Shown here: piece by piece, positions 1-64,000 of the stretch | Layout of the letters: each line of letters opens with the position of its first letter | How positions within the stretch are numbered: the first letter of the stretch is position 1 | Source: Xanthobacteraceae bacterium | Lineage (GTDB): Bacteria > Pseudomonadota > Alphaproteobacteria > Rhizobiales > Xanthobacteraceae | Reading direction: 5' to 3' | DNA: 64,000 bases | Assembly (NCBI GenBank): GCA_023954195.1 | Contig: JAMLIK010000001.1 | Coordinates: 1,476,628-1,540,627, forward strand | Program-made: the position numbers and the translations under genes | The notes under the pieces: generated by a model | What the model was told of the DNA's origin: nothing | Database searches by the model: none | What the model saw: the letters and a program-made list of their open reading frames with translations, nothing else

Positions 1-44
1 GCGATCAGCGTGGTGACGAACATCGCGCGCGTGGTCGCTGAGCG

Positions 45-1286
45 TTACTTCGCCTGCCAGGCAGGCTTCGGCAGCACCGGCTTCGTTGCGCCCGGCCGGT
101 CGACCGGGGCGATGGCGACGAACTGCCCGTTCTGCCACTGGCCGCCGAACCATAGCGTGCGAAGCTGATTGTCTTCCATTCTGGTGTCGCCGAGCACCGT
201 CTTGAAGCTGCCGGTGGAGAGTTCCTTCGACACCGCGTCGCGGTCCAGCCCCTTGCGCTTGATCGCCTCCTGCAACATTTGCAGGCTGGCATAGGTGATG
301 ACGCTGCCCCAGAGGTCCGGCGCCTTGCCGGTCACTTCCTCATGGCGCTTGCGATAGGCGGCGTTGGCCTCGTTCTTCGGATCGATGCCGCCGAGGCTCA
401 TGATGCCCTCGGCGTTCGGGCCGTTGTTCTTGCCGTAAGCCGGGAAGCCGGTGCCGACGCCGAGATACATCACCTTGGGATTGAACTTCGCTACCTGGGC
501 CTGCTGGGTGATGGCGAAGGTTTCCGGCGGATAGGAGAACGCGACAAAAGTATCGGCGCCGCCTTTGGCGGCTTCGTTAATCATCGGCGTGAAGTCGGTG
601 GTGCCGGCGGGATAGGTGACGTCGTAGACCGCTTCGAGCCCGGCGTTCTTGAACGAGGGCCGCGCGGCGGTGACGAGATCGATGCCGAAGCCGTCGGCCA
701 CCGAGATCATCGCGACCTTGCCGTTGATGGTGCCTGCGGCCTTTGCCTGCTTCAGCACATGGGCCAGCGCCTCGGTGTAGTCATGGCCGCCGCCGAGCAT
801 CCAGAAACTTTTCTTCCAACGTCTGACGAACTGCGGCGCCTTGTCGGTGACGGCGGACACCGCAAGCTGCGGATAGCCGAAACGATCGAACAGCGGCGCC
901 ACGGCGAGATTGAAGCCGGTGCCCCACGGCGCGAGGATGAAATCCACCTTGTCCTGCGTCGCCAGACGCTCGGTGGCGCGCACCACTTCCTCCGCGGAGG
1001 AGCGGTCGTCATACTCGATCACCTCGATCGGCAGGCGCTTGCCGCCGGGCAGTTCCAGGCCGCCGGCGTCCTTCACTTCCTTTGCCCACAGCACGTAGTT
1101 GGGGATGGTGGTGATGCCGGCGCCGCCGGCATTGGGGCCGGTCTTTGACACCACATAGCCGATCTTCACCGAGGTGCGCTCCTGCGCGATCGCGGAAAAG
1201 CCGGCGGTGCTGCAAAGCAGGATGGCGGACAGGCTCAGCGTCTTCAGCGCATGCCTGCGGCTCGGATTCGTCCTTGGGTTCGTCAT
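45..1286 (-). CDS. ABC transporter substrate-binding protein, branched-chain amino acid (LivK) type
   Basis: The 413-residue protein is a periplasmic type I binding protein of the Leu/Ile/Val-amide family, which captures small amino-acid-like or aromatic-acid ligands for an ABC importer. The N terminus carries a basic stretch (SRRHALKTL) and a hydrophobic signal segment ending near AIAQ, followed by VKIGYVVSKTGPNAG, the usual first strand of the family. The start at 1286 is preceded by GGGGAGGAG, which favours it over an upstream in-frame start at 1376. Permease or ATPase genes would lie to the left, outside the window. The ligand cannot be told from the sequence. Confidence 0.9.
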   Translation of the reverse strand: MTNPRTNPSRRHALKTLSLSAILLCSTAGFSAIAQERTSVKIGYVVSKTGPNAGGAGITTIPNYVLWAKEVKDAGGLELPGGKRLPIEVIEYDDRSSAEEVVRATERLATQDKVDFILAPWGTGFNLAVAPLFDRFGYPQLAVSAVTDKAPQFVRRWKKSFWMLGGGHDYTEALAHVLKQAKAAGTINGKVAMISVADGFGIDLVTAARPSFKNAGLEAVYDVTYPAGTTDFTPMINEAAKGGADTFVAFSYPPETFAITQQAQVAKFNPKVMYLGVGTGFPAYGKNNGPNAEGIMSLGGIDPKNEANAAYRKRHEEVTGKAPDLWGSVITYASLQMLQEAIKRKGLDRDAVSKELSTGSFKTVLGDTRMEDNQLRTLWFGGQWQNGQFVAIAPVDRPGATKPVLPKPAWQAK

Positions 1287-1847
1287 GGAATCTCCTCCCC
1301 ACGATGGATGCCGCTCACGCGGCGCGTTGGCGACCTGCCGTGCGACTGTTGCTCGTCGCTTGATCGGCCGGCCCAAACGCTAGCCATGGCCACGCTGGAC
1401 AGGAATAGACGATTTCGTGGTAAAATTGGATTTTACACGGGAAGTCCGGGCCTTGCGCTGTCACGCCGCAGCCGGAATTGGCACGGTTTATGCGGCATCC
1501 TGTCGCGCTCAAGACGGCCAGCGCCCCACGCACCGAGACGGGCGAGATCTCATGATGTCGCCGCCCTCCCCCGGATGCCCTCGCGCTGCGAGGCATGCCT
1601 GCGGTGCGCCAAGTGGCCGATGCTTTCCGGTCGCCGGCGCCCGGCTCCCGACCGAGCGATTGACGCATCAGCCCTTCATATCCATCGCAGTCTCGGAAAT
1701 GCAGGCGGCGCGGCCCGGCCGCGAAATCCAGGACGAGGCGCCTGATCCCTTTGTGCCGGCCGCGCGGCGTTCCGGCATTTCGATTCGTCGCGCCTACGCG
1801 CTGACGCGGATCCCTTGTCAAAAAGCGGCGCGATGACGCCGGCCGCT
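1287..1847. other. Intergenic region without a convincing gene
   Basis: The 561 bases between two reverse-strand genes hold only short overlapping open frames without recognisable protein features. Most of the region should be leader and promoter for the ABC binding-protein gene. One perfect inverted repeat (1420-1436) is listed separately. Nothing else is supported. Confidence 0.6.
1420..1436. promoter_or_regulatory. Perfect inverted repeat, possible operator of the binding-protein gene
   Basis: GTAAAAT-TGG-ATTTTAC is a perfect 7-bp inverted repeat with a 3-base spacer in otherwise GC-rich DNA. It lies 134 bases upstream of the start codon at 1286. This geometry fits a dimeric repressor or activator site. 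No regulator gene is adjacent, so function is inferred from position and symmetry alone. Confidence 0.35.
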
Positions 1848-2291
1848 CTATTCGCCTTGCATCACCAGATCTTGGATCTCTTTGGTCGGACGGTTGACCA
1901 CGTCCTTCGCAATCTCACCAACAATGACGTCACGAAGGGCGGGTGAGTACGCTTCGCGAATCGTTCCAAGGGCTCGCGGGGGCGCGACCACGATCAGCGC
2001 CTTTGCGTCGCCATCAACGGCCGCCCTGTTCAAGCTCTCTGCGAGACCCCGTAAAAACCCACGTTCAGCCTCCTTGTGCAGGTCCGTCTGCTCCACGGCG
2101 CTCCGGTGTGAACCGACAGACTGATAGGTTCGGCCCGGCGGAGCCGCGCCAAGCTCGCGGGTCGGCTCGTCGCCGTGTTCGTAAGCTTCCTTTATGCGCA
2201 ATTCGGGAGATACGGCATCGCCGACATTCTCAAGAAGGAGGGCCTTCCGGCCATCGCATGCCAGGACCCATCCACCCTTCACGATCTTCAT
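1848..2291 (-). CDS. Host attachment family protein (Host_attach domain)
   Basis: The 147-residue protein matches the family annotated as 'protein required for attachment to host cells'. It opens with a short strand (KGGWVLACDGRKALLLEN), has a mid-region rich in charged and polar residues (GAAPPGRTYQSVGSHRSAVE), then a helix with ERGFLRGLAESLNRA, the strand ALIVVAPPRALGTIREAYSP and a C-terminal helix. This layout resembles the eRF1/archaeal Pelota-like fold shared by the family. There is no signal peptide, so it is cytoplasmic. The family name comes from an Agrobacterium phenotype and the biochemical role is not established. It is transcribed divergently from cydA. Confidence 0.75.
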   Translation of the reverse strand: MKIVKGGWVLACDGRKALLLENVGDAVSPELRIKEAYEHGDEPTRELGAAPPGRTYQSVGSHRSAVEQTDLHKEAERGFLRGLAESLNRAAVDGDAKALIVVAPPRALGTIREAYSPALRDVIVGEIAKDVVNRPTKEIQDLVMQGE

Positions 2292-2690
2292 CGTGTCACC
2301 ATGCTTTGGTTTTTGCCTCTACCGCTTCAGACTGCGCGCTTACTCAATCCTATTCGCCGCCGTTGTTCAAGATTGAACTCCGGCTCAAGACGCGACGCAG
2401 CCGCCGCGCAAGGCAATTGGAGACGATCATCCCAGATGATGTATCGCCGCCGCCCTCCCGGCACATCGCCGTGTCAAAACCGCGCAATCCTGGCCGAGGC
2501 CGGGAACGTTTCAACGCCGTCAGCGCTTTTTTAAGGCACATTATTGTGAAGCGCGCATCCGTGCCATTCATCGGATGTTCAGCATCGCCGGCGTCACTGG
2601 TCAACTGCCCCTCCCGTCAGAGGCGGAGAGCCGCTTGTCGGGCGGGCGACGCGCGATCACCCTCAACGTGCTTCGCGGAAGGTACGCCCG
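2292..2690. other. Divergent control region between host-attachment gene and cydA
   Basis: The 399 bases contain no credible gene and must hold the promoters of both flanking genes. A short perfect palindrome, GTTCAA-GA-TTGAAC, occurs at 2365-2378, about 75 bases upstream of the reverse-strand gene. GGAAGG lies just upstream of the cydA start. I found no convincing FNR-type site (TTGAT-N4-ATCAA). Confidence 0.5.
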
Positions 2691-4097
2691 ATGTTCGATG
2701 GTCTCGACGCAATCGTTCTCGCCCGAGCGCAGTTTGCCTTCACGATGTCGTTTCACATCGTGTTTCCCGCTTTCTCGATCGGGCTCGCCAGCTACCTGGC
2801 GGTGCTGGAGGCGCTGTGGCTGTGGAGCGGACGCGAGGTCTTCCTCACGCTGTTCAATTACTGGCTGAAGATCTTCGCCATCGTGTTCGGCATGGGCGTG
2901 GTGTCGGGCATCGTGATGTCTTACCAGTTCGGCACCAATTGGGCGGCCTTCGCCGACAAGACCGGCCCGGTGATCGGCCCGCTGATGGCCTACGAGGTGC
3001 TGACCGCGTTCTTTCTCGAAGCCGGCTTTCTCGGCGTCATGCTGTTCGGCCTCAACAAGGTCGGGCCGCGCCTGCATTTCATCGCCACGCTGATGGTCGC
3101 GGTCGGCACGTTGATCTCGGCATTCTGGATTCTGTCGGCCAATTCGTGGATGCAGACGCCAACCGGCTACGCCGTCAACGACGCCGGCCAGTTCGTCGCC
3201 GCCGACTGGTGGAAGGTAATCTTCAATCCGTCGTTCCCCTACCGCCTCGTGCATATGGTGCTGGCCGCCTATCTCACCACCGCGCTGGTGGTCGGCGGCG
3301 TCGGCGCGTTTCACCTGCTGCGCGATTCCAGGCGGGAAAGTGCGCGCGTGATGTTCTCGATGGCGATGTGGATGGCGACCATCGTCGCGCCGGTCCAGAT
3401 TCTCGCCGGCGACCAGCACGGCCTCAACACGCTGGCGCATCAGCCGGCCAAGGTGATGGCGATGGAAGGCCATTACCAGAGCCATCCCGACGGCGCGCCG
3501 CTGATCCTGTTCGGCCTGCCGGACCAGGCTCGCGCGAAAGTCGACTACGCCGTCCAGATTCCGAACCTGTCATCGCTGATCCTCAAGCATTCGCTCGACG
3601 CGCCGCTGGCCGGGCTCGACACCGTGCCGCGCGAAAACTGGCCGCCGGTGCCGATCGTGTTCTGGACGTTCCGCGTCATGGTGGGGCTCGGCTTCCTGAT
3701 GATGGGCCTCGGCCTCCTGAGCCTGTGGCTGCGCTGGCGCGGCCGGCTGTACGAGTCGCGGCCGCTGCATTGTTTCGCGTTGGCGATGGCGCCGGCCGGC
3801 TTCGTCGCCGTGCTGGCCGGCTGGTTCACCACCGAGGTCGGCCGCCAGCCGTTCACGGTCTACGGCCTGCTGCGCACGGTTGATTCGGCGTCGCCGTTGG
3901 CTGCGCCGGCCGTCGCCTCGTCGCTGATCGCCTTCGCGATCGTCTACTTCCTGCTGTTCGCGGCCGGCGCCGTCTACATCCTGCGCTTGATGGGAGATCC
4001 GCCGCACGCGGGCGAGGAAGGCCCGCGCGGCAACGAGCCGAGCCACGCCGCCGGCATCACGCCCGCCTCCGGTGTCGCTACTTCCGAGGAACGGTGA
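2691..4097 (+). CDS. cydA: Cyanide-insensitive cytochrome bd quinol oxidase subunit I
   Basis: This 468-residue membrane protein is the heme-bearing subunit that oxidises quinol and reduces oxygen to water. The N terminus (LARAQFAFTMSFHIVFPAFS) carries the conserved first-helix His. The family block GWFTTEVGRQPFTVYGLLRT lies near residues 380-400. The length and short Q-loop match the CIO branch rather than the longer E. coli type. Spectral type (bd or bb') cannot be read. It is followed by cydB with a 4-base overlap, then a DUF2474 protein, the usual CIO operon order. It should work at low oxygen or under cyanide/NO stress. Confidence 0.95.
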   Translation: MFDGLDAIVLARAQFAFTMSFHIVFPAFSIGLASYLAVLEALWLWSGREVFLTLFNYWLKIFAIVFGMGVVSGIVMSYQFGTNWAAFADKTGPVIGPLMAYEVLTAFFLEAGFLGVMLFGLNKVGPRLHFIATLMVAVGTLISAFWILSANSWMQTPTGYAVNDAGQFVAADWWKVIFNPSFPYRLVHMVLAAYLTTALVVGGVGAFHLLRDSRRESARVMFSMAMWMATIVAPVQILAGDQHGLNTLAHQPAKVMAMEGHYQSHPDGAPLILFGLPDQARAKVDYAVQIPNLSSLILKHSLDAPLAGLDTVPRENWPPVPIVFWTFRVMVGLGFLMMGLGLLSLWLRWRGRLYESRPLHCFALAMAPAGFVAVLAGWFTTEVGRQPFTVYGLLRTVDSASPLAAPAVASSLIAFAIVYFLLFAAGAVYILRLMGDPPHAGEEGPRGNEPSHAAGITPASGVATSEER

Positions 4098-5113
4098 ACG
4101 CCATGGATCAGGTTCCAACCATCGCCCTGGTATGGGCTTTCATCATCGCCTTCGCGGTGTTCGTCTATGTCGTGATGGACGGCTTCGATCTCGGCATCGG
4201 CATCCTGTTTCCGCTGTTTCCGCGTAAGGATCATCGCGACGTCATGATGAACAGCGTCGCGCCGGTATGGGACGGCAACGAGACGTGGCTGGTGCTCGGC
4301 GGCGGCGGCTTGTTCGCGGCGTTTCCGCTGGCCTACGCGGTGCTGATGCCCGCGCTCTACACACCGATCATCGCCATGCTGCTCGGCCTCGTCTTCCGCG
4401 GCGTCGCCTTCGAATTCCGCTGGCGCTCGCGGCGTGAACGCAACCGCTGGGACCTCGCCTTCGCCGGCGGTTCACTGGTCGCGGCGCTGGCCCAGGGCGT
4501 CGCGCTCGGCGCCATCCTGCAAGGCATCAGGGTGACCGGACGCGCCTATGCAGGCGGCTGGTGGGACTGGCTGACGCCGTTCAGCGTCCTCACCGGCGTC
4601 GCGCTGGTGATCGGCTATGCCTTGCTCGGCGCGACATGGCTGGTGATGAAGACTACCGGCGATCTGCGCGAGCGCGCCTATCGTCTGAGCTGGTGGCTGT
4701 TGATCGCGATGCTCGGCGCGATCGGCGCGGTCAGTCTGGCGACGCCGTTCCTCGACGTCGAATATGCGCGGCGCTGGTTCGCCTGGCCGCACATCCTGTT
4801 CACCGCGCCGGTTCCGGTCGCGGTGGCGGCGGTCGCCGCGCTGTCGCTGCGCAGCCTGGCGCGGCGGCAGGATTACCGGCCGTTTCCGCTGGCGCTGGCG
4901 CTGTTCGCGCTGTCCTATATCGGGCTCGGCATCAGCATGTATCCGTACATCGTGCCGCGCAGCATCACCATCGGGCAGGCGGCCGCGCCGGAGAACAGCC
5001 AGGTGTTCATGCTGTTCGGCGTCTCCATCCTGATTCCGATCATCCTGATCTATACCGGGTGGGCCTACTGGGTGTTTCGCGGCAAGGTGGATCCCGAAAG
5101 CGGCTATCACTGA
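4094..5113 (+). CDS. cydB: Cyanide-insensitive cytochrome bd quinol oxidase subunit II
   Basis: The 339-residue polytopic protein is the partner of CydA. The conserved start VYVVMDGFDLGIGILFP and the block SVAPVWDGNETWLVLGGGGL are diagnostic of CydB. The C terminus (ILIYTGWAYWVFRGKV) is also typical. The start is either GTG at 4094, overlapping the cydA stop, or ATG at 4103; both are in frame and I cannot decide between them. The stop overlaps the start of the next small gene. Confidence 0.94.
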   Translation: MNAMDQVPTIALVWAFIIAFAVFVYVVMDGFDLGIGILFPLFPRKDHRDVMMNSVAPVWDGNETWLVLGGGGLFAAFPLAYAVLMPALYTPIIAMLLGLVFRGVAFEFRWRSRRERNRWDLAFAGGSLVAALAQGVALGAILQGIRVTGRAYAGGWWDWLTPFSVLTGVALVIGYALLGATWLVMKTTGDLRERAYRLSWWLLIAMLGAIGAVSLATPFLDVEYARRWFAWPHILFTAPVPVAVAAVAALSLRSLARRQDYRPFPLALALFALSYIGLGISMYPYIVPRSITIGQAAAPENSQVFMLFGVSILIPIILIYTGWAYWVFRGKVDPESGYH

Positions 5114-5247
5114 TGACGCGGCGTGACGACGACACACAGCTTCCACTGCCGCGACGCCTGTTGTGGTTCGCGGCGCTGTGGCTCGGCGGCGTCGGCGCGG
5201 TGACGATCGTCGCCTACGGCCTGCGGCTGTGGATCGCGCCGCATTGA
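5113..5247 (+). CDS. DUF2474 family small membrane protein, probable bd-oxidase accessory
   Basis: The 44-residue protein has a charged N terminus (MTRRDDDTQLPLPRR) and one transmembrane helix (LLWFAALWLGGVGAVTIVAY). Its ATG shares bases with the cydB stop (TGATG), so the two are translationally coupled. DUF2474 proteins habitually close CIO-type cydAB operons and are thought to be CydX-like small subunits. The assignment rests on position, size and topology. Confidence 0.8.
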   Translation: MTRRDDDTQLPLPRRLLWFAALWLGGVGAVTIVAYGLRLWIAPH

Positions 5248-5257
5248 TCCGCCGCGC

Positions 5258-5544
5258 GTCCGACGGTTTGCCATCGTTCGCCGACCAGCGTTTGCGGAGA
5301 CCGTTACTGTCGCGAACGAGAATTTGTCATTCAAAGCGGCAAAGGTGCAAGGAACGGTTGGCGACACCGTTGTGTGGGTGAATTAAGGACGTTCTCGATC
5401 ATACCGCGGTTGCGCCCGACAAGGGTTTCGACATCGTTCAACCGGCTGCGAAATCTCTCGCAGATGCTGACCAAAGTTGGCGGCTCAGACTATTGTTGCC
5501 GATACCATCCCAGCATGATTGGGTGGCTGATAGTTGGGCCGTGA
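5258..5544 (+). pseudogene. Decayed cupredoxin (plastocyanin/amicyanin-type) gene, two frameshifts
   Basis: Three consecutive frames read as one small blue-copper protein. The first frame gives a signal-cleavage-like PAFAETVTVANENLSF and then VGDTVVWVN, ending at a stop at 5384. The next frame gives DVLDHTAVAPDKGFDIV, with the first copper His. The last frame gives GGSDYCCRYHPSMIGWLIV, with the Cys-x2-His-x4-Met copper loop, and a stop at 5542-5544. Each junction is explained by one extra base (near 5383 and near 5474). No good start codon or full signal peptide remains, so the 5' edge is approximate. The gene appears dead rather than mis-sequenced because of the several lesions. Confidence 0.75.
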
Positions 5545-5619
5545 TCGCCGCACCGGCGCATGCCGAGCGCGACCGGCTTCCGGCTCAGCCTGACAATTGA
5601 TCAGAAGTGGAGGTTACCG

Positions 5620-5973
5620 ATGAACGATACTCTCTATCCGAAGCCGACCAAAGCCCTCGCGGACAAGCGTCGCGAACTGGCGCCGGATACGGAAGCGGCG
5701 TTTCGCGCTTTCAGCCAGGCCGTCTTCAAGGATGGCGCGCTGCCGGGAAAAGTCAAACAGCTGATCGCCGTCGCCGTGGCTCATGTCACGCAATGCCCTT
5801 ACTGCATTCAGGGTCATACCAAGGCGGCGACACGCGACGGAGCGACGCCGGAGGAGATCATGGAAGCGATCTGGGTCGCGGCCGAGATGCGCGCCGGGGG
5901 CGCGTTCGCCCATTCCAATCTGGCGCTGGCGACCCTTGAGGAAATCGACAACAGCCGCAAGCAAAGCGGTTGA
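5620..5973 (+). CDS. AhpD-like / carboxymuconolactone decarboxylase family protein
   Basis: The 117-residue protein has the CMD/AhpD fold signature: a redox CxxC (C59-P-Y-C62) followed by His66 in VTQCPYCIQGHTKAA. It also has the typical tail EEIMEAIWVAAEMRAGGAFAHS. Such proteins are small all-helical thiol peroxidases or disulfide reductases. The start at 5620 follows GGAGG. An in-frame start at 5560 would add 20 residues not usual in the family. It stands alone, with no AhpC nearby, so the substrate is unknown. Confidence 0.85.
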   Translation: MNDTLYPKPTKALADKRRELAPDTEAAFRAFSQAVFKDGALPGKVKQLIAVAVAHVTQCPYCIQGHTKAATRDGATPEEIMEAIWVAAEMRAGGAFAHSNLALATLEEIDNSRKQSG

Positions 5974-6085
5974 GCGCGGCCGGCACGCCGCCTCCCATCT
6001 ATCATCGGCGGGCCGTGCGAGGGTGGCAGCGTAGCGCCGGCCGCTGCCAGACGGCGTGGCGGCGGTGGGCGACATAACCCGCGCC

Positions 6086-6170
6086 GCCACGCCCGGCGAG
6101 ATGAAAGATCTCCGACGGAAGGCCACGACCTTGAAGGAAGTCGTGGCCAACCTCACCCTCAAAGCCGCGT
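6086..6170 (+). pseudogene. IS3-family OrfA remnant (leucine-zipper region)
   Basis: The frame through 6086 reads ATPGEMKDLRRKATTLKEVV and then ANLTLK, which resembles the coiled-coil end of IS3-family OrfA proteins (the pattern EMKxLRxExxxLKxxVAxLTL). Neither the helix-turn-helix half nor OrfB is present, and no terminal repeats were seen. The match is short and judged by eye, so this is tentative. Confidence 0.4.
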
Positions 6171-6244
6171 GCTCAAACGTACCGGCGTCACTTGCGCCGC
6201 CCATTGACAGGTTTCATCGGAGAAATGACGAGCAGCCTGCCGCG

Positions 6245-6274
6245 GAGAAAAATTTCTCGACGGGATATTTCTCC
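6245..6274. promoter_or_regulatory. Palindrome plus repeated half-site upstream of the MHS transporter
   Basis: GAGAAA-AA-TTTCTC (6245-6258) is a perfect 6-bp palindrome. A further TTTCTCC lies 15 bases on (6268-6274). The AT-rich block is 65-95 bases upstream of the start at 6339, a plausible operator position. No regulator gene is adjacent. Confidence 0.3.
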
Positions 6275-6338
6275 CCGTATAGGTTGATTAGACCATCGGG
6301 CATCGGCGTCGGTGCGAACTTCGCGTGGAAGAGGTGCA

Positions 6339-7724
6339 ATGTCAGCCATCAGCACAGCCATCGATGCCCCGCGAATGCCGACCGATCTGCGGCGGTCGGT
6401 TTCCAACACGATCAAGGGATCGGCCGGCAACCTCGTGGAATGGTACGACGTTTACGTCTATTCCGTTTTCGCGGCGTCGTTCGAGCATCACTTCTTCAGT
6501 CAAGACGAGAAAAACGCCAACATCTACATCTGGGCCATCTTTGCGCTGACCTTCCTGATGCGCCCGGTCGGGTCGTGGTATTTCGGCCGCTTCGCCGATC
6601 GTCGCGGGCGCCGCGCGGCGCTGACGCTCTCCGTCTCGGTGATGTCGGCCTGTTCCTTCATTGTCGCCATTACGCCGGGGCAACTCACGATCGGAGGATT
6701 CGCCGCCGTCATCCTGATCGCGTGCCGCTTGATCCAGGGCTTCGCCACCGGCGGAGAATACGGCACCTCGGCGACCTATTTGACCGAAGCGGCGGTGCCT
6801 CGCCATCGCGGCTTTCTGGCGTCGTTCCACTACGTGACGCTGGTGGGCGGGCATGTGCTGGCCCAGGCGCTGTTTCTGGCGCTGCTGCTGGCAACCTCCC
6901 ATGACGCCATCAGCGAATGGGGCTGGCGCCTGGCGTTCCTCATCGGCGGGGTCGGAGCCCTGGTCGTGCTGTGGATGCGGCGGACCATGGACGAATCTAT
7001 GAGCGAGGAAACACTTCAATCGATCAAGAAAGGCGAGGCGACCGGTTCCGGCTCGATGACCGAATTGTTCAGCAATTACTGGAAGGAGTTGCTGGCCTGT
7101 TTCCTGGTGACGATGGGTGGCACGGTCGCCTTCTACGCCTATTCCATCAACGGGCCGAACATCGTCAAGGCCACGTTCTCGCATACCAGTCCGGTCACGG
7201 GCTCGGTGGTCTCGTTGGTCGCGCTCATCATCCTCATGGTGCTGCAACCCGTCGGCGGCTACGTCTCCGACCGGGTGGGCCGGCGTTCCCTCCTGGTTTT
7301 CTTCGGCGTCGGAGGCGTGCTCTTTACCTGGGTTCTGTACTTCGTGTTGCCGGGCGTGACCAACGGTTTCCTCGCATTCGCCATTCTCACCGTCGGCTTC
7401 ATCATCCTGACCGGATACACATCGATCAATGCCGTCGTGAAAGCCGTCATGTTCCCGACGCACGTTCGCGCGCTGGGCGTGGGCTTCGGCTATGCCGTCG
7501 CCAATTCCTGCTTCGGGGGGACCGCGCCGGTGTTCTACGCCGCCGCGAAAAGCAGCGGGCACGTCGTGATGTTCGTCGTTTATGTGACCGCGCTGATCGC
7601 CGCCTCGCTGCTGGTGTACCTGTTCCTGCTCAGGAATCACGGAGCGAACTGGCTCGATGCTCCCGAAGAGATGCGCCGGCGCAAGGATAGCAAGGAGCAC
7701 CGGGTATTCCCCATGGGCGTGTGA
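6339..7724 (+). CDS. MFS transporter, metabolite:H+ symporter (KgtP/ProP-like)
   Basis: The 461-residue protein has 12 predicted membrane helices. It carries the metabolite:H+ symporter hallmark GNLVEWYDVYVYSVFA in helix 1 and the motif-A loop GRFADRRGRRAAL after helix 2. A second copy of the loop (SDRVGRRSLL) follows helix 8, and RLIQGFATGGEYGTSATYL covers helix 4. Family members import dicarboxylates, alpha-ketoglutarate or osmolytes. The start at 6339 is chosen because GAGG precedes it. It stands alone, so the substrate is not determined. Confidence 0.88.
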   Translation: MSAISTAIDAPRMPTDLRRSVSNTIKGSAGNLVEWYDVYVYSVFAASFEHHFFSQDEKNANIYIWAIFALTFLMRPVGSWYFGRFADRRGRRAALTLSVSVMSACSFIVAITPGQLTIGGFAAVILIACRLIQGFATGGEYGTSATYLTEAAVPRHRGFLASFHYVTLVGGHVLAQALFLALLLATSHDAISEWGWRLAFLIGGVGALVVLWMRRTMDESMSEETLQSIKKGEATGSGSMTELFSNYWKELLACFLVTMGGTVAFYAYSINGPNIVKATFSHTSPVTGSVVSLVALIILMVLQPVGGYVSDRVGRRSLLVFFGVGGVLFTWVLYFVLPGVTNGFLAFAILTVGFIILTGYTSINAVVKAVMFPTHVRALGVGFGYAVANSCFGGTAPVFYAAAKSSGHVVMFVVYVTALIAASLLVYLFLLRNHGANWLDAPEEMRRRKDSKEHRVFPMGV

Positions 7725-7752
7725 TGCCCTGCTCGCGGCAGAACACCCGGCA

Positions 7753-9171
7753 TCACCACGAACCATGGTGTTCCGGCACGCGGGAGACGACCGAAAGCGC
7801 GGCGGCCAGCACCAGCGCCGCCACGACGTAGACCCTGGCCTGAACATGGCCGGGATCGGCGGAACCGGTCAGCGCCGCCGTCGTGATCGAGACCGCCGCG
7901 ATCGCCCCGATTTGCAACGACAAGGTGCGGAGCGCGGCAAGCGTCGAGGAGTGTTCGGGCGCCAGTTGCAGCCCGGCATTGCGGCTTGCCGGATTGATGG
8001 TTCCCATGCCGGCGCCAATCACAAAGGCCGAGGCCGCCAGCCAGACATAAGGCGAAACGCCAAATGGCGGTGTCACGGCCAGCAGCGCCATGCCGATCAC
8101 GATGGTCGCGCCGCCGACATAGATCGGCAGCCGGTGACCGGTCCGCCGCAGCATCAAGGCGATAACGACCGACATCGTGATCGCCGCGATCCCCTGGGCG
8201 ATCAACAGCGTGCCGGCGTCGAACGCGCCGGTCCCGTAGCGATTGGCGGCATAAAGAGGAATCAGCGCAACCGAGCCGATGGTGACGCCGCTGAATATCA
8301 TGTTGACGAGATTGACCGCTCCGAAATTCGGCCCATAGATCAGGCGCGGGGCGATGAACGGATGCGTGGAACGGCGGATGTGCCGAAAGAACGTCCATGT
8401 GAAGACGACCGCAACGGCCAGAGGCGCCACGAATCCGAGGGACCACGCATAGGCTTTCCGTTCCCCGAGATAGGTGATCGCCAGCATGCCGGCGAGCAGT
8501 CCGCCGCCCAGCAACAACATTCCGGGAATATCCATACCGAACCGAGCCCGCTCGCGCCGAGGCGGATCGCGCGGGATGTAACGCAATGTCATCAGGATGA
8601 CGACGATCCCGATCGGAACATTGACCAGGAACGCCGCTCGCCATGTCCAATAGGAGACGAACAGGCCGCCGAAGATCGGCCCGATCATGGCGCCGATCGG
8701 AAAGATGCTGCCGAACAGGCTCACCGCGCGATCGCGCGCATCGCCGAAATAATCGACGATGATCCCCGTTGCCGACGGTGTGAAGCCGGCTCCGCCGGCC
8801 GCCTGCAAGGCGCGAAGCGCGATCAACACGAAGATATTGTCGGCCAGACCACAAAGCAGCGACGCCAGCGTGAAAACGATCACAGAGCCCAAAAACACTC
8901 TGCGGCGACCGTATTGCTCGCTCAGTCGGCCGCTGATCGGCAGCATGACGACGAATCCGAAGGAGTACGCCGTCAGCGTCCACCCCGCCCAGTTCACGGA
9001 TGTGTCCAACCCGTGCTGCAACGCGTGCAGGACCGTCGCGACGATCGTCGAGTCGACCGACATCATCAAAAGCGTCAACGCGACGATTGCAAACACCCGA
9101 ACACGATCGATGACAACGGGAGGTGTATCGGCGAGACATCCGCTCTCGCTGGCATCTGGCTGCGAACTCAC
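7753..9171 (-). CDS. MFS drug-efflux transporter, DHA2 (EmrB/QacA) family
   Basis: The 472-residue inner-membrane protein has about 14 helices. It shows the DHA2 pattern: LMMSVDSTIVATVLHAL in helix 1, WTLTAYSFGFVVMLPISG in helix 2, motif A GRLSEQYGRRRVFLG, and the motif-C-like helix GAMIGPIFGGLFVSYWTWR. The start is GTG at 9171. It converges tail to tail with the MHS transporter, with 28 bases between stops. No membrane-fusion partner (EmrA) is adjacent, so it probably works alone. The substrate is unknown. Confidence 0.88.
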   Translation of the reverse strand: MSSQPDASESGCLADTPPVVIDRVRVFAIVALTLLMMSVDSTIVATVLHALQHGLDTSVNWAGWTLTAYSFGFVVMLPISGRLSEQYGRRRVFLGSVIVFTLASLLCGLADNIFVLIALRALQAAGGAGFTPSATGIIVDYFGDARDRAVSLFGSIFPIGAMIGPIFGGLFVSYWTWRAAFLVNVPIGIVVILMTLRYIPRDPPRRERARFGMDIPGMLLLGGGLLAGMLAITYLGERKAYAWSLGFVAPLAVAVVFTWTFFRHIRRSTHPFIAPRLIYGPNFGAVNLVNMIFSGVTIGSVALIPLYAANRYGTGAFDAGTLLIAQGIAAITMSVVIALMLRRTGHRLPIYVGGATIVIGMALLAVTPPFGVSPYVWLAASAFVIGAGMGTINPASRNAGLQLAPEHSSTLAALRTLSLQIGAIAAVSITTAALTGSADPGHVQARVYVVAALVLAAALSVVSRVPEHHGSW

Positions 9172-9477
9172 AATTTATCTCAAATCTATCTCTCCTGCCT
9201 CGGGCCCGGAGACCGCGCCACGGTCGAGGCCAAGGCAAGTTCCCAAAGCAAGCCCTCAAGGCAAGCCCTCAGCACGTCTTGCCCGAATTCGAGACTGGAG
9301 TGTTGACGAGAACACCCCTGTTCGGCTGTCGATCCCGATTGGCATTCGTTTACGATCTGCTCTTTCGGAGTGCGCCGCAAGACCCGTTCGGCTTGAGTCC
9401 GACCGGACATTCCGAGACGGGAGGCTCCGGCTCTTGAAGTTGGGCTTTAATGCGTTTTGCGATCAGGGTGAGTCACC

Positions 9478-9603
9478 GTCATTGCGAGCACCCGGATCAA
9501 CGTTTCACGTTGTCCGAGCACGGGCTCCGCGAAGCAATCCAGCTCTTTTTCTTCACGACAACTGGACCGCTTCGTCGCTCACGCTCACGCTCCTTGTAAT
9601 GAC
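9478..9603. repeat. Dispersed palindromic repeat (REP/BIME-like)
   Basis: The left arm starts GTCATTGCGAGC and continues to GCGAAGCAATCCAG. After a short loop the right arm reads CTGGACCGCTTCGTCGC and ends TTGTAATGAC. The arms are largely complementary. This is the well-known intergenic palindrome of Bradyrhizobium-type genomes, here partly degenerate. It has no coding role. It could fold as a long RNA hairpin or end transcription from either side. Confidence 0.7.
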
Positions 9604-9750
9604 GATCCGGTCACATCGGATTCCGCTCCAGGTGGCCTGCGATCGCCCGGTCGAGCTTGGCCGTCACGTCGGAGGCGCGCATGGTGGGGATCCAGAGCAT
9701 GATCGGTTTGGATAGAAGCGCACCGTCATCGTGGGTGTCTAACCGACGAC

Positions 9751-9841
9751 GCATTTCACGCAGGGATTTGCACCACGAAAATCGTCGTCCCCCGCCAGGC
9801 GAGGACTCAGATTCAACCTCGCCAAATCATGCATTAGCCAG
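9751..9841. repeat. Dispersed repeat, copy 1 (shared with 32492-32566 and 56704-57045)
   Basis: It contains CAGGGATTTGCACCACGAAA continuing to ATCGTC, a CCCGCC..GGCGAGGAC block and GATTCAACCTCGCCAAATCA. The first block recurs on the opposite strand at 57005-57030. The last recurs at 32544-32565 with two or three changes. The same blocks in three gene-free places indicate a non-coding repeat family. Confidence 0.65.
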
Positions 9842-9999
9842 GCGACGAGGTAACGGAGAGGTTCGGAGCAGTCATCGAGCGCATCGGAGTCCAGCCACGG
9901 CATCTTTGCCGGCTGCCGGAATCACCAGAGCCAGCGGGCTGATTGCCCCCACCCGTCGGCGAACCGGTCTCCGCCGCGCGCTCAGGAACGGGAATTTCA

Positions 10000-10050
10000 G
10001 ATCGACCATAGCGCGATTGCATAAGCTATGGCCGATCGTGGTTTTTATTT
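10000..10050 (+). terminator. Hairpin with T-tract, no gene upstream on its strand
   Basis: GATCGaCCATAGC pairs with GCTATGGcCGATC across a 12-base loop. It is followed by GTGGTTTTTATTT on the + strand. The form is that of a rho-independent terminator reading rightward, but both flanking genes are on the - strand. It could terminate a small RNA from the repeat region or be a weak terminator for the barrel gene in the other direction. Confidence 0.5.
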
Positions 10051-10080
10051 GGACCGGATCCGCCAGTCGGTTTCCGACTG

Positions 10081-11136
10081 TTACCAAGTATAGCGGAGTC
10101 CGGCCTGCGCGCCGATGGTCTGGAAGGTCGAGCTGAAGGCATTGAACGCGACCTGCTGTGACATTCCGGTGCCGTGAACCTCAAGATAGGACGAGAAGTT
10201 CGGGCTCCAGATCACGTTCATCTTGGCCGAACCGCGAACACCGTAGAGGTCGGTCGTGCCGAAGCTGGAATCGACGACCCGGAACAGAATCGCGGAGACG
10301 GTCGGCTGAATCTTGTAGCCCGTCCACCTCATCTCGGTGCCGATCCGCGTGCCGCCATGCAGCTCCGTGCTGTCGCCGAGCTTCACGCCGAAATTCGAAG
10401 CATATGCCTCCGAGTAAGTCACGCCGACCGTCGGTTCGAACCAGACCGAGTAAGGAAGATCGAAACGATACTGCATGTTGACGGTATAGTTGATCCCGCT
10501 GCTGTCCGGCATCGCCAAAGCGAAATTCGACGAGCTTCGGCTCCAGTTGGCCATCACCGACCCATCGATCGAGAATGCGCCGTTCATATACGACACCGTT
10601 GCCGAAGTAGACGGCATCGTGGAGTCCATCGCGAAACCCGGCGTCGTTGCGCGCGACCACGAATTGCCGCCGGTTCCGATGAATGTCAGGGCGTCCGAGG
10701 TGCCGAAAACGCCAATCTTGGTCACGTCGAACGCACCCACGACCGTCTGGACATCGACTCTGGTGGCGAACGCCGCATCGGCGCGATCGACGCTTCCGAC
10801 AAGATTGACGCCATACAGCCACGCGGGCGCCGCGGCGACGAGCGCCGGGGCCTTGGCATAGCCGAGCGCGCCGAAGGGGTTGCTGATCTTTCGCTCCGCG
10901 AACAGATCGCTGCCGTCGAAGTCGGATGTCTCGCCGCTGAAACGAAGCATGCCGGCCGGCGGCGTCACCCCGCGCCGCCGAACTTCATCACGGACGGTCT
11001 GGACGATGTTCTGAATGACGTTGCCGATGACTTCCCGCTGGATATCGTCGTATTGGGCGGCGGCGGGCTGCACCATGGCCGCAAAAAATGTGCCCGCGAA
11101 CAGCAAACCCGCAAAAAATCTCACTGAACGAAACAT
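10081..11136 (-). CDS. Outer-membrane beta-barrel protein (autotransporter-barrel-like)
   Basis: The 351-residue protein has a clear signal peptide (residues 1-27, ending AAAQYDD) and a short helical region up to about residue 60. Many alternating amphipathic strands follow, for example TVSYMNGAFSIDGSVMANW and TVNMQYRFDLPYSVWFEPTV. It ends in the aromatic outer-membrane insertion signal AGLRYTW. No passenger domain of size is present, so it is a barrel only, perhaps a porin-like or surface adhesin remnant. It is divergent from the caspase-like gene, with which it shares a 265-base AT-richer control region. Its function is unknown. Confidence 0.75.
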   Translation of the reverse strand: MFRSVRFFAGLLFAGTFFAAMVQPAAAQYDDIQREVIGNVIQNIVQTVRDEVRRRGVTPPAGMLRFSGETSDFDGSDLFAERKISNPFGALGYAKAPALVAAAPAWLYGVNLVGSVDRADAAFATRVDVQTVVGAFDVTKIGVFGTSDALTFIGTGGNSWSRATTPGFAMDSTMPSTSATVSYMNGAFSIDGSVMANWSRSSSNFALAMPDSSGINYTVNMQYRFDLPYSVWFEPTVGVTYSEAYASNFGVKLGDSTELHGGTRIGTEMRWTGYKIQPTVSAILFRVVDSSFGTTDLYGVRGSAKMNVIWSPNFSSYLEVHGTGMSQQVAFNAFSSTFQTIGAQAGLRYTW

Positions 11137-11401
11137 ATTTACACCCTAAGTATTAATGCCTAAAAATTACCATATTCCGTCATGCGAGCGAGTGCCAAAA
11201 TGCCACAGTCGGCTGGAATTTTTCTCTCGTTTCAGGCGCGAATTCAAAAAATCTCGCGGCCAATGAACCCCGATCGGCGACGTGCCGTCCTAATCACTGT
11301 TCCTTTTGTTCGCCGTCGCTCATAATTTTTCCAACTGGCGGAAGTCGCGCGCGGCCTGCAAATCCGTTATTTTTCAAGATCGCTGTTCGGGGCAAAGGGC
11401 A

Positions 11402-13600
11402 ATGTCCGAATCTATTTCAGCGAGACGCGAGACGCACAGCGGCGACGGAGCCTCGCGCAGGCTTGGTTTTCCAAGCAAAGGGGCATTTTACGCGGTCCTT
11501 CGCGTCATCACCTTTTGCTTGGCCCTTGCGATGCTGTCGGTCGGGTGGGCTGTCTCGGCCTCGGCCGAGGAGCGGATTGCGCTTGTCATCGGAAACAGCG
11601 ACTACCGCAACGTCGGCAAGCTCCCGAATCCCGTCAACGACGCCGCCGACATCGCCGGGTCCCTCAAGCGGCTCGGATTCAACGTCACCCACCTGAGCAA
11701 CGTGGACTATGACGGTTTCCGGCATGCCTTGATCGATTTTGGCAACGCCGCGAGGACGGCCGACAAGGCCGTGATCTTCTATGCCGGCCACGGCGTCGAA
11801 ATCGACGGCAAGAACTGGCTCATTCCGGTCGATGCGGCGATCAAGTCCGCCGTCGACGTCTATGCCGAGGCCGTCAACCTCGAAACCCTGATCGACATCT
11901 CGATCTATCCGAAAGTCCTCGGCCTCGTGGTCCTCGATGCCTGTCGAAACGATCCGTTCGCGGCGGCCGCCCCGTCGAGCGGGCGCGCGCTGGCGGCGAG
12001 CGGCGCCGGCGCATCCACGAAGAAGCGCGCGAAAGCGCCCGCCGCGGCGATCCAGGTCGCGGCCGGCGGCCTCGCGCCGGTCGAGGTCAACGATAACGTG
12101 CTGGTGGCGTTCGCCGCGGCGGCGGGCACGACCGCCAGCGACGGCGCGGGCCGCAACAGCCCCTATTCCGGGGCGTTGCTGCGCTATGTCGAAAAGCCCG
12201 GTCTTGAGATCAACTACCTGTTCCGAAACGTGCACGACGACGTTCTGAACGAAACCAAGACCCAGAGCCCCACCGTCTACGGCACCCTGTCCCGAGACGA
12301 GATCTTTCTCAACGGCGTCGCCAGCGTCGCCGCCGGCGAGGTCAACGCCGAAGCCGAGAAAGTGGCATGGGCGTTCGTGCGCACGACAAGCGACATCGCC
12401 ACCTTGCGCCGCTTCACCGAACAGTTTCCCGCGAGCGCCCATCTGCCCGAGGCGCGGGAGCGGCTCGCGGGGCTCGAAGGCGCGGAAAAGCTGGCATGGT
12501 CGATCGTCGAGAAAGAAAAGTCCGCTCCCGCGTATCGTGCCTTCCTCGACCTCTATCCGAACGGCGAACACGCCGAAGGCGCACGCGCGACGCTGGCTTC
12601 GCTGCAAACGGCGTCGGGTGCGGCGAAGCACGCGTCCGCCGCGCCCAACCTGCCGAAGCCGCCGGCTTCAACCTATCAGCTCGCATCCGCCGAGGCCACC
12701 GCCGAGAACTCGGGCTCGATCGACAAAGCCTGGGATGTACTCAGGGAATCCCGTGACAAGGCTCTCGTCGGGAAATTCGCGGAGAAGTATCCAAGCCTGC
12801 GCCAACATCGCCTGCCGGCGGGGAGCGATCTGGCGCTGCGGCCCGTCAACTCGACCGATTGGATGATGCGAACGGCGCAGGACGCGGATGTGAATGACTG
12901 CTTCGGCGGCAACTCGGCGGCGTGCGCCAAGGCCGCAAGCCGCTATCCGCAATACGCTCAACTGCAATTCCAGCTCTGCCGGATCTCGGGACAGCCCGGC
13001 TGCATGGAGAAGGCCGTCAAGGACGCTCGCCGGAAAGGCTACCTGGTTTCCGCCTATACCCGCTCGCATATCGAGATGGAGCGCAACCGCGAATATCGCC
13101 GGACGATCGAGCGCGTGAACCAGCGGGTCGGCACCATCGTCGGCAACAACGTGAGCAACGCCGTCAGCAACGCGGTCAGCAATTCCGTCAACAACGCGGT
13201 GTCGGCGGCGACCTCGCGGGCGGCCTCCGCCGCCGCGTCCCGCGCGGCCTCGGCGGCGGCGGCGCGGGCCGCGCGCAACGCCGCCTCATCGGCGGCATCG
13301 GAAGCCGCGGCGCGCGCCGCCTCCAATGCCGCGAGCAACATTCGGGTTCCGTCCGACATTCGGCTGAAGTCCGATATCGTCCCGCTGACGCGAACCCGCG
13401 GCGGCTTCCAGCTCTATCGCTACCGCTATATCGGCGACGATACGTTCTACGTCGGCGTCATGGCTCAGGATATCGCGCGTCAGATGCCGGCCGCGGTCTT
13501 GGTCGCGGACGACGGCTATTTGCAGGTCAACTACGGCTTGCTGGGCATCGCGTTCCTGACCTACAGTGACTGGGTGAGATCACACGCGATTCCGAACTGA
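11402..13600 (+). CDS. Exported caspase-like protease with Ala-rich stalk and C-terminal S74-type domain
   Basis: The 732-residue protein has a basic N terminus and hydrophobic export or anchor segment (about 31-54), then a peptidase C14 p20 domain (56-305). The catalytic His130 (FYAGHGVEIDGKNW) and Cys181 (LVVLDACRNDPF) are both present. A helical middle follows (315-575). Next is a low-complexity Ala/Ser/Asn stretch (583-646, repeats like SNAVSNAV and RAASAAAS). Residues 651-732 begin SDIRLKSDIVPL and contain GVMAQDIARQMPAAV and LQVNYGLL. This is the pattern of the peptidase S74 intramolecular chaperone of phage tail spikes, with Ser651 and Lys656 in the dyad positions. The start at 11402 is chosen over 11306 because an AAAGGG site precedes it. 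Two bases separate it from the next caspase-like gene. Family matches are by eye; the joint function is inference. Confidence 0.85.
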   Translation: MSESISARRETHSGDGASRRLGFPSKGAFYAVLRVITFCLALAMLSVGWAVSASAEERIALVIGNSDYRNVGKLPNPVNDAADIAGSLKRLGFNVTHLSNVDYDGFRHALIDFGNAARTADKAVIFYAGHGVEIDGKNWLIPVDAAIKSAVDVYAEAVNLETLIDISIYPKVLGLVVLDACRNDPFAAAAPSSGRALAASGAGASTKKRAKAPAAAIQVAAGGLAPVEVNDNVLVAFAAAAGTTASDGAGRNSPYSGALLRYVEKPGLEINYLFRNVHDDVLNETKTQSPTVYGTLSRDEIFLNGVASVAAGEVNAEAEKVAWAFVRTTSDIATLRRFTEQFPASAHLPEARERLAGLEGAEKLAWSIVEKEKSAPAYRAFLDLYPNGEHAEGARATLASLQTASGAAKHASAAPNLPKPPASTYQLASAEATAENSGSIDKAWDVLRESRDKALVGKFAEKYPSLRQHRLPAGSDLALRPVNSTDWMMRTAQDADVNDCFGGNSAACAKAASRYPQYAQLQFQLCRISGQPGCMEKAVKDARRKGYLVSAYTRSHIEMERNREYRRTIERVNQRVGTIVGNNVSNAVSNAVSNSVNNAVSAATSRAASAAASRAASAAAARAARNAASSAASEAAARAASNAASNIRVPSDIRLKSDIVPLTRTRGGFQLYRYRYIGDDTFYVGVMAQDIARQMPAAVLVADDGYLQVNYGLLGIAFLTYSDWVRSHAIPN

Positions 13601-13602
13601 GA

Positions 13603-15138
13603 ATGCGGCTTTCACCACCAGCGATCATCTTCGCGTTCGCGGCGGCTGTTGTTGTCCTTTCCAGCTTCCCCGCCGGAGCGAAAGGAGGCCGCGTCGCGCT
13701 GGTCGTTGGCAATGCGGACTATGCGAACGCGCCGCGTCTGCCGACCTCCCTCAACGATGCCGAGGATATCGCCGACGCCCTCACCCGTCTCGGCTTCGAG
13801 ATCGTTCTTCGCCGCGATGCGACCGTGGCCGACCTGCGTTCCGCGATCGAGGAATTCTCGCGCAAGGCCGCCGAGGCGGATATCGCGATCGTCTACTACG
13901 CCGGCTATCACCTGAACATCGGCGTCAGCGGTTATCTGGTTCCCGTCGACGCCGGGCCTTCGACCCCGTCCGACCTGCACAGCCAGACCGTCTCGTTGCC
14001 GGAGGTGATGTCCAGCGCCGGCAAGGCGCATTCGCTGGGGTTGGTGATTCTCGATGCGTTGCACGGAAATCCGTTTCCCGTGCAGGCGGAGCGGTCGAAT
14101 GTCGATCCCGGCGCCGGAGCGGCTTCGTCGCGGTCCGGCGGCGCGCGCAACGTGCTTCTGTTGTTCGCCGCCGAGCCGAGCAAGATCTCGGAACGGGGCA
14201 GCGGGCGCAACAGCCCACTCGCTTCGGCGCTGCTTGAGAATCTCCCCAAACCCGGCCTTGAGATCAACTTCCTGCTCCGCAATGTGCGCGACCATGTGCG
14301 AAGCGCGACGCAATCCAGACAGACGCCGTATATGTACGGCCAGCTTTCCAAGCAGAGGATTTTCCTCGCCTCGCGCGAGGACGGCCCCGCCTCCCCTTCG
14401 CAAGCCGATGCCGCGAAGGTGCAGCCATGCGACGAACTCGCGGCGGCGCCGGATGACGCCGACAAACATCCGAAGGTCGCGGGAATAGCGATTGAGAAGA
14501 TCGTGGCCGCCGATGCGGTCGCCGCCTGCTCGGACGCCGTCAAGCGGTTTCCCACGACCAATCGCTTTTATTACCAGCTTGGCCGGGCGTTCTTTGCAGC
14601 ACGGGACCATGACGCCGCCCTGACCAGCTACAAGAAGGCTTTCGAATTGGGTAGCGTGCGCGCGCTCTATGCCCTCGGCGCGATATACGATCATGGCGAC
14701 GGCGTCGACCGCGATCCGGAACGCGCCCGCTTCTACTATGAGATCGCGGCCCAAAAAAATTTCGCCCCGGCCATCGCAAGTCTCGGGGTGCTGTACGAGC
14801 ATGGGGCCGGCGTGACGCAGGATCCCGCCAAGGCCCACGAGTTCTATCGGCGCGCCGCGGACCTTGGCGACGCCCGCGCCATCAACAAGATGGGTGAACT
14901 GATCGAGAAGGAGAGCGGGGTCGCGCAGAACGCCCGGCGCGCGCGCGTGCTGTACGAAAAGAGCGCCAGGATGGGGTATCCGGACGCGATGGTGAATCTG
15001 GCCCGTTGCTTCGCGAATGGCATCGGCGGCCGCAAGGATATTCCCGAAGCAAGAAAGCTGCTTGACCGCGCCGCCAAGGCCGGAAGCGCGCAGGCCCGCA
15101 ATATTCTCACCGCCACAGGCAGCCGCGGGCGGAGGTAA
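13603..15138 (+). CDS. Exported pseudo-caspase with Sel1-like repeats
   Basis: The 511-residue protein has a signal peptide (1-26) and a caspase p20-like domain (28-256) that parallels its upstream neighbour strand by strand. Both catalytic positions are changed: GHG is GYH (Tyr102) and DACR is DALH (Leu153), so it should be proteolytically inactive. His103, one residue on, is the only nearby His. From about residue 305 come a TPR-like unit and four Sel1-like repeats (for example ALYALGAIYDHGDGVDRDPE), a protein-protein interaction scaffold. The spacing of 2 bases suggests co-expression. It may regulate or scaffold the active partner, which is inference. Confidence 0.85.
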   Translation: MRLSPPAIIFAFAAAVVVLSSFPAGAKGGRVALVVGNADYANAPRLPTSLNDAEDIADALTRLGFEIVLRRDATVADLRSAIEEFSRKAAEADIAIVYYAGYHLNIGVSGYLVPVDAGPSTPSDLHSQTVSLPEVMSSAGKAHSLGLVILDALHGNPFPVQAERSNVDPGAGAASSRSGGARNVLLLFAAEPSKISERGSGRNSPLASALLENLPKPGLEINFLLRNVRDHVRSATQSRQTPYMYGQLSKQRIFLASREDGPASPSQADAAKVQPCDELAAAPDDADKHPKVAGIAIEKIVAADAVAACSDAVKRFPTTNRFYYQLGRAFFAARDHDAALTSYKKAFELGSVRALYALGAIYDHGDGVDRDPERARFYYEIAAQKNFAPAIASLGVLYEHGAGVTQDPAKAHEFYRRAADLGDARAINKMGELIEKESGVAQNARRARVLYEKSARMGYPDAMVNLARCFANGIGGRKDIPEARKLLDRAAKAGSAQARNILTATGSRGRR

Positions 15139-15409
15139 CGCCGCACAGGATTTGAGCGCCTCGGCACGGTCCCCGACGCCGGCCCTCACAACGCGATACA
15201 CCGGTCGGCGTTGCGCCGGGCGGGGCCGTCGGAGCCAGACGTGAGCGGCACGGCGGGGCGCACTGCATAGGCGGCGAAGGCGCGCAGCGTCGCGGGGCGC
15301 GATTTTCAGTTCCCCGGCGATCAGGGCCGAAAGCGCCGTCAAACCCGAAGGCAGGCGGGGGCTTCGATACATTCGTTGATCCATGGGCATTTCGCCGCGC
15401 TGAGGCTTA

Positions 15410-16117
15410 TTGACGAGATCACCGGCGTGCCGCAAACTCACCAATGTGGCGGCAAGCATCGCTCCCGCGGGTCGGGGCCATATATCTTCCGGATCGAATT
15501 ATGACGCGGAGACTTTTCCAGGCAAGCTCATTGCGTGGATCGCGCCGACATTGATCGCTTCTGCGATCCTTTTCGCCTGCCTCCTCCCCTGCCCCGCCGC
15601 ATCGGAATCGCCCGCGCTCCGGCCGTGGACGCAAGGAGCGTTGCCTTCCTTCAGCCTCGACGATCTGCGCGGCGCGCCACGTGAATTGCAAGGTTTCAGG
15701 GGCAATGTGGTCCTGCTGCACTTCTTCGCGACGTGGTGCGAGCCCTGCGTTCGCGAAATCGCCTCGCTGCAACGGCTGGGCGCGACCTCCCGCGACAGGC
15801 CGCTGAAGGTCGTCGCCATCGACGTGGCGGAGGTCGATTTGCGGGTGCGCGCTTTCTTCGAAAAACAGCCGGTCGATTTTCCCGTGCTGCTCGACCGCGA
15901 CCGCGCCGTCACCAAGGCGTGGCGAGTGAGCGCGCTGCCGTCGACCTATGTGCTCGCGCCCGATCTCACGCCACGGCTTTTCATCGCGGGCGACCTCGAC
16001 TGGTCGCGGCCCGACGTGTTGGCGACGATCGAGGCGCTCTATCCGGCGGCGGTGTCCCGCGCCGAATCCGTCACCGTTCCGACAATCAGAAATCCTCGTG
16101 AGGAGACGACACCATGA
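15410..16117 (+). CDS. TlpA/thioredoxin-fold periplasmic protein
   Basis: The protein (up to 235 residues) has a hydrophobic export segment (AWIAPTLIASAILFACLL) and an ALPSFSLDDLRG entry strand. A redox CxxC follows in FFATWCEPCVREIASLQ, with cis-Pro at ALPST. This is the TlpA/ResA group, membrane-anchored or periplasmic thiol reductases. The start is uncertain: the first in-frame start is TTG at 15410, GTG at 15446 is possible, and there is no ATG. The stop overlaps the ATG of the transglutaminase gene (ATGA), so the two form an operon. The target is unknown; it may keep the partner's active-site Cys reduced. Confidence 0.8.
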   Translation: MTRSPACRKLTNVAASIAPAGRGHISSGSNYDAETFPGKLIAWIAPTLIASAILFACLLPCPAASESPALRPWTQGALPSFSLDDLRGAPRELQGFRGNVVLLHFFATWCEPCVREIASLQRLGATSRDRPLKVVAIDVAEVDLRVRAFFEKQPVDFPVLLDRDRAVTKAWRVSALPSTYVLAPDLTPRLFIAGDLDWSRPDVLATIEALYPAAVSRAESVTVPTIRNPREETTP

Positions 16118-17220
16118 ACCGACGCGACTTCATTCAAGGCACCACCGCGCTTTCGCTTGCGGCAACGCTGCCGGGAGCCGCATGGGCGCAAGCGAGGTTC
16201 GCGCCGAAGCCCGGCGCATGGCGCACGGTCGATCTCGTCACCAAGCTCGAAATCGCCAGGCCCGACGGCAAGATGCAGGCATGGATCCCGCTGCCGTCGG
16301 TGAACGAGAGCGAATGGAGCCGTCCGGGCCAGACCGGATGGACCGGCAACGCCGCCAAGGTCGAGCGCGTGCGCGATCCGAAATACGGCGCGGAGATGCT
16401 CCACATGATCTGGAAGGACGACGAATTCATGCCGGCGATCGAGGTTACCAGTCGCGTCGCGATGCGCGACCGGGCCATCGATCTGACCAGGCCCGGCAAG
16501 ACCGCGCCACTCTCGGAGGCCGCACGCAAGCTTAACCTCGAAGCCACCGACCTGATTCCGGTCGACGGCATCGTCAAGGAAACCTCCGACAGGATCGTCA
16601 CCGATGCGAAAGCCACGACCGACATCGAAAAGGCGCGCGCGATCTACGAATGGGTGGTGGAGAACACGGTGCGCACCGCCGCGACCCGCGGCTGCGGCAT
16701 CGGCGATGTCGGCTCGATGCTCAAGAGCGGCAACCTCGGCGGCAAATGCGCCGATCTCAACGCGCTCTATGTCGGGCTCTCCCGCGCCGCCGGCGTGCCG
16801 GCGCGCGACGTCTACGGCCTGCGCGTGCTGCCCTCGCAGTTCGGCTACAAGAGCCTCGGCGCGGGATCGGCCAACGTCACCAAGGCGCAGCATTGCCGCG
16901 CCGAGGTGTTCCTCGACGGCTTCGGCTGGGTGCCAGTCGATCCCGCCGACGTCCGCAAGGTGATGCTGGAGGAGCCGCCGGCCAATCTTCCGATCACCGA
17001 CGCGAAGGTGGTCGCGGCGCGCAAGGCGCTGTTCGGCGCGTGGGAAGGCAACTGGATCCCCTACAACACCGCGCATGATCTGGCGCTGCCGGGAGCCAGG
17101 CATCCGAAACTCGGCTTCCTGATGTATCCGCAGGCTGAGCGCGCCTCGCTCCTGCTCGACTGTCTCGACCCGGACAACTTCCGCTACACGCTGATGGCGA
17201 AGGAAGCGACGCCGGCCTGA
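16114..17220 (+). CDS. Tat-exported transglutaminase-like protein
   Basis: The 368-residue protein starts with a twin-Arg-type signal (MNRRDFIQGTTALSLAATL...WAQ). The core has the transglutaminase triad: Cys212 in NLGGKCADLNALYVGLSRAA, His260 in KAQHCRAEVFL and Asp276 in GWVPVDPADVRK. Bacterial members are thiol proteases or amidases more often than cross-linking enzymes. It is translationally coupled to the TlpA-like gene. The substrate is unknown. Confidence 0.85.
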   Translation: MNRRDFIQGTTALSLAATLPGAAWAQARFAPKPGAWRTVDLVTKLEIARPDGKMQAWIPLPSVNESEWSRPGQTGWTGNAAKVERVRDPKYGAEMLHMIWKDDEFMPAIEVTSRVAMRDRAIDLTRPGKTAPLSEAARKLNLEATDLIPVDGIVKETSDRIVTDAKATTDIEKARAIYEWVVENTVRTAATRGCGIGDVGSMLKSGNLGGKCADLNALYVGLSRAAGVPARDVYGLRVLPSQFGYKSLGAGSANVTKAQHCRAEVFLDGFGWVPVDPADVRKVMLEEPPANLPITDAKVVAARKALFGAWEGNWIPYNTAHDLALPGARHPKLGFLMYPQAERASLLLDCLDPDNFRYTLMAKEATPA

Positions 17221-17275
17221 TCCGCCACGATGGCGGGCGCGGTCAAGGCCACGCCCGCCACTTTCGAAAGCACCG

Positions 17276-18424
17276 ATGCCGATCTATCTCGACCACAACG
17301 CGACCACGCCGGTTGCCCCCGGCGTGCTCGACGCCATGCTGCCGTATCTGCGCGACCAGTACGGCAATCCATCCTCCGGTTACGCGCTCGGCCGCGCGGC
17401 GAAGGATGCGGTGGCGACGGCGCGCGGCCATGTCGCCGCGCTGATCGACGCCGACCCGGACGAAATCATTTTCACCAGCGGCGGCACCGAGGCCAACAAC
17501 ATCGCCATTCGCGGTAGCATCGAGCCGAACGGCGGCGCGCGCGCCATTGTCACCAGCGCGGTCGAGCACCCGGCGACGGATGAGCCGTGCGATCTGATGG
17601 CGCGGCAGGACTACGTCGTTCACCGCGTCAGGGTCGGCGGCGACGGCCGCGTTGATGTCGACGAGGCGGCGCGCCTCATCCGCGCCGGCGTGGGCCTCGT
17701 GACGCTGATCCACGCGCAGAACGAAACCGGCGTGCTGCAACCGGTCGCGGAAATCGCCGCCGCCGCGCGCGCCCACGGCGCGCTGATCCATGTCGACTCC
17801 GCGCAAGCGATCGGCAAGATCGAGGTCGACGTGGCAGCACTCGGCGTCGATCTGTTGTCGATCGCCGGACACAAGCTTTATGCGCCGAAAGGCATCGGCG
17901 TCCTTTATGTCCGGCGCGGCGTGCGCACGCAATCCGTGCTGCGTGGCGCGGGGCAGGAATCCGGCCGCCGTCCCGGCACCGAGAACGTCGCCTCCATTGT
18001 CGGCCTCGGCGAAGCCTGCCGCCTCGCCGCCGAGCGGCTGCGTGACGACAGCGGCGCGCGGATGGCCACGCTGACGCGCGCGCTGTTCACGAGGCTGCAA
18101 CAAGCAATTCCGGACATCGTGCTCACCTGGCACCCGACCGCGCAACTGCCCAACACCCTCAATGTCCTGTTTCCGGGCGTCTCCGGCCGTGCGGTGCTGG
18201 ACGCCTGCCCGCAGGTGTTAGCCTCGACCGGCTCGGCCTGCCATGCCGACCGCGAGGAAGCCTCCGCCATCCTGAGCGCCATGGGCATCCCGGAACACAA
18301 GGCGCTCGGCGCCGTGCGGCTGTCGCTGGGCGCGGCCACCACGGCGCGGGAGATCGACGACGCGGCCGATGCGCTCGTCGCGGCGTGGCGGCTGACCTTG
18401 CCTCACGGGCTTCATCCAGTTTGA
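17276..18424 (+). CDS. Cysteine desulfurase, NifS/IscS-type aminotransferase class V
   Basis: The 382-residue PLP enzyme mobilises sulfur from cysteine as a persulfide. It shows IYLDHNATTPVAPGV at the start, FTSGGTEANN, His98 in SAVEHPA, the PLP Lys200 in SIAGHKLYAPKGIG and the catalytic Cys322 in STGSACHADREEAS. No IscU, SUF or nif genes are nearby, so this is a stand-alone enzyme, perhaps for thio-cofactor or selenium chemistry. It lies 55 bases after the transglutaminase gene and may be in the same transcript. Confidence 0.9.
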   Translation: MPIYLDHNATTPVAPGVLDAMLPYLRDQYGNPSSGYALGRAAKDAVATARGHVAALIDADPDEIIFTSGGTEANNIAIRGSIEPNGGARAIVTSAVEHPATDEPCDLMARQDYVVHRVRVGGDGRVDVDEAARLIRAGVGLVTLIHAQNETGVLQPVAEIAAAARAHGALIHVDSAQAIGKIEVDVAALGVDLLSIAGHKLYAPKGIGVLYVRRGVRTQSVLRGAGQESGRRPGTENVASIVGLGEACRLAAERLRDDSGARMATLTRALFTRLQQAIPDIVLTWHPTAQLPNTLNVLFPGVSGRAVLDACPQVLASTGSACHADREEASAILSAMGIPEHKALGAVRLSLGAATTAREIDDAADALVAAWRLTLPHGLHPV

Positions 18425-18449
18425 AGTTCTGTCCCACGACAAGGACCAG

Positions 18450-18584
18450 GGCACGAAGCGCAGCCACTTTTCGGCAGGGCAGATCATCGGGATTTTGAAG
18501 GAACGCCTGGCCGGCGTTTCGGACGCCGACCGGTGCCGCAAACACGGCGTCAGCGACGCCAGCATCCACACATCGAAGACCTAG
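18450..18584 (+). pseudogene. IS3-family transposase OrfA, 5' fragment
   Basis: The frame reads TKRSHFSAGQIIGILKERLA, then GVSDADRCRKHGVSDASIH. This is the helix-turn-helix start of IS3-family OrfA (the consensus KRSRFxxxQIIGILKExxAG). It stops at a TAG after about 45 codons, where the family would continue into the leucine zipper. No OrfB or inverted repeats follow. It sits exactly between the desulfurase and the sulfatase operon. Confidence 0.8.
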
Positions 18585-18676
18585 GTCGGCGATATATCGG
18601 CGGTTTCAGGCGGCGCGAGCCAGGCGACGGATACCGCCGATCGGGATCCGTCGCCTCAACGGCGGCGACATCCCGT

Positions 18677-19666
18677 TCATCCCGCGTCGTTCAACGATTT
18701 CTTCAACAGCCCGCTACGGCGAACGACGCGGAAGCCAATGTTGCTTGCGGAGCTGGCCGGCGTGTTGGAGCTGCGAGCCGCGACTCGATAACGGTTGCAA
18801 TAGGATTCGTGGCAGAGAAACGAGCCGCCGCGCAGCGATCGGTAAGGCGTTGGATCGACCGAGCGGGGATCGGTCATCGGCGTGACGACGTGATATCGCG
18901 CCGAGAAATAGTCCTCGCACCATTCCCAGACGTTGCCGGCGACATTGTAAAGACCGTATCCGTTCGGCTCAAACGCGTGCACGGGGGCTGTACCGAAAAA
19001 GCCGTCGTCTGCCGTATTGTGATCGGGAAAGGCGCCCTGCCAGATATTGCAGCGATGGCGCCCTTCGGGCTGAAGTTCGTTGCCCCAGGGATAGGTCGCT
19101 TGTTCAAGCCCGCCGCGCGCAGCCATTTCCCATTCGGCCTCGGTCGGCAGGCGCGTACCGGACCACTTGCAGTAGGCTTGCGCGTCATTCCAGGAGACAT
19201 GCACCACCGGATGATCCAGCCGGTCGAGAACGGTGCTGGACGGACCTTCCGGCTGCGCCCAATAGGCATGCGGCACCGACACCCACCACGGCGTTTCCCG
19301 CGCGCGGCCGGTGTGGGAGTTTCGCGCGATCTCCGGCAGGAGCCCGTCGAACACAAAACTCCAGCCATATCGCTCGGCGTCCGTCGTATAGCCGGTGGCC
19401 CGGACGAAATCGCCGAACTGAAGATTGCTGACGGCGTAACAGGCGATGGAAAAGCCAGACACAATGACCGGCCGAACGGGGCCCTCGCCGTCGTCGGGAA
19501 AGCGCGTGTCGGCCGAGCCCATCAAAAATCTGCCGCCGATGAGCGGACTCCATTGACGCGGGATCGCAGCAACGCTCGGCACGATCGCATCCAATACCTC
19601 ATCGGCCGCCGCCGGCTTTGTGTCGGCGTCGTGCCGGGCGCAGCAATGGGAATCTCTTTCCGTCAT
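18677..19666 (-). CDS. Formylglycine-generating enzyme (sulfatase-modifying factor)
   Basis: The 329-residue protein converts the active-site Cys of type I sulfatases to formylglycine, using oxygen and a copper-bound thiol pair. The opening block PLIGGRFLMGS and the RLPTEAEWEMAARGG motif are typical. Both catalytic cysteines are present in RGGSFLCHESYCNRYR (C285, C290), followed by SSNTPASSASNIGFR. This places it with true FGEs rather than the wider SUMF1-domain group. There is no signal peptide. It is the last gene of the sulfatase operon, 33 bases after the sulfatase stop. Confidence 0.93.
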   Translation of the reverse strand: MTERDSHCCARHDADTKPAAADEVLDAIVPSVAAIPRQWSPLIGGRFLMGSADTRFPDDGEGPVRPVIVSGFSIACYAVSNLQFGDFVRATGYTTDAERYGWSFVFDGLLPEIARNSHTGRARETPWWVSVPHAYWAQPEGPSSTVLDRLDHPVVHVSWNDAQAYCKWSGTRLPTEAEWEMAARGGLEQATYPWGNELQPEGRHRCNIWQGAFPDHNTADDGFFGTAPVHAFEPNGYGLYNVAGNVWEWCEDYFSARYHVVTPMTDPRSVDPTPYRSLRGGSFLCHESYCNRYRVAARSSNTPASSASNIGFRVVRRSGLLKKSLNDAG

Positions 19667-19699
19667 TGAACGTTTCGATTGCCTGCGTTGTCGAGCCGG

Positions 19700-21340
19700 C
19701 TATTGCTGCTCGTCTTCTTCCCAGAATGCGGTGCCGCCCTCAGCCTTCATCAATTCCAGAATCTTCTCGCGTGGAATGACGCCGCAGCGATCGGCCCAGC
19801 GCCGATACTGTTCGGACATGTCCCGAACGCGGTCCGGATGCCGCGCGGCAAGATCGTGCATCTCGGTGCGATCGGTTTCCATGTCGTAAAGCTCCCACGG
19901 GCCGGGATACTTTCGCACCAGCTTCCACTTCCCGATGCGCACGGCGGCATTGCCTTCGTGCTCCCAGAACAACGGGGCGCGTGCGTTGTAAGCCGACGCA
20001 AACGACGGGACGAGGCTTTCGCCCTCGCACGGCAGGATCGCGTGGCCGTCATGTTCCCTGGGGTAGGGCGCGCCAGTGACATCGAGAATGGTCGCCATGA
20101 CGTCCGGAAGCTGGCTTGGATTGTGCCGCAGGCCGCCTCGCTCGGAAATACCCGCCGGCCAGTGCACGATGAAGGGTGTGGCGATGCCGCCTTCATGCAC
20201 CCAGTGCTTGTAGAGCCGGAACGGCGTGTTCGACAGGTTCGCCCATGCCGTACCGTAGCTTTGATAGGTGTCTTCGCCGCCCGGCATCAGCGACGGATCG
20301 TTGCCGAAATGAACCGGCTTGCCCGCCCGTGTTCGCGCCTTGGCGATCATGAGTTGATCGACGAGTTCTCGCGCCGTCACACCTTCCGGAATGTCTTCGG
20401 CGCACGCGCCGTTATCCGACAGGAAGATGAGCAGCGTGTTGTCCATCTGGCCGGTGTCCTCAAGGCTCTTGAGGATGCGTCCGATGCCCTGATCCATGCG
20501 GTCGATCTGCGCGGCATAGACTTCCATGCACCGCAACGTCCATTCCCGATGTTCCGCTTCGGTCCACGGCGGCTGGGTTGGATCGCGATCGGTCAGTTGC
20601 CAGTTGTGATGGATGATCCCGTCGTCCACCAGCCGCTTGAGGCGTTGCTCGCGCAGGCGGTCCCAGCCGGCATCGAAGCGTCCCTTATATTTTGCGATGT
20701 CCTCGTCATGGGCATGCAGCGGCCAGTGCGGCGCCGTGTAGGCGACGTATTGGAAGAACGGTGTGTCCGGGTGGTTCTTCTTGTGTTGGCGGATATAGGC
20801 GACGGCCTGGTCGCTGATCGCATCGGTGTAGAAGAACGACGGATCCTTCTCGGCTTCGTGCTCAATGTTGTCGTTGCCGCGTGTCAGCGTGTTCGGGTTG
20901 TAAAAGCTTCCGGCGCCGATGATCGTGCCATAAAAGTGATCGAATCCGCGCTGCAGCGGCCATGCGTCGGTCGGCTCGGTCAGATTGCTCGCGATGTGCC
21001 ACTTGCCGCTGAGGTAAGTCGTGTAGTTCTTCAGCTTGAGCACTTCGGCGATCGTCACGCAGCTCTTGTTCAGATTGCCGGCATAGCCCTCCGGGCCGTT
21101 GCTATAGGTCAGGATACCGATGCTGGTCTGGTGCGGATGCAGGCCGGTCAGCAGTGACGCGCGGGACGGGCTGCAACGCGCGGTGTTGTAGAATTGAGAG
21201 TAGCGCAGGCCGTTGGCCGCAAGGCGATCCAGGTTCGGCGTTTCGATCTCGCCGCCATAGCAACCGATATCCGAGAAGCCCATGTCGTCATTCAGGATCA
21301 GCAGGACGTTCGGGCTGTTCGCTTTTGCACCGTCAGGCAT
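19700..21340 (-). CDS. Cytoplasmic type I arylsulfatase-family sulfatase
   Basis: The 546-residue alkaline-phosphatase-fold enzyme hydrolyses sulfate esters. It has the metal Asp pair in LILNDDMGFSD (D18, D19) and the sulfatase signature CSPSRASLLTG with Cys56 as the formylglycine precursor. GKWHIA (Lys/His) and FLSDNGACAED (metal site) follow. There is no signal peptide, unlike most arylsulfatases, so it should act on an imported substrate. It is flanked by its maturase and downstream of a GntR regulator and an ABC importer, which fits uptake followed by desulfation inside the cell. The substrate is unknown. Confidence 0.93.
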   Translation of the reverse strand: MPDGAKANSPNVLLILNDDMGFSDIGCYGGEIETPNLDRLAANGLRYSQFYNTARCSPSRASLLTGLHPHQTSIGILTYSNGPEGYAGNLNKSCVTIAEVLKLKNYTTYLSGKWHIASNLTEPTDAWPLQRGFDHFYGTIIGAGSFYNPNTLTRGNDNIEHEAEKDPSFFYTDAISDQAVAYIRQHKKNHPDTPFFQYVAYTAPHWPLHAHDEDIAKYKGRFDAGWDRLREQRLKRLVDDGIIHHNWQLTDRDPTQPPWTEAEHREWTLRCMEVYAAQIDRMDQGIGRILKSLEDTGQMDNTLLIFLSDNGACAEDIPEGVTARELVDQLMIAKARTRAGKPVHFGNDPSLMPGGEDTYQSYGTAWANLSNTPFRLYKHWVHEGGIATPFIVHWPAGISERGGLRHNPSQLPDVMATILDVTGAPYPREHDGHAILPCEGESLVPSFASAYNARAPLFWEHEGNAAVRIGKWKLVRKYPGPWELYDMETDRTEMHDLAARHPDRVRDMSEQYRRWADRCGVIPREKILELMKAEGGTAFWEEDEQQ

Positions 21341-21371
21341 GTTCGTGTCCCTGTTTATAGCGTACGTGGCG

Positions 21372-22145
21372 TCATGAGTGGCGCGTCAGGCTGATGCTGA
21401 GGCGGAAATAGTTCGGCAGGTAGACGGCGCGCAAAAGTTCCAGCGCGCGCCCGTCTTCGCCAAAGGTAACGCGCTCGATGGAGAGCAGCGGCGAGCCGAC
21501 CTTGACGCCGAGCAGCTTTGCGCTGCTCGCATCTGCAAGCTCCGCGCCGATGGTCTGCTTAGCGTCCTTGATGCTGAAGCCGAGTTCGTCCTCGAACACG
21601 CGATACATGATGATCGAGACGAGGTCGCGCTTCTCCAGTTCGAGCCCGATGTCCGGCGGATAGAAGGCATGCTCGATGGCGATCGGCGTTTCGTCAGCGA
21701 GGCGAACGCGCTTGAGCTGCCAGACCGCCCGTTCCCGCAATTGAGCGCCAATTTCCGGATCGTGCCGATTCGTCATTCCCTGCTGCAGGATTTTGGCGCC
21801 GGCCTTGTATCCGGCGTCGCGTATCGTTTCGGAAAAGCCCATCAGGCGTCCAACCCAGTTTTCCGGCTGGTTCGACCGCAGGAAGGTGCCGCGCCCGCGG
21901 GAGCGGGCAAACATCCCTTCGGTGACGAGGGGCGCGATCGCATTACGGATGGTGATGCGGCTAACGCCAAAATGACGGCCCAGTTCGGCCTCCGTCATCA
22001 ACCGTCCCGTCTCGTCGATCAGTTCGCCATCGCGGACCTGCCGGCGTATCGCGTCGCGAATCTGCATATGCAGCGGCGCCGATGCTTCCGCGCATGTCTT
22101 GCCGTTGGCGAGCGCCGGTCGTTTCTTACGCGCATTCACGGGCAT
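21372..22145 (-). CDS. GntR family regulator, HutC (UTRA) subfamily
   Basis: The 257-residue protein has an N-terminal winged HTH (LHMQIRDAIRRQV...TEAELGRHFGVSRITIRNAI). A C-terminal UTRA effector domain follows (about 100-250; PIAIEHAFYPPDI, SIERVTFGEDGRALELLRAV). HutC-type regulators bind sugars or related pathway metabolites and usually repress their own operon. It sits inside the operon between the ATPase and the sulfatase, 4 bases after the ATPase stop. It probably controls the promoter upstream of 26365, where a 12-bp palindrome is present. Confidence 0.9.
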   Translation of the reverse strand: MPVNARKKRPALANGKTCAEASAPLHMQIRDAIRRQVRDGELIDETGRLMTEAELGRHFGVSRITIRNAIAPLVTEGMFARSRGRGTFLRSNQPENWVGRLMGFSETIRDAGYKAGAKILQQGMTNRHDPEIGAQLRERAVWQLKRVRLADETPIAIEHAFYPPDIGLELEKRDLVSIIMYRVFEDELGFSIKDAKQTIGAELADASSAKLLGVKVGSPLLSIERVTFGEDGRALELLRAVYLPNYFRLSISLTRHS

Positions 22146-22149
22146 GACG

Positions 22150-23202
22150 TCAGAGGCGCTTTCTCGTGGTTGGGTCGAACAGGTGAATGTCTTGCGGGCG
22201 AGCCGTGACGTAGATCGTGTCGCCTTCGCGCGGCACGTCGTGATCGCCGACGCGCATCCGCATGATGGTTCCGCCGCAGTTGAGATCGAGCACGGCCATA
22301 TCCCCGAGGTCTTCGACGAGGTCGACCTGTGCCTTCAGCCCGTCGGGCGCGATCCGCAGCGCGCTGGGCCGCAAGCCCGCGATCACGTCGCGTTCGTCGG
22401 GAAGTCGGGCCGCCGTCTTGAGACGATGGCCGGCGACAAGAATGTCGCCGTTCGTGTAGCGAGCCGGAACGAGATTCATCGGCGGATTGCCGATGAATCC
22501 CGCAATATCGATGGAATTCGGCTGGGCAAAGACTTCCGCGGGTGTGCCGACCTGCTGGATTTCGCCGGCCATGAAGACGGCCATGCGATCGGCAAGCGTC
22601 ATCGCTTCCTCCTGGTCGTGCGTGACGTAGACCGCCGTCACGCCCAGCGATCGTTGCAGCTTCTTCAGTTCGGCTCGGGTTTCGAGCCGGAGTTTGGCGT
22701 CAAGATTGGAAAGCGGCTCATCGAGCAGAAACAAGCGCGCCTTCCGAACGATCGCCCGCGCAAGCGCGCAGCGCTGCTGCTGACCCCCCGAAAGCTGGCC
22801 GGGCTTGCGCCCAAGCAGGTGCTCGATCTTCACCTTTTGCGCGGCCTCCTTCACGGCCGAACCGATCGCGGCCTTTGGAAGCCTGGCCATCTCAAGCGGG
22901 AATGCGATATTCTCGGCGACGGTCATATGCGGGTAGAGCGCGTAACTCTGAAACACCATGGCGATGTCCCGGTCGCGGGCATCCGTGGACGTCACGTCCT
23001 TGCCGTCGATGAACACATGACCCGCGGTCGGCGCATCGAGACCGGCGAGGATCCGCAGCGTCGTGCTCTTGCCCGAACCCGAGGGCCCGAGCAGCGCGAA
23101 GAACTCGCCGGGCTCGATATCGAAACTCACGCCCTTCAGTGCCGCGAACTCGCCGTGCATCTTGACGATATCGCGAAATTTGACGTGGCCACGGCCGGTC
23201 AT
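22150..23202 (-). CDS. ABC transporter ATPase, MalK/UgpC (CUT1) type
   Basis: The 350-residue ATPase energises the importer. Visible are Walker A (GPSGSGKST), the Q-loop (MVFQSYALYPHM), the signature LSGGQQQRCALARAI, Walker B with LFLLDEPLSNLDAKLR and the H-loop VYVTHDQEEAM. A C-terminal TOBE/regulatory region begins about residue 240. The start at 23202 overlaps the preceding permease stop (ATGA); a longer upstream reading lacks family similarity. Confidence 0.93.
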   Translation of the reverse strand: MTGRGHVKFRDIVKMHGEFAALKGVSFDIEPGEFFALLGPSGSGKSTTLRILAGLDAPTAGHVFIDGKDVTSTDARDRDIAMVFQSYALYPHMTVAENIAFPLEMARLPKAAIGSAVKEAAQKVKIEHLLGRKPGQLSGGQQQRCALARAIVRKARLFLLDEPLSNLDAKLRLETRAELKKLQRSLGVTAVYVTHDQEEAMTLADRMAVFMAGEIQQVGTPAEVFAQPNSIDIAGFIGNPPMNLVPARYTNGDILVAGHRLKTAARLPDERDVIAGLRPSALRIAPDGLKAQVDLVEDLGDMAVLDLNCGGTIMRMRVGDHDVPREGDTIYVTARPQDIHLFDPTTRKRL

Positions 23203-24038
23203 CGGCGTCCTCCACCCTTGACGGCGCCGATCGTCAGCCCTTTGACGATTTGCTTTTGAGCCACCACGCCGAGCACGACCACCGGCAACATGGCAAGGAC
23301 CGAAACGGCCGCGAGCTTCGCCCACAGGGTCTGCTCGACAGATACGAAATTGAACATCGCGACCGTCACCGGTCGCACCGTATTGCCGCTGAGCACGACG
23401 GCGAACAGAAATTCATTCCACGCATTGAGAAATACGAATACGACAGTGACGGCAATGCCGCCGCGCACTTGCGGAATGATGATCCGCCACAGCGTGCGCA
23501 GCCGACTTGCGCCGTCGAGATACGCGGCTTCCTCCATTTCAAGCGGAATGTCCTCGAAATAGGAGACCAGCAGCCAAATCGCGAAAGGGAGGGAAAACGA
23601 CAGATAGATCAGGATAATGCCCTGATAGGTGTCGATCCAGCCGATGGTTTGCAACACCAGAAAATAGGGAATTATGATGCCGACGGGGGGAAGCATCTGC
23701 GTCGTCAGCACGTAGAAGCCAGCGAACTTCTTGCCATGGAAGCGCAGCCGCGCCAGTGCATATGCGGCCGGAATCGCCATCAGCATGGTCACGATGGTCG
23801 TGCCCACCGATATAATCATGCTCGAAACAAGGTTCGGAAGGATCGATCCAGAGCCGAACAGCACCTCCCGATAGGCGCCGAGCGTAGGCGAAAAGATCAG
23901 CTTCGGCGGATAGGCCAGCACATCGGAATCGGTCTTGAACGAGTTCAGGACGCTCCAGATGATCGGAAAGGCCCAGGCCAGCAGAAACACGGCCGAAATG
24001 GCGAGGATGACGGCGGCACGGAGGCGTCTCGCGGTCAT
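23199..24038 (-). CDS. ABC transporter permease, MalG-like (CUT1)
   Basis: The 279-residue protein has six predicted helices. It has the EAA loop typical of sugar-type permeases (EMEEAAYLDGASRLRTLWRI) and an N terminus resembling MalG (FPIIWSVLNSFKTDSDVLAYPP). It overlaps the preceding permease and the ATPase by 4 bases each. It pairs with the permease at 24035-24967. Confidence 0.92.
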   Translation of the reverse strand: MTARRLRAAVILAISAVFLLAWAFPIIWSVLNSFKTDSDVLAYPPKLIFSPTLGAYREVLFGSGSILPNLVSSMIISVGTTIVTMLMAIPAAYALARLRFHGKKFAGFYVLTTQMLPPVGIIIPYFLVLQTIGWIDTYQGIILIYLSFSLPFAIWLLVSYFEDIPLEMEEAAYLDGASRLRTLWRIIIPQVRGGIAVTVVFVFLNAWNEFLFAVVLSGNTVRPVTVAMFNFVSVEQTLWAKLAAVSVLAMLPVVVLGVVAQKQIVKGLTIGAVKGGGRR

Positions 24039-24967
24039 TTCGCTCTCCGCAGCGCGAACAGCACGCCAGAAATGACAATCGTGACGATAAGGAGAGCAAC
24101 GGCGAGAGCGGCGCCGTAGCCGATGGAGAGCTCGATAAAGGATTTCCGGTAGGCATAGAGATTGAGAATTTCAGTCGCGGTGCCCGGCCCACCCCCCGTG
24201 ACGGTGAAAATCGCGGCAAATGCCGTGAGGGCCACCATCGTTCGCATAATCACCACCATGACGATGGCCGGACGAAGCAGCGGCAGAGTGATGCGCCGGA
24301 AGCGCTGCCATGCGGTCGCGCGGTCGAGACGGGCGGCTTCGTAGATGTCCTCGGGCAGCGAGGCCAGCGAGGCGAGCAGCACCATGAAGGCGAACGGCGT
24401 CCATTGCCAGGTGTGGATCGCGATGACCGAGACCATCGCGAGCGTGGGATCGCCGAGCCAGTTCTGGCTGCCAAGGCCGGCGTTGATGGCGAGGAAGTCA
24501 ACGATGCCGAAATCGGGAGCGAGCATGAATGTCCGCCAGATCATGCCGACAACCGCGGGCGAAAGGACGACGGGCAGGATCGCGATCAGCCTGAACCAGC
24601 CCTGGCCGCGCTTCATGTCCATGACCAGAAGGGCCAGCGCCAATCCGATCGCGACCTGGAGCGCGACGGTTGTGCCGGTATAGACCAGACTAATGAGAAG
24701 CGACGACCAGAACCGTTCATCGATGAGAAGCATCCGGTAATTTTCGAATCCGACGAACCCGTTCATGAACGGCATCGCAAGATTCATCCGGTAGGTGCTG
24801 GTCCAGACCAGGAAGATCAGCGGAAACGTCGTGGTCGCGAGCAGCGCAAGAAACGCCGGCGCCAACAGGGCCGCCGCGAACCGGCGTTCACGTTGTGCCA
24901 GCGCATGGCCGAAATCGCCGGCACCAGGATTTCCCGTTTCGGCCGACGCCAGAGCCGACGCAGCCAT
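24035..24967 (-). CDS. ABC transporter permease, MalF-like (CUT1)
   Basis: The 310-residue protein begins LLAPAFLALLATTTFPLIFL, the usual first helix of MalF/UgpA-type permeases. It carries the EAA motif in EDIYEAARLDRATAWQRFRR. Six membrane helices are expected. It is separated by 3 bases from the binding-protein gene and forms the membrane channel with the next permease. Confidence 0.92.
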   Translation of the reverse strand: MAASALASAETGNPGAGDFGHALAQRERRFAAALLAPAFLALLATTTFPLIFLVWTSTYRMNLAMPFMNGFVGFENYRMLLIDERFWSSLLISLVYTGTTVALQVAIGLALALLVMDMKRGQGWFRLIAILPVVLSPAVVGMIWRTFMLAPDFGIVDFLAINAGLGSQNWLGDPTLAMVSVIAIHTWQWTPFAFMVLLASLASLPEDIYEAARLDRATAWQRFRRITLPLLRPAIVMVVIMRTMVALTAFAAIFTVTGGGPGTATEILNLYAYRKSFIELSIGYGAALAVALLIVTIVISGVLFALRRAK

Positions 24968-24970
24968 CGA

Positions 24971-26365
24971 TCAGCCGCGCATCATGGGTTCGATGCGGCG
25001 CTGCGCGTCGTCGAGGGCGGCCTTGACCGTCGCCTGGCCTGACAGTGCCGACTGGATGGCGGTCGCCATGGTGTCGCCGATCGCCGGCCACTGCGGCACG
25101 CGCGGGCGCCAATCGACGTCGGTGTCGTGTTGCAGCGCGTCCATGGTGGCTTCGACGAAATTGGGACCGAAGCCGTTCATCAGCTTGATGTAGTCGGGAT
25201 CCTTCCAGATCGACGTGCGATTGACGCCGGAGCGCTTGGTGGGGCCGGCGAAACGATGGGCCGTGCGGGCCTGGGTTTCAGCGCTCGCGGCCCACTGGAT
25301 GAAGAGCCACGTCGCTTTCTTCTTCTTTTCGCTCAATGCGGCGTTGATCGGGAAGCCCCAGTTCCAGATCGAGGTGGTGCGCCTGCCGGACGGTCCCTTC
25401 GGCCAGCGCGCATAGGCCACCTTGCCGATGATCTTCGATTTTTGCGGATTGTTGATTACCGAGGCCGACGAATGTGCATCGATGTAGCTCGCGATCGTTC
25501 CCTGCGAGAAGGCATCGGCGATATCGGGCCAGTTCCAGTTCGCAGCGGCAGTCGGCGCGTACTTCCTCATCAGGTCGACATACCAGGCGAGCGCGGCTTC
25601 GGCTTCCGGACCATTGACCGTCAGTTTTCCGCCCTTCATCCAGTCGCCGCCGAATTGGCGGAATATCGACGGATAGATGTACATGTTCTGGCCGGCGCCG
25701 GCGAGGCCGCGCAGCGCCGCGCCCCAGACGCGGTCGTTCGGCGCGTTTAGGGCCGCCGCGTTGGATACGTACGTTTCGAGCGTATCCGCGGCCTTCAGCC
25801 CCTTGGCGTCGTAGAGATCCTTGCGATAGACCTGAATGGTGACCTCGCCGTCATAGGGCATGCCATAAAGCTTGCCGTTGATGCCGTTGGCGCTTCGCCA
25901 CGCCGGAATGATATCGTCGAAATTGAACCACGCGGTATCCGTCAACGACTTGTCGTTCAGATACGTGTCGAGCGGCTCAACCCATTTGTTGGCGGCATAG
26001 AGCGCGTAGTACATCGGATCGGCCGCATGGGTCGCATAGGTGCCGGTTTTGGAAGTGAGGTCGATGACGCTTTTCTGCCGGATCTGGGCTGGCGGAATTT
26101 TTTCAAACCGGACATCGATTCCAGTCAGTTCCGTGAACTGGGGCGCCAACGCAATAAGGTTCTCGAAATAACTGGCGGGAATAACCGCGACCGTGATGGT
26201 CTCGCCTTTTGTCTGCTGCCAGTCGATCTTCGCGGATTTATATGGAGCCAGGTCGGCCCCCTGCGCCACGGCCTGCCGAAGGACCGCGGGCGCGAATGTC
26301 GCCAGCGCGGCCGCGGCGGTTCCCGTCTTGAGAAGCGTTCGTCGTGTCGGCGTGAATGACGTCAT
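24971..26365 (-). CDS. ABC transporter solute-binding protein, extracellular sugar (family 1) type, Tat-exported
   Basis: The 464-residue protein has a twin-Arg signal (TRRTLLKTGTAAAALATFAP) with cleavage near AVAQGAD. The mature part fits family 1 sugar-binding proteins (TVAVIPASYFENLIALAPQF; NGKLYGMPYDGEVTIQVYRK). The start has GGGAGGACAGC before ATG. It is first in the seven-gene operon and defines the imported solute. The sulfatase downstream suggests a sulfated sugar or similar ester, which is inference. Confidence 0.92.
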   Translation of the reverse strand: MTSFTPTRRTLLKTGTAAAALATFAPAVLRQAVAQGADLAPYKSAKIDWQQTKGETITVAVIPASYFENLIALAPQFTELTGIDVRFEKIPPAQIRQKSVIDLTSKTGTYATHAADPMYYALYAANKWVEPLDTYLNDKSLTDTAWFNFDDIIPAWRSANGINGKLYGMPYDGEVTIQVYRKDLYDAKGLKAADTLETYVSNAAALNAPNDRVWGAALRGLAGAGQNMYIYPSIFRQFGGDWMKGGKLTVNGPEAEAALAWYVDLMRKYAPTAAANWNWPDIADAFSQGTIASYIDAHSSASVINNPQKSKIIGKVAYARWPKGPSGRRTTSIWNWGFPINAALSEKKKKATWLFIQWAASAETQARTAHRFAGPTKRSGVNRTSIWKDPDYIKLMNGFGPNFVEATMDALQHDTDVDWRPRVPQWPAIGDTMATAIQSALSGQATVKAALDDAQRRIEPMMRG

Positions 26366-26419
26366 GCTGTCCTCCCAAAATCCGGTCGTCGCCGCCGGTT
26401 AGTTAGGACATTTGCTCAA

Positions 26420-26436
26420 ATGTTATAACATGTCAA
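26420..26436 (-). promoter_or_regulatory. Operator/promoter candidate of the sulfatase-importer operon
   Basis: ATGTTATAACAT (26420-26431) is a perfect 12-bp palindrome about 55 bases upstream of the first gene. It abuts TTGACA on the reverse strand (complement of 26431-26436), a consensus -35 box. The -10 partner is weak. Its GT...AC symmetry is compatible with a GntR/HutC site. Confidence 0.5.
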
Positions 26437-26870
26437 TGGAACACGATGAATGGCGACTCGAGAGCCATAGCGCGGACATCGTTCGCACGGTCGCCCGAGA
26501 CGACGCGCCAAAGAAGCCACGGATGAGAGCTTGGCGCATTGGCTTTTTCAAATTGAAAATGCATGCCGCACACACCCGATGCCGCGCCGCAGCGCAGCAC
26601 CAGTTTTCCCGACTTCTCCGGGCGAGAAGCTTGGTCCATCGTTCTGGTATGGCTGCTGAACGCCGTGTGTTACGGGCGACATGGCGCGGTTGATGCCGGG
26701 AATGGCGCATCATCAAGGAACTAAGCGATCACGATGCGAAAATTGATCTTGGCGGCGACGATACGTTAAACCGAGCGACGCCGACGATTTCCTGCGTGGA
26801 AAGCCGCAATTGAAAATCTGCCGTATCGACCCGGACGCAGGCAACCTCTCACATTCGAGACACCCCGGTC
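26437..26870. other. Intergenic region at the edge of the polysaccharide island
   Basis: About 430 bases between divergent units hold no credible gene. The sequence becomes AT-richer toward the glycosyltransferase cluster, marking a composition boundary. The promoter of the glycosyltransferase at 26871 should lie here, but no clear boxes were recognised. Confidence 0.5.
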
Positions 26871-27797
26871 ATGAGCCGATCCATTGTTAGCACACCTCGC
26901 GCTCCGATCACGGTCATCATTCCTGTTTTCGGCAGACCGGACACGCTCCGGCGCGCGCTTCGCAGTTTGCGCCTTCAGTCCTTGCTACCCGACGAAGTCA
27001 TCGTCGTTGACGATGGGTCACCGGACCCGATCGACGTTGAAGCGGATATCGTTGCCGCGCTCAGCCCGGTGGTGGTTAGACATGAGACAAACAGGGGTGT
27101 CGCGGCCGCAAGGAACACCGGGATTCGCACCGCCTCCAATGACTGGATTACCTTTCTGGATAGCGACGACTGGCTTTTGCCGGATAGCATCGAACAACGC
27201 TGGAACGAACTTTCGTTGCTCCAAGCCCTCGCGCAACCTGAACGAAAAGAGATCTATGGCTCCGGCTGGATCGAACGTCGCGACAGCGGGCAGGCCATCT
27301 ATCTCAATTGGCCAAACGCGGGCGTTTCGCTGGCGGATTTCGCCTCGGGATGCTGGATGTCACCTGGCTCCTGTATCGTTCTCAACAAAAAAATCATCAC
27401 AGCACCCAACCGCTTCCAGGACGTCGCCTTGCGGCGTTACGAGGATTTTGACTGGCTTCTCTCGTTGGCCAGGGAGGGAATAAGATTCACGCCACTCCGC
27501 AGCGCGGGCATCGTGGTCGAGCGAACCGAATATCGCAATATCGATGAGGCCGCAGCTTCCCGAAACATAATCATAGAGAAATGGAAGCCTCCCGCGTTAT
27601 CCAGAAAGCTGATGCGGCGCCTGAGAGCCTATCTCGCCATCGAGATCGCGGCGGTGAACTACCGCCGCGGAGAGTTGATCTCAATGGTGCTCGGAATAAT
27701 GTACTCATATATCCTGGTGCCACGACTTTCGCTTCATTTTTCGCCGGGGCGTCGGAGAGTGCACATTGTCGCGGTGCCGGAAAAAAGCTTGAAATGA
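26871..27797 (+). CDS. Glycosyltransferase family 2
   Basis: The 308-residue protein has a GT-A fold start (ITVIIPVFGRPDTLRRALRS), VIVVDDGSPD, GVAAARNTGI and the metal-binding DSDDW (residues 97-101). A basic C-terminal helix region may contact the membrane. It transfers a sugar from a nucleotide donor, probably onto a lipid-linked glycan. The acceptor is unknown. It is the first gene of a five-gene surface polysaccharide island of visibly lower GC. Confidence 0.9.
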   Translation: MSRSIVSTPRAPITVIIPVFGRPDTLRRALRSLRLQSLLPDEVIVVDDGSPDPIDVEADIVAALSPVVVRHETNRGVAAARNTGIRTASNDWITFLDSDDWLLPDSIEQRWNELSLLQALAQPERKEIYGSGWIERRDSGQAIYLNWPNAGVSLADFASGCWMSPGSCIVLNKKIITAPNRFQDVALRRYEDFDWLLSLAREGIRFTPLRSAGIVVERTEYRNIDEAAASRNIIIEKWKPPALSRKLMRRLRAYLAIEIAAVNYRRGELISMVLGIMYSYILVPRLSLHFSPGRRRVHIVAVPEKSLK

Positions 27798-27824
27798 CGA
27801 AAGGGGCGCTGATAGGCTTGCAGG

Positions 27825-27852
27825 GTTTAGCTCGGCTAGAGTTTAGCTCGGC
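27825..27852 (+). repeat. Short tandem duplication
   Basis: GTTTAGCTCGGC occurs twice, separated by TAGA, in the gap between two glycosyltransferase genes. It may be a replication slip and has no obvious role. Confidence 0.6.
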
Positions 27853-27975
27853 CAGGGACGGCTGTTTGCCCTTATACGAGGATCTTGTGAAGTTAGTAGA
27901 TTACAGGGTAAACAGTTCTCTCGAATAGAACGCATCCGGCAGATATGAAGATCGACGCGCGACAAACGTGCTGAA

Positions 27976-29127
27976 GTGTCAAAATCAGTAAGCAGAATTG
28001 CCTTTATCGCGAGCGACAGCGACTTTCTCCTCAGGCATTTTGGACCGGCGATCGAGGCGGCGAAGGATTTGGACGCCGACATTTTGGCGCTGGTGCCTGT
28101 CGCGACCGAAAACAGCACCCGCGTCGCGGATAACATTCAGATCATATCCCATCGTTCGAGTGGAAATCGAAACTCGGTGCGGGAGCTGTCGTCCGAATGG
28201 CGGTGGCTGTCAAAGATACTGAGAAATGAGCCACCGTCCATCATCGTTGGCTATTCTCTCCGCATCTGCGTTCTATCGGTTCTTTTGCAGCCGCTGCTTC
28301 GGCGGACCCAGTTCGTCTGCGTGGTCACGAGCCTCGGCTTCTTTGTGGTGTCGAATTCCATCTTCGCGCGGGCGGCGCGGCTGGCGATTTTCTCGGTCCT
28401 GCGTCTCGCGTCCCCCACACGCACTTCATTTATTTTCGAAAACAATTCCGATCGCGCGAGAATCGGATTGAGCGAAAGGCTTGCCGCGAGGTCGTCGATC
28501 CACTATGGGGCCGGCGTCGATCCGGATGAGTACAGCCCAAGTAATATCCCGAACACCCTCCCCATCCGCTTCGCGACCGTGTCGCGGCTCATCTGGTCGA
28601 AGGGCGTCGATATCGCCGCGACCGCGATTTCGCGCCTCGCCGATAAAGGAGAGCCGGTCGAGCTGCATATTTTCGGCTATCCTGATTTTTCCAATCCGCA
28701 GCCGGTCGATCCAAAGGGCTTCGAGGGACTCAATGGAGTGTATTTTCACGGCCGTTCCGAGCGGATCTCCGAGATTTGGCAGGATCATCACGTTGCTATT
28801 TTTGCCAGCCGGGGTGGAGAAGGCCTCCCACGAGCGTTGCTGGAAGCAGCCGCTTGCGGCCGCCCATGTGTTGTGACAAACGTGCCGGGTTGCGCGGACT
28901 TTATAAGGGATGGCGTCGAAGGCTACGTCGCCTCGCCGGATTCCGAAGATGCGTTGGAAGAAGCCATTCTCCGTTGCGTCAGGGAGCCTGGGCGCTTGCC
29001 GGCTTTAGGAGCGAATGCACGCTCTCGTTTGCTTGCCATGAGTACGGCGGAAGACACGAAGATGAAGTACCACAATCTGTTCGCGGCGCTGCAAAAGTTA
29101 TCCGCGCCGCGCGAGCGCGCCTGTTGA
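27976..29127 (+). CDS. Glycosyltransferase family 4 (GT-B fold)
   Basis: The 383-residue protein has an N-terminal Rossmann half. The C-terminal half carries RFATVSRLIWSKGVDIAATA and the GT4 donor-site segment ASRGGEGLPRALLEAAACG, with the E-x7-E motif. It ends with CADFIRDGVEGYVASPDSED. This is the WaaG/RfaB-like retaining transferase group. The start is GTG at 27976. It should add a sugar during polysaccharide or lipid-linked glycan assembly on the cytoplasmic face. Confidence 0.9.
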   Translation: MSKSVSRIAFIASDSDFLLRHFGPAIEAAKDLDADILALVPVATENSTRVADNIQIISHRSSGNRNSVRELSSEWRWLSKILRNEPPSIIVGYSLRICVLSVLLQPLLRRTQFVCVVTSLGFFVVSNSIFARAARLAIFSVLRLASPTRTSFIFENNSDRARIGLSERLAARSSIHYGAGVDPDEYSPSNIPNTLPIRFATVSRLIWSKGVDIAATAISRLADKGEPVELHIFGYPDFSNPQPVDPKGFEGLNGVYFHGRSERISEIWQDHHVAIFASRGGEGLPRALLEAAACGRPCVVTNVPGCADFIRDGVEGYVASPDSEDALEEAILRCVREPGRLPALGANARSRLLAMSTAEDTKMKYHNLFAALQKLSAPRERAC

Positions 29128-29450
29128 GGAATTGTTGACTACAATGAATTTTCGATACGGCTTAGGGTGAGCCGCAGAGCGAGAACGGCAAGTGATTACG
29201 GCGCGGAAAGTGCTGTTGCTGCTGGTCAGCCATCTCTTTTTACGCCGGCTGGAACGCGATCCTCGTCCTTCTGCTCCTGGGCTCGGCAACAGTCGACGCC
29301 CACTTCCCATCAACCAATGGCGGCCGCAAAATTGCGCTTTCCCAACCGAACAAACGGACCTTTCCCGCAAATGGACCTTTCCTGCCGGTTACCTGTGGGA
29401 AAGCATCAATTTTCGACATAATATGCTCTCCGGGCGAGGGCTGGAAAACC

Positions 29451-30563
29451 GTGGAAAGAATACGTTTCTTGCAAGGCTCGCAGCGGCATTTGCGCGCCTT
29501 GAAATCGCTAGACGCCATAAAATTTGTCCGTCCCAATCCTGGACGGGACCGACGGGCTATCGACCAACGCCGACTTGACGAACCCGGCGTGTATCAAATG
29601 GCTGTTCTGTTTAAATTCAAGAAAAGCCATAGCGGCATAGGAACCTTCCGCGTTATCGACCAGGAGGGGCAGGTTCTCAGCTCTTGCAGCGTCACCAACG
29701 ATCGACGGTTCGCACGATCAATGTTCGAGCTCAGGAAGCCGACATCGGTTCGCCTGGAATATTTCAGCGAGCATGCGAACACGATGCCCACCGTTTTGGG
29801 CATCGGGTTGCGCCGCATCGCGATGCTGCCGGATTCTCCGACCGTTCAGATAAACGAAAATTCAGTATGCGCCGCCATTGCAACTTATCCGGGGCGAAGG
29901 AACCTGCTCCAGGAGACGGTGGAGTCGCTGCTGCCCCAAGTGGACTATCTTTTCGTATATCTAAATAACTATCGCGCGCCCCCCGACTTCCTCCTTGAGC
30001 ATCCGAAAATTCAATACACCCTGGATACGGCCTCGACATTCCGAGCGGCGGCCAAATTTTTCTGGATCGAGAGATTTCGCTGTTTCTGGCTGATTTGCGA
30101 CGACGATATTATCTATCCGCCGGATTACGCCAGGCGCATGATCGAAACTCTCTCGAAGTATGGTCGAAGCACCATCATCGGGTGTCATGGAACGGTTTTT
30201 TCACCGATATTTTCCAATTGCTATGCATCTCGTATTCAGGAATATCAATTCGAGAGAGCGCTCCCGAGTGATCGGCGTGTTCATATGCTGGGAAGCGGAA
30301 CCATGTGCCTTCACTCGGACACTCTCGCGTCCGGGGATGCAGCCAATTTCTTGGGATACCCAACCGAGAATGACGAGATTGTCGCCATAACCTGCTTGTC
30401 GCGCAACATCCGACAGATCGCCATTGCGAGGCAGGCCGGATGGATACAGTCAAATCCGAAGATGACTTACGGAATTTATGAAGAGGTCATGCTCGATGTC
30501 GACAAGCAGCGCAAGGTGGTGGAGATTTTGAGCAAGGGAAATCCTTGGCCTCACCTTGATTGA
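29451..30563 (+). CDS. Putative glycosyltransferase, N terminus probably interrupted by a frameshift
   Basis: The frame read from GTG at 29451 gives 370 residues. It includes VCAAIATYPGRRNLLQETVE, a GT2-like nucleotide-binding start, and FWLICDDDIIYPPDYARRMI with a DDD metal motif. Family assignment beyond 'GT2-like' is not possible. The same frame stays open and protein-like upstream to about 29196 (for example GSATVDAHFPSTNGG and GPFLPVTCGKASIFDIIC) but has no ATG, GTG or TTG there. A GTG at 29192 in another frame (ITARKVLLLLVSHLF) would join it if one T of the T5 run at 29237-29241 were absent. The true protein is therefore probably about 455 residues with an N-terminal hydrophobic segment. 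Confidence 0.7.
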   Translation: MERIRFLQGSQRHLRALKSLDAIKFVRPNPGRDRRAIDQRRLDEPGVYQMAVLFKFKKSHSGIGTFRVIDQEGQVLSSCSVTNDRRFARSMFELRKPTSVRLEYFSEHANTMPTVLGIGLRRIAMLPDSPTVQINENSVCAAIATYPGRRNLLQETVESLLPQVDYLFVYLNNYRAPPDFLLEHPKIQYTLDTASTFRAAAKFFWIERFRCFWLICDDDIIYPPDYARRMIETLSKYGRSTIIGCHGTVFSPIFSNCYASRIQEYQFERALPSDRRVHMLGSGTMCLHSDTLASGDAANFLGYPTENDEIVAITCLSRNIRQIAIARQAGWIQSNPKMTYGIYEEVMLDVDKQRKVVEILSKGNPWPHLD

Positions 30564-31456
30564 GCCTATGCGCACGACCGGAGCATAAGTTGCATCTGAG
30601 AAAGATTCATCAGTGGACGGAGATTCGTCATGCCGCCAGGATCGACGACGCGAGCCAGGCGGGCAGCCCGAGCGCTTCGGCGATCGCTGACATTGTTCTC
30701 GGGTTGAGGAAGATCCGTATTGCCCATGTGCTTGCGGTCGATGAGGTTCGTCATCGCTATAGACGGTCGATCCTGGGGCCGTTCTGGCTGACGATAAGCC
30801 TTTTGATTTGGCTTTTGACCGTCAGTTTTGTCTTCTCAAGAGTTTTCAATATGAGTCTCGTCTCGTACTTGCCGCACGTTGCGATCGGGATGCTTGCCTG
30901 GAATTTCATCTCACAGACCCTGGGAGAATCATGCTTCTGCCTTGCGAACAATCAGGAGTATCTGAAGAGCGCCCCGCTCCCGTATTCATTATTTGCCTAC
31001 AAGACCGTCTTGTATAATTTGTACATTTCTTTGCACAATCTGATCGTTATCGGGGCGATCGTGGCGGCCGTTAGGGGAGAGGTTGGCGTCACTCTGCTTT
31101 CGGTGGTGCCCGCAACTTTTCTTCTTGTTGTCAATCTGACGTGGATGGTTCTGGTCCTAGCAATGGCGTGCTGTCGCTTCCGGGATCTGCCGCAGATCGT
31201 TGCGAACGCCCTGCAGATCGCTTTTTATATAACCCCCATCGTCTGGTTTCCCTCGCTTCTGGCCGGTCATGAGACTTGGTTTCTCAAGCTCAATATCTTC
31301 TATTACATGGTCGAGTTTGTGCGCTCTCCCCTCCTTGGCCATTCTCTTTCCGCGGGATCGTGGTTTGCGGGGATAGCTTTCGCGGTCGCGGGCTGGAGTC
31401 TTGCGGTTTTTCTGCTTACGAGGTGGAGGAGCCGATTATCTTATTGGATTTCCTGA
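30560..31456 (+). CDS. ABC-2 polysaccharide export permease (Wzm/KpsM-like)
   Basis: The 298-residue protein has six membrane helices. It matches the ABC-2 polyol/polysaccharide export family: AVDEVRHRYRRSILGPFWLT before helix 1, MLAWNFISQTLGESC, and FYITPIVWFPSLL followed by YYMVEFVRSPLLGH near the end. It moves lipid-linked polysaccharide across the inner membrane. The only N-terminal start codons are TTG (30560, overlapping the previous stop, or 30593), so the start is uncertain. The ATPase follows after one base. Confidence 0.9.
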   Translation: MSLCARPEHKLHLRKIHQWTEIRHAARIDDASQAGSPSASAIADIVLGLRKIRIAHVLAVDEVRHRYRRSILGPFWLTISLLIWLLTVSFVFSRVFNMSLVSYLPHVAIGMLAWNFISQTLGESCFCLANNQEYLKSAPLPYSLFAYKTVLYNLYISLHNLIVIGAIVAAVRGEVGVTLLSVVPATFLLVVNLTWMVLVLAMACCRFRDLPQIVANALQIAFYITPIVWFPSLLAGHETWFLKLNIFYYMVEFVRSPLLGHSLSAGSWFAGIAFAVAGWSLAVFLLTRWRSRLSYWIS

Positions 31457-31457
31457 T

Positions 31458-32234
31458 ATGCCGCCGGAATCAGACGACAAAGAAGGCCCGAAAGTTGAAT
31501 TGGATCGCGTCGCGGTCGATTATCCTGTTTTCGATGTGAACTCGGCGAGTTTCAAGAACCTCATTCTGCGCGCGGGTATTGGCGGCTTGATTCAGCTTGG
31601 CGATGGGGGCGCGACAGTCGTACGGGCGCTCGATGAAGTCTCGTTTTCGTTGCGCAAGGGGAGCCGCATCGCTCTCATGGGACATAACGGCGCCGGAAAG
31701 ACCACGCTCCTGCAAATAGTCGCGGGTATTCATCAACCAACGTGTGGGACGATCAAACGAATCGGTCGGGTGGGTGCGCTGCTAAATGTCGGCTTGGGTA
31801 TTAACGAGGAGAAGACCGGGCTGGAGAATATCATTCTCAAGAGCACCATATTGGGTCTGTCCAAACAGATGATCGAAAGACTGACTCCCGAGATTTCTGA
31901 ATTTACTGAACTTGGGCCTTTCCTTCAAATGCCTGTCAGAACCTATTCGGCGGGCATGCGACTGCGCTTGTCGTTTGCCATAGCGACGGCGATCGCTCCC
32001 GATATTCTGGTTGTCGATGAGTGGATTGAGTTTGCCGATCAGTCATTCGCTCGCAAGGCTGAGGCAAGAATGCTCGACCTGGTGAAACGTAGCGGCATTC
32101 TGGTCGTCGCGTCCCACAGCGAGCGCTTGCTGAATAACATATGTAATCGGGCAATCATTCTCGATAAAGGAAGGATCATCTACGACGGGGACACCGGGCC
32201 CGCCCTGGCACGTTATGAACGTCTCGATCTCTAA
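31458..32234 (+). CDS. Polysaccharide export ABC ATPase (Wzt/KpsT-like)
   Basis: The 258-residue ATPase has Walker A GHNGAGKTTL (75-84), the Wzt-type GRVGALLNVGLGINEEKTG loop, the signature YSAGMRLRLSFAIATAI, Walker B ILVVDEWIEFAD and SHSERLLNNICN. It lacks the C-terminal carbohydrate-binding domain of long Wzt proteins. It is thus of the KpsT/short type, which does not recognise a terminal sugar modification. ATG at 31458 follows the permease stop directly. Confidence 0.93.
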   Translation: MPPESDDKEGPKVELDRVAVDYPVFDVNSASFKNLILRAGIGGLIQLGDGGATVVRALDEVSFSLRKGSRIALMGHNGAGKTTLLQIVAGIHQPTCGTIKRIGRVGALLNVGLGINEEKTGLENIILKSTILGLSKQMIERLTPEISEFTELGPFLQMPVRTYSAGMRLRLSFAIATAIAPDILVVDEWIEFADQSFARKAEARMLDLVKRSGILVVASHSERLLNNICNRAIILDKGRIIYDGDTGPALARYERLDL

Positions 32235-32356
32235 ACCATTCGCTGGGCGGCAGTAACGACTTAGTCATTTCGAATTTTCAAGGGATGGCAAATCGGATGA
32301 GAGGTCACTTTTTAAGCATTCGGCGATCGATTCGCGATGTTCTTCGGAGCGCGCCT

Positions 32357-32389
32357 CATACCGCGTTTGATGACCTTAAACGCGGTATG
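32357..32389. terminator. Perfect 12-bp hairpin between convergent genes
   Basis: CATACCGCGTTT and AAACGCGGTATG form a perfect stem around a 9-base loop. It lies between the end of the polysaccharide operon and the converging carboxylase operon, where a bidirectional terminator is expected. There is no T-tract on either side, so termination may be weak or rho-assisted. Confidence 0.55.
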
Positions 32390-32491
32390 AATGTCGTCGG
32401 CTGGGACAAATCCACGTTTATCGCAGCGACAAGGTTGTAGCCGCGATGTCGATCGGGCCGTCGATAACGGCGAGATCATTTCATATTAGGC

Positions 32492-32566
32492 GGGGCCAGG
32501 GGTTATGGGGCTCCGCCTGCGCGGGAACGACGTTGGGGCTTTCGATTCAACCCCGGCAAATCATGC
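32492..32566. repeat. Dispersed repeat, copy 2
   Basis: GGGGCCAGGGGTTATGGGG, CTCCGCCTGCGCGGGAACGA and GATTCAACCCCGGCAAATCA occur in a row. The first block recurs inverted at 56911-56928 and the last at 9811-9831. It lies at the 3' end of the carboxylase operon. Confidence 0.6.
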
Positions 32567-32572
32567 TCTGGC

Positions 32573-35500
32573 CTACCAGGTGTCGATGCACGGACGCTTG
32601 CGATGGGCGCGCTTGTCCGGCGCGGGCACCGAGCGCAGGCCGACCATGATCCAGTCGCGCGTCGCCGCCGGGTCGATCACCTCGTCGATCTCCAGCACCG
32701 AGGCGATCGAGGTCGCTTTGCCGTCGGCATAGAGCTGCGCCACCTTGTCGCGATAATATTTTTCGCGCGCGACGGGATCGGCGATCGCTTCCATCTCCTT
32801 GCGGAATCCCAGCCGCACATAGCCCTCCAGCCCCATGCCGCCGAACTCGCCGGTCGGCCACGCCACGGTGAAGAACGAGGCATGGAAGCCGCCGCCGAGC
32901 ATCGATTGCGCGCCGAGCCCGTAGCCCTTGCGCAGCACGATGCCGAACAGCGGCACCGTGAGGCTCGCGCCGGTGACGAACATCCGCGCGACATGGCGCA
33001 CGATCGCGGTCTTCTCGGCCTCGGGGCCGACCATGAAGCCTGGCGTGTCGCACAGCGACACCAGCGGAATGTCGAAAGCGTCGCACAATTGCATGAAGCG
33101 CGCCGCCTTGTCGCCGGCGTCGGCATCGATCGCACCGCCGAGATGTTTCGGATTGTTGGCGATCAGGCCGAACGGCTTGCCCTCGATGCGGATGAAGGCG
33201 GTAATCATGCCGACGCCGAAATCGCGGCGGATTTCCAGCACCGAGCCTTCATCCGCGACCAGATCGATCACGCTGCGGATGTCGTAGACGCGCAGCCGGT
33301 TCTCCGGCACGGCACGGCGCAACAGCCGCTGGTCCGGCGCTTCCCAACTGGTCACCGCGCCCTGGAAATAGGACAGGTATTTTTGCGCGACGCTGGTGGC
33401 TTCCGCCTCGTCCTCGACCACAATGTCGATCACGCCGTTGGGCGCCTGGAACGACACCGGGCCGACCTCCGCCGGGTCATAGACGCCGAGGCCGCCGCCC
33501 TCGATCATCGCCGGGCCGCCCATCCCGATCGAGGCGTTTTTGGTGGCGATGATGACGTCGCAGACGCCGAGCATCGCGGCGTTGCCGGCGAAGCAATAGC
33601 CGGACACCACGCCGACCACCGGCACCAGGCCGGAGAGCTTCGCGAACTGCACGAAGGACGGGCCGTCGAGGCCGGTCATGCCGAGGCGGTCGGTGTCGCC
33701 GGGCCGCCCGCCGCCGCCCTCGGCATAGAACACCACCGGCATCCGCCACTGCTCGGCGAGGCCGAGCATGCGGTCGATCTTCTTGTGGTTCATGTGCCCT
33801 TGCGTGCCCGCCAGCACGGTGTAGTCGTAGGCGATCACCATGCAGCGCGCCTCGTGCGCGCCGAACTTGTCGGCGTTGACGGTGGCGACGCCGGTGATGA
33901 GGCCGTCGGCCGGGGTGTTCTTGATGAGATCGTCGAGCGTACGGCGCTGGCGCTGGGCCGCGACCGCCAGCGAGCCGTATTCAACGAAGGAGCCTTCATC
34001 GACCAGTTGCGCGATGTTCTCGCGGGTGGTGCGCTGGTTGGTCCTGCGTCGCCGTTCAACCGAGGCGGGCCGGTTCTCGTCGCGGGTGTTGGCATGGCGC
34101 GCCAGCACTTCGGCGAGATCGGGGCGGATGTGGTCGAGGTCGATATCCACCGCCTCCTCCGCCGCGCCGCCCTCGACGTCGGCCGGCGCGATGAACAGGA
34201 TCGCATCGCCCAGCATCAAGGTCTCGCCGCTCGCGGCCGCGATCTTGACCACCCTGCCGCCCTCGGGGGCGGCGACGAGATGCTCCATCTTCATCGATTC
34301 GATCACCACGATCTGCTGACCGGGCCGCACCAGATCGCCCTCGGCGACGTCGATGGCGACGATGGTGCCTTGCAGCGGCGCACCCACCGCGACCGATCCC
34401 TCCGGCGCGGCGACGGCGGCGGCTGTCGCGCCGCTCTGCGCAACGCCCGCGGCCTGTTCAAAGAACAGCGGCCGCGCCGGCGCTGCCGCGGCCCGCACCA
34501 GTTCGGCGATATGGGTATCGACGAAATTGGTGCTGACGCGGTTGGCGACAAAGTCCGGATGTGCCAGCACCGCCTGAATGAAAGGCGCATTGGTGCCGAC
34601 ACCCTCGACGCGGAATTCGCGCAAGGCGCGCGCGGCTTTCGCCACCGCCTCCGGCCAGCGCGCCGCCGGCGCATGCACGATCACTTTCGCCAGCAGCGAA
34701 TCGAAGGCGGCGCTGGTCCTGTATCCCGAATATCCGAACGTATCGACGCGCACGCCCGGCCCCGACGGCGGATCGAACACGGTGAGCGTGCCACCGGTCG
34801 GCGTGGTGGCGCCGCTTGCGTCCATCGTCTCCATGTTGATGCGCAATTGCACGGCATAGCCGCGCGGCGCCGGCACGGCGGCCTGCGTCAGCCCGAGCGA
34901 GGCCAGCGTCGCGCCGCCTGCGACCGCGATCTGCGCGCGCACCAGATCGACGCCGAGCACCTCCTCGGTCACGGTATGCTCGACCTGAAGGCGCGGATTG
35001 GCCTCGATGAAGGCAAACGCCGGCTCATCGCCATCGGTCGCGCCGTCCACCAGGAATTCAAACGTGCCGAGGCTGTCGTAACGCGCGGCCGCCGCCAGTT
35101 GCTTGGCGGCGTCGACGATGCGCGCGCGCAGGCTCTCGCTGAGCGACGGACTCGGCGCGACCTCGATCAGCTTCTGGTTGCGGCGCTGGATGGTGCATTC
35201 GCGCTCCCACAGATGGCTGATGTCCCCGTGCCTGTCGCCGATGATCTGCACCTCGATATGGCGCGCCTTGCGGATCAGCCGCTCGACGTAAACGCCGTCG
35301 CTGCCGAACGCCGCCTTGGCTTCCGACTGGCAGCGCGCATAGGCGTCGTCGAGCTGCGCCGCGTCCTCGACCACGCGCATGCCGCGCCCGCCGCCGCCGG
35401 CCAGCGCCTTAATCATCACCGCGGCATTCGGGCCGAGCGAGGCGAAGAACGCCTTGACCTCGTCCAGCGTGGTCGGCCCCTCGGTGCCGTCGATGATCGG

Positions 35501-35884
35501 CACGCCGCAGCGCTTCGCCAGTATCTTGGCCTCGACCTTGTCACCGAACAACTCCAGCGCCTCCGGCGACGGCCCGACAAAGACGATCCCTTCCTCCTTG
35601 CAGCGCCGCGCGAGCCGCGCGTTTTCGCTGAGGAAGCCGTAGCCCGGATGCAGCGCGTCGCAGCCGGCATCCTTCGCCGCCGCCACCACGCCATCGATGT
35701 CGAGATAAGCGCGCGCGCCCCGCCCCGGAATTTCGCGCACCTCGTCGGCGGCGCGCACATGCAGCGACAAGGCGTCGTCGGCGGGATGGATCGCAACCGA
35801 AGCGATGCCGGATTCACCGGCGGCGCGGGCGATGCGAATGGCGATCTCGCCGCGATTGGCGATCAGGAGCTTGCGAAATGACAT
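32573..35884 (-). CDS. Single-chain acyl-CoA carboxylase (biotin carboxylase-BCCP-carboxyltransferase)
   Basis: The 1103-residue protein carries all three activities. The biotin carboxylase starts LIANRGEIAIRIARAA and has AGGGGRGMRVVED. The biotinyl domain has VIESMKMEH, with the biotin Lys near residue 533. The carboxyltransferase covers about 590-1103 and includes GHMNHKKIDRMLGLAEQW and LISLCDTPGF-like VSLCDTPGFMVGPEAE. This order and length match the single-polypeptide long-chain acyl-CoA carboxylases described in Rhodopseudomonas and mycobacteria. The preferred acyl-CoA is unknown. The ATG at 35884 shares its A with the upstream lyase stop. It is last in a five-gene operon. Confidence 0.9.
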   Translation of the reverse strand: MSFRKLLIANRGEIAIRIARAAGESGIASVAIHPADDALSLHVRAADEVREIPGRGARAYLDIDGVVAAAKDAGCDALHPGYGFLSENARLARRCKEEGIVFVGPSPEALELFGDKVEAKILAKRCGVPIIDGTEGPTTLDEVKAFFASLGPNAAVMIKALAGGGGRGMRVVEDAAQLDDAYARCQSEAKAAFGSDGVYVERLIRKARHIEVQIIGDRHGDISHLWERECTIQRRNQKLIEVAPSPSLSESLRARIVDAAKQLAAAARYDSLGTFEFLVDGATDGDEPAFAFIEANPRLQVEHTVTEEVLGVDLVRAQIAVAGGATLASLGLTQAAVPAPRGYAVQLRINMETMDASGATTPTGGTLTVFDPPSGPGVRVDTFGYSGYRTSAAFDSLLAKVIVHAPAARWPEAVAKAARALREFRVEGVGTNAPFIQAVLAHPDFVANRVSTNFVDTHIAELVRAAAAPARPLFFEQAAGVAQSGATAAAVAAPEGSVAVGAPLQGTIVAIDVAEGDLVRPGQQIVVIESMKMEHLVAAPEGGRVVKIAAASGETLMLGDAILFIAPADVEGGAAEEAVDIDLDHIRPDLAEVLARHANTRDENRPASVERRRRTNQRTTRENIAQLVDEGSFVEYGSLAVAAQRQRRTLDDLIKNTPADGLITGVATVNADKFGAHEARCMVIAYDYTVLAGTQGHMNHKKIDRMLGLAEQWRMPVVFYAEGGGGRPGDTDRLGMTGLDGPSFVQFAKLSGLVPVVGVVSGYCFAGNAAMLGVCDVIIATKNASIGMGGPAMIEGGGLGVYDPAEVGPVSFQAPNGVIDIVVEDEAEATSVAQKYLSYFQGAVTSWEAPDQRLLRRAVPENRLRVYDIRSVIDLVADEGSVLEIRRDFGVGMITAFIRIEGKPFGLIANNPKHLGGAIDADAGDKAARFMQLCDAFDIPLVSLCDTPGFMVGPEAEKTAIVRHVARMFVTGASLTVPLFGIVLRKGYGLGAQSMLGGGFHASFFTVAWPTGEFGGMGLEGYVRLGFRKEMEAIADPVAREKYYRDKVAQLYADGKATSIASVLEIDEVIDPAATRDWIMVGLRSVPAPDKRAHRKRPCIDTW

Positions 35885-36789
35885 CAATGATTTCCCGTTC
35901 GAGACAAGGACAGGTCGGCGCGGGCCAATAGCCGCCGGGCCAATTTGAGATGCGGCATGTCGAGCATCCGCCCGTCAAGGCTCACCGCGCCCGCGCCCGG
36001 ATTGGCCGCGAAAGCCGCGATCACCGCCCGCGCCTGCGCGATCGCGGCCGGGCTCGGCGTAAACACGTCGTTGATGATCCCGACCTGCGCCGGATGAATC
36101 GCCATCTTGCCGGTGAAGCCGTCGCGCCGCGCCTCCTCGCATTCGCGGCGTAACCCGTCAAGGTCGCGGAAAGCGGGATAAACCGAATCGATCGGCTGCA
36201 CGCCGGCCGCCACCGCGCCGAACAGGCAAAGCGAACGCACCAGACGAAACGGCTCGATGTAGCGGCCGGCGGCGTCATGCTTCGATTCAGCGCCGATGTC
36301 GGCCGCCAAATCCTCCGCTCCCCAGGTCAGGCCGCCGAGCCGCGCGCTCGCCCCGGCGTAACTCCCGAGCTGGAAGATCGCTTTCGCGGTCTCGGTGGCC
36401 ACCACGAAAATACCGACATGGCCGGCGGCGATGCCGTGCGCCCGCTCGCGCTTCGCCAGTTGGGCATCGAGATATTCGACATCGGGGCCGCCCTCCGCCT
36501 TCGGCAGCATGACGGCGTCCGGGCGCGCCGGCATGACGGCGTCGAGATCGGCTTCGGTGAGCCCGCTGTCGCGGGCGTTGACGCGGACGATCAGGCCGGG
36601 CCGCGCGGCCGCCGCGACATGCCGGTCGAGAAAGTCGCGCGCGACGTCCCGCGCCAACGGCTTACGGTCGGCGACGACGGAATCCTCAAGGTCGAGGATC
36701 AGGGCATCGGCGCCGGCCGCCATCGCCTTGGCGAGCTTGTTTTCGGAGTCCGCGGGAACGAACAGAAACGAACGCATGAGGCCGGGCAT
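35884..36789 (-). CDS. CitE-like CoA-ester lyase (HpcH/HpaI aldolase family)
   Basis: The 301-residue TIM-barrel lyase starts MRSFLFVPADSENKLAKAM and has ALILDLEDSV, MLPKAEGGPDV and LTWGAEDLAADIGAES, all typical of citrate-lyase beta/malyl-CoA lyase proteins. Such enzymes cleave or form malyl-, methylmalyl-, citramalyl- or similar CoA esters with Mg2+. Next to a MaoC hydratase and carboxylases it may finish a branched or dicarboxylic acyl-CoA route. Which ester it uses cannot be read. Confidence 0.88.
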   Translation of the reverse strand: MPGLMRSFLFVPADSENKLAKAMAAGADALILDLEDSVVADRKPLARDVARDFLDRHVAAAARPGLIVRVNARDSGLTEADLDAVMPARPDAVMLPKAEGGPDVEYLDAQLAKRERAHGIAAGHVGIFVVATETAKAIFQLGSYAGASARLGGLTWGAEDLAADIGAESKHDAAGRYIEPFRLVRSLCLFGAVAAGVQPIDSVYPAFRDLDGLRRECEEARRDGFTGKMAIHPAQVGIINDVFTPSPAAIAQARAVIAAFAANPGAGAVSLDGRMLDMPHLKLARRLLARADLSLSRTGNH

Positions 36790-36808
36790 CCACTGGATTT
36801 GAACATTG

Positions 36809-37264
36809 TTAGCTCGCCGGCCGTTTTCGCATGAAGGCGACGCGGGTACAATTGGCGACTTCCCGGTCGTTCTGGTTGAAGGCGCGATGCCTGAACGTCA
36901 CCAGCCCGGCGTCGGGCCGCGATCCGCTGGGGCGGACCGCCTCCACCGTGGTCACCACGCGGATCGAATCGCCGTGAAACACCGGAGCCGGAAAATTGAC
37001 GTCGGTCATGCCGAGGTTGGCGATGGTGGTGCGCAGGGTGGTGTCATGCACCGATATGCCGATCATCAACCCGAGCGTGAACAGCGAATTCACCAGCGGC
37101 TTGCCGAACTCGGTGTCTGCCGCGAAATGAAAATCGATGTGCAGCGGTTGCGGATTCAGCGTCATGTTGGAGAACAGCATGTTGTCCATCTCCGTCACCG
37201 TGCGGGTGATCGGATGGTGGAACGTCTGCCCGACCGAAAACTCCTCGAACCATAGACCCGGCAC
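36809..37264 (-). CDS. MaoC-family acyl-CoA hydratase/dehydratase
   Basis: The 151-residue hot-dog protein has the hydratase pattern with NPQPLHIDFHFAADTEFGKP (Asp/His region) and SLFTLGLMIGISVHDTT. It resembles mesaconyl-CoA hydratase-like proteins that often sit with CitE lyases. It would hydrate an enoyl-CoA to the hydroxyacyl- or malyl-type ester cleaved by the adjacent lyase. It is spaced 12 and 19 bases from its operon neighbours. Confidence 0.85.
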   Translation of the reverse strand: MPGLWFEEFSVGQTFHHPITRTVTEMDNMLFSNMTLNPQPLHIDFHFAADTEFGKPLVNSLFTLGLMIGISVHDTTLRTTIANLGMTDVNFPAPVFHGDSIRVVTTVEAVRPSGSRPDAGLVTFRHRAFNQNDREVANCTRVAFMRKRPAS

Positions 37265-37276
37265 TTCGACCTCCCT

Positions 37277-39280
37277 TCAGGATTTTGCGGCTGGCGCCGG
37301 TTCGATCGCGACGATCAACTGCCCGGCGCGAACGGTCTTGCCCTTCTCCGCCGCGACTTGCGTGACACGGCCGGCGCACGCCGCCTTCAAATCGGTGAAC
37401 AGCTTCATCGATTCCAGCACGGCGACGGTCTGTCCGGCCTCCACCGCATCGCCCTCCGCCACCATGATGTCCGCCAGCAGGCCCGGCATCGTCGCGGTGA
37501 CGCTGTCGGGATCGGCGCCGTTCGCGGTCGCGGCGGTCTCCAGCGCGACCTCAGCCGTGAGACGAACCTCGAACCTGGCTTCGACCGATCGAACGCGGAT
37601 CGCGACCCGATCACCGTCGACGACGAAGGGAAAGCGATGCGTCACTTCCCCGATCCGCGCGATCAGCACGCCTTGAGCGGCCTCGGCCACGACGGCGAGA
37701 ACGCCATCGGGGTTGGAGATCGTGAACCGGTCGCCCTCCCCCGCCACCGTCATCGCCCAGGCGTCGCCCTCGCTCCTGACGGTGAGATGACTGACGCCGG
37801 CGCGGCCGCCGGGCGCGAGAACCCGAAAGCCGGACTTGCCGGACCATGGTGACTGTTGTTCCGACGAACCGCGCGCAATCCTGAGGACAAGCGCGGCCAG
37901 GCGTCGCGCCAGGGCCATGTCTTCCGGATCGAACGTCCAGCCGTTCGGCCAGTTTTCGCCAATCAGCCGGGTCGTTGCGCGCCCCCCCGCGAAATCGGCG
38001 CTGCGCAGCACGTCGCGCAGGAACGCGCGATTGGTCGCCGGCCCCAGCACGGTCAATTGCTCAAGCGCGCTCGCGAGTTGCACAATCGCTTTGTCGCGGT
38101 CGCTGCCGAATGCGATCACCTTGGCCAACAAGCTGTCGTAGTGCAACCCAACCTCGGCGCCGGTCGCGATGCCGCTGTCGATGCGCACATCGGCTGGCGG
38201 CGACCACAACTCGATCTTTCCGGCGTCGGGACGAAAGCCCTGGTCGGCGCGTTCGGCGGTGAGGCGCGCCTGGATCGCGTGGCCGCGACAGGCGATGTCG
38301 TCCTGCTTGAACGGCAGCGGCTCGCCGGCCGCGGCCCGCAACTGCCATTCGACGATGTCGAGGCCGGTGATTTCCTCCGTCACCGTGTGCTCGACCTGAA
38401 GCCGGGTGTTCATTTCGAGAAAAAAGATCTCCTCGGTCGCGGCGTCGACCATGAACTCCATGGTGCCGACCGAGTCGTAGCCGATGGCGGACGCGAGCTG
38501 GACGGCGTGGCGGTGCAGCGCCTGACGGGCCGGCGCGGAGAGGTTCGGCGCCGGCGCTTCCTCCAGCAGCTTCTGATTGTTGCGTTGAACCGAGCAATCG
38601 CGCTCGAACAGATGCACCAGATGACCGTGCTTGTCGCCGAGGATCTGCACCTCGACATGACGCGGCCGCATGATGAGTTTCTCGATCAGCAGGCGGCCGT
38701 CGCCGAACGCCGCCTCCGCCTCGCGGCGCGCCGCGATCAGCGAATCGCGCAGCGCCGTCGCCTCATGCACCGGCCGCATCCCCTTGCCGCCGCCGCCGGC
38801 CGACGCTTTGACCATCACCGGCAGGCCGATGCGCTCCGCCTCCGTCGCGAGGCGCGCGTCGCTCTGGTCGTCGCCGTCGTATCCCGGCGCAACCGGGACG
38901 CCGGCCGCGACCGCCAGACGCTTGGCTTCGATCTTGGACCCCATCGCGGCGATCGCCTCGACACGCGGGCCGACCCAGACAAGACCATGTTGCCGGCAGA
39001 GTTGCGGCAGGTCGGTGCGCTCGGACAGAAAGCCGTAGCCGGGATGAATGGCGTCCGCGCCGGCGGCGAGCGCCGCGCCGACGATGCGGTCGGCCCGAAG
39101 ATAGCTGTCGCGCGCGGGCGCCGGGCCGATCGGCACGGCGACATCGGCGAGCCCGACATGCAGGGCGTCACGATCCATGTCCGAATGGACGGCGACGGTG
39201 CGCAACCCCATGCGCTTCGCCGTGCGGATGATGCGGACGGCGATTTCGCCGCGATTGGCGATGAGAAGCGTGCGAAACAT
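37277..39280 (-). CDS. Acyl-CoA carboxylase alpha subunit, biotin-containing (methylcrotonyl-CoA type)
   Basis: The 667-residue protein has an ATP-grasp biotin carboxylase (LIANRGEIAVRIIRTAKRMG, KASAGGGGKGMRPVHE, EMNTRLQVEHTVTE). A linker follows, then a C-terminal biotinyl domain with VLESMKLF (biotin Lys near 627). Met-Lys-Leu-Phe in the biotin motif is usual for methylcrotonyl/geranyl-CoA carboxylases. It works with the beta subunit encoded 8 bases upstream. In leucine or terpenoid breakdown it would carboxylate a 3-methyl-branched enoyl-CoA; the exact substrate is inference. Confidence 0.9.
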   Translation of the reverse strand: MFRTLLIANRGEIAVRIIRTAKRMGLRTVAVHSDMDRDALHVGLADVAVPIGPAPARDSYLRADRIVGAALAAGADAIHPGYGFLSERTDLPQLCRQHGLVWVGPRVEAIAAMGSKIEAKRLAVAAGVPVAPGYDGDDQSDARLATEAERIGLPVMVKASAGGGGKGMRPVHEATALRDSLIAARREAEAAFGDGRLLIEKLIMRPRHVEVQILGDKHGHLVHLFERDCSVQRNNQKLLEEAPAPNLSAPARQALHRHAVQLASAIGYDSVGTMEFMVDAATEEIFFLEMNTRLQVEHTVTEEITGLDIVEWQLRAAAGEPLPFKQDDIACRGHAIQARLTAERADQGFRPDAGKIELWSPPADVRIDSGIATGAEVGLHYDSLLAKVIAFGSDRDKAIVQLASALEQLTVLGPATNRAFLRDVLRSADFAGGRATTRLIGENWPNGWTFDPEDMALARRLAALVLRIARGSSEQQSPWSGKSGFRVLAPGGRAGVSHLTVRSEGDAWAMTVAGEGDRFTISNPDGVLAVVAEAAQGVLIARIGEVTHRFPFVVDGDRVAIRVRSVEARFEVRLTAEVALETAATANGADPDSVTATMPGLLADIMVAEGDAVEAGQTVAVLESMKLFTDLKAACAGRVTQVAAEKGKTVRAGQLIVAIEPAPAAKS

Positions 39281-39288
39281 GCTTGGCC

Positions 39289-40842
39289 CTACATCCGGTA
39301 GACCGGTCGCGCCGCGCCGTCGCGCGGCTCGTCGGCGGCGAGCGAAAGACAGAGGCCGAGCACGTCGCGGGTCTGCGCCGGCTCGATGATGCCGTCGTCC
39401 CAGAGCCGCGCCGTGGCGTAATACGGATCGCTCTGTTCCTCGAACTGCGCGCGGGTGCGCCGGTCCAGCTCGGCGATCGCCGCGTCATTGCCGTCGCCCT
39501 TCAGGCTCTGCCGACGCAACTCAGTGACGACGGTGGCGGCGACGTCGGGGCTCATGGTGGCGATGCGCGAATTGGGCCAGGCGAACAGAAAGCGCGGCCG
39601 GAAGCCGCGCCCGCACATGCCGTAATTGCCCGCGCCATAGGAGCCGCCGATCAGCACGGTGTATTTCGGCACCCGCGCGTTGGACACCGCGTAGACCAGC
39701 TTGGCCGAATGCTTGGCGATGCCGGCGCGCTCGGCTTCGGTGCCGACCATGAAGCCGGTGATGTTCTGAAGGAACAGCAGCGGAATATGCCGCTGGTCGC
39801 ACAACTCGATGAAATGCGCGCCCTTGACCGAGGATTCCGAGAACAGCACGCCGTTGTTGGCGAGAATGCCGACGGGAAAGCCGTGGATGCGCGCGAAGCC
39901 GGTGACCAGCGACGCGCCATAGGCCGGTTTGAACTCATGCAATTCGCCGCCATCGACGATCCGCGCGATCACGGCGCGGACATCGTAGGGCTTTTTCAGA
40001 TCGACCGGCACCAGCGCGGCGATGTCGTCCGGATTGCCAAGGGGCGGCGCCGGCGCGAACGGCGGCTGCGCCGCGCGCCGCAGCGCGCCGAAACCCAGCA
40101 CGATCTCCCGCAGCTTGCCGATCGCCGCGGTTTCGTTGTCGACGACATGATCGGTGACGCCGGAGACGGTGGCGTGCATGTCCGCCCCGCCCAGCGTTTC
40201 GCCGTCGACGATCTCGTTGATGGCCGCCTTGACGATCGGCGGTCCGCCGAGATGGATGCGGCCGGTGCCGCGCACCATCACCGATTCATCGGACAGCGCC
40301 GGGATATACGCACCGCCCGCGGTGCAGCCGCCGAACACCGCCGAAATCTGCGGTATTCCGGCCGCCGACATCCGGCATTGATTGTAGAACGTGCCGCCGA
40401 AGTGGTCGCGGTCCGGAAACACGCGATCCTGCTCGGGCAGGAACGCCCCGCCGCAATCGACCAGATAGATGCAGGGCAGCCGATGCGCCTCGGCGATCTC
40501 CTGCGCCCGCAGATGCTTGCGGACGGTCTCGGCGAAGAACGAGCCGCCCTTCACGGTGGCGTCGTTGGCGATCACCATGCAGGGCGTGTCGTGCACCATG
40601 CCGATGCCGGTGACGATTCCCGCCGACGGCAATTCGCCGCCATACATCCCGTTCGCCGCCAGCGGCGACAGTTCGAGAAACGGGCTGCCGGTATCGAGCA
40701 GCAGATCGACGCGGTCGCGCACCGGAATCTTGCCGCGCGCCCGGTGACGCTCGACCAGCGCCGCGCCGCCGCCTTGCAGCGCGGCGCCGTGCCGGCTGCG
40801 CAACGCCTCGACCAGCGCCTCAAATCGCAATGCCGTCATCAT
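39289..40842 (-). CDS. Acyl-CoA carboxylase beta subunit, carboxyltransferase (methylcrotonyl-CoA type)
   Basis: The 517-residue crotonase-fold protein shows [54 protein letters not shown] and ELGGADMH-like [16 protein letters not shown]. These are characteristic of methylcrotonyl-CoA carboxylase beta subunits. The C-terminal half has [16 protein letters not shown] and [12 protein letters not shown]. The start at 40842 follows GGAGGGAGC; an extension to 40911 is not supported. It heads the operon, below a palindromic operator candidate at 40904. Confidence 0.9.
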
Positions 40843-40903
40843 GCTCCCTCCGGCCGGCGGATCGTCATCGGCCAGCTTGCGGTCGGTTCCGCGATGGCTT
40901 ATA

Positions 40904-40919
40904 CCTAACAACTGTTAGA
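40904..40919. promoter_or_regulatory. Operator candidate, carboxylase/acyl-CoA dehydrogenase divergent promoter
   Basis: CCTAACAACTGTTAGA contains the near-perfect palindrome CTAACA-AC-TGTTAG. It lies between the divergent starts at 40842 and 41003. It matches 12 of 16 bases of a second palindrome, CCTAACGATTGGTAGG at 48443, upstream of the operon that encodes a TetR regulator. The shared pattern suggests one regulator for both units. Confidence 0.65.
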
Positions 40920-41002
40920 TAGGGAAGCGGGAAATCCGGACGCTGTTTGGCGGGGCCGATATGGCAACCCGATCCGTCCGGATCGAGGAGGACGAGCACA
41001 AA

Positions 41003-42163
41003 ATGAACGGATCGGCGCCAATGCCATCGCCGTATTTCACGGCCGAGCACGAGATGCTGCGGGACCAGGTTCGCCGCTTCGTCGAGGAAGAAATCAAGCC
41101 GCACGGCGATGCGTGGGAGCAGCAGGGCTTCATTCCCCGCGAGGTCTTGCGGCGCATGGGCGCGCTGGGCTTTTTCGGCATCCGCTATCCAGAGGTCTAT
41201 GGCGGATCGAACATGGACACGCTGGGCAGCGTGGTGTTCGCCGAGGAACTGGGGCGCTCGACCTTCTCCGGCGTCGCCATCACCGCGCTGGTCCATACCG
41301 ACATGGCGTCGGTTCATGTGTTCAACGCCGGCAGCGAGGCGCAGAAAGCGCGATGGATGCCGAGGATCGTATCGGGCGCGGCGATCTGCGCGGTCGGCGT
41401 CACCGAGCCTGACGCGGGCTCCGACGTCAAGGGCATCCGCACCACCGCGCGCAGGACCGACGCCGGCTTCGTCTTGAACGGCGCCAAGACGTTCATCACC
41501 AACGGCGTTCATGCCGATCTCTATTGCGTCGCCGCCAAGACCGGCGAATTGTCCGGCGGCAGCAAGGCGATCACCATGTTCCTCATCGAGAAGGGGACGC
41601 CGGGCTTCCGCGTCAGCCGCGCGCTCGACAAGCACGGCTGGCGCTCCTCCGACACCGCCGAACTGGTGTTCGAGGATTGCCTGCTGCCGCACGACGCCGT
41701 GCTCGGCGAGGAAGGCAAGGGCTTCTACGCCATCATGCGCAACTTCCAGAACGAACGCACGGTGATCGGCGCGATGGCGATGGGAGAGGCCCAGGCCGCG
41801 CTCGACCTGACGGTGGCTTACCTGAAGACGCGCCGGGCGTTCGGCGCGCCGCTGTGGGACAAGCAGGGCATCCGGCAGCGGATCGCGATGCGCGCGGCAG
41901 AGGTCGAGGCCGGACGGCAACTGGTCTACGCCGCCGCGTGGGGCGACGCCCAGGGCCGCGACGTCACCCGCGAAGTCTCGATGGTGAAGGCGTATTGCGG
42001 CGAACTGGTCAACGCCGTGATGTACGATTGCCTTCAGTTCCACGGCGGCATGGGCTTCATGCGGGAAAGCGTCATCGAGCGCATGACGCGCGACGCGCGC
42101 GTCCAGTCGATCGGCGGCGGCGCCACCGAAGTCATGCTCGAAGAAGTCGCCAAGCGGCTTTGA
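41003..42163 (+). CDS. Acyl-CoA dehydrogenase
   Basis: The FAD enzyme introduces an alpha-beta double bond into an acyl-CoA. It shows AICAVGVTEPDAGSDVKGIR, GAKTFITNGVHADLYCVAAK, RAFGAPLWDKQGIRQRIAM and the C-terminal QFHGGMGFMRESVIERMTRD. At 386 residues from the start at 41003 (AGGAGG upstream) it has normal family length; ATG at 40961 would add 14 residues. It is divergent from the carboxylase operon and could supply its enoyl-CoA substrate. Chain preference is unknown. Confidence 0.9.
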   Translation: MNGSAPMPSPYFTAEHEMLRDQVRRFVEEEIKPHGDAWEQQGFIPREVLRRMGALGFFGIRYPEVYGGSNMDTLGSVVFAEELGRSTFSGVAITALVHTDMASVHVFNAGSEAQKARWMPRIVSGAAICAVGVTEPDAGSDVKGIRTTARRTDAGFVLNGAKTFITNGVHADLYCVAAKTGELSGGSKAITMFLIEKGTPGFRVSRALDKHGWRSSDTAELVFEDCLLPHDAVLGEEGKGFYAIMRNFQNERTVIGAMAMGEAQAALDLTVAYLKTRRAFGAPLWDKQGIRQRIAMRAAEVEAGRQLVYAAAWGDAQGRDVTREVSMVKAYCGELVNAVMYDCLQFHGGMGFMRESVIERMTRDARVQSIGGGATEVMLEEVAKRL

Positions 42164-42170
42164 GGGTCGC

Positions 42171-45100
42171 ATGAGCAGTCCAGCCGCCGCGGCCGTTTCG
42201 CTCGATGACAAATACAGCCGCGACACCGGGCGCATCTACCTGACCGGAGTGCAGGCGCTGGTGCGTCTGCCGCTGATGCAGCGACGCCTGGATCGCGCGA
42301 GCGGACTGAACACGGCGGGCTTCATCTCCGGCTACCGCGGCTCGCCGCTGGGCACCTATGACCGCGAGCTGTGGTCCGCCAAGCACCACCTCGCGCAGGA
42401 TGACGTGGTCTTTCAGCCGGGATTGAACGAGGATCTCGCCGCCACCAGCGTCTGGGGAACGCAACAGATCGGCCTGTCGCCCGGCGCGACGCGGGACGGC
42501 GTGTTCGCGATCTGGTACGCCAAAAGTCCCGGCGTCGATCGTTCCGGCGACGCGCTCAAGCACGCCAATGCGGCCGGCACCGCGCTATTCGGCGGCGTGC
42601 TGGCGATCGCCGGCGACGACCACGCCTGCAAGTCGGCGAGCCTGCCGTCGCAATCCGACTACGCCTTGCTCGATGCGTCGATTCCCGTGCTGCACCCGGC
42701 CAATGTCGCGGAGGTCATGCGCTTCGGCTTGATCGGCTGGGCGATGTCGCGCGCGACCGGTCTCTGGGTCGGCATGAAGGCGCTGGCGGACACCATGGAT
42801 TCCGCCGCCGCCGTCGAACTCGCCGATGTCGTGCCGCAGATCGTGCAACCTCCGGGTCTGCCGACCGATGTCTCGATCCGCTGGCCGGATACGCCGCTCG
42901 AACAGGAGCGCCGGCTGTTCGACCTGCGGCTGCCGGCGGCGATCGCCTTCGGCCGCGCCAACGGCCTCAACCGCGCGATCGCCGATCCCGGCCCGCAACG
43001 CCGCCGGCTGACGATCCTCGCCATCGGCAAGTCGCGGCTCGACGTAACGCAGGCGCTGGTGATGCTCGGCCTCGACATCGAGCGGCTCGCGGCGCTGGGC
43101 ATCGGTTTCTGCGCCATCGGCATGCCATGGCCGCTCGATCCCGATTTCGTGCGCGAGCACTGCGCCGATGCGGAGGAGGTTTTGATCGTCGAGGAGAAGC
43201 GGCCGCTGGTGGAAGACCAGGCGGCGCGCGTTCTGCTCACCGGCGATTGCGTTCGCAAGCCGCGACTGGTCGGCAAGATCGACCAGCACGGCCAACCGCT
43301 GCTGTCGCCGCGCGCGGCGTTTTCCGCCGATCATCTTGCGCGCGTCATCGCCGCACGTCTGGCGGGACTGGGATTCGGCGACCGGTTGCCGCCGCGCTTT
43401 CTTTCCGACGACGCAAGCGGACAAGCCGTCGAGCCGGCGCTGGCGAAACGCCTGCCCTACTTCTGCTCGGGCTGTCCGCACAATCGTTCGACGCGGGTGC
43501 CGGAGGGAAGCCGCGCGCTGGCCGGCATCGGCTGTCACTACATGGCGCAATGGATGGATCGCGACACCACGACCTTCACCCAGATGGGCGCGGAAGGTTC
43601 GAGCTGGATCGGGCAAGCGCCGTTCACCAGCACCCGGCACGTTTTCGTCAATCTGGGCGACGGCACCTATGCCCATTCCGGCCTGCTGGCGATCCGGGCC
43701 GCGATCGCCGCCGGCGTCACCATCACCTATAAGCTGCTCTATAACGACGCCGTGGCGATGACCGGCGGCCAGGCCGCCGAGGGCGGCTTCACCGTCGCGC
43801 AGATCGCGCGGCAACTCGCGGCCGAGGGCGTGCGCGATATCCGCATCGTCGCCGAGCAGCCGGAGCGCCATCGCGGCGGAACGCTGCCGCCCGGCGTCAC
43901 CGTCGCGCCGCGCGACCGTCTCGAAGCGGTGCAGCGCGCGCTGCGCGAGACCTCCGGGGTCTCGGTGCTGATTTACGATCAGGTCTGCGCGGCCGAGAAG
44001 CGCCGCCGCCGCAAACGCGGCCAGATGCCCGATGCCGGCAAGCGTATCGTCATCAATGAAGCCGTCTGCGAGGGCTGCGGCGATTGCGGCAGGAAATCGA
44101 ACTGCGTCTCCGTGATACCGCTCGAAACCGAGTTCGGCCGCAAGCGGCAGATCGATCAGACCACTTGCAATCAGGACGCCACCTGCGTCGAGGGCTTTTG
44201 CCCGAGCTTCGTGACCATCGAGGGCGGCGTCGCGCGGAAGCCGCAATCCGACACGATCGCGCCGCCCACGGTATCGGCGCCGCCGCTGGATTTGTCCCGC
44301 CCCGCGAATCTGGTCGCGGGCGGCATCGGCGGCACCGGCATCGTCACCGTCGGCGCCATTCTGGGGATGGCGGCGCATCTCGACGGCCGCGGCGTTTCGG
44401 TGATGGACCAGATCGGCCTCGCGCAGAAAGGCGGCGAAGTCACCACCCACGTTCGCATTGCCGCGAGCCCGGCCGACATCGGCCCGGTGCGGCTCGCGCC
44501 GGGCGAGGCCGATACGTTGATCGGATGCGACCTCGCGGTGGCGGCGACCCCCGAGGTGCTGGGATTGCTGGCGCCGGACGCGGTCGCGGTGGTCAACGAT
44601 CATGTGGTGATGACCGGCGACTTCACCGCCAATCCGGACCTCGTGTTTCCCGGCGCGGCGATGAAGCGCCGCATCGAAGCGCGCGCCGAGACATCGTTCG
44701 CCGACCTGTCGGCGCTGGCGACGGCGTTGCTCGGCGACGCCGTCGGCGCCAACATGATGGCGCTCGGCGTCGCCTGGCAGAAAGGCCGCGTGCCGCTGAC
44801 GGAAGCCTCCATCCTGCAAGCCATCGAATTGAACGGCGCGGCCGTCGCCATGAACAAGCGCGCCTTCGCGTGGGGGCGGGCGCTGGCGTCCGATCCCGAC
44901 GACGTCGTCGGCCGACTGTCCGGTTCGAGCCCGAATCCGCCGGCGACGACGCTGGCCGATATCGTCGAGATCCGTGCCGCCGAACTGACCCGCTATCAGA
45001 ACGAACGGCTTGCGCGCCGTTTCCGCGCGCTGGTTTCCGAGGTCGCGCGCGCCGAAAACGCCATCCGTCCCGGCGCGACGGAGCTTAGCGTGACGGTCGC

Positions 45101-45608
45101 GCGCGGCTTTCACAAACTGCTCGCATACAAGGACGAGTACGAGGTCGCGCGCCTGCACGTCGAAACCGCCTTCCTGGCGCGGTTGCGCGAGCGGTTCGAC
45201 GGCGGCGCCCTCGCCTTCCATCTGGCCCCGCCGCTGCTGGCGCGCCGCGATCCGGCCACCGGCCATCCGCGCAAGATGCGGTTCGGCCCGTGGGTGGTGC
45301 CGGTTTTCAAACTGCTGGCCAAGCTGAAATTCCTGCGCGGAAGCTGGGCCGATCCGTTCGGCTACACTTTGGAACGGCAATCCGAGCGCCGCATGATCGC
45401 GCAATACGAAACGTTGCTGCGCACGCGCATCGTGCCGGACCTTAACGCGACAAACCATGCGCTGGCGGTGGAGATCGCAACCTTGCCGCTGACCATTCGC
45501 GGCTTCGGGCACGTCAAGACGGCGGCCGAGGCGGATGCGCTGAAGCGGCAGACCGCATTGCTCCTGCGCTGGCCGGATGCCGGGATCGCCGATCAGGCGG
45601 CCGAATAG
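42171..45608 (+). CDS. Indolepyruvate ferredoxin oxidoreductase, fused subunits
   Basis: The 1145-residue protein oxidatively decarboxylates aryl 2-oxoacids to aryl-acyl-CoA with ferredoxin as acceptor. It has the pyrimidine-domain start GRIYLTGVQALVRLPLMQRR and GFISGYRGSPLGTYD. The TPP-binding half has PYFCSGCPHNRSTRVPEGSR and GCHYMAQWMDR. An iron-sulfur motif follows (VCEGCGDCGRKSNCVSV), and the gamma-type domain begins GGIGGTGIVTVGAILGMAAH. The order is the usual proteobacterial IorA-IorB fusion. It lies 7 bases after the acyl-CoA dehydrogenase, so the two are co-transcribed and probably serve amino-acid-derived acids. Confidence 0.93.
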   Translation: MSSPAAAAVSLDDKYSRDTGRIYLTGVQALVRLPLMQRRLDRASGLNTAGFISGYRGSPLGTYDRELWSAKHHLAQDDVVFQPGLNEDLAATSVWGTQQIGLSPGATRDGVFAIWYAKSPGVDRSGDALKHANAAGTALFGGVLAIAGDDHACKSASLPSQSDYALLDASIPVLHPANVAEVMRFGLIGWAMSRATGLWVGMKALADTMDSAAAVELADVVPQIVQPPGLPTDVSIRWPDTPLEQERRLFDLRLPAAIAFGRANGLNRAIADPGPQRRRLTILAIGKSRLDVTQALVMLGLDIERLAALGIGFCAIGMPWPLDPDFVREHCADAEEVLIVEEKRPLVEDQAARVLLTGDCVRKPRLVGKIDQHGQPLLSPRAAFSADHLARVIAARLAGLGFGDRLPPRFLSDDASGQAVEPALAKRLPYFCSGCPHNRSTRVPEGSRALAGIGCHYMAQWMDRDTTTFTQMGAEGSSWIGQAPFTSTRHVFVNLGDGTYAHSGLLAIRAAIAAGVTITYKLLYNDAVAMTGGQAAEGGFTVAQIARQLAAEGVRDIRIVAEQPERHRGGTLPPGVTVAPRDRLEAVQRALRETSGVSVLIYDQVCAAEKRRRRKRGQMPDAGKRIVINEAVCEGCGDCGRKSNCVSVIPLETEFGRKRQIDQTTCNQDATCVEGFCPSFVTIEGGVARKPQSDTIAPPTVSAPPLDLSRPANLVAGGIGGTGIVTVGAILGMAAHLDGRGVSVMDQIGLAQKGGEVTTHVRIAASPADIGPVRLAPGEADTLIGCDLAVAATPEVLGLLAPDAVAVVNDHVVMTGDFTANPDLVFPGAAMKRRIEARAETSFADLSALATALLGDAVGANMMALGVAWQKGRVPLTEASILQAIELNGAAVAMNKRAFAWGRALASDPDDVVGRLSGSSPNPPATTLADIVEIRAAELTRYQNERLARRFRALVSEVARAENAIRPGATELSVTVARGFHKLLAYKDEYEVARLHVETAFLARLRERFDGGALAFHLAPPLLARRDPATGHPRKMRFGPWVVPVFKLLAKLKFLRGSWADPFGYTLERQSERRMIAQYETLLRTRIVPDLNATNHALAVEIATLPLTIRGFGHVKTAAEADALKRQTALLLRWPDAGIADQAAE

Positions 45609-45630
45609 CGCACCGATTGACGAAGTGAAA

Positions 45631-46281
45631 TCACGTCCGCCGCGCGCCGAAGGCGATCCGCGCGAAGTCGGCCGCGATGCGGTCGATCGGGATCCGTCCC
45701 GGACGATACCATTCGCCGGCCCAGTTCACCGCGCCCAGCAGCATCAGGCGCGCCGCGTCGGGCGACACGTCGGCGGGGATATAGCCGGCCCGCGCGGCAT
45801 CCTGCATCAATTGCTGCCAGATATCCTCGTAGCGCCGCCGCTCGACGCGGCAGGTCTTGCGCATTTCCGGCGGCAGGAACGCGAAAGCCCGGATCGACGC
45901 CGAGGTGTAATCGCTGTGCTCCAGCGACGACAGCAGATGGGCCTTGATCGCGGCTTGCAGGCGATCGCGCGGCGTCGCCTTTTTCGGCAGCGCCTCCAGC
46001 GCCGCCGTGACCGCCTTGCCGACCACCAGCACGCCCTCGTTGATGACGCGCTCGACGATCGCGTCCTTCGACGGGAAATGATGATAGATGCTGCCGGCCT
46101 TGATGCCGACACGCTCGGCGATGGCGCGCGTCGTCGTCGCCTCGTAGCCGCGATGACGCAGCAGCCATGCCGCCGCATTGAGGATTTGCCGGGCGCCGCC
46201 GTTCGGGTCCGGCGCTTTCTCCTTGGCGGGCGCTTTCGTGCGCCGCGCCGCCGCCGGATTGATCGTCGTCTCCCCTGCCAT
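45631..46281 (-). CDS. TetR/AcrR family regulator
   Basis: The 216-residue protein has an N-terminal HTH (ARQILNAAAWLLRHRGYEAT, TTRAIAERVGIKAGSIYHHF). A helical ligand domain follows that ends NWAGEWYRPGRIPIDRIAADF, common in acyl-CoA-responsive TetR members. It is last in an operon with an acyl-CoA synthetase and a MaoC protein, and its ATG overlaps the MaoC stop. It is the likely binder of the CCTAAC palindromes at 48443 and 40904. Confidence 0.88.
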   Translation of the reverse strand: MAGETTINPAAARRTKAPAKEKAPDPNGGARQILNAAAWLLRHRGYEATTTRAIAERVGIKAGSIYHHFPSKDAIVERVINEGVLVVGKAVTAALEALPKKATPRDRLQAAIKAHLLSSLEHSDYTSASIRAFAFLPPEMRKTCRVERRRYEDIWQQLMQDAARAGYIPADVSPDAARLMLLGAVNWAGEWYRPGRIPIDRIAADFARIAFGARRT

Positions 46282-46748
46282 CAGATCACGCCCCACTTCG
46301 CATTCTCGTGCGGCGTCTTGCGCATCAGGAGGCGCGCGCGACCTTGCTGGAGCGGCTTGCGGGTTTCATCGACCAGCGTGATATCCAGCCCGAGCAGGCC
46401 ATGCGCCGGATTGCTGACGTTTCGCGTTTCAACCACCTCGATCAAGGCGCGGATCGTGCTGCCCGGCCGCATCGGGGCCTTGAAGTCCCAGGTCACGCCG
46501 AGCAGCGCCACCACGGTGCCGTCGATCAGGTCGAGGCGGGAGGCCAGCCCGAACGCGATGCCGATCCCCATCGGGCCGTGGGCGATACGGCCGCCGAAGC
46601 CGGTGGCGGCCGCGAACACCTCGTCGGTGTGAACGGGGTTATAGTCCCCGGTCAGCCCCGCGAAAGTGCCGATGTCGGCCTCGGTAATGGTCCGCGACGG
46701 CGTCTCGAAACGCTGACCGAGCGTAAACTCATCGAACAGGCGTCCCAT
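46281..46748 (-). CDS. MaoC-family dehydratase
   Basis: The 155-residue hot-dog protein has the R-hydratase core: TFAGLTGDYNPVHTDEVFAA (Asp/His) and GGRIAHGPMGIGIAFGLAS. It reversibly hydrates enoyl-CoA. The start at 46748 (MGRLFDEFTLGQRF) fits family length; the longer frame to 46814 has an Arg-rich extension without similarity. It is translationally coupled to the TetR gene. Confidence 0.87.
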   Translation of the reverse strand: MGRLFDEFTLGQRFETPSRTITEADIGTFAGLTGDYNPVHTDEVFAAATGFGGRIAHGPMGIGIAFGLASRLDLIDGTVVALLGVTWDFKAPMRPGSTIRALIEVVETRNVSNPAHGLLGLDITLVDETRKPLQQGRARLLMRKTPHENAKWGVI

Positions 46749-46800
46749 CACATCCGTCCTCGATCCGGTGATCGTGTCTCGCCATCGCCCGCGTCGCGGG

Positions 46801-48429
46801 TCATGACGTTGCATCCTTGGCCTCGTCGCGCAGATCCTTACGGCGGATTTTCCCGGTCACCGTCATCGGCAGGGAGTCGCGGATCTCGATCTGGCGCGGA
46901 TATTCGTGGGCCGACAGCTGCGCCTTGACGAATTGCTGCATATCCTCGCGCAGCGCGGCGTCCACCGTCGTCCCGGCGCGGGGCACGACGAAAGCCTTCA
47001 CCACCTCGCCGCGAAGGCTGTCCGGCACACCGACCACCGCGACCAGCGCGACCGCGGGATGCCGCATCAGGCACTCCTCGATCTCGGTCGGGCCGATCCG
47101 GTAGCCACCGGAAATGATGATGTCGTCATCACGGCCGTGGAACCAGAAATAGCCGTCCTCATCGCGATGGCCGCTGTCGCCGGTGAGCAGCCAGCCATTG
47201 CGAAATTTCTCGCGCGTGGCGTCAGGCTTGTTCCAGTAGCGCAGGAAAAACACCGGATCGGGCGCCTTGACGGCGATGGTGCCGGTTGCGCCGGGCGTCA
47301 CCGGGCGGCCGTCCTCGTCCACCACCTCCACGGTGTGGCCGGGCATCGCCCGTCCCATCGATCCCGCTTTCAGCGGCATGATCGCGGCGCAATTGCCGAT
47401 CGTGAGATTGGCCTCGGTCTGACCGTAGAATTCGTTCATGGTGACGCCGAACACCTCGCGTCCCCAGCCGAGCATCTCCTCGCCCAGCCGCTCGCCGCCG
47501 CTGGCGATGGAGCGCACCGCGTAGCCGAAGCGCTCTCGCGGCCGCGCCACCTGGCGCATCATCTTCAGCGCCGTCGGCGGCATGAACGCATTGCGCACGC
47601 CGTGCCGCGCGATCAGCGCGAAGGCATCCTCGGGGTCGAATTTCTTCAGCCGCTTGGCGAGCACCGGGATGCCATGGAACAACGAGGGCAGCAGCACATC
47701 CATCAGCCCGCCCGCCCACGCCCAGTCGGCCGGCGTCCACATGCGGTCGCCGGGTTGCGGGAAGAAGTCGTGCGGAAATTCCACGCCCGGCAGATGCCCC
47801 AGCAAGGTGCGATGGGCATAGAGCACGCCCTTCGGATTGCCCGTGGTGCCGGAGGTATAGACGATGATGGCCGGGTCTTCCGCGGCGGTGGCGACGGCGG
47901 TGTGATCGGGCGACGCGGATTCGATCAGCGACGCCCATTCGAGGACCGAGCCATCGACGCGATCCTCGATGGCGATCAGCAGCGGATTCGTGGTCAATCG
48001 ATCGCGCAGCCGGATCAGCTTCTCGATGCCCTCGGTATCCGACACCACGACCTTGGCGCCGCTGTCATCGAGCCGGTAGGCCAGCGCGTCCGGCCCGAAC
48101 AGCGTGAACAGCGGCAGCGCGATCGCGCCGATCCGGTAGGCGGCGAGATGCGCGATCAAGGCTTCCGGACACTGCGGCAACAGAATCCCGATGCGGTCGC
48201 CGCGCGCGAGGCCGTGCGCCGTCAGCGCGTTGGCCAGCCGCCGCGAGCGATCCTGAAGCGCCTCGAAGGTCAAGGTGGCGACCGCGCCGTTCGCGCTTTC
48301 ATGGATCAAGGCCGTGCGCCCCGCGCCGACATGCCGGTCGCAGATCGCCTCGGCGATGTTGAACCGCTCCGGGATCGTCCAGGAAAAGGTCTCGCAGACA
48401 TCCCGGTATGTCCGTCCGGCGAGCGGCAT
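46801..48429 (-). CDS. Acyl-CoA synthetase (AMP-forming, medium-chain/acetyl-CoA-like)
   Basis: The 542-residue adenylate-forming enzyme activates a carboxylic acid to its CoA thioester. It shows IIVYTSGTTGNPKGVLYAHR (P-loop A3), NEFYGQTEANLT (A5), LLTGDSGHRDEDGYFWFHGR (A7-A8) and the C-terminal Lys in PMTVTGKIRRKDLR (A10). The split toward acetyl/medium-chain synthetases is seen from the VGVPDSLRGEVVKAFVV region. It heads the operon with MaoC and TetR. A palindrome lies 14 bases upstream of its start. Confidence 0.92.
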   Translation of the reverse strand: MPLAGRTYRDVCETFSWTIPERFNIAEAICDRHVGAGRTALIHESANGAVATLTFEALQDRSRRLANALTAHGLARGDRIGILLPQCPEALIAHLAAYRIGAIALPLFTLFGPDALAYRLDDSGAKVVVSDTEGIEKLIRLRDRLTTNPLLIAIEDRVDGSVLEWASLIESASPDHTAVATAAEDPAIIVYTSGTTGNPKGVLYAHRTLLGHLPGVEFPHDFFPQPGDRMWTPADWAWAGGLMDVLLPSLFHGIPVLAKRLKKFDPEDAFALIARHGVRNAFMPPTALKMMRQVARPRERFGYAVRSIASGGERLGEEMLGWGREVFGVTMNEFYGQTEANLTIGNCAAIMPLKAGSMGRAMPGHTVEVVDEDGRPVTPGATGTIAVKAPDPVFFLRYWNKPDATREKFRNGWLLTGDSGHRDEDGYFWFHGRDDDIIISGGYRIGPTEIEECLMRHPAVALVAVVGVPDSLRGEVVKAFVVPRAGTTVDAALREDMQQFVKAQLSAHEYPRQIEIRDSLPMTVTGKIRRKDLRDEAKDATS

Positions 48430-48442
48430 GGCGCTATATCTC

Positions 48443-48458
48443 CCTAACGATTGGTAGG
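48443..48458. promoter_or_regulatory. Operator candidate of the acyl-CoA synthetase/TetR operon
   Basis: CCTAACGATTGGTAGG is a 16-bp imperfect palindrome (12 symmetric positions). It sits just upstream of the synthetase ribosome-binding region and is related to the site at 40904. A TetR bound here would block its own operon. Confidence 0.6.
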
Positions 48459-48625
48459 AATACTCAACCGCGACCGCCGCGACAAGTCGGCAGGCGCGGC
48501 TTCGATTGCCTCATCGTCGCTATTCGCCGAACCGGTCGCGGATTGTCGCGCCCCACCCGCGCCGCTCATCGCGCGCCGTGCCCCGCACTGTTCCGCGCGG
48601 ACGGCCCAGCTGGCGGCTTGATTGC

Positions 48626-48654
48626 TTGACAGGCACGCGGACGGCTTCTTATAT
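48626..48654 (+). promoter_or_regulatory. Housekeeping promoter of tRNA-Met
   Basis: TTGACA (48626-48631), a 17-base spacer and TTATAT (48649-48654) make a near-consensus vegetative promoter. The tRNA begins 40 bases after the -10 box. Confidence 0.85.
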
Positions 48655-48694
48655 GCGCCGCACTCGCCTTGGGACTGCGCCGGGCGAGCGCTTT

Positions 48695-48771
48695 GGCGGG
48701 GTAGCTCAGCTGGTTAGAGCACGGGAATCATAATCCTGGGGTCGGGGGTTCGAGTCCCTCTCCCGCTACCA
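48695..48771 (+). tRNA. tRNA-Met (anticodon CAT), elongator type
   Basis: The 77 bases fold as a standard cloverleaf. The acceptor is GGCGGGG/TCCCGCT, the D-arm GCTC/GAGC, the anticodon stem CGGGA/TCCTG with loop ATCATAA (anticodon CAT), and the T-arm GGGGG-TTCGAGT-CCCTC, with encoded CCA. The G1-T72 wobble pair, in place of the C1-A72 mismatch of initiators, and the sequence overall fit elongator Met rather than fMet. Ile(CAU) is a less likely alternative. Confidence 0.95.
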
Positions 48772-48895
48772 AAGATTGCTGATTTCATTCGAAAATCCAC
48801 GGCCACGATTCGCCGGCGCGGCTCCGGCGCGCGGATCGGTGCCGAAACCACGCGGAATCGCCCCCCGTCGCGGGCGGCCGGAGATCAATCCCGAC

Positions 48896-49366
48896 TCATC
48901 CCGCCGGTCCGGCCGCGGCTTGCAGCCGGATCGTCGGCCAGACCACGCGCCGCCAGGCCGACAGGCCGGCTTCCCACGTGGTCACGCGGCCATCCTCAAC
49001 GACGAACCATTGCGGCGCGCCGGGTCGCGACCGCACCTGTTGGCGCAGGAATTCCAGATCCGCCGGCCATTGCGCCTGCGCCAGCAGATCGGTGAGACGC
49101 GACACGATCACCTCCCTGTAGGTGATGCTGGGAAAGACGCCGCTGCTTAAAAAGGCCGGCCGCTCATCCCTGCGCCAGGCGCGGCATGGCGCGCAATCCT
49201 CGGCCCCGACATAGACGACGGTGACCGCCCCACGCGGCTTCACCGCCGCGCGCCGCGTGTCCGCAAGCAGCAGGGAGCATCCGAGCAGGACGATCACGCC
49301 GGCCAGAACGTGGCGCATGGCGAGAGGACAGGCGATCCGCGACATGCGGCCAACATAGGCCGGCAT
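48896..49366 (-). CDS. Thioredoxin-fold exported protein
   Basis: The 156-residue protein has a hydrophobic signal (MRHVLAGVIVLLGCSLLLA). A short thioredoxin-like domain follows with CxxC in VVYVGAEDCAPCRAWRRDE (C58, C61) and a later WFVVEDGRVTTWEAG strand. The start could be 49366, 49345 or 49318; 49366 has an AGGGG upstream. It is divergent from the oxidase cluster and may assist disulfide or metal-centre handling in its assembly, which is inference from position. Confidence 0.65.
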   Translation of the reverse strand: MPAYVGRMSRIACPLAMRHVLAGVIVLLGCSLLLADTRRAAVKPRGAVTVVYVGAEDCAPCRAWRRDERPAFLSSGVFPSITYREVIVSRLTDLLAQAQWPADLEFLRQQVRSRPGAPQWFVVEDGRVTTWEAGLSAWRRVVWPTIRLQAAAGPAG

Positions 49367-49449
49367 GCCGCCCCTTCACTTACCCAAAGTCAAGGCCATG
49401 CCGCGCGAACGGGAGCAGGCTGCCCCCGCAAGACTGAAAGGGTTGCGCC

Positions 49450-49623
49450 ATGTCCCACACCGTCAAACCGTCCGAGCCGCCTTCCGCCGAAGAACCGATG
49501 CCGTTCATGCAGCGGGTGCTCGACGATCCGTTTCTGCTTCTGTTCATCGGCGTCACCATTCCCACCATCCTCTACCTTGTCTGGGGCGTGATGGAGATCG
49601 CCAACGTCCCGGTCGGCAAATAG
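49450..49623 (+). CDS. Small single-helix protein of the heme-copper oxidase cluster
   Basis: The 57-residue protein has a polar N terminus and one membrane helix (LLLFIGVTIPTILYLVWGVM). It lies 12 bases before subunit II. Size, topology and position recall the one-helix subunit IIa (CbaD) of ba3 oxidases. No similarity beyond this was recognised. Confidence 0.75.
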   Translation: MSHTVKPSEPPSAEEPMPFMQRVLDDPFLLLFIGVTIPTILYLVWGVMEIANVPVGK

Positions 49624-49635
49624 GAGCGCGATCCG

Positions 49636-50187
49636 ATGGCCATCTCCTCTCCCGAACGCCGCGTCTGGTGGAACGAACCGGTCGAGCGCCTCGAACTGAT
49701 CTGGATCGCCGTGGCGCTGCTGTGGGGCCTGTTCATGTTCTTCTTCATGATCGCCTGGCACTTCATCGGCGGTCAAAACCTGTCCAGCGAAGCCTATCGC
49801 GTGGTGCCGAGCGCCTACCAGGAAAAGGTCGACGCGTTCGCCGAGAAATACACGGTCGGTGACGAATCCGGCACGCCGATCGTGCGCCCGCCGGCCGGCG
49901 TCGACGTCTACCTGCTCGGGCGGCTGTGGCAGTGGTGGCCGGTGCTGCAACTAGAGAAGGGCCAGAGCTACCGTCTGCACCTGTCGTCGGTCGACTGGCA
50001 GCACGGCTTCTCGCTGCAACCCACCAACATCAACATCCAGGTTCATCCCGGCTACGAGCACATCATCACCCTGACGCCGACCGAGGCCGGCGAGTTCGGC
50101 ATCATCTGCAACGAATTCTGCGGCATCGGCCATCACACCATGACCGGCAAGATCATCGTCGTCGATAGCAAGGCGGAGGCCAAGTAA
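49636..50187 (+). CDS. Heme-copper oxidase subunit II with CuA site
   Basis: The 183-residue protein has one N-terminal membrane helix (LIWIAVALLWGLFMFFFMIA) and a cupredoxin domain. The full CuA ligand set is present: His123 in SVDWQHGFS and Cys158, Glu160, Cys162, His166 and Met169 in ICNEFCGIGHHTM. It is the size of ba3-type subunit II, with one helix. It takes electrons from a cytochrome c or cupredoxin and passes them to subunit I. Subunit I starts one base after its stop. Confidence 0.92.
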   Translation: MAISSPERRVWWNEPVERLELIWIAVALLWGLFMFFFMIAWHFIGGQNLSSEAYRVVPSAYQEKVDAFAEKYTVGDESGTPIVRPPAGVDVYLLGRLWQWWPVLQLEKGQSYRLHLSSVDWQHGFSLQPTNINIQVHPGYEHIITLTPTEAGEFGIICNEFCGIGHHTMTGKIIVVDSKAEAK

Positions 50188-50188
50188 C

Positions 50189-51913
50189 ATGACCACCTTC
50201 GAAGGCGTTGTGGCGGCGACGCGCGGCCGGACCGCGAATTTCCGCACCTGCCAGTTCACCGGCCTCAAGGTCGATATCGCCGCGCAGCGGCTGATTATCG
50301 CCAACGCGGTCGCCGCGGTGGTGTTTCTCGCCATCGGCGGACTGATGGGACTGATGGTGGCGCTGACGCGCTGGCCGGCGGTGCATCTCCTGCCCGCCGA
50401 GTGGTTCTATCTGATCCTCACCGCGCACGGCGCCAACGTGCTGTTGTACTGGATCATCTTCTTCGAAATCGCGGTGCTCTATTTCGCCTCCGCCGTGCTG
50501 CTCAATTCGCGCCTCGCCGCACCGAAACTCGGCTGGCTCGGCTTTATCCTGATGGTGGCCGGCGCCGTCATCACCAACGTCGCGGTGCTGCAAGGCGAAT
50601 CGACGGTGATGTTCACCTCCTATCCGCCGATGATGGCGCGGCCGCACTTCTATCTCGGCATCATCCTGTTCGCGGTCGGCGCGCTGATCGGCTGCGGGCT
50701 GTTCTTCGCGACGCTGATGATCGCGCGGGCCGAACGCACCTATGAGGGCTCGATCCCGCTGGTCACCTTCGGCGCGCTGACGGCGGCGATCATCGCCGTG
50801 TTCACGCTGGTGTCGGGCGCGATCATCCTGATTCCGACCATGCTGTGGTCGATGGGGCTGATCCGCGACATCGACCCGTTGATGTACAAGCTGGTGTGGT
50901 GGGCCATGGGCCACTCCTCGCAGCAGATCAACGTCTCCGCCCACGTCTCGGTGTGGTACATGATCGCCGCGCTTCTGCTCGGCGCCAAACCACTGTCGGA
51001 AAAGGTCAGCCGCGGCGCGTTCTTCCTCTACATCCTGTTCCTGCAACTGGCCTCGGCGCACCATCTGCTGGCCGAGCCGGGAATCAGCTCCGAGTGGAAG
51101 ATCGTCAACACCAGCTACATGATGTATCTGGCGGTGCTGGGCTCGATGATCCACGGCCTCACCGTGCCGGGCTCGATCGAGGCGGCGCAGCGCCGCAACG
51201 GCTTCAACCGCGGCGTGTTCGAGTGGCTGCGCAAGGCGCCATGGGGCAATCCGGCGTTCGCCGGCATGTTCCTGTCGCTGGTGATGTTCGGCTTCATCGG
51301 CGGCATCTCCGGCGTGGTGCTCGGCACCGAGCAGCTCAACGTGCTGATGCACAACACCATCTATGTCCCCGGCCACTTCCATGGCACGGTGGTCGCCGGC
51401 ACCACGCTGGCCTTCATGGCCGGCACCTATCTGGTGCTGCCGCTGATCTTCCAGCGCGACATCATCTGGCCGCGGCTGGCGCGGATTCAGCCGTATCTGT
51501 TCGGCCTCGGCGCCGCCGGCATCTCGATGTTCATGATGGGCGCCGGTACGCTCGGCGTGGCGCGGCGGCACTGGGACATCAACTTCACCGATGCGGTGAT
51601 CGGCTTCCAGCACTCGCCCGGCGCGTTCCTGATGATGGGAATGAACGGCATCAGCGCCATTCTCGCGGCGCTCGGCGGCATCCTCTACGTGCTGATCGTG
51701 GTCGGCACCGCGCTGTTCGGCAAGAAGATCGTGGCGGGCCACAAGATGACGTTCCCGCTGCATTCGTCGGCCAACGTGGTGTCGAAATACGGCAGCGAGG
51801 GCCACATCAAGCTGCCCGGCACCATCGTTCTGGTGACGATCTTCTTCCTGTCCTTCGTGCTCTATTACTTCGTCAACTGGAAGTATCTCTCCGACCTGTG
51901 GCTGTTCCGCTGA
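50189..51913 (+). CDS. B-family heme-copper oxidoreductase subunit I lacking the active-site Tyr (candidate NO reductase)
   Basis: The 574-residue protein aligns by eye with ba3 subunit I: GESTVMFTSYPPM, HHLLAEPGISSEWKI, EWLRKAPWGNPAFAG, HNTIYVPGHFHGTVV. All six His ligands are present: H80 (TAHGAN), H242, H291/H292, H396 and H398. The HPxVY segment reads HSSQQ, so the Tyr that cross-links to the CuB His in oxygen reductases is Gln246. Loss of this Tyr is a known trait of NO reductases. NorS/sNOR-type enzymes of ammonia oxidisers are B-family related and neighbour a SenC/SCO gene, as here. A DNR-like regulator closes the cluster. The activity is inferred. Confidence 0.85.
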   Translation: MTTFEGVVAATRGRTANFRTCQFTGLKVDIAAQRLIIANAVAAVVFLAIGGLMGLMVALTRWPAVHLLPAEWFYLILTAHGANVLLYWIIFFEIAVLYFASAVLLNSRLAAPKLGWLGFILMVAGAVITNVAVLQGESTVMFTSYPPMMARPHFYLGIILFAVGALIGCGLFFATLMIARAERTYEGSIPLVTFGALTAAIIAVFTLVSGAIILIPTMLWSMGLIRDIDPLMYKLVWWAMGHSSQQINVSAHVSVWYMIAALLLGAKPLSEKVSRGAFFLYILFLQLASAHHLLAEPGISSEWKIVNTSYMMYLAVLGSMIHGLTVPGSIEAAQRRNGFNRGVFEWLRKAPWGNPAFAGMFLSLVMFGFIGGISGVVLGTEQLNVLMHNTIYVPGHFHGTVVAGTTLAFMAGTYLVLPLIFQRDIIWPRLARIQPYLFGLGAAGISMFMMGAGTLGVARRHWDINFTDAVIGFQHSPGAFLMMGMNGISAILAALGGILYVLIVVGTALFGKKIVAGHKMTFPLHSSANVVSKYGSEGHIKLPGTIVLVTIFFLSFVLYYFVNWKYLSDLWLFR

Positions 51914-52006
51914 GCACGAGCCGGCGATGCTGAACCCGCCACTTGATCCCGCGCGCACGTCCTCTCCCCCACGGGGGCGGGGTAATCAGAAGATGGAGGC
52001 CATGCC

Positions 52007-53713
52007 ATGAGTCAGTTCGAGACAAGGGCGCATGGCCGCGACAGGCCGAAGGCGCGCGCCGTGCTGGCCACCGCCGTCTCGCTGCTGAAACTGCGCATCG
52101 GCATCGCGATCGCCGCCAGCGCGGTGGCGGGCGCGGCGGCGGCGCAGGGGGCGGCGCGGGAGGCGTGGGAGGTGCTGGCGCTGGCGCTCGCGGTGCTCGG
52201 CGCCTCGGGCGCGGCCGGCGCGTTCAACCACTACTACGAACGCGATCTCGACCGCCACATGCACCGCACCGCGGCGCGGCCGTTCGCCAGCGGCATGTTG
52301 CGGCCGGGCGCGGGATGGCTCGCCGCCTTCGCCGCGCTCGCGGTGTTGTCGCTGGCGCTGGCCTATGCCGTGGGCGGCGCGGTGAGCGCCGTCTACGTGC
52401 TGCTCGGCGGTTTCACCTACGGCGTGGTCTATACGGTCTGGCTCAAGCGCCGCACGCCGGTCAACATCGTGGTCGGCGGGCTGTCCGGCAGCTTCGCCGT
52501 GCTGGCCGGCGCGGCCGCGGTCGATCCGATGCCGCAGACGGTGCCGGTGCTGCTGGCGCTGGTGCTGTTCCTGTGGACGCCGCCGCATTTCTGGGCGCTC
52601 GCCGCCGCGCGCCGCGACGACTACGCCAATGCCGGCTTCCCGATGCTGCCGGTGGTTGCGCCCGAGCGGGTGTGGACCACGGCGATCCTCGCCCACACCG
52701 TGGCGCTGACGGCGCTGTCGCTGCTGCCGCTATGGTTCGGCATGGGGCTGATCTACGGCATCGGCGCCGGCCTTGGCGGCGCGGTGTTCGTGTGGCGAAG
52801 CTGGCGGCTGTACCGCCAGCCTTGCCGCAAGACCGCGATGGCGACCTTCGGCGCGTCGCTGATTCACCTCACCTTGCTGACGCTGGCGGTGGTGCTGGAC
52901 GCGGCGGTGGTGACCAAGGCGGCGGCGACGCCGGCCGCCGGTCCGCTCGATCCGCGCGCCGTGCTGGAGCGAAGCGAGGCGGCGATCGGCACCCGGCTCG
53001 GCGACCATACGCTGCGCGATCCGCAGGGCCGTCCGATCGCGCTGGCCGATTATCGCGGCCGCCCGCTGGTCATCAGCCTGGTCTACTCAAGTTGCAGCAC
53101 CACCTGCCCGGTAACGACGCAACACTTGATCGACGCGGTGGCGCAGGCGCGCAAGAGTCTCGGCGCCGACCGTTTCGCGGTGCTCACCATCGGTTTCGAC
53201 GCCCGCCACGACAGTCCGCAGCGCATGGCGGCGTTCGCCGGCCGGCAGGGCATTCCCGCCAGCGGCTGGGACGTCGCCTCCGGCGACGAGGCGACGCTGG
53301 CGGCGCTGATGCACGAACTCGGCTTCACCTATCAGGCGGCCGCCGGCGGCTTCGATCACGTCGCCCTGACCACCATCGTCGATGCCGAGGGCCGGATCCA
53401 CCGTCAGGTCTACGGCGACGACTTCCCGCTGCCGGTGTTCATCGAACCCCTGAAGGAGACGGTGTTCGGCATCACCACCCGCGCGCTGACCGTCCCGGCG
53501 CTGCTCGACCGCCTGAGCTTCCTCTGCACCGTCTACGATCCCGGCCAGGGCCGTTACCGCACCAGCTACGCCATCGCGCTCGGCATCGGCATCGGCGCGC
53601 TGTCGCTCGCAATTTCCGGCATCATCTTCGTCCGCGCCTGGCGGCGCAACAACCGGCTGGCGGCGTCGCGCCGCGCACCGCCGCCGCGGCAGTTGATCGG
53701 ACGGCGGACATGA
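52007..53713 (+). CDS. Fusion of heme O synthase (CtaB/UbiA) and SCO/SenC copper chaperone
   Basis: The 568-residue protein has a UbiA prenyltransferase half (about 20-300) with NHYYERDLDRHMHRTAARP (Asp-rich site) and a second motif DDYANAGFPMLPV. This half farnesylates protoheme. From about 315 a SCO domain follows with the copper-binding Cys pair in YSSCSTTCP (C363, C367) and His451 in FDHVALTTIVD. One membrane helix closes it (AIALGIGIGALSLAISGIIF). Both activities are assembly functions for a heme-copper enzyme, here in one chain. The start at 52007 is the first Met. The gene overlaps the next by 4 bases. Confidence 0.9.
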   Translation: MSQFETRAHGRDRPKARAVLATAVSLLKLRIGIAIAASAVAGAAAAQGAAREAWEVLALALAVLGASGAAGAFNHYYERDLDRHMHRTAARPFASGMLRPGAGWLAAFAALAVLSLALAYAVGGAVSAVYVLLGGFTYGVVYTVWLKRRTPVNIVVGGLSGSFAVLAGAAAVDPMPQTVPVLLALVLFLWTPPHFWALAAARRDDYANAGFPMLPVVAPERVWTTAILAHTVALTALSLLPLWFGMGLIYGIGAGLGGAVFVWRSWRLYRQPCRKTAMATFGASLIHLTLLTLAVVLDAAVVTKAAATPAAGPLDPRAVLERSEAAIGTRLGDHTLRDPQGRPIALADYRGRPLVISLVYSSCSTTCPVTTQHLIDAVAQARKSLGADRFAVLTIGFDARHDSPQRMAAFAGRQGIPASGWDVASGDEATLAALMHELGFTYQAAAGGFDHVALTTIVDAEGRIHRQVYGDDFPLPVFIEPLKETVFGITTRALTVPALLDRLSFLCTVYDPGQGRYRTSYAIALGIGIGALSLAISGIIFVRAWRRNNRLAASRRAPPPRQLIGRRT

Positions 53714-55275
53714 TCGGCCTGCTCCGCCGCGGCCTCGCGCGCGGCTTCGATCTCGCCGAGCGCGGCCTCAACCGCCTCGCCGGACCCGCGCTCAATCCGC
53801 TGGCGCAACTCGGCGCGCTCGGCTTCTTCCTGTTCTGGATCGTCGCGGTCAGCGGCATCTATTTGTTCATCGTGTTCGACACCGGCGTCGAGAACGCCTA
53901 TACCTCGGTCGAGTGGTACAGCACCACCGGGCACCGCTGGCACGCCGGCGTGATGCGCAGCTTCCACCGCTACGCCTCCGACATGATGGTGGTGGTGATG
54001 GCGCTGCACCTGTTGCGGGAGTTTTCGCGCGACCGCTATCGCGGGGCGCGCTGGTTCTCGTGGATCACCGGTATCCCGGTGATCTGGTTCCTCTACATGT
54101 CGGGCATTACCGGCTACTGGCTGGTGTGGGACCAGTTGGCGCAATATATCGCCACCACCTCGACCGAACTGCTCGACTGGCTGCCGATCTTCGGCGAGCC
54201 GATCGCCCGCAACTTCCTCGCGCCGTCGAGCCTGTCGAACCGCTTCTTCACGCTGCTGGTGTTCCTGCACATCGCGATCCCCCTGGTGCTGCTGTTCGCG
54301 CTGTGGATCCATATCCAGCGCATCACCCGGCCCAGGGTGAACCCGCCGCGCGTGCTCGCGGCGCTGACCATGCTGGCGCTGCTGGCGGTGGCGATCGTCA
54401 AGCCGGCCATGAGCCAGGGCGCCGCCGATCTCGCGCGGGTGCCGAGTCCGATCGGGCTCGACTGGTTCTTTCTGCCGCTCTATCCGCTGGCCGACGCCGC
54501 GCCCGGCGCGCTGTGGGGATTGCTCGCGGCGGCGACGGTGATGCTGGCGGCGATGCCGTGGCTGCCGCCGCTGCGGCGGATGCAGCCGGCGACCGTCGAC
54601 CTCGACCACTGCAACGGCTGCGGCCGCTGCGTCGAGGATTGCCCCTACGAGGCCCTGCAACTGGTGCCGCGCAGCGACAACCTGCCCTATCAGGTCGAGG
54701 TCACGGTCAATCCCGACAAATGCGTGAGCTGCGGCATCTGCACCGGCTCGTGCCCGTCCTCGACGCCGTTCCGCAGCATCGGCCCGCTCGATACCGGCAT
54801 CGACCTGCCGGATGTCACCTTCGCCTCGATGCGCGAGCGGCTGCATGAACTGGCCGCGCAGGCCGCGTCGTCGCCGCGCCTGCTGGTGATCGGCTGCTGG
54901 CACGGCGCGGCCGGCGCGCGCGAAGGCATCCTGTCGCTGCCGTGCGTTTCCGCCGCGCCGCCGTCGCTGATCGATTACGCGCTGAGCCGCGGCTTCGTCG
55001 ACGGCGTCGTCATCGCCGGCTGCTCCGAGAGCGCCTGCTACAACCGGCTCGGCGTCGAATGGATGCAGCAGCGCATCGCCGGCGAGCGCGACCCCTACCT
55101 GCGGACGCGGGTGCCACGCGAGCGCATCCTTCAGGTGTGGGCCTCGCCGACCGAGGGCGCGCGGCTCGACCGCGAGATCGACGCGTTCCGGGCGCGGCTC
55201 GCCACCCTCGCCGAGGCTCCGTCGCCCGAGCCGGCCGCCGAGACCCCGACGAACGTCAGGGAGGCGGCGTCATGA
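53710..55275 (+). CDS. Cytochrome b / 2x[4Fe-4S] ferredoxin / MvhD-like fusion protein
   Basis: The 521-residue protein begins with a cytochrome b6-type N-terminal domain. His pairs for two hemes are spaced 14 apart: H86/H100 (SFHRYASDMMVVVMALH) and H187/H201. Further helices follow, then a dicluster ferredoxin (C301-C311 and C338-C348; CNGCGRCVEDCP, CVSCGICTGSCP). The C-terminal MvhD-like domain (about 390-480) has C396, C412, C438 and C443. The design is a membrane-to-soluble electron conduit. It may link quinol or a low-potential carrier to the oxidase, which is inference. Confidence 0.88.
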   Translation: MIGLLRRGLARGFDLAERGLNRLAGPALNPLAQLGALGFFLFWIVAVSGIYLFIVFDTGVENAYTSVEWYSTTGHRWHAGVMRSFHRYASDMMVVVMALHLLREFSRDRYRGARWFSWITGIPVIWFLYMSGITGYWLVWDQLAQYIATTSTELLDWLPIFGEPIARNFLAPSSLSNRFFTLLVFLHIAIPLVLLFALWIHIQRITRPRVNPPRVLAALTMLALLAVAIVKPAMSQGAADLARVPSPIGLDWFFLPLYPLADAAPGALWGLLAAATVMLAAMPWLPPLRRMQPATVDLDHCNGCGRCVEDCPYEALQLVPRSDNLPYQVEVTVNPDKCVSCGICTGSCPSSTPFRSIGPLDTGIDLPDVTFASMRERLHELAAQAASSPRLLVIGCWHGAAGAREGILSLPCVSAAPPSLIDYALSRGFVDGVVIAGCSESACYNRLGVEWMQQRIAGERDPYLRTRVPRERILQVWASPTEGARLDREIDAFRARLATLAEAPSPEPAAETPTNVREAAS

Positions 55276-55778
55276 AGCTGCCGGTTTCCATGCCACGGCT
55301 GGTCGGGTTGTTCGCCGTGCTGGCGGCGGTGATGGCGCTCGCCGCCGCCTTTTCCAACGCGCCGGCCTACCGGCAAATTCCCGCCGGCACCGGCGTCATC
55401 AAGTTCAGCTTCAGCCACAGCGCCAGCCGCGAGTGCCGCCGCCGCACCCCGGCGGAGCTGGCGAAGCTGCCGCCCAACATGCGCCGGCCGCTCGATTGCC
55501 CGCGCGGCCGGCGCGGCATTTTCGCCGAGCTTGCGATCGACGACGTCGTGGTGTTCAGCGAGGAACTGCCGCCGTCCGGCTTCGCCAAGGATGGACCTTC
55601 GCAGATCTATCGCCGCTTCGTGGTGCCGGCCGGCGAGCGCACCGTGGCGGCGCGCCTGCGCGATACGCCGCGCGCGACCGGCTTCGACCACGAGCGCGTC
55701 GAGACCGTGACGGTCAAGCCGGGGCAGAGCCTGGCGCTCGATTTCCGGCCTGAGCACGGCGGCTTCATCTGGCGTTGA
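55272..55778 (+). CDS. Membrane-anchored periplasmic protein of unknown function
   Basis: The 168-residue protein has one N-terminal hydrophobic segment (LVGLFAVLAAVMALAAAF) and a small beta-rich domain (GTGVIKFSFSHSA; FVVPAGERTVAARLRD). No cofactor motif was recognised; only two Cys (RECRRR, LDCPRG) are present. It overlaps the cytochrome b fusion by 4 bases, so it belongs to the module, perhaps as an assembly or accessory factor. Confidence 0.7.
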   Translation: MKLPVSMPRLVGLFAVLAAVMALAAAFSNAPAYRQIPAGTGVIKFSFSHSASRECRRRTPAELAKLPPNMRRPLDCPRGRRGIFAELAIDDVVVFSEELPPSGFAKDGPSQIYRRFVVPAGERTVAARLRDTPRATGFDHERVETVTVKPGQSLALDFRPEHGGFIWR

Positions 55779-55889
55779 CGGAGGAACCGGAGGGAGATCG
55801 CGGAATCGTCTTCTTTGACATGGCGCAATATCCGCGCGGCGCGGCCGTGCTTGGCTGGCTCATTGCCATTGCCTGCCGGGAGCCCGTCC

Positions 55890-56663
55890 ATGACCCCCGC
55901 CGACCGGTCGATCGTCAACCGCGTGCCCATCTTCCGCTCGATGGGCGACGCGCTCAGCCATCGCACCGTCCGCAACCACGCAAGGGGCGAACTGTTGTTC
56001 CAGCAGGGCGATCCGGCCGATTTCTGCTTTCTCGTGCTCGACGGCTGGGTCAAGCTCTATCGCCAGACGACGGACGGCCACGAAGTGGTGGTCTCGCTGT
56101 TCACCGCCGGTGAAAGTTTCGCCGAGGCGATGATGTTCCGGGGCGGCCGCTACCCCGCCACGGCCGAGGCGGTGACGTCGGTGCGACTCTTGCATATCGA
56201 CGGCCAACTTCTGCGCAACGCCATCCTGCGCGATCCGCAGATTTCATTCGACATGCTGGCGGCGTCGTCGCTGCATCTGCGACGGCTGGTGGAACAGGTC
56301 GAGCAGTTGAAGGCGCAATCGGCGCCCAAGCGCATCGCCAATTTCCTGCTGTCGCTCACCGCCGCGAGCCGTGGCCCGGCGCGGATCGAACTGCCTTACG
56401 AGAAACTGCTGATCGCCAACCGCCTCGGCATGAAGCCTGAAAGTTTTTCGCGGGCGCTGCGGCAGCTGCGCGACGCCGGCGTTTTCGTCGAGCGCGAGTT
56501 CGTCCGCATCGACGACGTGGCCCGCCTCAGCACCTTCGTCGAGGGTGACGACACCGAGGCCGCGCCGTGCCGGATGATCCGCACCCCGGCGCAATGCCCG
56601 GCGTTCGGCCCCGGTTGCCTGGAGACGGCCGATTCCGGCTCGCTGCGCCGGCCGCGCCCGTGA
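55890..56663 (+). CDS. Crp/Fnr family regulator, DNR-like
   Basis: The 257-residue protein has a cyclic-nucleotide-binding fold (GELLFQQGDPADFCFLVLDG, GESFAEAMMFRGGRYPATAE), a dimer helix and a C-terminal HTH (EKLLIANRLGMKPESFSRAL). The sensory part resembles DNR of pseudomonads, a heme-based NO sensor, and lacks the N-terminal Fe-S cysteines of FNR. A Cys-containing tail (CRMIRTPAQCPAFGPGC) is added. Beside the oxidase cluster it is the likely regulator. The start at 55890 is the first Met of the conserved part. Confidence 0.85.
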   Translation: MTPADRSIVNRVPIFRSMGDALSHRTVRNHARGELLFQQGDPADFCFLVLDGWVKLYRQTTDGHEVVVSLFTAGESFAEAMMFRGGRYPATAEAVTSVRLLHIDGQLLRNAILRDPQISFDMLAASSLHLRRLVEQVEQLKAQSAPKRIANFLLSLTAASRGPARIELPYEKLLIANRLGMKPESFSRALRQLRDAGVFVEREFVRIDDVARLSTFVEGDDTEAAPCRMIRTPAQCPAFGPGCLETADSGSLRRPRP

Positions 56664-56703
56664 CCTGCTGCGGTTCGTGACCGGCGCGGTTCATGGCGCG
56701 CCG

Positions 56704-57045
56704 GCCCGCTCCTAGAGTGAGCGGGCGACCAGGAGCTTCATGATCCCGCTTTGTTTGCGCATGATCTTTTCCGACCCGAGCGTCCGCGAAGCGCAAACCG
56801 GTGTCACTCTCGGATCAAGTCCGCGGACATGCTTTTCGGGATCATGCTCCCGAGCGCGATTTCCGGAGGTTGATCGGATAACCCCGGTTGCGTCCTCGCG
56901 CAGCCAAGCACCCATAACCCCTGGCCCCGGTTATTATGAAAATGACCGCGCCTTTGTTGATGGAGTCGACTCGCTGCGAAGTCTGGGTCCCCGCCTAGCG
57001 CGGGGACGATTTTCGTGGTGCAAATCCCTGCATAAAATGAGTCTT
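56704..57045. repeat. Dispersed repeat patch, copy 3
   Basis: A GCCCGCTC/GAGCGGGC hairpin (56704-56726) is followed by the CCCATAACCCCTGGCCCC block (56911-56928, inverted copy of 32492-32510). Next come the GTCCCCGCC..GCGCGGGGAC hairpin and GACGATTTTCGTGGTGCAAA (inverted copy of 9761-9786). No gene is present in the whole 56664-57093 gap. Confidence 0.65.
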
Positions 57046-57093
57046 CGGTGAGACCCACGATGGCGGTGCGCTTCAACTCAAACCGATCATGCC

Positions 57094-57921
57094 CTAAATA
57101 ATCAGGCCACCGCCGCAGACCAGAACCTGTCCGCTGATGTAGTTGGATTCCGGACTACAGAACAGGTACACCGCGTCGGCCGCCTCCTCCGGCGTGCCGC
57201 CGCGACCGAGCGGGATCATCCGCGCCATGGCGTCGAGCATCTGCGGCTGCACGCCGACCTTGATGTCGCGGCCGGCGACGTCGATGGTCTTCTGCTGCGC
57301 CTCGATCGGCTGGGTCAGCCGGGTGTTGATGAGGCCGAAGGCGATGCAATTGACGTTGACCTTGTAACGCCCCCACTCCTTGCACAGCGTGCGGGTGAGA
57401 CCGACCAGCGACGCCTTCGCCGAGGAATAGCTGGCCTGGCCCGCATTGCCGTAGAGCCCCGCGATCGAGGAGATGTTCACCACCTTGCGGAACACCTCGC
57501 GGCCGGCCTCGGCCTCCTTCTTCGCCATCACCCGGATCGGCTCCGCCGCCGCGCGCAGGATGCGGAACGGCGCCACCAGATGCACGTCGAGCATGGCCTG
57601 GAACTGCTCGTCGGTCATCTTCTGGATGGTCGCGTCCCAGGTGTAGCCGGCGTTGTTGACCAGAATGTCGAGGCCGCCAAACGATTCCAGCGCCGCGCCG
57701 ACGAAACGGTCGGCGAAGCCGGCCTCGGACACGCTGCCGTTGACGGCGACCGCGCGGCCGCCGGCGGCCTTGATCTCGTTGGCCACCGCGTCGCCGGGGG
57801 CGGCGTCGAGGTCGTTGACGACGAGACTTGCGCCTTCGCTTGCCAGCTTCAAGGCGATGGCCCGGCCGATGCCGCGGCCCGAGCCGGTCACCAGCGCGAC
57901 TTTTCCGTCAAGTTTTCCCAT
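57094..57921 (-). CDS. Short-chain dehydrogenase/reductase (3-oxoacyl/3-hydroxyacyl-CoA type)
   Basis: The 275-residue Rossmann protein has VTGSGRGIGRAIALKLA, DILVNNAGYTWDATI, the Ser in NISSIAGLYGNAGQASYSSA with Tyr-x3-Lys, and the C-terminal SGQVLVCGGG. It probably oxidises a 3-hydroxyacyl-CoA with NAD(P). It is last in an operon with a thiolase and two MaoC hydratases, forming most of a beta-oxidation turn. Confidence 0.9.
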   Translation of the reverse strand: MGKLDGKVALVTGSGRGIGRAIALKLASEGASLVVNDLDAAPGDAVANEIKAAGGRAVAVNGSVSEAGFADRFVGAALESFGGLDILVNNAGYTWDATIQKMTDEQFQAMLDVHLVAPFRILRAAAEPIRVMAKKEAEAGREVFRKVVNISSIAGLYGNAGQASYSSAKASLVGLTRTLCKEWGRYKVNVNCIAFGLINTRLTQPIEAQQKTIDVAGRDIKVGVQPQMLDAMARMIPLGRGGTPEEAADAVYLFCSPESNYISGQVLVCGGGLII

Positions 57922-57948
57922 GAGATGTCCCGAATGATTGCGATAAAA

Positions 57949-58359
57949 TCAACGCGCGACGATGGCCTCGCCGAGCAGCTTGGCCTCGCCGGCTTCGTCC
58001 TTGGCGACCAGCGCGATCTTCATGCAGGGCTCGCTGTCGTATTCGATCAACTCCGTGACGTGGCCCTCGCAGGTCAGGCGCGCACCGAGTTGGGTGATGG
58101 CCGCGAACCGCGTCGAGAAGGTCCGAATATCCTTCGGGCGAACCGCGTCGGTCAGCGCCTGCCCGAGATAGGCCATCACCAGCATGCCGTGACTGAAGAC
58201 GTCCGGAAAGCCGGCCTTTTTCGCGAAATCGAGGTCGACATGGATCGGATTGTGATCGCCCGAGGCCCCGCAATAGAGCGCGAGAGTATGGCGCGTGATC
58301 GGCGGAAAGGTCTTGTGCACCACGCGATCGCCGACCGAGCGGCTTGCCGTTTGTGTCAT
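57949..58359 (-). CDS. MaoC-family hydratase (C-terminal type)
   Basis: The 136-residue hot-dog protein has the catalytic block ALYCGASGDHNPIHVDLDFA and FSHGMLVMAYLGQAL. The Asp and His of the R-hydratase motif are present. It overlaps the previous MaoC gene by 4 bases. The two probably form a heteromeric hydratase, as in steroid side-chain systems. Confidence 0.88.
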   Translation of the reverse strand: MTQTASRSVGDRVVHKTFPPITRHTLALYCGASGDHNPIHVDLDFAKKAGFPDVFSHGMLVMAYLGQALTDAVRPKDIRTFSTRFAAITQLGARLTCEGHVTELIEYDSEPCMKIALVAKDEAGEAKLLGEAIVAR

Positions 58360-58817
58360 GTCGATGCCGCCTTCGGATTACGCACCACGACGGTCCGCGT
58401 CATGCCGGCGAGATGAACGCCGTCCTGCCGCGTCACGTCGGTGACGACGGCGATCAGCGTCATCGCGCCGCCCTTCTTCTCGGTGACGTCGGTGACGCGG
58501 GAGCGGAACGTCAGCGTATCGCCGACCACCGCGGGCACATGATAGGTAAAACCCTGCTCGCCGTGCAGAACCCGCGCCAGATCGATATCAAGCTCCGTGA
58601 GGAATTCGAACGGGTTCTCCGCATCCATCATTTCCAGACAGAACAGATAGGTCGGCGGCACCGGAATCGCCGCATACCCCTCGGCCCGCGCGGCTTGCGC
58701 ATCGCGATAGATCGGGTTGTTCTCCCCGATCGTATCGCAGAAGTAACGCAGCCGGCCCGGCTCGACATGGGCGGTGACCGGCGTGAAGTTGCGCCCGATG
58801 GCGGATCGATCGACCAT
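58356..58817 (-). CDS. MaoC-like N-terminal hot-dog protein (hydratase partner)
   Basis: The 153-residue protein has the FAS1 dehydratase-like start (GRNFTPVTAHVEPGRLRYFC) with IGENNPIYRDAQAARAEGY and a hot-dog core (GEQGFTYHVPAVVGDTLTFR). It lacks the clean Asp-x4-His catalytic pattern and looks like the non-catalytic partner of the next MaoC protein. ATG at 58817 is 10 bases after the thiolase stop; a longer upstream frame is not supported. Confidence 0.85.
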   Translation of the reverse strand: MVDRSAIGRNFTPVTAHVEPGRLRYFCDTIGENNPIYRDAQAARAEGYAAIPVPPTYLFCLEMMDAENPFEFLTELDIDLARVLHGEQGFTYHVPAVVGDTLTFRSRVTDVTEKKGGAMTLIAVVTDVTRQDGVHLAGMTRTVVVRNPKAAST

Positions 58818-58827
58818 CCGCCTGCTC

Positions 58828-60012
58828 TCACACGCGCTCGTAAAGTGAGACCACGCAGGCGCCGCCGAGGCCGAGATTGTGCTGGAGCGCCAGACGCGCG
58901 CCATCGACCTGGGTGGCTTCCGCCGTACCGCGCAACTGGCGCGTCAACTCATAGCACTGGGCGAGCCCGGTCGCGCCGAGCGGGTGACCCTTGGACAGCA
59001 GGCCGCCGGACGGATTGGTGACCACCTTGCCGCCATAGGTGTTATCGCCGTCGTCGATGAAGCGCGCGGCTCCCCCCTCGGGACATAGGCCCAGCGCCTC
59101 GTAGGTGATGAGTTCATTGTGGGCGAAACAATCATGCAACTCGACCACGTCGAGATCCTCCGGCCCGACGCCGGCCGCCTCATAGACCTGCCTCGCGGCC
59201 GCCTTCGCCATGTCGGAACCGACCACCTGCATCATGTCGCCGGCGGCGAAGGTCGAGGGCGTGTCGGTGGTCATGGCCTGGGCGCGGATGCGAACGTCGG
59301 CGCGCAGGCCGTGTTGCTTGGCGAACTTCTCGGACACCAGGATCGCGGCCGCCGCGCCGCAGGTCGGCGGACACGCCATCAGCCGCGTCATCACGCCGGG
59401 CCAGATCACCTGATCGTTCATGACGTCGTCGGCGGTGACCTCCTTGCGGAACAGCGCCAGCGGATTGTTCTTGGCGTGGCGGCTGGCCTTGGCGCGGATC
59501 TTGGCGAACGCTTCCATCGGCGTGCCGTATTTCTTCATGTGGCTGAGTCCGGCGCCGCCGAAATAGCGCAACGCCAGCGGAATGCCGGGCGCGTCGATCA
59601 GCCTGTCGGCGGCGGCGTCGAAATCCTCGAACGCGCTCGGCCGGTCGGTATAGACCGAACCCAGCGCGCCCGGCTTCATCTGCTCGAAGCCCAGCGCCAG
59701 CACGCAATCCGCCGCGCCGGAAGCAATCGCCTGCCGCGCCAGGAACAGCGCCGTCGAGCCGGTCGAGCAATTGTTGTTGACGTTGACGACGGGAATCCCG
59801 GTCATCCCCACCGGATAGAGCGCGCGCTGGCCGCAGGTCGAGTCGCCATAGACGTAACCGACATAGGCCTGCTGCACGGCGGCATAATCGATGCCGGCGT
59901 CATTCAGCGCCCGGCGCAGCGCCTCGCTGCCCATCACGTGATACGGCTCGTTGGCGCCCGGCTTGGTGAAGGGGATCATGCCGACCCCGGCGACATGGAC
60001 TTGCGACGTCAT
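58828..60012 (-). CDS. Thiolase-family acetyl-CoA acyltransferase (lipid-transfer/SCP2 type)
   Basis: The 394-residue protein has the nucleophile Cys in VNVNNNCSTGSTALFLARQA, the His in VELHDCFAHNELITYEALG and NPSGGLLSKGHPLGATGLAQ. The C terminus is LGGACVVSLYERV, lacking the second Cys of classical thiolases, which is usual for SCP2-type thiolases. It cleaves 3-oxoacyl-CoA, often branched or sterol-derived. It heads the operon and faces a TetR gene across a palindrome. Confidence 0.9.
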   Translation of the reverse strand: MTSQVHVAGVGMIPFTKPGANEPYHVMGSEALRRALNDAGIDYAAVQQAYVGYVYGDSTCGQRALYPVGMTGIPVVNVNNNCSTGSTALFLARQAIASGAADCVLALGFEQMKPGALGSVYTDRPSAFEDFDAAADRLIDAPGIPLALRYFGGAGLSHMKKYGTPMEAFAKIRAKASRHAKNNPLALFRKEVTADDVMNDQVIWPGVMTRLMACPPTCGAAAAILVSEKFAKQHGLRADVRIRAQAMTTDTPSTFAAGDMMQVVGSDMAKAAARQVYEAAGVGPEDLDVVELHDCFAHNELITYEALGLCPEGGAARFIDDGDNTYGGKVVTNPSGGLLSKGHPLGATGLAQCYELTRQLRGTAEATQVDGARLALQHNLGLGGACVVSLYERV

Positions 60013-60045
60013 GGCAATCTCCTTAAGTGACCGTATGGACTTTTT

Positions 60046-60061
60046 ATTACCGGCGGGTAAT
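60046..60061. promoter_or_regulatory. Operator candidate between thiolase operon and TetR gene
   Basis: ATTACCGGCGGGTAAT is a 16-bp palindrome with one mismatched pair (7 of 8 pairs). It lies 34 bases from the thiolase start and 45 from the TetR start, ideal for a divergent repressor site. Confidence 0.7.
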
Positions 60062-60105
60062 ATACGTAACGCGCCCGGGAGTCAACGCCCGGCGAGGAAA
60101 GTGAC

Positions 60106-60816
60106 ATGGACACGCGAACGCCGGCCTCCGAACACTCACCCTGGCTGCCCTTCGAAAGCCGCCGCCGCGCCCGCGACGAAAAGCGTGAGGCGGTGCTGCG
60201 CGCCGCCGTGCAACTGTTCCTGGAACGGGGCTATCACCGCGCCACCCTCAACGAGGTCGCCGACCGGCTCAACATCACCAAGCCGGCGCTCTACAACTAC
60301 TTCCGCAGCAAGGAAGACATCCTGTTCGAGTGCTGGAGCATCGGTCAGGAGCGCGTCGAGGACCAGATCGCCGGGATCGAGGCCGCCGGCGAAAACGGGC
60401 TGGCCACGCTGCGGCGGCTGGTGCGCACCTATGCCGCCACGATGGCGAGCGACTTCGGCGCCAGCCTGGTGCGCTTCAACGTCGCCGACTTGTCCGAGGC
60501 CAACCAGAAGGCCACGTTCGCCGGCAAACGCCGCATCGATCGCGCGTTCCGCGACGCCATCACGCAAGGCATCGCGGACAAGTCGATCAGACCGTGCGAC
60601 GTCAAGCTGACGGCGTTCGCCATTCTCGGCGCGCTGAACTGGATCGGGCATTGGTACAAGCCGGGCGGCGAACTGTCGCCCGACCAGATCGCGGACGATT
60701 TCGCGATCCGGCTGACCGCCGATATCGCCAAATCGTCCGCCAAGCCATCCGCGAACACCAAATCCAAAACGAAGCCGTCCAAACCGAAGGCCGCCAGGGC
60801 CATCCGCGATATCTGA
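60106..60816 (+). CDS. TetR/AcrR family regulator
   Basis: The 236-residue protein has an HTH (RAAVQLFLERGYHRATLNEV, DRLNITKPALYNYFRSKED) and a ligand domain ending LGALNWIGHWYKPGGELSPD, of the acyl-CoA-responsive KstR2/FadR-like shape. The C-terminal tail is Lys/Pro/Ser-rich (SKTKPSKPKAARA). It starts the rightward operon and faces the thiolase operon. It probably represses both through the palindrome at 60046. Confidence 0.9.
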   Translation: MDTRTPASEHSPWLPFESRRRARDEKREAVLRAAVQLFLERGYHRATLNEVADRLNITKPALYNYFRSKEDILFECWSIGQERVEDQIAGIEAAGENGLATLRRLVRTYAATMASDFGASLVRFNVADLSEANQKATFAGKRRIDRAFRDAITQGIADKSIRPCDVKLTAFAILGALNWIGHWYKPGGELSPDQIADDFAIRLTADIAKSSAKPSANTKSKTKPSKPKAARAIRDI

Positions 60817-60841
60817 TCGCGTCATCCATCGGGAGAACGCC

Positions 60842-62398
60842 ATGAACGTCACGCACGGCCTGCGCCGCGCCTTGCAGATCAATCCGCACGGGCTCGCCAC
60901 GGTTTTCAAGGACCGGCGGCGGAACTGGGGCGACATCGGCGACCGGGTGGCGCGGTTCGCCTCCGCGCTTCGAACGCTCGGCGTGGACGCAGGCGAGCGC
61001 ATCGCCGTGCTGATGCTGAACTCCGACCGCTATCTCGAACTCTATCTGGCCACGGCCTGGGCGGGCGCGGTGATCGTGCCGCTCAATATCCGCTGGAGCC
61101 CGCTCGAAAACGAGGATGCGCTGCGCGATTGTCGCGCCAAAGTGCTGGTGGTCGATGCCGCCTTCGCCGCCACCGCCGACGCGCTCGCCAAAGCCCTCCC
61201 CGGTCTGACGCTGGTGTTCGCCGACGATGGCGACCCGCCCGCCGGGATGCAGGGCTACGAGGCGCTGATCGCAACCAGCGCCCCCGTCCCGGATGCGATG
61301 CGCGCCGGCAGCGACCTGTCCGGCATCTTCTACACCGGCGGCACCACCGGCCGCTCCAAGGGCGTGATGCTCAGCCATCAGAATCTGATGACCAACGCCT
61401 TCAACGCGCTCAGCGAAGGCATGTTTCCGCCGTCGTCGATCTACCTTCACGCCGCGCCGATGTTTCATCTCGCCAACGGCGGGGCGATGTATTCGCTGAT
61501 GCTCAGCGGCGGCTCCAACGTCATCATTCAGAGCTTCACGCCCGAGGGCGTGATGGCCGCGATCCAGACCGAGCGCGTCACCGACGCGCTGCTGGTTCCG
61601 ACCATGATCCAGATGCTGGTCGATCACCCGGCCCTGCCATCCTATGACATGTCGTCGCTGCGCGACATCACCTACGGCGCCTCGCCCATCAGCGAGGCGT
61701 TGCTGGACCGGACCACCGCCGCGCTGCCGAACGCGCGCCTGACGCAGGCTTACGGCATGACCGAACTATCGCCGATCGCGACGCTGCTGCACTGGAACGA
61801 ACATATCGGCGACGGCCGCGCCAAGGGCCGCCACCGCGGCGCGGGCCGGGCCGCGGTGGGCTGCGAAGTGCGCATCGTCGACGCCGACGACAAGCCGGTC
61901 GCCCCCGGCGTGGTCGGCGAGATCGTCGTGCGCGGCGACGTGGTAATGATGGGCTACTGGGAACGACCGGAGGAAACCGCGAAAGCCGTGGTCGATGGCT
62001 GGATGCACACCGGCGACGGCGGCTACATCGACAAGGACGGCTTCATTTACGTCGTCGACCGCGTCAAGGACATGATCATCTCCGGCGGCGAGAACGTCTA
62101 TTCGGTCGAGGTCGAAAACGCCATCGCCAGGCATCCCGCCGTCGCGCAATGCGCGGTGATCGGCATCCCGAGCGCGCAGTGGGGCGAACAGGTTCACGCC
62201 GTGGTGGTCACCAAGAGCGGCGCGACGCTGGCGGAGGACGAATTGATCGCATTCTGCAAGACGCTGATCGCCGGCTACAAATGTCCGCGCAGCGCCGACA
62301 TCAGCGAAACGCCGCTGCCGCTCTCGGGCGCCGGGAAAATCCTCAAGCGCGAATTGCGTCGGCCATTCTGGGAGAAACAGAATCGTCAGGTCGGCTGA
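60842..62398 (+). CDS. Acyl-CoA synthetase (AMP-forming, long-chain/aromatic type)
   Basis: The 518-residue enzyme shows GIFYTGGTTGRSKGVMLSHQ (P-loop), QAYGMTELSPIATLL, HTGDGGYIDKDGFIYVVDR and LPLSGAGKILKRELR with the catalytic Lys. It activates a fatty or ring carboxylic acid to its CoA ester. It lies 25 bases after the TetR stop. Its paralogue at 46801 is of a different subfamily. Confidence 0.92.
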   Translation: MNVTHGLRRALQINPHGLATVFKDRRRNWGDIGDRVARFASALRTLGVDAGERIAVLMLNSDRYLELYLATAWAGAVIVPLNIRWSPLENEDALRDCRAKVLVVDAAFAATADALAKALPGLTLVFADDGDPPAGMQGYEALIATSAPVPDAMRAGSDLSGIFYTGGTTGRSKGVMLSHQNLMTNAFNALSEGMFPPSSIYLHAAPMFHLANGGAMYSLMLSGGSNVIIQSFTPEGVMAAIQTERVTDALLVPTMIQMLVDHPALPSYDMSSLRDITYGASPISEALLDRTTAALPNARLTQAYGMTELSPIATLLHWNEHIGDGRAKGRHRGAGRAAVGCEVRIVDADDKPVAPGVVGEIVVRGDVVMMGYWERPEETAKAVVDGWMHTGDGGYIDKDGFIYVVDRVKDMIISGGENVYSVEVENAIARHPAVAQCAVIGIPSAQWGEQVHAVVVTKSGATLAEDELIAFCKTLIAGYKCPRSADISETPLPLSGAGKILKRELRRPFWEKQNRQVG

Positions 62399-62500
62399 CG
62401 GACGCGGCCGCGACCGGCCGCCGCCTCGCTTGCGACCGCGCCGGGCGGTGAAATACAATTTGGCGCCAATCGCAAAACCAACGCGGATCAAAGAGGAAAC

Positions 62501-63373
62501 ATGCCCGAATTCAAATCGCTGATCTATGACGTTCCCGAACCCGGCGTCGCGCGGATCACGCTCAACAAACCGAACATGGCCAACGCGCAGGACACCGCGC
62601 TGCTCTACGAGCTGAACGATGCGTTCGACCATGCCGCCCATGACGACGACATCCGCGTCATCATCCTCGCCGCGAACGGCAAGCACTTCTCCGCCGGCCA
62701 CGACCTGTCGGAAACCGACGGGCACGGCGCGATGCGAACCCATCCGACGGTCGCGCCGGTCTGCGGCTTCGGCTGCGCGGGCGCGGAGGCGCAGATGGCG
62801 CGCGAGGAGGAGATCTATCTCGGCTTCTCGGACCGCTGGCGCAACATTCCGAAGCCGACCATCGCCGCGGTGCAGGGCAAGTGCATCGCCGGCGGCCTGA
62901 TGCTGGCGTGGCCGTGCGACATCATCATCGCCGCCGACGATGCCGCTTTCGCCGATCCGACCGTGAGCTTCGGGGTCTGCGGCCACGAATACTTCACCCA
63001 TGTCTGGGAAGTCGGCATCCGCAAGGCGAAGGAGATGCTGTTCACATCCGACGAGATCAAGGCCGATGACGCGCTGCGACTCGGCATGGTCAATCAGGTG
63101 GTGCCGCGCGCCGAACTGATGGACGCGACGCTTATAATGGCGCGCAAGATCGCCGCGAAATCGCGGTTCGCGCTGAAGCTGACCAAACTCGCGGTGAACG
63201 GCGTTCAGGACGCGCAGGGACGGCAGGTGGCGCTGCGCAACGCCTTCCATCTGCATCAACTCGCCCACACGCACAATCTGAAGGTGTTCGACATGCTGCT
63301 TGATCCGAGCGGCCTGCCCGAGGCCACCCGAAAGGCGATGGCGGCGCGCCTCGCCGCGGCCGGCAAGACATGA
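62501..63373 (+). CDS. Enoyl-CoA hydratase/isomerase family protein
   Basis: The 290-residue crotonase-fold protein shows the CoA-binding VIILAANGKHFSAGHDLSET and the oxyanion-hole segment VQGKCIAGGLMLAWPCDIII. A DPTVSFGVCGHEYFTHVWEV loop follows. At the catalytic Glu positions of classical hydratases it has different residues, so it may be an isomerase or another crotonase activity. GAGGAAAC precedes the ATG. The stop overlaps the next crotonase gene (ATGA). Confidence 0.88.
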   Translation: MPEFKSLIYDVPEPGVARITLNKPNMANAQDTALLYELNDAFDHAAHDDDIRVIILAANGKHFSAGHDLSETDGHGAMRTHPTVAPVCGFGCAGAEAQMAREEEIYLGFSDRWRNIPKPTIAAVQGKCIAGGLMLAWPCDIIIAADDAAFADPTVSFGVCGHEYFTHVWEVGIRKAKEMLFTSDEIKADDALRLGMVNQVVPRAELMDATLIMARKIAAKSRFALKLTKLAVNGVQDAQGRQVALRNAFHLHQLAHTHNLKVFDMLLDPSGLPEATRKAMAARLAAAGKT

Positions 63374-64000
63374 CGCGAGCGAGGGAGAGCGACGTGGCGA
63401 AAGTGACGCGAAGCAGGGACGGCGCGGTCGGAATCCTCACGCTGAACGAACCCGAAAGCCTGAACGCCATGACGCCGGACCTGCTCGGCGCGCTGGCGGA
63501 GGCCATCGGCGAGATGACCGCCGACCCGGCGATCCGCGCGCTGATCCTGACCGGCGCCGGCCGCGGCTTCTGCTCGGGCCAGAACCTGAAGGCCGCGGAA
63601 GTGCTCGGTCCGGATCTGGTCGGCGGCGTGATGAAATTCTACTGGCCGGCCTTCGAGGCGCTGCGCGCGTGCCGTATGCCGGTGGTGGTCGCCGTCAACG
63701 GCGTCGCGGCCGGCGGCGGCTTCAGCTTGGCGATGGCGGGCGACATGGTCGTCGCCGCGCGCTCGGCGAGTTTCATTCAGGTCTTCAGCCGCATCGGTCT
63801 GGTGCCGGATCTCGGTTCGACATGGCTGCTGCCGCGCCTGATCGGCCGCCAGCGCGCCCTCGAACTGATGCTGTTCAACGAACCGCTCTCGGCCGAACGC
63901 GCCAAGGCCTGGGGCCTGGTGCGCGAGGTGGTCGACGACGCCGACTTGATGCCCGAGGCCATCAAGCTGGCGCAACGCCTGGCGCGCGGTCCGACCCGCG
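63370..64000 (+). CDS. Enoyl-CoA hydratase/isomerase family protein, cut by the window end
   Basis: The first 210 residues are visible and the frame stays open to the last base. ALILTGAGRGFCSGQNLKAA and VVAVNGVAAGGGFSLAMAGD are crotonase motifs. FSRIGLVPDLGSTWLLPRLI, with Asp in the active-site loop, recalls PaaG-type 1,2-epoxyphenylacetyl-CoA isomerases. The start is ATG at 63370 (coupled) or GTG at 63394 after GAGGGAGAGC. It belongs to the TetR-synthetase operon. Confidence 0.88.
   Translation, partial: MTRARESDVAKVTRSRDGAVGILTLNEPESLNAMTPDLLGALAEAIGEMTADPAIRALILTGAGRGFCSGQNLKAAEVLGPDLVGGVMKFYWPAFEALRACRMPVVVAVNGVAAGGGFSLAMAGDMVVAARSASFIQVFSRIGLVPDLGSTWLLPRLIGRQRALELMLFNEPLSAERAKAWGLVREVVDDADLMPEAIKLAQRLARGPTR

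Follow-up and report, generated by a model that had tools for sequence, protein, structure and literature searches.

A caspase ending in an S74 auto-processing domain is encoded in a conserved three-gene unit with a dead caspase and a likely outer-membrane barrel protein

Main finding

We identified, in a 64,000-nucleotide stretch of a Xanthobacteraceae genome (the window, meaning the whole stretch of DNA that was analyzed), a gene whose product joins an intact caspase domain to a C-terminal Peptidase_S74 domain over a long helical stalk. Together with the gene of a dead caspase and the gene of a likely outer-membrane beta-barrel protein, it makes up a conserved three-gene unit. The domain identities, the predicted fold of the S74 end, the conservation of the catalytic dyads, their absence from the partner protein, and the gene unit itself were all obtained by computation. 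The explanation we favor, for which we regard the case as evenly balanced, is an exported caspase that would be trimerized through S74, cut itself, and stand in the envelope as part of an assembly that also includes the dead caspase and the barrel protein. The conserved unit, and the place of this S74 domain on a branch apart from fiber-type domains, go beyond the initial annotation of the gene.

The caspase–S74 protein

The frame and its N-terminal and middle parts are as follows.

11402..13600, forward strand: caspase–helical stalk–S74 protein, 732 aa (intact open frame, Pfam)
11489..11569, forward strand: likely Sec signal peptide, about residues 30-56 (read by eye; model helix 26-49)
11573..12295, forward strand: Peptidase_C14 (caspase) domain, residues 58-298 (Pfam; top-ranked solved fold, MALT1 paracaspase)
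11789..11791, forward strand: codon of catalytic His130 (His in 16/16)
11942..11944, forward strand: codon of catalytic Cys181 (Cys in 16/16)
12311..13099, forward strand: middle helical region, residues 304-566 (helices of the full-length model)

The initial annotation had proposed that a caspase and an S74 domain share one chain and had named the Pfam search by which this could be checked; that search confirmed the pairing, with both domains above their cut-offs. Peptidase_C14 was matched at residues 58-298 (E 3.3e-33, 115.7 bits against a cut-off of 21.4), the profile being spanned to position 230 of 233 and the p10 part falling within the same profile score, and Peptidase_S74 was matched at residues 651-700 (E 1.8e-6, 28.6 bits against a cut-off of 22) with its full 58-position profile spanned. 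Both domains were matched at E <= 0.01 in 10/10 rows of alignment A2, in which the window protein is 1 of the 10 rows and for which bits were compared with cut-offs for the window protein only; S74 in G000, G002, G004, and G006 scores above the cut-off as well. The caspase dyad, His130 and Cys181, which the annotation had described as intact, and the S74 pair, Ser651 and Lys656, are retained in all 16 distinct fusion proteins.

In the full-length AlphaFold model (pLDDT 76.1), the best-ranked match of the caspase domain was the MALT1 paracaspase (E 3.2e-13). The middle region holds 4 cysteines, Cys500, Cys508, Cys526, and Cys534, that are invariant in the 16 members. An N-terminal export signal is likely from a reading of the sequence by eye. 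The own genome of 4.18 Mb encodes an S74 domain once and caspase domains 6 times, and the caspase–S74 protein was unmatched among plasmids at E 1e-40. Between positions 10000 and 15500, 2 promoter-like sites were found against 1.0 expected and 10 terminator-like sites against 5.6 expected.

Elsewhere in the window, positions 42171-45608 (forward strand) encode a single chain of 1145 residues with POR, TPP-binding, and DUF6537 domains, and positions 32573-40911 (reverse strand) hold 3 close ORFs with biotin carboxylase and carboxyl transferase domains.

The S74 domain and its expected cut

13352..13597, forward strand: S74/auto-processing domain, residues 651-732 (Pfam, AlphaFold, viral fold matches)
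13352-13354, forward strand: codon of Ser651 (Ser in 16/16)
13367-13369, forward strand: codon of Lys656 (Lys in 16/16)
13351/13352, forward strand: expected cut Pro650|Ser651 (match to the MYRF bond)

The Ser/Lys catalytic pair lies five residues apart and is present in every fused member; in the wider S74 set (alignment A4) the pair was used in picking the fragments, so that its invariance there is no test. A Pro stands directly before Ser651 (Pro650) in every row of alignments A2 (10 rows) and A6 (12 rows). After the helix ending at residue 645, the AlphaFold model continues into a compact small alpha/beta domain. When the model of stalk and S74 was compared with viral models in Foldseek, 21 matches were found at E <= 0.001, the best at E 6.2e-7 with an rmsd of 1.0 over 71 columns, and the top two were named 'Intramolecular chaperone auto-processing domain containing protein'. 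The S74-type fold of the annotation was thus borne out against viral models; the same model had no significant match in the PDB, the best being kinases at E 0.21.

A broad S74 profile, with fiber-type domains included, matched a long-tail-fiber subunit (E 1.9e-7), MYRF (4.8e-7), a putative tail fiber (1e-4), and a neck appendage (5.7e-4) in the PDB. The profile of fused domains only met MYRF at a non-significant E of 0.19, and the single window S74 sequence met a tail-fiber chain at E 0.85. In PHROGs, the C-terminal piece reached its best E, 4.6e-16, with a virion structural family, and the families matching S74 best were virion structural, DNA ejection, and tail-fiber proteins; 12 phage records match the domain, several of them annotated as S74 structural proteins. 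Judged from Pfam, PHROGs, and the viral fold search, the domain is a distant member of S74.

Among 95 S74 domains placed in a tree, those of the fusion make up a single clade (100/99, 16 rows), which stands apart from a starred group of 12 fiber-type rows and from most short ejection-type rows. The tree was built on 82 columns with classes set by Gly count and length, it has many weak forks and an unsettled bootstrap, and its sample had duplicates dropped, Gly-rich rows stopped at 18, and 'other' rows below 70 bits dropped. The neighbors of the fused clade are other kinds of protein, those scanned including DUF3300, ricin-B lectin, and FG-GAP proteins. A phage origin of the whole gene is unsupported by this placement.

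S74 ends Gly-rich proteins in many Bradyrhizobium-type loci (L072-L079, L083, and many of L197-L261), and the L072 protein, which was scanned, consists of DUF3300 and S74. It also ends a ricin-B lectin protein (L123:178-1860, reverse strand) and an FG-GAP repeat protein in a Candidatus Kuenenia record (L195:1-2727, forward strand). S74 thus seems to be widely used as a C-terminal module by proteins other than fibers.

According to passages of PMC8326128, MYRF is cut between Pro586 and Ser587 by a Ser/Lys pair and only as a trimer, and its C-terminal coiled coil is named the main driver of trimerization; trimerization and self-cutting of its auto-processing domain are also described in passages of PMC3742443. 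A fragment of 82 residues would be expected here because of the MYRF-like Pro-Ser bond, the Ser/Lys pair, and the similar fold. We looked for a C-terminal triple coiled coil of the MYRF type and found only a short end helix, residues 721-729 of the AlphaFold model, so the coil behind MYRF trimerization is nearly absent here, which speaks against the proposed mechanism. Many close S74 relatives moreover sit behind flexible Gly-rich tails, not stalks, and the job of the domain may therefore not be fiber trimerization.

For these two reasons we keep in view the alternative that S74 is a permanent trimerizing or anchoring end that makes no cut, with the caspase remaining a full-length trimer, and also the export checkpoint discussed with the barrel gene. 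A non-cutting end would suit a short S74 domain that lacks a long C-terminal coil, and shedding would serve no evident purpose in the many relatives that lie behind Gly-rich tails (a DUF3300 protein in the case scanned). An anchor, however, needs no catalytic pair, yet Ser651 and Lys656 are kept in 16/16, and every row of A2 and A6 has Pro650. We give this alternative a minority share, well short of that of a self-cutting S74 domain.

The helical stalk

13100..13351, forward strand: helical stalk of four-residue period, residues 567-650, Val-tetrads followed by Ala/Ser-tetrads (alignments, model)

An Ala/Ser/Asn-rich helical stretch had been annotated before the S74 domain. The stretch is real and its helix was modeled over residues 560-645; its length is 84 residues (567-650) and not the 64 originally given. 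From V572 to V600 a Val stands at every fourth position, invariant in the 10 A2 rows, and the sequence after it is rich in Ala and Ser. In the AlphaFold model of residues 559-732 (174 residues, mean pLDDT 92.6, built on a 56-sequence alignment), residues 560-645 form a single helix; the stalk came out poorly in the full-length model, with three segments below 50 pLDDT. The length of the stalk is 3 modulo 4 in 14/16 members with a common anchor, the exceptions being L189, where the anchor is possibly misplaced, and L295. Slippage of DNA in 12-base units is an alternative source of four-residue length steps.

Among four same-genus genes (six pairs, some with dS near 1), dN/dS was 0.09-0.15 for S74, 0.04-0.11 for the stalk, and 0.08-0.12 for the caspase domain. 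By this measure of the sequences, stalk and S74 are under purifying selection about as tight as that on the caspase domain, and their low values, like those of the caspase domain, argue that they are not drifting. The same values weigh against S74 being the jobless remnant of a phage-derived fusion, an idea suggested by the phage families that are its best PHROGs matches and by the 12 matching phage records. The fused domains moreover form one clade of 16 in which both catalytic residues persist throughout, and we consider a remnant very improbable.

Distribution of the fusion

The fusion was found in 16 distinct genomes (the window, L182-L193, L290, L295, and L302), hosted by Bradyrhizobium and two related genera, with named isolates included. 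When 40 relatives were searched together with the own genome, full-length orthologues with 80-84% identity were found in three same-genus genomes and none in four other same-genus genomes. Six genomes of a second genus, each with this fusion, were added when S74 loci were fetched. Of the best 80 of 229 confirmed stretches, 12 held both domains, all of the same gene family, in records of nine Bradyrhizobium, two Hyphomicrobiales MAGs, and one Pseudomonadota. A search guided by the barrel gene added two fusions, in G750 and in G488, the latter from a third genus. In a family sample of 391 genomes, 12 matched the fused C-terminal half over both its N-terminal part and S74, and G536 and G424 matched its N-terminal part only.

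S74 itself was present in 99/397 genomes of an order sample (E <= 1e-4) and in at least 136/391 genomes of the family sample (E <= 1e-3). Independent caspase–S74 fusions were not found in the best 80 of the 229 stretches or in selected S74 places; a rare one could occur outside the fetched S74 places.

An assembly artefact or chance chimera, for which we found no supporting point, is refuted by the occurrence of the fusion in 16 distinct genomes, with named isolates among them, and we give it practically no weight.

The downstream pseudo-caspase and the wider caspase pair

13603..15138, forward strand: pseudo-caspase with Sel1 repeats, 511 aa, dyad positions Tyr102/Leu153 (Pfam)

The gene starts two bases past the caspase–S74 gene, and its product was matched by Peptidase_C14 with 107.8 bits and by Sel1 with 112.5 bits in Pfam. 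Such a gene lies directly downstream of the fusion in 16/16 loci. Every one of these partners has lost the dyad: Tyr stands in place of His, and the Cys has become Leu or Met.

Pairs without S74 were also seen. At L309:2623-6642 (reverse strand, G424), an active caspase is followed by a pseudo-caspase in which His is kept and Cys is replaced by Ser, as read by eye. L306 (G536) has a similar caspase/pseudo-caspase pair, the caspase being spread over frames, and there L306:1353-3188 (forward strand) carries an Ala-rich stretch and then a long tail of NVKVPDVKV-type (VKVP) repeats in the place of S74. The pair is therefore wider than the fusion, and S74 is not needed for it.

The barrel gene and the three-gene unit

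10081..11136, reverse strand: likely outer-membrane beta-barrel protein, 351 aa, divergent from the caspase gene (marginal PF03797)
10981..11043, reverse strand: conserved N-terminal stretch of the barrel protein with I32, V36, V40, I44, V48, and V52 (alignment A5; helix by eye)

The barrel protein matched the autotransporter beta-domain PF03797 at E 8e-5 with 22.9 bits, below the cut-off of 26. Among 12 relatives, PF03797 was found at E <= 0.1 in 7, the best at 1.3e-6, and the TrbC pilin weakly in 8. The layout is a signal-like start, a conserved stretch spaced by Ile and Val, and then the barrel.

A barrel relative lies within the locus in 16/16 fusions, divergent upstream in 15 and, in L295, beyond the other end of the pair. 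In L188, L190, and L191, the barrel and caspase genes are separated by ORFs of more than 200 codons, and L290 has one there of 210 codons that may be spurious; the genes outside the unit vary between lineages according to the ORF lists. When barrel, caspase, and pseudo-caspase were each placed in a tree of 16 rows, the branching matched only partly. Four same-genus rows form one starred group in all three gene trees and a yuanmingense/sacchari group recurs; in contrast, L188 is grouped with L295 by its barrel (100/99) and with L189 by its caspase (87/97).

Barrel matches at E <= 1e-10 were found in 24/391 genomes, 16 of them with at least 370 bits, a line drawn where the scores fall from 372 to 175 bits. 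The 12 fusion genomes of the 391-genome sample are all among these 16 strong-barrel genomes; the other strong-barrel genomes, G625, G524, G765, and G685, had no caspase within the fetched stretch of about 6 kb on each side (to the contig end in G765). Of 12 weaker barrel places below the 370-bit line, four adjoin a caspase gene: L304, L305, L308, and L312. These distant barrel relatives thus lie beside other caspase genes (L304:2423-6413 and L305:3591-7486, both forward strand, with L308 and L312 probably one locus in two genomes, given their identical scores).

The constant barrel gene is also what could be expected if S74 served as a folding or export checkpoint, with only correctly assembled chains freed from barrel or membrane and the cut a matter of delivery, not assembly. 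Related S74 domains on other proteins, DUF3300, ricin-B lectin, and FG-GAP proteins included, would agree with such a role; the 4 of 16 strong barrels that have no caspase in the fetched stretch tell against it. We hold a checkpoint to be improbable, less so than a phage remnant.

The N-terminal stretch of the barrel protein has Ile or Val at each fourth residue, the same spacing as at the foot of the stalk. We described this likeness with three motif patterns, which were designed after the sequences had been seen and are a description, not a test, over sets that come from loci with duplicates (21 caspase–S74, 37 barrel, 31 other caspase, 68 other S74, and 5170 other ORFs). Pattern one was found in 16/21 caspase–S74 ORFs, 9/37 barrel ORFs, no other caspase, no other S74, and 2/5170 other ORFs. 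Pattern two occurred in 13/21 caspase–S74 ORFs and nowhere else (0/37 barrel, 0 other caspase, 0 other S74, 0 other), and pattern three in 16/37 barrel ORFs and 1/5170 other ORFs, with 0/21 caspase–S74, 0 other caspase, and 0 other S74. Stalk and barrel are thus linked by the loosest pattern only, and no single pattern suits both well. Contact of barrel and stalk through their like spacing is a lead and no more.

An anti-phage defense system has little support from PADLOC, in which the unit matched no defense model; P0001 had a caspase hit of 19.9 bits (E 8.5e-5), P0003 a hit of 10.8 bits, and P0002 none.

Proposed mechanism

The annotation had proposed a possible trimer on an Ala-rich stalk that sheds its chaperone at Ser651, and the present results support that reading in part. 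From these features we infer where the protein goes, how it assembles and is cut, what it touches, and how the activity of the caspase would be affected. The caspase–S74 protein would be exported through Sec and fold in the periplasm, where the C-terminal S74 domain would gather three chains over a long parallel helical stalk; that the protein trimerizes is probable. Once the trimer is right, Ser651 and Lys656 would cut Pro650|Ser651 and release 82 residues, about 9 kDa, and we lean toward such a self-cut with somewhat less assurance than toward the trimer. The product would be a stalked trimer with its caspase domains held close.

Initiator caspases and MALT1 are activated by proximity, and dead paralogues such as c-FLIP, which binds caspase-8, regulate active caspases. 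By analogy, the dead caspase from the next gene may bind and tune the active one as c-FLIP does with caspase-8; the constant gene of the dead partner fits regulation by a dead paralogue, and we put a complex of the two at even odds. The outer-membrane barrel may anchor or display the assembly, and contact between them is plausible, at a little under even chances.

A fuller picture, which we offer tentatively, is a self-assembling envelope protease complex, in which a caspase trimer built by a self-shedding chaperone would be regulated by the dead caspase and tied to the barrel through matching helices of four-residue repeats. If true, bacteria would have, outside the cytoplasm, their own equivalent of the caspase platforms that are activated by proximity. 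What large caspase families do for the bacteria that keep them is still an open question, and the natural partners of these caspases are rarely known. Here one caspase is linked in 16/16 loci to a dead paralogue and an outer-membrane protein and has a likely built-in oligomerizer; this linkage suggests an undescribed protease assembly of the cell envelope. Single residue changes or gene removals in a cultured Bradyrhizobium would allow its assembly, its activation, and its location to be probed separately.

Comparison with known systems

No paper on a caspase–S74 pairing was found in the full text of the open-licence literature, searched with caspase and 'peptidase S74' and with orthocaspase and 'tail fiber domain', in agreement with the annotation, which knew of no description of the pairing. 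'S74' is absent from the main text of the caspase surveys PMC3501461 and PMC6426788.

With the S74/ICA domains of phage fibers and MYRF, the window domain shares the Pfam match, the Ser-x4-Lys pair, the C-terminal place, and the predicted fold, and with MYRF, in the passages cited above, also the Pro directly before the catalytic Ser. Unlike in those systems, what the domain is attached to here is a caspase, which probably carries an export signal. The stalk is predicted to be helical with a four-residue period rather than a triple beta-helix, the protein is without the long C-terminal coiled coil of MYRF, and the fused S74 domains stand apart from fiber-type ones in the tree. The DUF3300-S74 proteins have a related S74 domain with the SD-x-x-LK motif, but they carry another N-terminal domain and a Gly-rich linker instead of a helical stalk.

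The caspase part resembles bacterial orthocaspases and metacaspases with C-terminal accessory domains in its His/Cys dyad, its likely signal peptide, and its alphaproteobacterial host, and it scored 30.3 bits against NCBIfam caspase_w_EACC1, far below the cut-off of 140. MALT1 is the top fold match of the caspase domain, the likeness shown being that of the caspase fold. The downstream partner is like the Rhizobiales pseudo-orthocaspases of PMC6426788 in that its caspase domain is dead and has Tyr where the catalytic His would be. In passages of that survey the commonest pseudo-orthocaspase dyads are YS, YA, and FS, whereas partners of the window type have Leu or Met at the Cys position, and the window protein has Sel1 repeats. 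In the 16 loci these pseudo-caspases always lie beside an active caspase–S74 gene. With the window protein, the auto-processing domain is extended past phage fibers and the MYRF family to a protease.
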